Below are positions 1-7,629 of a stretch of DNA of 7,629 nt, piece by piece. Within the stretch, counting starts at the first letter, position 1; each line of letters begins with the position of its first letter. The notes beneath the pieces were generated by a model. It saw only the letters and a program-made list of their open reading frames with translations. It had not been told where the DNA came from and searched no databases. Source of the DNA: Planctomycetota bacterium (GTDB lineage: Bacteria > Planctomycetota > UBA1135 > GCA-002686595); assembly GCA_016764635.1 (NCBI GenBank), contig JAESRM010000118.1:4775-12403 (forward strand), written 5' to 3'. A program made the translations under genes and the position numbers.

Positions 1-147
1 ACACGAAGGAAGGGAGACCAACCACCTCGCTTCTGATGTTTCGATGTTGGGCGCCGGAGTCGAAGCGCGACCGGCTCGAGAGCGGGAATCGACGGGGAGG
101 GCCAGAGGCCAAGCCCCTTCACGACCACGCATCTACAACCTGGCGGA

Positions 148-190
148 CTAACCCTGTAGTCCACATCAAGGTTCATGGTAGTCTGTCGAC
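148..190 (+). promoter_or_regulatory. Possible autoregulatory MerR site before merR
   Basis: The ten bases GGTTCATGGT at 170-179 recur exactly at 2660-2669 inside the clearer MerR-type operator upstream of the copZ-like gene. ACCCT also occurs before both copies. A TAGTCT (179-184) could act as a -10, but it lies only six bases before ATG 191 and I see no well-spaced -35. The shared sequence is seen directly. A regulatory role is inferred. Confidence 0.28.
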
Positions 191-622
191 ATGCAGGGAA
201 TGCTGACCATCGGGCAACTCGCCAAGGAAGCGGGAGTGCCAATCTCTACCGTGCGCTACTACGAAGGCCAAAAGCTCCTCGACCCGGAAAAGCGAACGGC
301 TTCGAGATACCGACTCTACGGGCCTACTGCCCTCCACAGACTTCGATTCATCCGAGCTGCTCAGGCGAGTGGATTCACCCTCAAGGACACTTCGAAGTTG
401 CTCGAGCTTCGCGACGGCAACGCGGACCCCTGCGGTGAAGTCCAAGAGCTCGTGGGCACTCGGCTGGAGGCCATCGAGGCCGACTTGGTTCGCCTGAAGC
501 GTGTTCGCCGCGTTCTTCGCGAGACGCTTACTTGGTGTCAGAAGCCGCGTGCTAAGGGGTGCTGCGAAGCCGTGGCTCGGCTCGATGAGCAAGCGGCCAA
601 GGCGACCCGGCGCAAGCGCTGA
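191..622 (+). CDS. merR: MerR-family mercury-type transcriptional regulator
   Basis: This is a 143-residue regulator, matching the roughly 144 residues of Tn21 MerR. An N-terminal winged helix-turn-helix (about residues 4-70, LTIGQLAKEAGV then TVRYYE) is followed by a long dimerisation helix (about 83-113) and a metal-binding C-terminus. Cysteines C81, C116 and C125 have spacings of 35 and 9 residues. These are identical to the C82/C117/C126 mercury ligands of Tn21 MerR, with an extra C124. It probably senses Hg(II) and twists the promoters of the genes that follow in the same orientation. The start is uncertain: ATG 191 or ATG 200 (MLTIG). No good ribosome binding site precedes either, so the message may be nearly leaderless. 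The stop is an ordinary TGA. The family call is firm. The exact metal is inferred from the cysteines and from merTP downstream. Confidence 0.93.
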   Translation: MQGMLTIGQLAKEAGVPISTVRYYEGQKLLDPEKRTASRYRLYGPTALHRLRFIRAAQASGFTLKDTSKLLELRDGNADPCGEVQELVGTRLEAIEADLVRLKRVRRVLRETLTWCQKPRAKGCCEAVARLDEQAAKATRRKR

Positions 623-669
623 GTAGCACGTACAGCGCGAACTCTTACAGAATAATTCCGATTTTGTCT

Positions 670-705
670 CCAACCTTAAACCGTAGTGCAAGCCGTATAA
701 GTTGG
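670..705 (+). promoter_or_regulatory. Candidate promoter/operator for the selenoprotein gene
   Basis: The 129-base gap between merR and the selenoprotein gene holds TATAAG (696-701), a 5/6 match to a sigma70 -10 box. An imperfect dyad surrounds it, with CCAAC at 670-674 and GTTGG at 701-705, and CCGTA is directly repeated at 681-685 and 693-697. No convincing -35 box is present, which is common at activated MerR promoters. The span is longer than a usual MerR operator, so this is tentative. Confidence 0.28.
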
Positions 706-751
706 ATGCCACGGACGACGCCTGGCTTTGTTGCTGTAACCCTCTGTTGAC

Positions 752-2509
752 ATGAAACACTTACTTCCACTGACACTCCTGCTACTCGGAGCTTCCGTTA
801 CGTCGCCCTCTTGGGCGTTCGACTTGGATGAGTCTTCTGCGGCTCAATCTCCAGACGAAGAGACGCGCATCGTCACACTCGACATCACCGGCATGACATG
901 ACCTGCTGGCTGACCCCCGCAAGTGCGTAACGCACTTGAGTCCTTGCCGTGGGCAAGGAAAGCCACTGTCGATTACCCGAGTAAGCAAGCGACTGTCACT
1001 GCCGTATCAAAGAACTACGACGAGACGGAGCTCCTCAAAGCCCTCAAGGACGCCGGATTTGGCGGAGCCGTCGTATCTACTGATAGCAAGAAGAAGTCTA
1101 GCGACGATGAGCCCGCAGCCAAGCCCCCGGAAGGCCCGCGCGTTGCCTTCCACGTCACTGGGATGAAGAAGACAAAATCCGGGGCGACATGAGTGGGGTG
1201 ACCTAACAAGGTCACCGAGTCCCTGGAAGGGACTCACTCAACACTGAACATCTCCTGGGACTACAGCACAGATGTGGTCACCATCACCTATGACGACAAG
1301 AAGACAAGTCCTGAGAAGCTAGCGGCCATCATCGCGGCGCTCGAGTACGGCGTGAAGGAAGTGCCCGTGGTGAAAGCCGAAAGCAACAAAGGCTTCACTC
1401 CCTTCCCGGCTCCCCTGCCCGATGACGCACCCAAGGCGTTCGCTGATTCCTTCAAGGCGGCGCGAGCAGCGGGCAAGCCTATCATTATCGACTTCTGGGC
1501 CACATGGTGCGCCCCATGCGTCCAGCTCAAGAAGAAGACGCTGGAAGACCCCGAGGTCGTCAAGCAGCTTGAGGGTATCGAGGTCATTTACGTCAACCTC
1601 GATGAGCATCCCGAGCTTGCCAAGGCCTACGGCGTCAGCTCGATTCCGGATGTGTTCTTCATCAACGCTCAAGGCAAGGTCGTCGACCGGCTCAAGGCAT
1701 TCGAGGAACCCAAGCCGTTCCTCGAGCGCGTGAAGAAGATGGTGGGTAAAACGGAGAAAACCGCAACTCTTGGCATCGATACCGCAGTACCCTCCGATGA
1801 AACCGCTTCCGCCGTCGGGCTCACCAACAAGGTGCGTGTTCTCGGCAGACTCGTCACTAAGGTCGAACCGGAAAGCGCGGCAGCCAAGGCGGGACTCAAA
1901 GTCGACGATGTCATCCTGCGACTCGGGAGCAATGACCTCTACAGCGCAGACGACATTGCAGACTTTCTGAGTGTCTCGAAACCAGGGGACCAAGTGCCGC
2001 TCGTGTTCAAACGGTCCGGCAGCTCCGAGGAGTACGAAGCCACCGCGACACTGGGCGAGGTTGAAGTTGCCGCTGTTCCGGGCTCCCGCCTGGTGTGGCA
2101 GTATTCGAGCCTGGGCCAACTCCCCGGAGCGCTCGAGCAGGCGCGCGCCGAGAAGAAGAAGGTGCTCGTCGGTCTCTCCGGAGCCGAAACCTGATGACCC
2201 ACTACCCGCTTCGAGAGTGGTGCACTCTCGACCACACTAAATGATCCGGAAGTGGTTCGGGCGAGCGAGGGGGTTGTGCGAGTCATCATCCGACGACCCC
2301 ACGCGTACTTCTTCCTTAGCGAACAGTTCAAGGACCAAGGAGGCGTTGCCTCCGGGACTCCTCAAGGCTGTGTCCTTGGTGACGGCACGCCCGTCCCCAT
2401 TCCCGGGGTCTACATTCTGAACGCAACCGGGAAAGTCGAGGCAAGCGTAGCGCTTGCTGGAAAAGACGCACGCCGAGAACTCCTCAAGGCCCTGGGAGCC
2501 AAGCAGTAG
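752..2509 (+). CDS. Periplasmic six-selenocysteine protein: HMA-HMA-thioredoxin-PDZ-thioredoxin
   Basis: One 585-codon frame, read through six in-frame TGA codons as selenocysteine (U), ends at TAG 2507. Signal peptide at 1-22 (MKHLLPLTLLLLG, cleavage near SWA). HMA domain 1 at about 40-108 has U50 and U54 in GMT-U-PAG-U-P. An acidic/lysine linker covers 109-128. HMA domain 2 at about 130-205 has U147 and U150 in AT-U-VG-U-P. Thioredoxin domain 1 at about 215-332 has WC253APC256 and cis-Pro299. PDZ domain at about 340-440. Thioredoxin-like domain 2 at about 455-585 has U481-U482 in ET-UU-P, a PIPGVYIL cis-Pro-like segment, and a lone C540. Five domains flow into each other across all six TGAs with no frame change. 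HMA and thioredoxin sequence resumes immediately after each pair, and hairpins follow each pair. Selenols at metal and redox sites, between merR and merTP, suggest periplasmic Hg(II) binding or redox. The ribosome binding site is weak; ATG 752 is chosen for the signal peptide. Ordinary annotation would split this into pieces around 923-1192, 1274-2194 and 2252-2509 and lose the N-terminus. Confidence 0.9.
899..913 (+). other. Recoded UGA pair 1 (Sec50, Sec54) in HMA domain 1
   Basis: TGA at 899-901 and TGA at 911-913 lie in frame. They give GMT-U-P-A-G-U-P where HMA domains carry GMTCxxC. Both TGAs are followed by C. The spacing is U-x3-U rather than the usual x2, so the metal loop is one residue longer than in MerP or CopZ. 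Confidence 0.85.
921..937 (+). promoter_or_regulatory. Candidate bacterial SECIS hairpin 1a
   Basis: A perfect 7-bp stem, AAGTGCG/CGCACTT, closes a TAA loop. If the top G-C pair opens, the loop becomes GTAAC, starting with G. The stem begins 19 bases after the first recoded TGA, within the spacing known for bacterial SECIS elements, which lie inside the coding sequence just 3' of UGA. It probably serves Sec50. Confidence 0.7.
941..959 (+). promoter_or_regulatory. Candidate bacterial SECIS hairpin 1b
   Basis: A perfect 8-bp stem, TCCTTGCC/GGCAAGGA, has a GTG loop. It begins 27 bases after the second TGA (911-913), and its loop begins about 35 bases after it. The G at the start of the loop matches the bacterial SECIS pattern. 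The same GTG loop caps the hairpin after the third TGA pair. The simplest reading is one hairpin per UGA in this pair. Confidence 0.7.
1190..1201 (+). other. Recoded UGA pair 2 (Sec147, Sec150) in HMA domain 2
   Basis: TGA at 1190-1192 and TGA at 1199-1201 lie in frame. They give AT-U-V-G-U-P, exactly the CxxC spacing. The pair sits eight residues after the GM of this HMA domain instead of two, so the loop before it is longer than usual. Confidence 0.87.
1197..1216 (+). repeat. Inverted repeat overlapping the fourth TGA
   Basis: GGTGACC (1197-1203) and GGTCACC (1210-1216) form a perfect 7-bp stem with loop TAACAA. The fourth TGA lies in the left arm, and the loop is only 11 bases from the third TGA. 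That is too close for a classical SECIS. It may be an auxiliary structure, or chance. Confidence 0.45.
1217..1235 (+). promoter_or_regulatory. Candidate bacterial SECIS hairpin 2
   Basis: GAGTCCC/GGGACTC is a perfect 7-bp stem with a TGGAA loop, so G is the second loop base. It begins 24 bases after the third TGA and 15 bases after the fourth, with the loop about 31 and 22 bases away. One hairpin could therefore serve both UGAs. It abuts the 1197-1216 repeat without a gap. Confidence 0.7.
2192..2197 (+). other. Recoded tandem UGA-UGA (Sec481-Sec482)
   Basis: Two consecutive TGA codons lie in frame, giving GAET-U-U-PTT at the place where the second thioredoxin-like domain should have its active-site Cys pair, just after the VLVGLSG strand. 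The protein continues with a thioredoxin-like pattern (LNDPEVV) that also occurs in domain 1 (LEDPEVV). Adjacent Sec residues could form a vicinal diselenide or a two-selenol metal clamp. Confidence 0.85.
2211..2231 (+). promoter_or_regulatory. Candidate bacterial SECIS hairpin 3
   Basis: A perfect 9-bp stem, TCGAGAGTG/CACTCTCGA, has a GTG loop. It begins 13 bases after the tandem TGA-TGA, with the loop 22-25 bases from the two codons. This is the longest and cleanest of the hairpins and shares its GTG loop with hairpin 1b. Confidence 0.75.
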
Positions 2510-2644
2510 CAACTGTGCCCTGGGCTGCCGGATGGCATCCTTCTAAGTCCTGATTTGTCTCATAAGCCCTAAGGGGGTGCACGGGCAAATCGAGGTCCCC
2601 GTGAACTCGATGACGGCCAAATTGCCGAATTCTGCAAGTAGGGA

Positions 2645-2676
2645 TTGACCCTACACCTAGGTTCATGGTCGAGGGT
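2645..2676 (+). promoter_or_regulatory. MerR-type promoter and operator of copZ-like/merTP operon
   Basis: TTGACC (2645-2650) is a strong -35 box. It overlaps a 22-bp imperfect palindrome at 2648-2669, ACCCTACACCT/AGGTTCATGGT, with 8 of 11 positions paired. A weak -10 candidate, GAGGGT (2671-2676), lies after a 20-base spacer. This is the layout of MerR-activated promoters, which have 19-20 base spacers with the operator between the boxes. The -10 is reminiscent of TAAGGT in the Tn21 mer promoter. Control by the MerR at 191-622 is inferred from this layout and from GGTTCATGGT shared with the merR leader. Confidence 0.5.
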
Positions 2677-2705
2677 ATGAGCGTTGGAGGCGCGAGTGCC
2701 TCCCA

Positions 2706-3182
2706 ATGACCAAGGATATTCGATTGATGAAAGCACTCTGCCCTAAATCCAACCAGCTAGGCAAACCAGTTAAGGCGGCAACTGTCGAGCACCTGGTCCA
2801 ATCGGATCTTCGCTCGGGAGTGGCCGGTCGCGACTGGCTCTTTTGCAATTCGGCCACTTGTGACGTGGTCTACTTCAGCGAGAACGGAGCGGTGCTCCGG
2901 CGAGCTGACTTGACCGTGCGTGTCGGTATCAAAGAGGAGGAGCCTCCGCACCTAGTCTGCTACTGCTTCGACCATAGCCTTGAGAGCATCCGCGATGAGG
3001 TGGAGCGGACGGGAGCAAGCACCGTCGTGGCCTCGGTGACCGCAAAGGTCCGTGCCGGTGAGTGTAGTTGCGAGAAGCTGAACCCAAAGGGCGCTTGCTG
3101 CCTAGGAGACCTGCGCGCGGCCGTCAAGGATGTGCTCGAAGCTGGCGCGCAAGACGAAGGAACGAGCTGCTGCAAGGAATAG
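2706..3182 (+). CDS. CopZ N-terminal-like Zn and [2Fe-2S] binding protein
   Basis: This 158-residue, cysteine-rich protein resembles the N-terminal half of Archaeoglobus CopZ, which binds zinc and a [2Fe-2S] cluster. Visible ligands: C12, FC47xxxxC52DVVYF (zinc-type site), VC85YC87F, C120SC122, and NPKGAC131C132LG, the last six fitting a [2Fe-2S] site. An added CC pair (155-156) lies near the C-terminus, suited to soft metals. There is no signal peptide or membrane segment, so it should be cytosolic. It ends two bases before merTP, so the two are surely cotranscribed. In that setting it may accept or buffer Hg, or act as a redox partner, for the transporter; this is inference. Start: ATG 2706, although ATG 2727 (MKALCP) is possible. 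A GGAGG ribosome site (2686-2690) sits in a small hairpin (2686-2703) and is rather far from ATG 2706. It lacks the C-terminal HMA domain of true CopZ. Confidence 0.85.
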   Translation: MTKDIRLMKALCPKSNQLGKPVKAATVEHLVQSDLRSGVAGRDWLFCNSATCDVVYFSENGAVLRRADLTVRVGIKEEEPPHLVCYCFDHSLESIRDEVERTGASTVVASVTAKVRAGECSCEKLNPKGACCLGDLRAAVKDVLEAGAQDEGTSCCKE

Positions 3183-3184
3183 CC

Positions 3185-3829
3185 ATGGGCACTGAAACAA
3201 ACGACCGCCGAGGCCTCTGGGCCGCCGTTGGTTCCGTCATCGCTGCGGTGGTGGCTTCGGCTTGCTGCTGGCTCCCACTCCTGCTCATCGCCTTCGGAGC
3301 TTCTGCTGCTGGCGTCTCGGCCACCTTCGAGAGGTACAGGCCCCTGATGCTCGGTGTGACGGCAGTTCTGCTCGGCGCAGGGTTCTACCTAGTGTATTTC
3401 CGCAAGGAGACCTGCGCCCCGGGTGAAGCGTGTGCGGTACCCAACCCAAGGCTTCAGCGCTTGAACCGTACGATGCTTTGGGTGGCCACGGCGGCCGTCG
3501 TGGTCTTCGCACTATTCCCGAAATACGCGGGGCTGTTCGTCGACGACGCATCGAGCCTCCCCGCTGGCGAAAGCAATGCACCCACCGTCCTACTTGAAAT
3601 CCAAGGAATGACCTGTGAGGCCTGCGCTTTGCATATTCAGAAGGAACTCGACACTGTGCCCGGAGTGATCGGCTCATCCGTCAACTACGACGAGAAGAGC
3701 GCAACGGTGATGACCGACGCTGCCGCGCCCCCTTCACATGAAGCTCTGATCGAAGCCGTACAGTCCGCGGGATACTCGGCGCGTCGAGCGGTGAAGCAAC
3801 CCAGGATGAATCTGATCGAAGATCAGTGA
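3185..3829 (+). CDS. merTP: MerTP: mercuric ion transporter MerT fused to a MerP-like HMA domain
   Basis: This 214-residue inner-membrane protein carries Hg(II) into the cytoplasm. The MerT part (about 1-120) has three predicted membrane segments (about 12-36, 53-72, 97-118). Its vicinal pair C27-C28 lies in SACCWLPLLL of segment 1, and a second pair, C77 and C83, lies in CAPGEAC of the cytoplasmic loop, as in Tn21 MerT (C24/C25 and C76/C82). A linker leads to an HMA domain (about 133-204) with GMTC144EAC147, equivalent to periplasmic MerP. With three segments the C-terminus should face the periplasm. ATG 3185 is chosen for its AAGGA ribosome site (3174-3178) and the two-base gap from the upstream gene. 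All metal sites here use Cys, in contrast to the upstream selenoprotein. It ends in an ordinary TGA. No merA follows. Confidence 0.93.
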   Translation: MGTETNDRRGLWAAVGSVIAAVVASACCWLPLLLIAFGASAAGVSATFERYRPLMLGVTAVLLGAGFYLVYFRKETCAPGEACAVPNPRLQRLNRTMLWVATAAVVVFALFPKYAGLFVDDASSLPAGESNAPTVLLEIQGMTCEACALHIQKELDTVPGVIGSSVNYDEKSATVMTDAAAPPSHEALIEAVQSAGYSARRAVKQPRMNLIEDQ

Positions 3830-4322
3830 GGCAGCCGAGAGGGCTTGGGTGCGGCAGGGTAACAGCCACAACCATCGCCGCAGGAGGCAACTGAACTTCC
3901 AACCTCTGCAACTGAGTTGCAGCGCGCAAGTGTCGTCGTGAGCGGCAATCCATAGTAGGCCGGCCAAATGGCAGGTTCTCGACCCCGGTAACACGCGTGG
4001 CGCTGCAACCAACCATGGATACTTTGGTGAGCCGAGGGTGTCGCAATTAGAGCCCGCTCCTGGGCGTTGACTGGAAATGTTCGGAAATCGAATTCGTCGC
4101 AATCAACGAACCGTACGCAACAGCGGAGACTCTCGTACTCCTGCTTCAGTTCGACACGGTTCCCGGGCGCTGGTCACAGACTTGCTCTGCAGGCTCCGAT
4201 GGAACCCTGGTCGTCGGCGCAAGTCCTCTGGGGTTGACCCCTTGGACATCTCCGAGCGAGATCGAATGGCGCCCCCTTAGCGTCGACGTCGTCCTGGAAT
4301 GCAGTGAGAAGTTTCGAGAGAC
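3830..4322. other. Intergenic stretch without a defensible complete gene
   Basis: After merTP about 490 bases lack a normal ORF. A perfect 7-bp hairpin, CTGCAAC/GTTGCAG with a TGA loop, lies at 3906-3922; without a T tract it is not a typical terminator. A plus-strand frame at 4051-4329 looks protein-like but has no start codon and is listed separately. The minus strand has a frame ending at 3823 with a Cys-rich tail (SCGDGCGCYP), not convincing as a gene. Confidence 0.5.
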
Positions 4323-4329
4323 ATGCTAG
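4051..4329 (+). pseudogene. Possible start-less remnant gene upstream of 4323
   Basis: Between TAG 4048 and TAG 4327 one plus frame stays open for 92 codons and looks protein-like, with segments such as EIEFVAINEPYATAE and ETLVLLLQF. Its only ATG, GTG or TTG is deep inside, so a standard start is lacking. Its stop overlaps the next gene's ATG (ATGcTAG, 4323-4329), the arrangement of translationally coupled genes. I do not recognise a family. It could be the 3' end of a gene truncated by rearrangement, a gene with an unusual start, or a chance open frame. Confidence 0.27.
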
Positions 4330-4667
4330 AATGTGTATCCATGGGTTACACCTACCACAACATCATCGAGCGGACCGCTCGGCACCTCCTAGACCTGCTC
4401 AGGGAACGGGACCGAGTTCCCTATTCGCTGTTCTACGATGGGACCGACGAGACTCATGATCGTCTCGAGAAAATTCTCGAATACGATTGCCCCGAAGTTG
4501 CCATGGACCTTGCCGTCGTTCAGCTAGTGGAGCAGGGGCTTATCGAGACGGAGACGCTGGACTCGATGCTTGCCGATGAGAATCAGGACTACGAGATCAG
4601 ACTTACGGCGAAAGGAACGGCGTGGCTCGCAGAACCGTTCGACCTCCAGTTTCACACCGCCGAGTAG
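4323..4667 (+). CDS. Hypothetical small winged-helix-like protein
   Basis: This is a 114-residue acidic protein of unknown function. Helical segments (about 12-27 and 45-75) are followed by AVVQLVEQGLIETETLD and YEIRLTAKGTAWL, a pattern like the recognition helix and wing of a winged helix-turn-helix (the LTxKG element). There are no catalytic motifs. The start is ATG 4323, preceded by GAGAG, or ATG 4341 (MGYTYHN), which gives a more natural N-terminus but lacks a ribosome site. It ends in TAG. Its neighbours are a possible remnant upstream and a convergent SAVED-like gene downstream. DNA binding is only suggested by fold-like features. Confidence 0.6.
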   Translation: MLECVSMGYTYHNIIERTARHLLDLLRERDRVPYSLFYDGTDETHDRLEKILEYDCPEVAMDLAVVQLVEQGLIETETLDSMLADENQDYEIRLTAKGTAWLAEPFDLQFHTAE

Positions 4668-4765
4668 AGTCAGGTGGGAGCGACACTGCCTACACGGGGC
4701 TCGAGGCACTCGGCCTGACTAAGGAGATGACCGATGGACACATGTCCGTAGATGCAACGTCTCGA

Positions 4766-5092
4766 TCACGGGCCTCTCGGACCGTGTTCGGCGCGGTCTA
4801 TCCTACGCGGTTGCTTTTCCAGCGAGTCGAAAGCCGCGCTGGACTCCCTCCACGTGCAGGGCAACCGGAACGCTGGGACGTACTTCGCGGGCCCGATGTC
4901 CTCGTAGCACTGAATGGAGCAGGTTGCGTTTAGTCGGTGGCCAAGGAAGAGAGGGGACGGACCCGGTTCGGCCAGGAACAAGTGAACCACGCCAGCTCCC
5001 GTCTTCGTGAGCGCGGAGGAAATCCGCTCCCTCACCTCTTCAACAGTCAGGTTTATCTGATCAGCAACTAGGCATCCCGTGCCAGGGATCAC
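4766..5092 (-). CDS. SAVED-domain C-terminal fragment (CBASS effector-like)
   Basis: The central part, from VVHLFLAEPGPSP through FLGHRLN, IQCYEDIG and YVPAFRLP (about residues 35-77), has the strand-helix-strand pattern and key residues of the C-terminal end of SAVED domains. Those are cyclic-oligonucleotide sensors fused to effectors in CBASS antiphage systems. At 108 residues it is far too short for a full SAVED protein of about 200 residues plus an effector, so it is probably a truncated remnant. The GTG 5092 start is weak. The frame continues upstream for seven codons to the TAG that ends the protease-like gene, so the two are in the same frame. The last 30 residues have no SAVED resemblance. 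No nucleotidyltransferase (CD-NTase) lies in the window. Confidence 0.55.
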   Translation of the reverse strand: MIPGTGCLVADQINLTVEEVRERISSALTKTGAGVVHLFLAEPGPSPLFLGHRLNATCSIQCYEDIGPAKYVPAFRLPCTWRESSAAFDSLEKQPRRIDRAEHGPRGP

Positions 5093-5110
5093 ACCAAATC
5101 CGGTCTGCCG

Positions 5111-5629
5111 CTACTTCGAGTCCGGCGCGGCGGCCAGTCCTTGTTCAATCTCGCCTTGCTGAATCGACCGACCAGGCGATGCGATGCCCATTCGCGCAAG
5201 CGCCTCAACTTGATGCCACCGCCGGCCGAGTACCGAGGTGCACCGCGCGTAGGATGCTCGCATTGCATCGGTCACTTCTTGTGGGCTCCAGTCAGGCTCT
5301 GCGAGAGTGAGGCGTTCTACCGCACGACGGTAATCGTCGCGTTCATCGTATTCGTCGTCGAGGTCGGTCTCGCAGAGAACCACATCCACATCCTCCAGAT
5401 CGGGGCACTGGTCGTGGCCCAGGTACATCGCCTCTGCGGCGGGCCCGCCCATCATGGTGTCGAGCGCAATCTCGTAATCGAAGACTGGCCCTCCGCTCGG
5501 AACGGTCTCGCCCGTTCCGTCCTCAAGAACCTGAAAGCACACCACGACATTCTCGTGATGGTCAAACATCACGATGTGGCCCGCTTCATGAATCGCACCG
5601 GCCATCAATACAGGATCGAAAAGGCGCAT
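5111..5629 (-). CDS. Stand-alone M41-like HEAGH zinc metalloprotease
   Basis: This is a 172-residue protein. AIH14EAGH18IV is the HExxH zinc-binding motif in the HEAGH form used by FtsH (peptidase family M41), and GGPAAEAMYLG (61-71) matches the conserved GGRAAE segment of that family. A third ligand could be an Asp in the acidic DERDDYRRAVERL region, where FtsH has its ligand Asp. It lacks the AAA ATPase and membrane parts of FtsH, so it is a soluble stand-alone protease. Similar small HEAGH proteins occur in accessory regions. ATG 5629 lacks a clear ribosome site. A GTG at 5719 with a good GGGGAGG site reads into this frame but crosses one TGA (5683-5681). The substrate is unknown; a defence role is inferred from its neighbours. 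Confidence 0.7.
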   Translation of the reverse strand: MRLFDPVLMAGAIHEAGHIVMFDHHENVVVCFQVLEDGTGETVPSGGPVFDYEIALDTMMGGPAAEAMYLGHDQCPDLEDVDVVLCETDLDDEYDERDDYRRAVERLTLAEPDWSPQEVTDAMRASYARCTSVLGRRWHQVEALARMGIASPGRSIQQGEIEQGLAAAPDSK

Positions 5630-5803
5630 GCCAACCAGACTAATGAAATGGCCAGTGTGTTGCCATTTGGCTGCTGGAGTTCATTCGGATCTGTCAAGGA
5701 AACGAACTCTCCCCTTCACTCATCCTCCCCGCGCCAGGAGACCGGCACTCTTGTGGGGCCGATGGAGACCCGGGGGCCTGGCATCGAGAGCTATTAGCCA
5801 CTC

Positions 5804-6868
5804 TCACCCCGCAACCGGGTCCCGTCCAATGACTCGCAAGTAGCCCTCTTCTGTCCATAGCTCCTCGAGGAGCCTCGCAACCCACGCTTTCGTGTAGACG
5901 TAGTCACGGTGCACCGCGTCGAACGAGCAGTATTCCGCAGTAGTGGCTTCGGGCTTGGTAGCCCCCTCTGCAGGCCGAATGCCGAATTTCTTCCTGGCTC
6001 GTGTGTGGGTATCCATCGTAAACCTGAAGGGAAGCTTCGCATTCACTTCCTCCACAACCTGACTTGGCTTCAAGCGATCAAGGTTCGCAATAGGGATGTG
6101 CTTTTCCTTGATGAGGACGTTAAGCCGTTCAAGCCGCTGCAGTTCCTCTTCGCTTGCTTCGTCGATCGTGACGAATTGGACCGCAGCATCTGCAGCCTTC
6201 TCTCGATTGACAACACGCGGAACGAGGTAGACGCTGAAGGAGTACTTCATGCTATTGAGCGTCGACGACGGCAATCCCGCACGGAACACCTCGACGTAAT
6301 CACGAACACTTGAGACAGCGGCAGTTGCCATCGCCCTGGCTGCCTTCTTTCGCTCTTCAGGCATTACCTGCGAGAACTGGAGGGCAAGGGCGAGTTCATC
6401 CATCAATGCGTATCGGCGTCCAAACTCCGCCACGAGCATCTCCTCGAGATTCATGAGTGCGGCCTGGCACTCGCCGTAGAGAGAGCAATCGAGATCTGGA
6501 AGGTGCCGGTGCTCGATCTTGTTGCGCAGGCCAATCAGGAATTCCAGGTTCTTCCGAATCGGAGGATTGTCCGAGCCCCAGTACTGCTTGGCGCACTCCG
6601 CAACGTCCCAATGCTTCGGTTCCCCATCAACCTTCAAATAGCGCACACGTCGGCCCGTTCCGGACTGACGAGAGCGGTGCCAGGGCTTCTTCCGCTTTGA
6701 ATAGAAATACGCATGAAAGAACCCGCCCCATGCGATCACGATCATCACGAGGTAATGCGCTGTCCGAAACTTGCGGCCTGGTCGGTTGTAGAACTCAACT
6801 GCCGCAACGGCTGCCGACCGGCACTTCTCGAGGTTGTCTCTTACGTCGAATGACTGCTTTCCACTCAT
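5804..6868 (-). CDS. DUF3644 family protein with HEPN-like RX4H motif
   Basis: This 354-residue protein has DUF3644 features: FYNRPGRKFRTAHYLVMIVIAW (about 26-47, interrupted here for brevity by position), KVDGEPKHWD, and NLEFLIGLR115NKIEH120R. The last fits the Rx4-6H motif of HEPN RNases, the toxins of many abortive-infection systems. A helical C-terminal region (about 150-340) has no motif I recognise. ATG 6868 is chosen because GGAGG precedes it by four bases (GGAGGCGAGATG); the frame is open 72 codons further upstream, but that part looks non-coding. The protein is full length for the family. It is first in a minus-strand series with the metalloprotease and SAVED fragment. RNase activity is inferred from the motif, not shown. 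Confidence 0.78.
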   Translation of the reverse strand: MSGKQSFDVRDNLEKCRSAAVAAVEFYNRPGRKFRTAHYLVMIVIAWGGFFHAYFYSKRKKPWHRSRQSGTGRRVRYLKVDGEPKHWDVAECAKQYWGSDNPPIRKNLEFLIGLRNKIEHRHLPDLDCSLYGECQAALMNLEEMLVAEFGRRYALMDELALALQFSQVMPEERKKAARAMATAAVSSVRDYVEVFRAGLPSSTLNSMKYSFSVYLVPRVVNREKAADAAVQFVTIDEASEEELQRLERLNVLIKEKHIPIANLDRLKPSQVVEEVNAKLPFRFTMDTHTRARKKFGIRPAEGATKPEATTAEYCSFDAVHRDYVYTKAWVARLLEELWTEEGYLRVIGRDPVAG

Positions 6869-7301
6869 CTCGCCTCCGCTCTGGCGTGGTTGTTCAGTCG
6901 GGGCGGTTCGGCGAAGCGAGCCTCTGAGATCACCCGTTCCGAATAGGCACGTCCAGTTTGCGAACGATCCCTCCCGATCCGTTCCAAAACATCGCGAAAT
7001 GTGTACTCGTCGGCAAAAACGATCGCGAGCCGTGACCATCCCGGACGGGCTCACGAAAAAGGTGGATCCCACCCTAGCCATCACTTCTGCGAGCCAAACT
7101 GGCCAATGCCTCGTGAGCTCTTACTCCACTGCTCTACTTCCCTACTCAACTGGATACTGCCATAGAGTCTTACGATCGTCCTCTCCTACGGTCCTACTCG
7201 TTGAACTCCTTCGCGCCGACTGCATCGCCCCTCAACAGACGGACCATCGCGTCGGCGATTCAGTGGATTGCCATGACTTTCCATTGGTGCAATAAGGAGT
7301 C
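6869..7301. other. Divergent intergenic spacer between DUF3644 and parA genes
   Basis: About 430 bases separate the two divergent genes and must hold both promoters. I see no RNA gene, no perfect long repeat, and no clear iterons or parS palindromes. A weak promoter candidate for parA is TTGCCA (7268-7273) with CAATAA (7290-7295), 16 bases apart. The plus-strand open frame crossing this spacer lacks protein-like composition. Confidence 0.5.
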
Positions 7302-7325
7302 ATGACTGAGGAGGAACCACGATGA
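7302..7325 (+). other. Possible 7-codon leader ORF overlapping parA start
   Basis: AAGGAG (7294-7299) is followed by ATG 7302, reading MTEEEPR and then TGA. The stop overlaps the parA start as ATGA (7322-7325). The same bases also contain parA's own GAGGAGG ribosome site. It could couple translation, or be a by-product of a purine-rich leader. Confidence 0.2.
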
Positions 7326-7629
7326 CTATCTATGCCTACTTCAACCAAAAGGGGGGAGTCGGGAAGACGACCCTGGCCGTCCATCATGCGGCACATCTCT
7401 ACAGATCCGGGTCACACCCACTCCTCTTGGACACGGACAGGCAACGCCACTCCAGTGGCTGGCTGAACGCATCGGGGCTGGCTGTCGACACCAAGTACGT
7501 TTCCCCGAAAGACCTAGCAGATCGGATACTGCGAACGGCCCGGACTCAAGGCCGACATGTCCTGAGCGACGAGATTGATTCCCACGGAGACATCATCATC
7601 GATGCTCCTGGCGAACTCGATGTCGCTAA
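7322..7629 (+). CDS. parA: ParA/MinD-type ATPase, 3' end beyond the window
   Basis: The first 102 codons of a ParA-family P-loop ATPase are present; the frame is still open at the window end, so the gene is partial. FNQKGGVGKTT (7-17) is the deviant Walker A motif with its signature lysine. LLLDTDRQ (34-41) is the Walker A' segment, and DIIIDAPG near the end is Walker B. The start has a strong GAGGAGG ribosome site about seven bases upstream. ParA proteins segregate plasmids, chromosomes or integrative elements, so this may mark a mobile element, but no partner parB or parS is visible. Confidence 0.9.
   Translation, partial: MTIYAYFNQKGGVGKTTLAVHHAAHLYRSGSHPLLLDTDRQRHSSGWLNASGLAVDTKYVSPKDLADRILRTARTQGRHVLSDEIDSHGDIIIDAPGELDVA

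Follow-up and report, generated by a model that had tools for sequence, protein, structure and literature searches.

A 2026 catalogue of prokaryotic selenoproteins (PMC13188914) tabulates 119 families, none with more than three selenocysteine (Sec) residues; the ‘multiple’ Sec mentioned in that paper for some archaeal FrhD/VhuD proteins appear in its table as two. In the SAO (Sec-assisted organometallic) and Tso operons it describes, Sec is concentrated within one operon, divided among six selenoprotein genes in the first and three in the second, with SAO assigned to organometallics. Sec-bearing mercury-transport proteins (MerP/MerT) were predicted earlier, both in a GOS survey (PMC2398784) and in the table of PMC13188914; the latter credits the mercuric transport protein with a single Sec and lists no fusion to thioredoxin (Trx) or Sec-Sec (‘UU’) domains. 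The eukaryotic selenoprotein P, with 10 Sec, offers a further likeness, in that many Sec are found in a single secreted protein (PMC8266573).

Within the 7,629-nt stretch of DNA analysed here (the window), a gene at 752..2509 on the + strand, part of a mer-like operon in an uncultured bacterium, probably a planctomycete, almost certainly encodes a genuine six-Sec protein of 585 aa; its Sec are all carried by a single chain, beside genes for MerR-family, CopZ and MerT proteins, rather than being distributed over several genes as in SAO/Tso. The closest family models each resemble part of it. NF041115, a UxxU metal-binding (seleno)protein (‘putative mercuric reductase’, 2 Sec), shares the HMA fold with Sec replacing both ligand Cys, but is a single domain of 74 positions, whereas our protein joins two such domains (one of them UxxxU) to Trx, PDZ and UU domains, and scores 55.1 bits against a cut-off of 95. 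NF041199, a Trx7/PDZ (seleno)protein, likewise combines PDZ and Trx-like domains in a single selenoprotein, but with one Sec (CxxU) in place of the vicinal UU; our protein matches the PDZ part only (residues 355–428; 42.6 bits, below the cut-off of 300). Scores against MerP (TIGR02052; 55.7 bits, cut-off 92.55) and TsoB (NF045694; 72.2 bits, thioredoxin part only, cut-off 805) also fall below threshold. NF045683, the MerT/CopZ fusion-like selenoprotein and by name a MerT-type heavy-metal-transport selenoprotein, is the best match for the neighbouring MerT-HMA protein (108.4 bits, below the cut-off of 375), which has Cys only, the Sec being carried by the separate six-Sec protein. The C-terminal domain of DsbD and DsbH, each with a CxxC motif, are 15–19% identical to our UU domain, in which the Sec-Sec pair is instead vicinal. 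Selenoprotein P relies on eukaryotic decoding, with its SECIS in the 3′ UTR, and to our knowledge has no HMA domain, Trx-PDZ-UU arrangement or mer context. The literature searched, mostly outside subscription papers, contained no description of a six-Sec bacterial protein.

The six-UGA frame and its domains

Translated with TGA as U, positions 752–2509 form a single 585-codon frame running from ATG (752) to TAG (2509), which standard gene calling breaks into pieces. It contains six TGA codons and neither TAA nor TAG, against an expectation, from its own base composition by codon position, of ~3.6 TAA, ~6.0 TAG and ~2.0 TGA. Working from the N-terminus, we see a signal peptide (residues ~1–22, read by eye), two HMA domains (HMA1, ~38–108; HMA2, ~130–204), a thioredoxin domain (Trx1, 229–330), a PDZ domain (~357–430) and a final Trx-like UU domain (~440–585). 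Pfam matches HMA (PF00403) in two stretches (E 3.6e-18), thioredoxin (PF13899) at 229–305 and PDZ (PF17820) at 368–421; the UU domain has no Pfam match at E ≤ 0.01, its predicted structure being thioredoxin-like (pLDDT 86.3) and similar to solved thioredoxin-fold proteins. The layout proposed by the first-pass annotation (six TGA codons, signal peptide, two HMA, two Trx-like and one PDZ domain, all in one frame) is confirmed by the frame, Pfam and the predicted structure, with the signal peptide as read by eye.

Its further claim, that all six UGAs fall exactly at the Cys positions of these folds, holds in part. Sec50 (899..901, + strand, as are all features given here), at the first ligand position of HMA1, and Sec147 (1190..1192) and Sec150 (1199..1201), the UxxU of HMA2, fit the HMA CxxC; Sec54 (911..913) sits one residue further along, giving UxxxU rather than UxxU. 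The tandem UGA-UGA (2192..2197; codons 2192–2194 and 2195–2197) gives Sec481-Sec482, a vicinal UU that takes the place of the thioredoxin CxxC in the final Trx-like domain. Of the two Trx-like domains, this alone carries Sec, Trx1 retaining an ordinary CAPC.

SECIS-type hairpins and Sec machinery

The bSECIS rule, as given in PMC13188914, describes a loop of 3–9 nt with G in the first two loop positions, located 16–37 nt from the UGA, and an MFE ≤ −7.5. Such a hairpin follows each of the six UGA sites, with energies of −8.6 to −12.2 kcal/mol; summed over the six, the energy is −68.4 kcal/mol versus −45.5 for the best of 300 synonymous shuffles. Hairpin D (2211..2231), its loop at 25 and 22 nt from the tandem UGAs and probably common to both, is equalled by 0/300 shuffles and by none of 560 other in-frame codons; across 13 sequences 94.0% of 117 cells are paired, and its covariation score is reached by 0/500 shuffles (its tally of further pair types, by 442/500). 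Hairpin C (1217..1235), with a loop at 32 nt from UGA147 and 23 nt from UGA150, is probably shared in the same way: three of 300 shuffles do as well, 96.0% of 126 cells are paired in 18 sequences, four of seven pairs have changed on both sides, and the covariation score is again reached by 0/500 shuffles. A same-genome paralogue that lacks both HMA2 UGAs keeps only four of these seven pairs. Hairpin C0 (1197..1216) has its loop only ~12 nt from UGA147 and is probably not the SECIS.

For HMA1, hairpin A (920..938; loop 25 nt 3′ of UGA50) is matched by 3/300 shuffles and 34/560 other in-frame codons, and hairpin B (941..959; loop 35 nt 3′ of UGA54) by 2/300 and 15/560. These two hairpins stand out less. 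On plain RNA folding the A–B region gives a z of only −1.87, with 11 of 200 shuffles folding equally well, and hairpin B is weak in one relative (G020; 94 of 300 shuffles as good). When the shuffle test was applied to 14 other genes, three (G030, G003 and G012) were equalled by 17, 35 and 109 of 300 shuffles. Rfam returned nothing above gathering score in the window.

Some of the Sec machinery expected of the host is present. The host MAG (64% complete) holds a C-terminal part of SelB (L003), cut by a contig edge, which matches positions 180–580 of the selB profile as its best family (107.9 bits, below the full-length cut-off of 242.25); the top-scoring SelB match, L001, is EF-Tu and was set aside for L003. 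SelD gave a weak match (41.2 bits; cut-off 125), and neither SelA nor tRNA-Sec was found above cut-off in this MAG; nine tRNA-Sec-like places were listed there, of which the eight with a locus are ordinary tRNAs. Among the 61 genomes searched, host included, SelA is present in 57 and tRNA-Sec in 58.

Relatives and genomic neighbourhood

Searches with the full protein returned two matches in the protein database, of DsbD/thioredoxin type and covering 17–18% of the query, whilst a scan of genome contigs kept 80 loci, all within residues 183–361 around Trx1; ordinary thioredoxins not being separated by this route, it was dropped as a source of relatives. A search of the 61 genomes matched all of them, mostly via thioredoxin domains alone, and we followed the rows with an in-frame TGA. 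An hhalign overlap between Trx1 and the UU domain was not used, being trivial because the database rows hold both parts. In a sample of the phylum, 15 matches occur in 13 of 392 genomes, host included (14 with two TGA, one with a single TGA); a second sample gave 17 matches in 15 of 392 genomes, again including the host, each with 2–4 TGA. In a second genome, G451, the two halves of the six-Sec fusion both lie at contig ends, with 4 + 2 TGA. The modules are fused in both orders, HMA-Trx-PDZ-UU and PDZ-UU-HMA-Trx. Several relatives begin with a lipobox-like sequence, as read by eye.

The UU family appears to be largely hidden by present annotation, since 61 of its 63 database proteins (P0005–P0067) stop at the residue preceding the pair; the other two have W-W there, as do three database proteins overall. 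Over the wider set (P0005–P0170), 78 end at the UU site and four read across it; the other 84 were classed as a group, as fragments lying past it or PDZ proteins of other kinds. The first-pass annotation proposed checking homologues for Cys in the U columns; Cys or Sec stands there for the UU pair (Cys-Cys in the distant relative P0080, Cys-Sec in L176) and for the HMA pairs (UxxxC in L136, L139 and L140, some such relatives being an HMA domain alone), and not for the second HMA of the same-genome paralogue, which has neither Cys nor Sec (STPASE). Comparison of coding sequences indicates that the codons downstream of the UGAs are under purifying selection, with dN/dS of 0.16–0.29 against the paralogue, and of 0.22 before and 0.27 after the UU pair against G026.

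Upstream of the six-Sec gene lies a MerR-family regulator (191..622, +; 143 aa; Cys 81, 116, 124 and 125; stop TGA), scoring 99.8 bits as the Zn-responsive regulator NF007069 and 97.4 as MerR (TIGR02051, cut-off 150.85); it is above no equivalog cut-off, belonging to the MerR superfamily only, and the metal could therefore be another divalent one. Downstream, a CopZ-type iron-sulfur metallochaperone (2706..3182, +; 158 aa; zf_CopZ, above the cut-off of NF047645) is followed by a MerT mercuric transporter fused to an HMA domain with MTCEAC (3185..3829, +; 214 aa; stop TGA), which exceeds the cut-off for PF02411 (59.8 bits; 32.9) and falls below that for MerTP (NF033556; 105.4 bits, 180). Operator-like stretches before merR (150..179, +) and copZ (2645..2670, +) both contain GGTTCATGGT, at 170 and 2660, and are putative MerR sites.

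We examined 31 loci chosen from the search matches, 21 of which carry the HMA-Trx module; MerR-family, CopZ and MerT genes stand beside it at seven, the window included, and at the other 14, some of which are cut by contig ends, the full set is absent from the available sequence. In G059, merA is directly upstream of the homologue; in G468, CopZ-MerT-HMA-HMA(UxxU)-Trx form one frame; and in G061 the frame of a MerT-HMA protein has a UGA where the HMA ligand would be. No mercuric reductase passed the cut-off in the 64%-complete host MAG, in which the best MerA-like match is a lipoamide dehydrogenase.

Alternative readings and a proposed mechanism

Two readings would deny the six Sec altogether. 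The breakage of the frame by gene calling is what would be expected were the UGAs stops or sequencing errors, and 752–2509 a pseudogene or several short genes; purifying selection after the UGAs, covarying hairpins and the recurrence of UGAs at these positions in separate genomes, the last of which makes sequencing error very unlikely, leave this a highly improbable account. Less credible still, indeed scarcely tenable, is a reassignment of UGA to Trp in the host genome: the W-W at the UU columns of three database proteins is most simply a gene caller reading UGA as Trp, TGA terminates merR, merT and selB of this same genome, P0080 and L176 have Cys rather than Trp at these columns, and SECIS-type hairpins are present.

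The remaining alternatives accept the Sec and differ over what they are for. HMA domains bind several soft metals, and the ligand may be periplasmic copper(I), cadmium, lead, zinc or silver rather than mercury; copper would suit the CopZ-type neighbour, and the regulator scores about equally as a Zn-responsive protein and as MerR. Against this, MerT recurs as both neighbour and fusion partner, merA adjoins one homologue, and the regulator, with Cys at 81, 116 and 124/125, looks more like the divalent-metal MerR/ZntR proteins than like CueR; we judge a non-mercury metal unlikely, if far from negligible. A primary role in periplasmic redox or selenium handling (as a DsbD-like electron relay or a selenium store), with HMA domains not serving detoxification, gains from the protein's two Trx-like domains, from the resemblance of the UU domain to DsbD-gamma and DsbH, and from a store-like six Sec per chain. 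The positioning of Sec at HMA metal-ligand sites, the recurrence of mer-type neighbours and the existence of relatives consisting of a lone HMA domain with UxxxC all speak against it, however, and we think it improbable.

The reading we favour, and consider reasonably probable, is that a secreted six-Sec protein traps mercury or another soft metal, is reduced by its own Trx-like domains and passes the metal to the downstream MerT. The earlier proposal of a multi-Sec metal/redox protein is in this sense supported, with the HMA domains and mer-type neighbours pointing to metal binding; specificity for mercury is presumed. SelB would decode the UGAs as Sec via hairpins A, B, C and D, with C and D each acting for a pair of UGAs; this is suggested by where the hairpins lie, by their covariation and by the shuffle control. 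The signal peptide would direct the protein to the periplasm, where the HMA Sec pairs (UxxxU, UxxU) would, by homology, act as metal ligands like the Cys pairs of MerP and CopZ. In what is the least certain step, Trx1 (CAPC) and the Sec-Sec domain may reduce a diselenide or selenosulfide, either keeping the ligands open or releasing the metal. From there the metal would go to MerT-HMA, and the CopZ-type chaperone would receive it in the cytosol, together with MerA in genomes that have it; the conserved neighbours and the natural fusion suggest this hand-over.

If this is correct, the locus holds a predicted protein with the most Sec residues of any catalogued bacterial protein (six being double the largest count, three, in the table of PMC13188914), together with a predicted thioredoxin-fold family having a vicinal Sec-Sec motif, which is absent from Table 1 of that paper. 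Taking the modules together, we lean slightly towards a selenium-based branch of mercury/soft-metal handling, probably of Planctomycetota: a self-reducing six-Sec periplasmic trap that includes a conserved Sec-Sec Trx-fold family, with tandem UGA-UGA and one shared SECIS, its modules fused in both orders and to MerT. Such a gene would offer a natural test of how a ribosome gets through a message with six UGAs, including an adjacent pair, and of a single hairpin serving two UGAs; it would also suggest why cells pay for selenium, the affinity of Hg for Se being put to use in detoxification with a reductase built in.

SECIS-type hairpins and probable UGA decoding

Within the gene at 752..2509 (+), we see that each of the six in-frame UGAs is accompanied by a hairpin fitting the published bacterial SECIS rule (PMC13188914), with the loop lying 22–35 nt 3' of the codon. 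Hairpin A (920..938, +) is assigned to U50 and hairpin B (941..959, +) to U54, both in the first HMA domain; hairpin C (1217..1235, +) is probably common to U147 and U150 of the second HMA domain, and hairpin D (2211..2231, +) to the tandem U481/U482 of the terminal, thioredoxin-like 'UU' domain. The summed hairpin energy (−68.4 kcal/mol) was reached by none of 300 synonymous codon shuffles that kept both protein and codon usage, the best standing at −45.5. When this control was run on 14 further genes, the observed sum was reached by 0/300 shuffles in six (G059, G042, G026, G023hma, G010 and G004) and by one to six in five (G000b, G020, G023pdz, G035 and G013); the weakest were G030 (17/300), G003 (35/300) and G012 (109/300). 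Taking the UGAs in turn, an equally good hairpin accompanies 34, 15, 8, 8, 0 and 0 of 560 other codons of the frame; plain RNA folding of the three UGA regions gives z-scores of −1.87, −4.24 and −3.09.

Across 18 sequences, 96.0% of the cells of hairpin C are paired, with two-sided changes at four of its seven pairs and a covariation score reached by 0/500 shuffles. Hairpin D (13 sequences) is supported more weakly by covariation than hairpin C: 94.0% of cells are paired, two-sided changes affect two of nine pairs, and the score was again reached by 0/500 shuffles, its further pair types by 442/500. A paralogue in the same genome (contig C194; L126:3690-4703, minus strand) is a natural control, having Sec in HMA1 only; its HMA2 lacks both UGAs and both ligand residues, and only four of the seven positions of hairpin C are paired, so that the hairpin is not intact. 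We also observed three small single-HMA proteins with UxxxC (loci L136, L139 and L140), two of them with a GCAGUCUGC hairpin loop, which we take to resemble the fdhF SECIS of E. coli. Pairwise dN/dS lies between 0.16 and 0.70 in 24 of 25 segments (the remaining one being saturated), values that are rough because dS is mostly above 1; constraint 3' of the UGAs is about as strong as that 5' of them.

The first-pass annotation's reading of these codons as selenocysteine called for a check for Sec machinery in the same genome; SelB is present in the host as a 453-residue C-terminal part (L003), the rest being cut off by a contig edge. In this metagenome-assembled genome (64.09% complete) neither SelA nor tRNA-Sec was found over cut-off, and the best SelD match scores 41.2 bits against a cut-off of 125. 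When the host and 60 relatives were searched, SelA was present in 57 of these 61 genomes, among them 28/28 of those with ≥90% completeness and ≤5% contamination; tRNA-Sec exceeds its gathering score in 58 of the 61. Both are present in the genus-mates G001 and G002 (SelA of the latter in two pieces), and tRNA-Sec only in G003. Since merR, merT and selB of the host all terminate in TGA, UGA is not reassigned throughout its genome.

Distribution and fusion of the modules

In a phylum sample of 392 genomes, host included, a PDZ-UU profile (E ≤ 1e-15) gives 15 matches in 13 genomes, 14 with two TGA codons and one with Cys-Sec; an HMA-HMA-Trx profile (E ≤ 1e-25) gives 17 matches in 15 genomes, each with 2–4 TGA. 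Whole-protein matches (E ≤ 1e-30) occur in 13 of 154 genomes of the host's order. The distribution is patchy, as the majority of sampled genomes are without a match. A second UU family, without detected PDZ, is found in five genomes of the sample (L170-L174; 'LSGSDTUUAFLRFEGG' and similar), the motif being followed by more uncharacterised sequence. In addition to UxxC and UxxU, two HMA-Trx proteins, L208 (G349; about 5205-5528) and L209 (G216; about 2286-2615), have one more UGA within 'IPDTUILGPDG', close to where the cis-Pro loop of thioredoxin is expected.

In G451, from another genus of the host's own family, residues 1–421 (four TGA; 62% identical) lie at one contig end and residues 447–584 (two TGA; 69% identical) at a different one; as the database protein P0033, near-identical to G451 by eye, bridges this gap, the same six-Sec fusion is likely to occur there. 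The modules are separate neighbours in G252, G474, G172 and G202, and are fused in reverse order (PDZ-UU-HMA-Trx) in G026 (5 Sec) and G213 (4 Sec); such repeated fusion argues that they function jointly.

A mer-like neighbourhood and proposed mechanism

A MerR-family regulator (191..622, +; Cys at 81, 116, 124 and 125) lies upstream of the gene; a CopZ-type metallochaperone (2706..3182, +; NF047645, 128.7 bits against a cut-off of 100) and a MerT-HMA transporter gene (3185..3829, +) follow downstream on the same strand. Among 31 loci picked from the matches, 21 contain an HMA(Sec)-Trx gene, and seven of these, the window counted, also have MerR-family, CopZ and MerT genes. In G059, merA is immediately upstream (504.2 bits against 454.45); in G468, CopZ-MerT-HMA-HMA(UxxU)-Trx forms one frame; in G061, MerT-HMA has an in-frame UGA inside its own HMA. 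Given these mer-type neighbours and fusions, the best reading is that the metal would be mercury or another soft divalent one, copper or others being possible; as the regulator falls under the cut-off for mercury-specific MerR, we name the cluster mer-like. The 10-mer GGTTCATGGT occurs at 170 (before merR) and 2660 (before copZ), both within a weak dyad by eye, and these sites are possible candidate MerR operators; similar patterns were not found in the seven related loci searched. Further along, a DUF3644 protein (5804-6868, −), which matches the candidate defence family PDC-S19 of PADLOC at E 5.1e-122, and a partial ParA-type gene (7322-7627) possibly represent a mobile or defence segment adjoining the mer-like operon.

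At the level of sequence we see UGA at HMA ligand positions, a thioredoxin domain with CAPC, and the operon context; the UU domain is predicted to adopt a thioredoxin fold, and a signal peptide is recognisable by eye. Hg–Se chemistry provides a basis for tighter metal binding by Sec pairs than by Cys pairs, and the HMA Sec pairs would hold metal correspondingly tighter. In the oxidising periplasm they would form diselenides, to be reopened by the attached thioredoxin-like domains, and metal, once captured, would be handed on to MerT-HMA. The role of UU is the least certain: it might be a reductase or a second trap, or it might relay electrons from a partner of the DsbD type.

Known selenoproteins and the UU family in databases

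A 2026 review counts 119 selenoprotein families, of which the great majority have a single Sec and a few have two or three; UxxU metal-binding proteins, MerT, CopZ and Trx7/PDZ are among them, and 'multiple' Sec is mentioned for some archaeal FrhD/VhuD (PMC13188914). MerP and a putative mercuric transport protein were already counted as selenoproteins in the GOS survey (PMC2398784). Sec in mer-type proteins is thus known in kind; what is new, as far as the literature searched shows, is the presence of six Sec in a single bacterial chain, together with the fusions and a thioredoxin-fold family with vicinal Sec. The 585-residue product (P0001) falls under the cut-off of every one among its best 25 NCBIfam matches.

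Of 74 protein database matches, 63 belong to the UU family (P0005-P0067; P0009 being the window's own piece) and the remaining 11 are PDZ proteins aligned over ≤51% of the query. Sixty-one of the 63 stop at GAET or GAES, the last residue ahead of the UU columns, and two (JGI calls) have W-W there. A later search (120 listed of 130 matches) yielded P0079 as the third W-W call, along with a Cys-Cys relative, P0080 (GSDTCCAFSRFE); Cys at the U columns, for which the first-pass annotation proposed a check, is thereby found at the UU pair among the matches listed; with some 8000 candidates scored in each UU-family search, the Cys forms counted are a lower bound. For P0005, P0010 and P0079, the JGI entries in which W stands at the Sec columns, the simplest explanation is a gene caller having set UGA to Trp; if so, gene calls of this kind would give selenoproteins the wrong labels.
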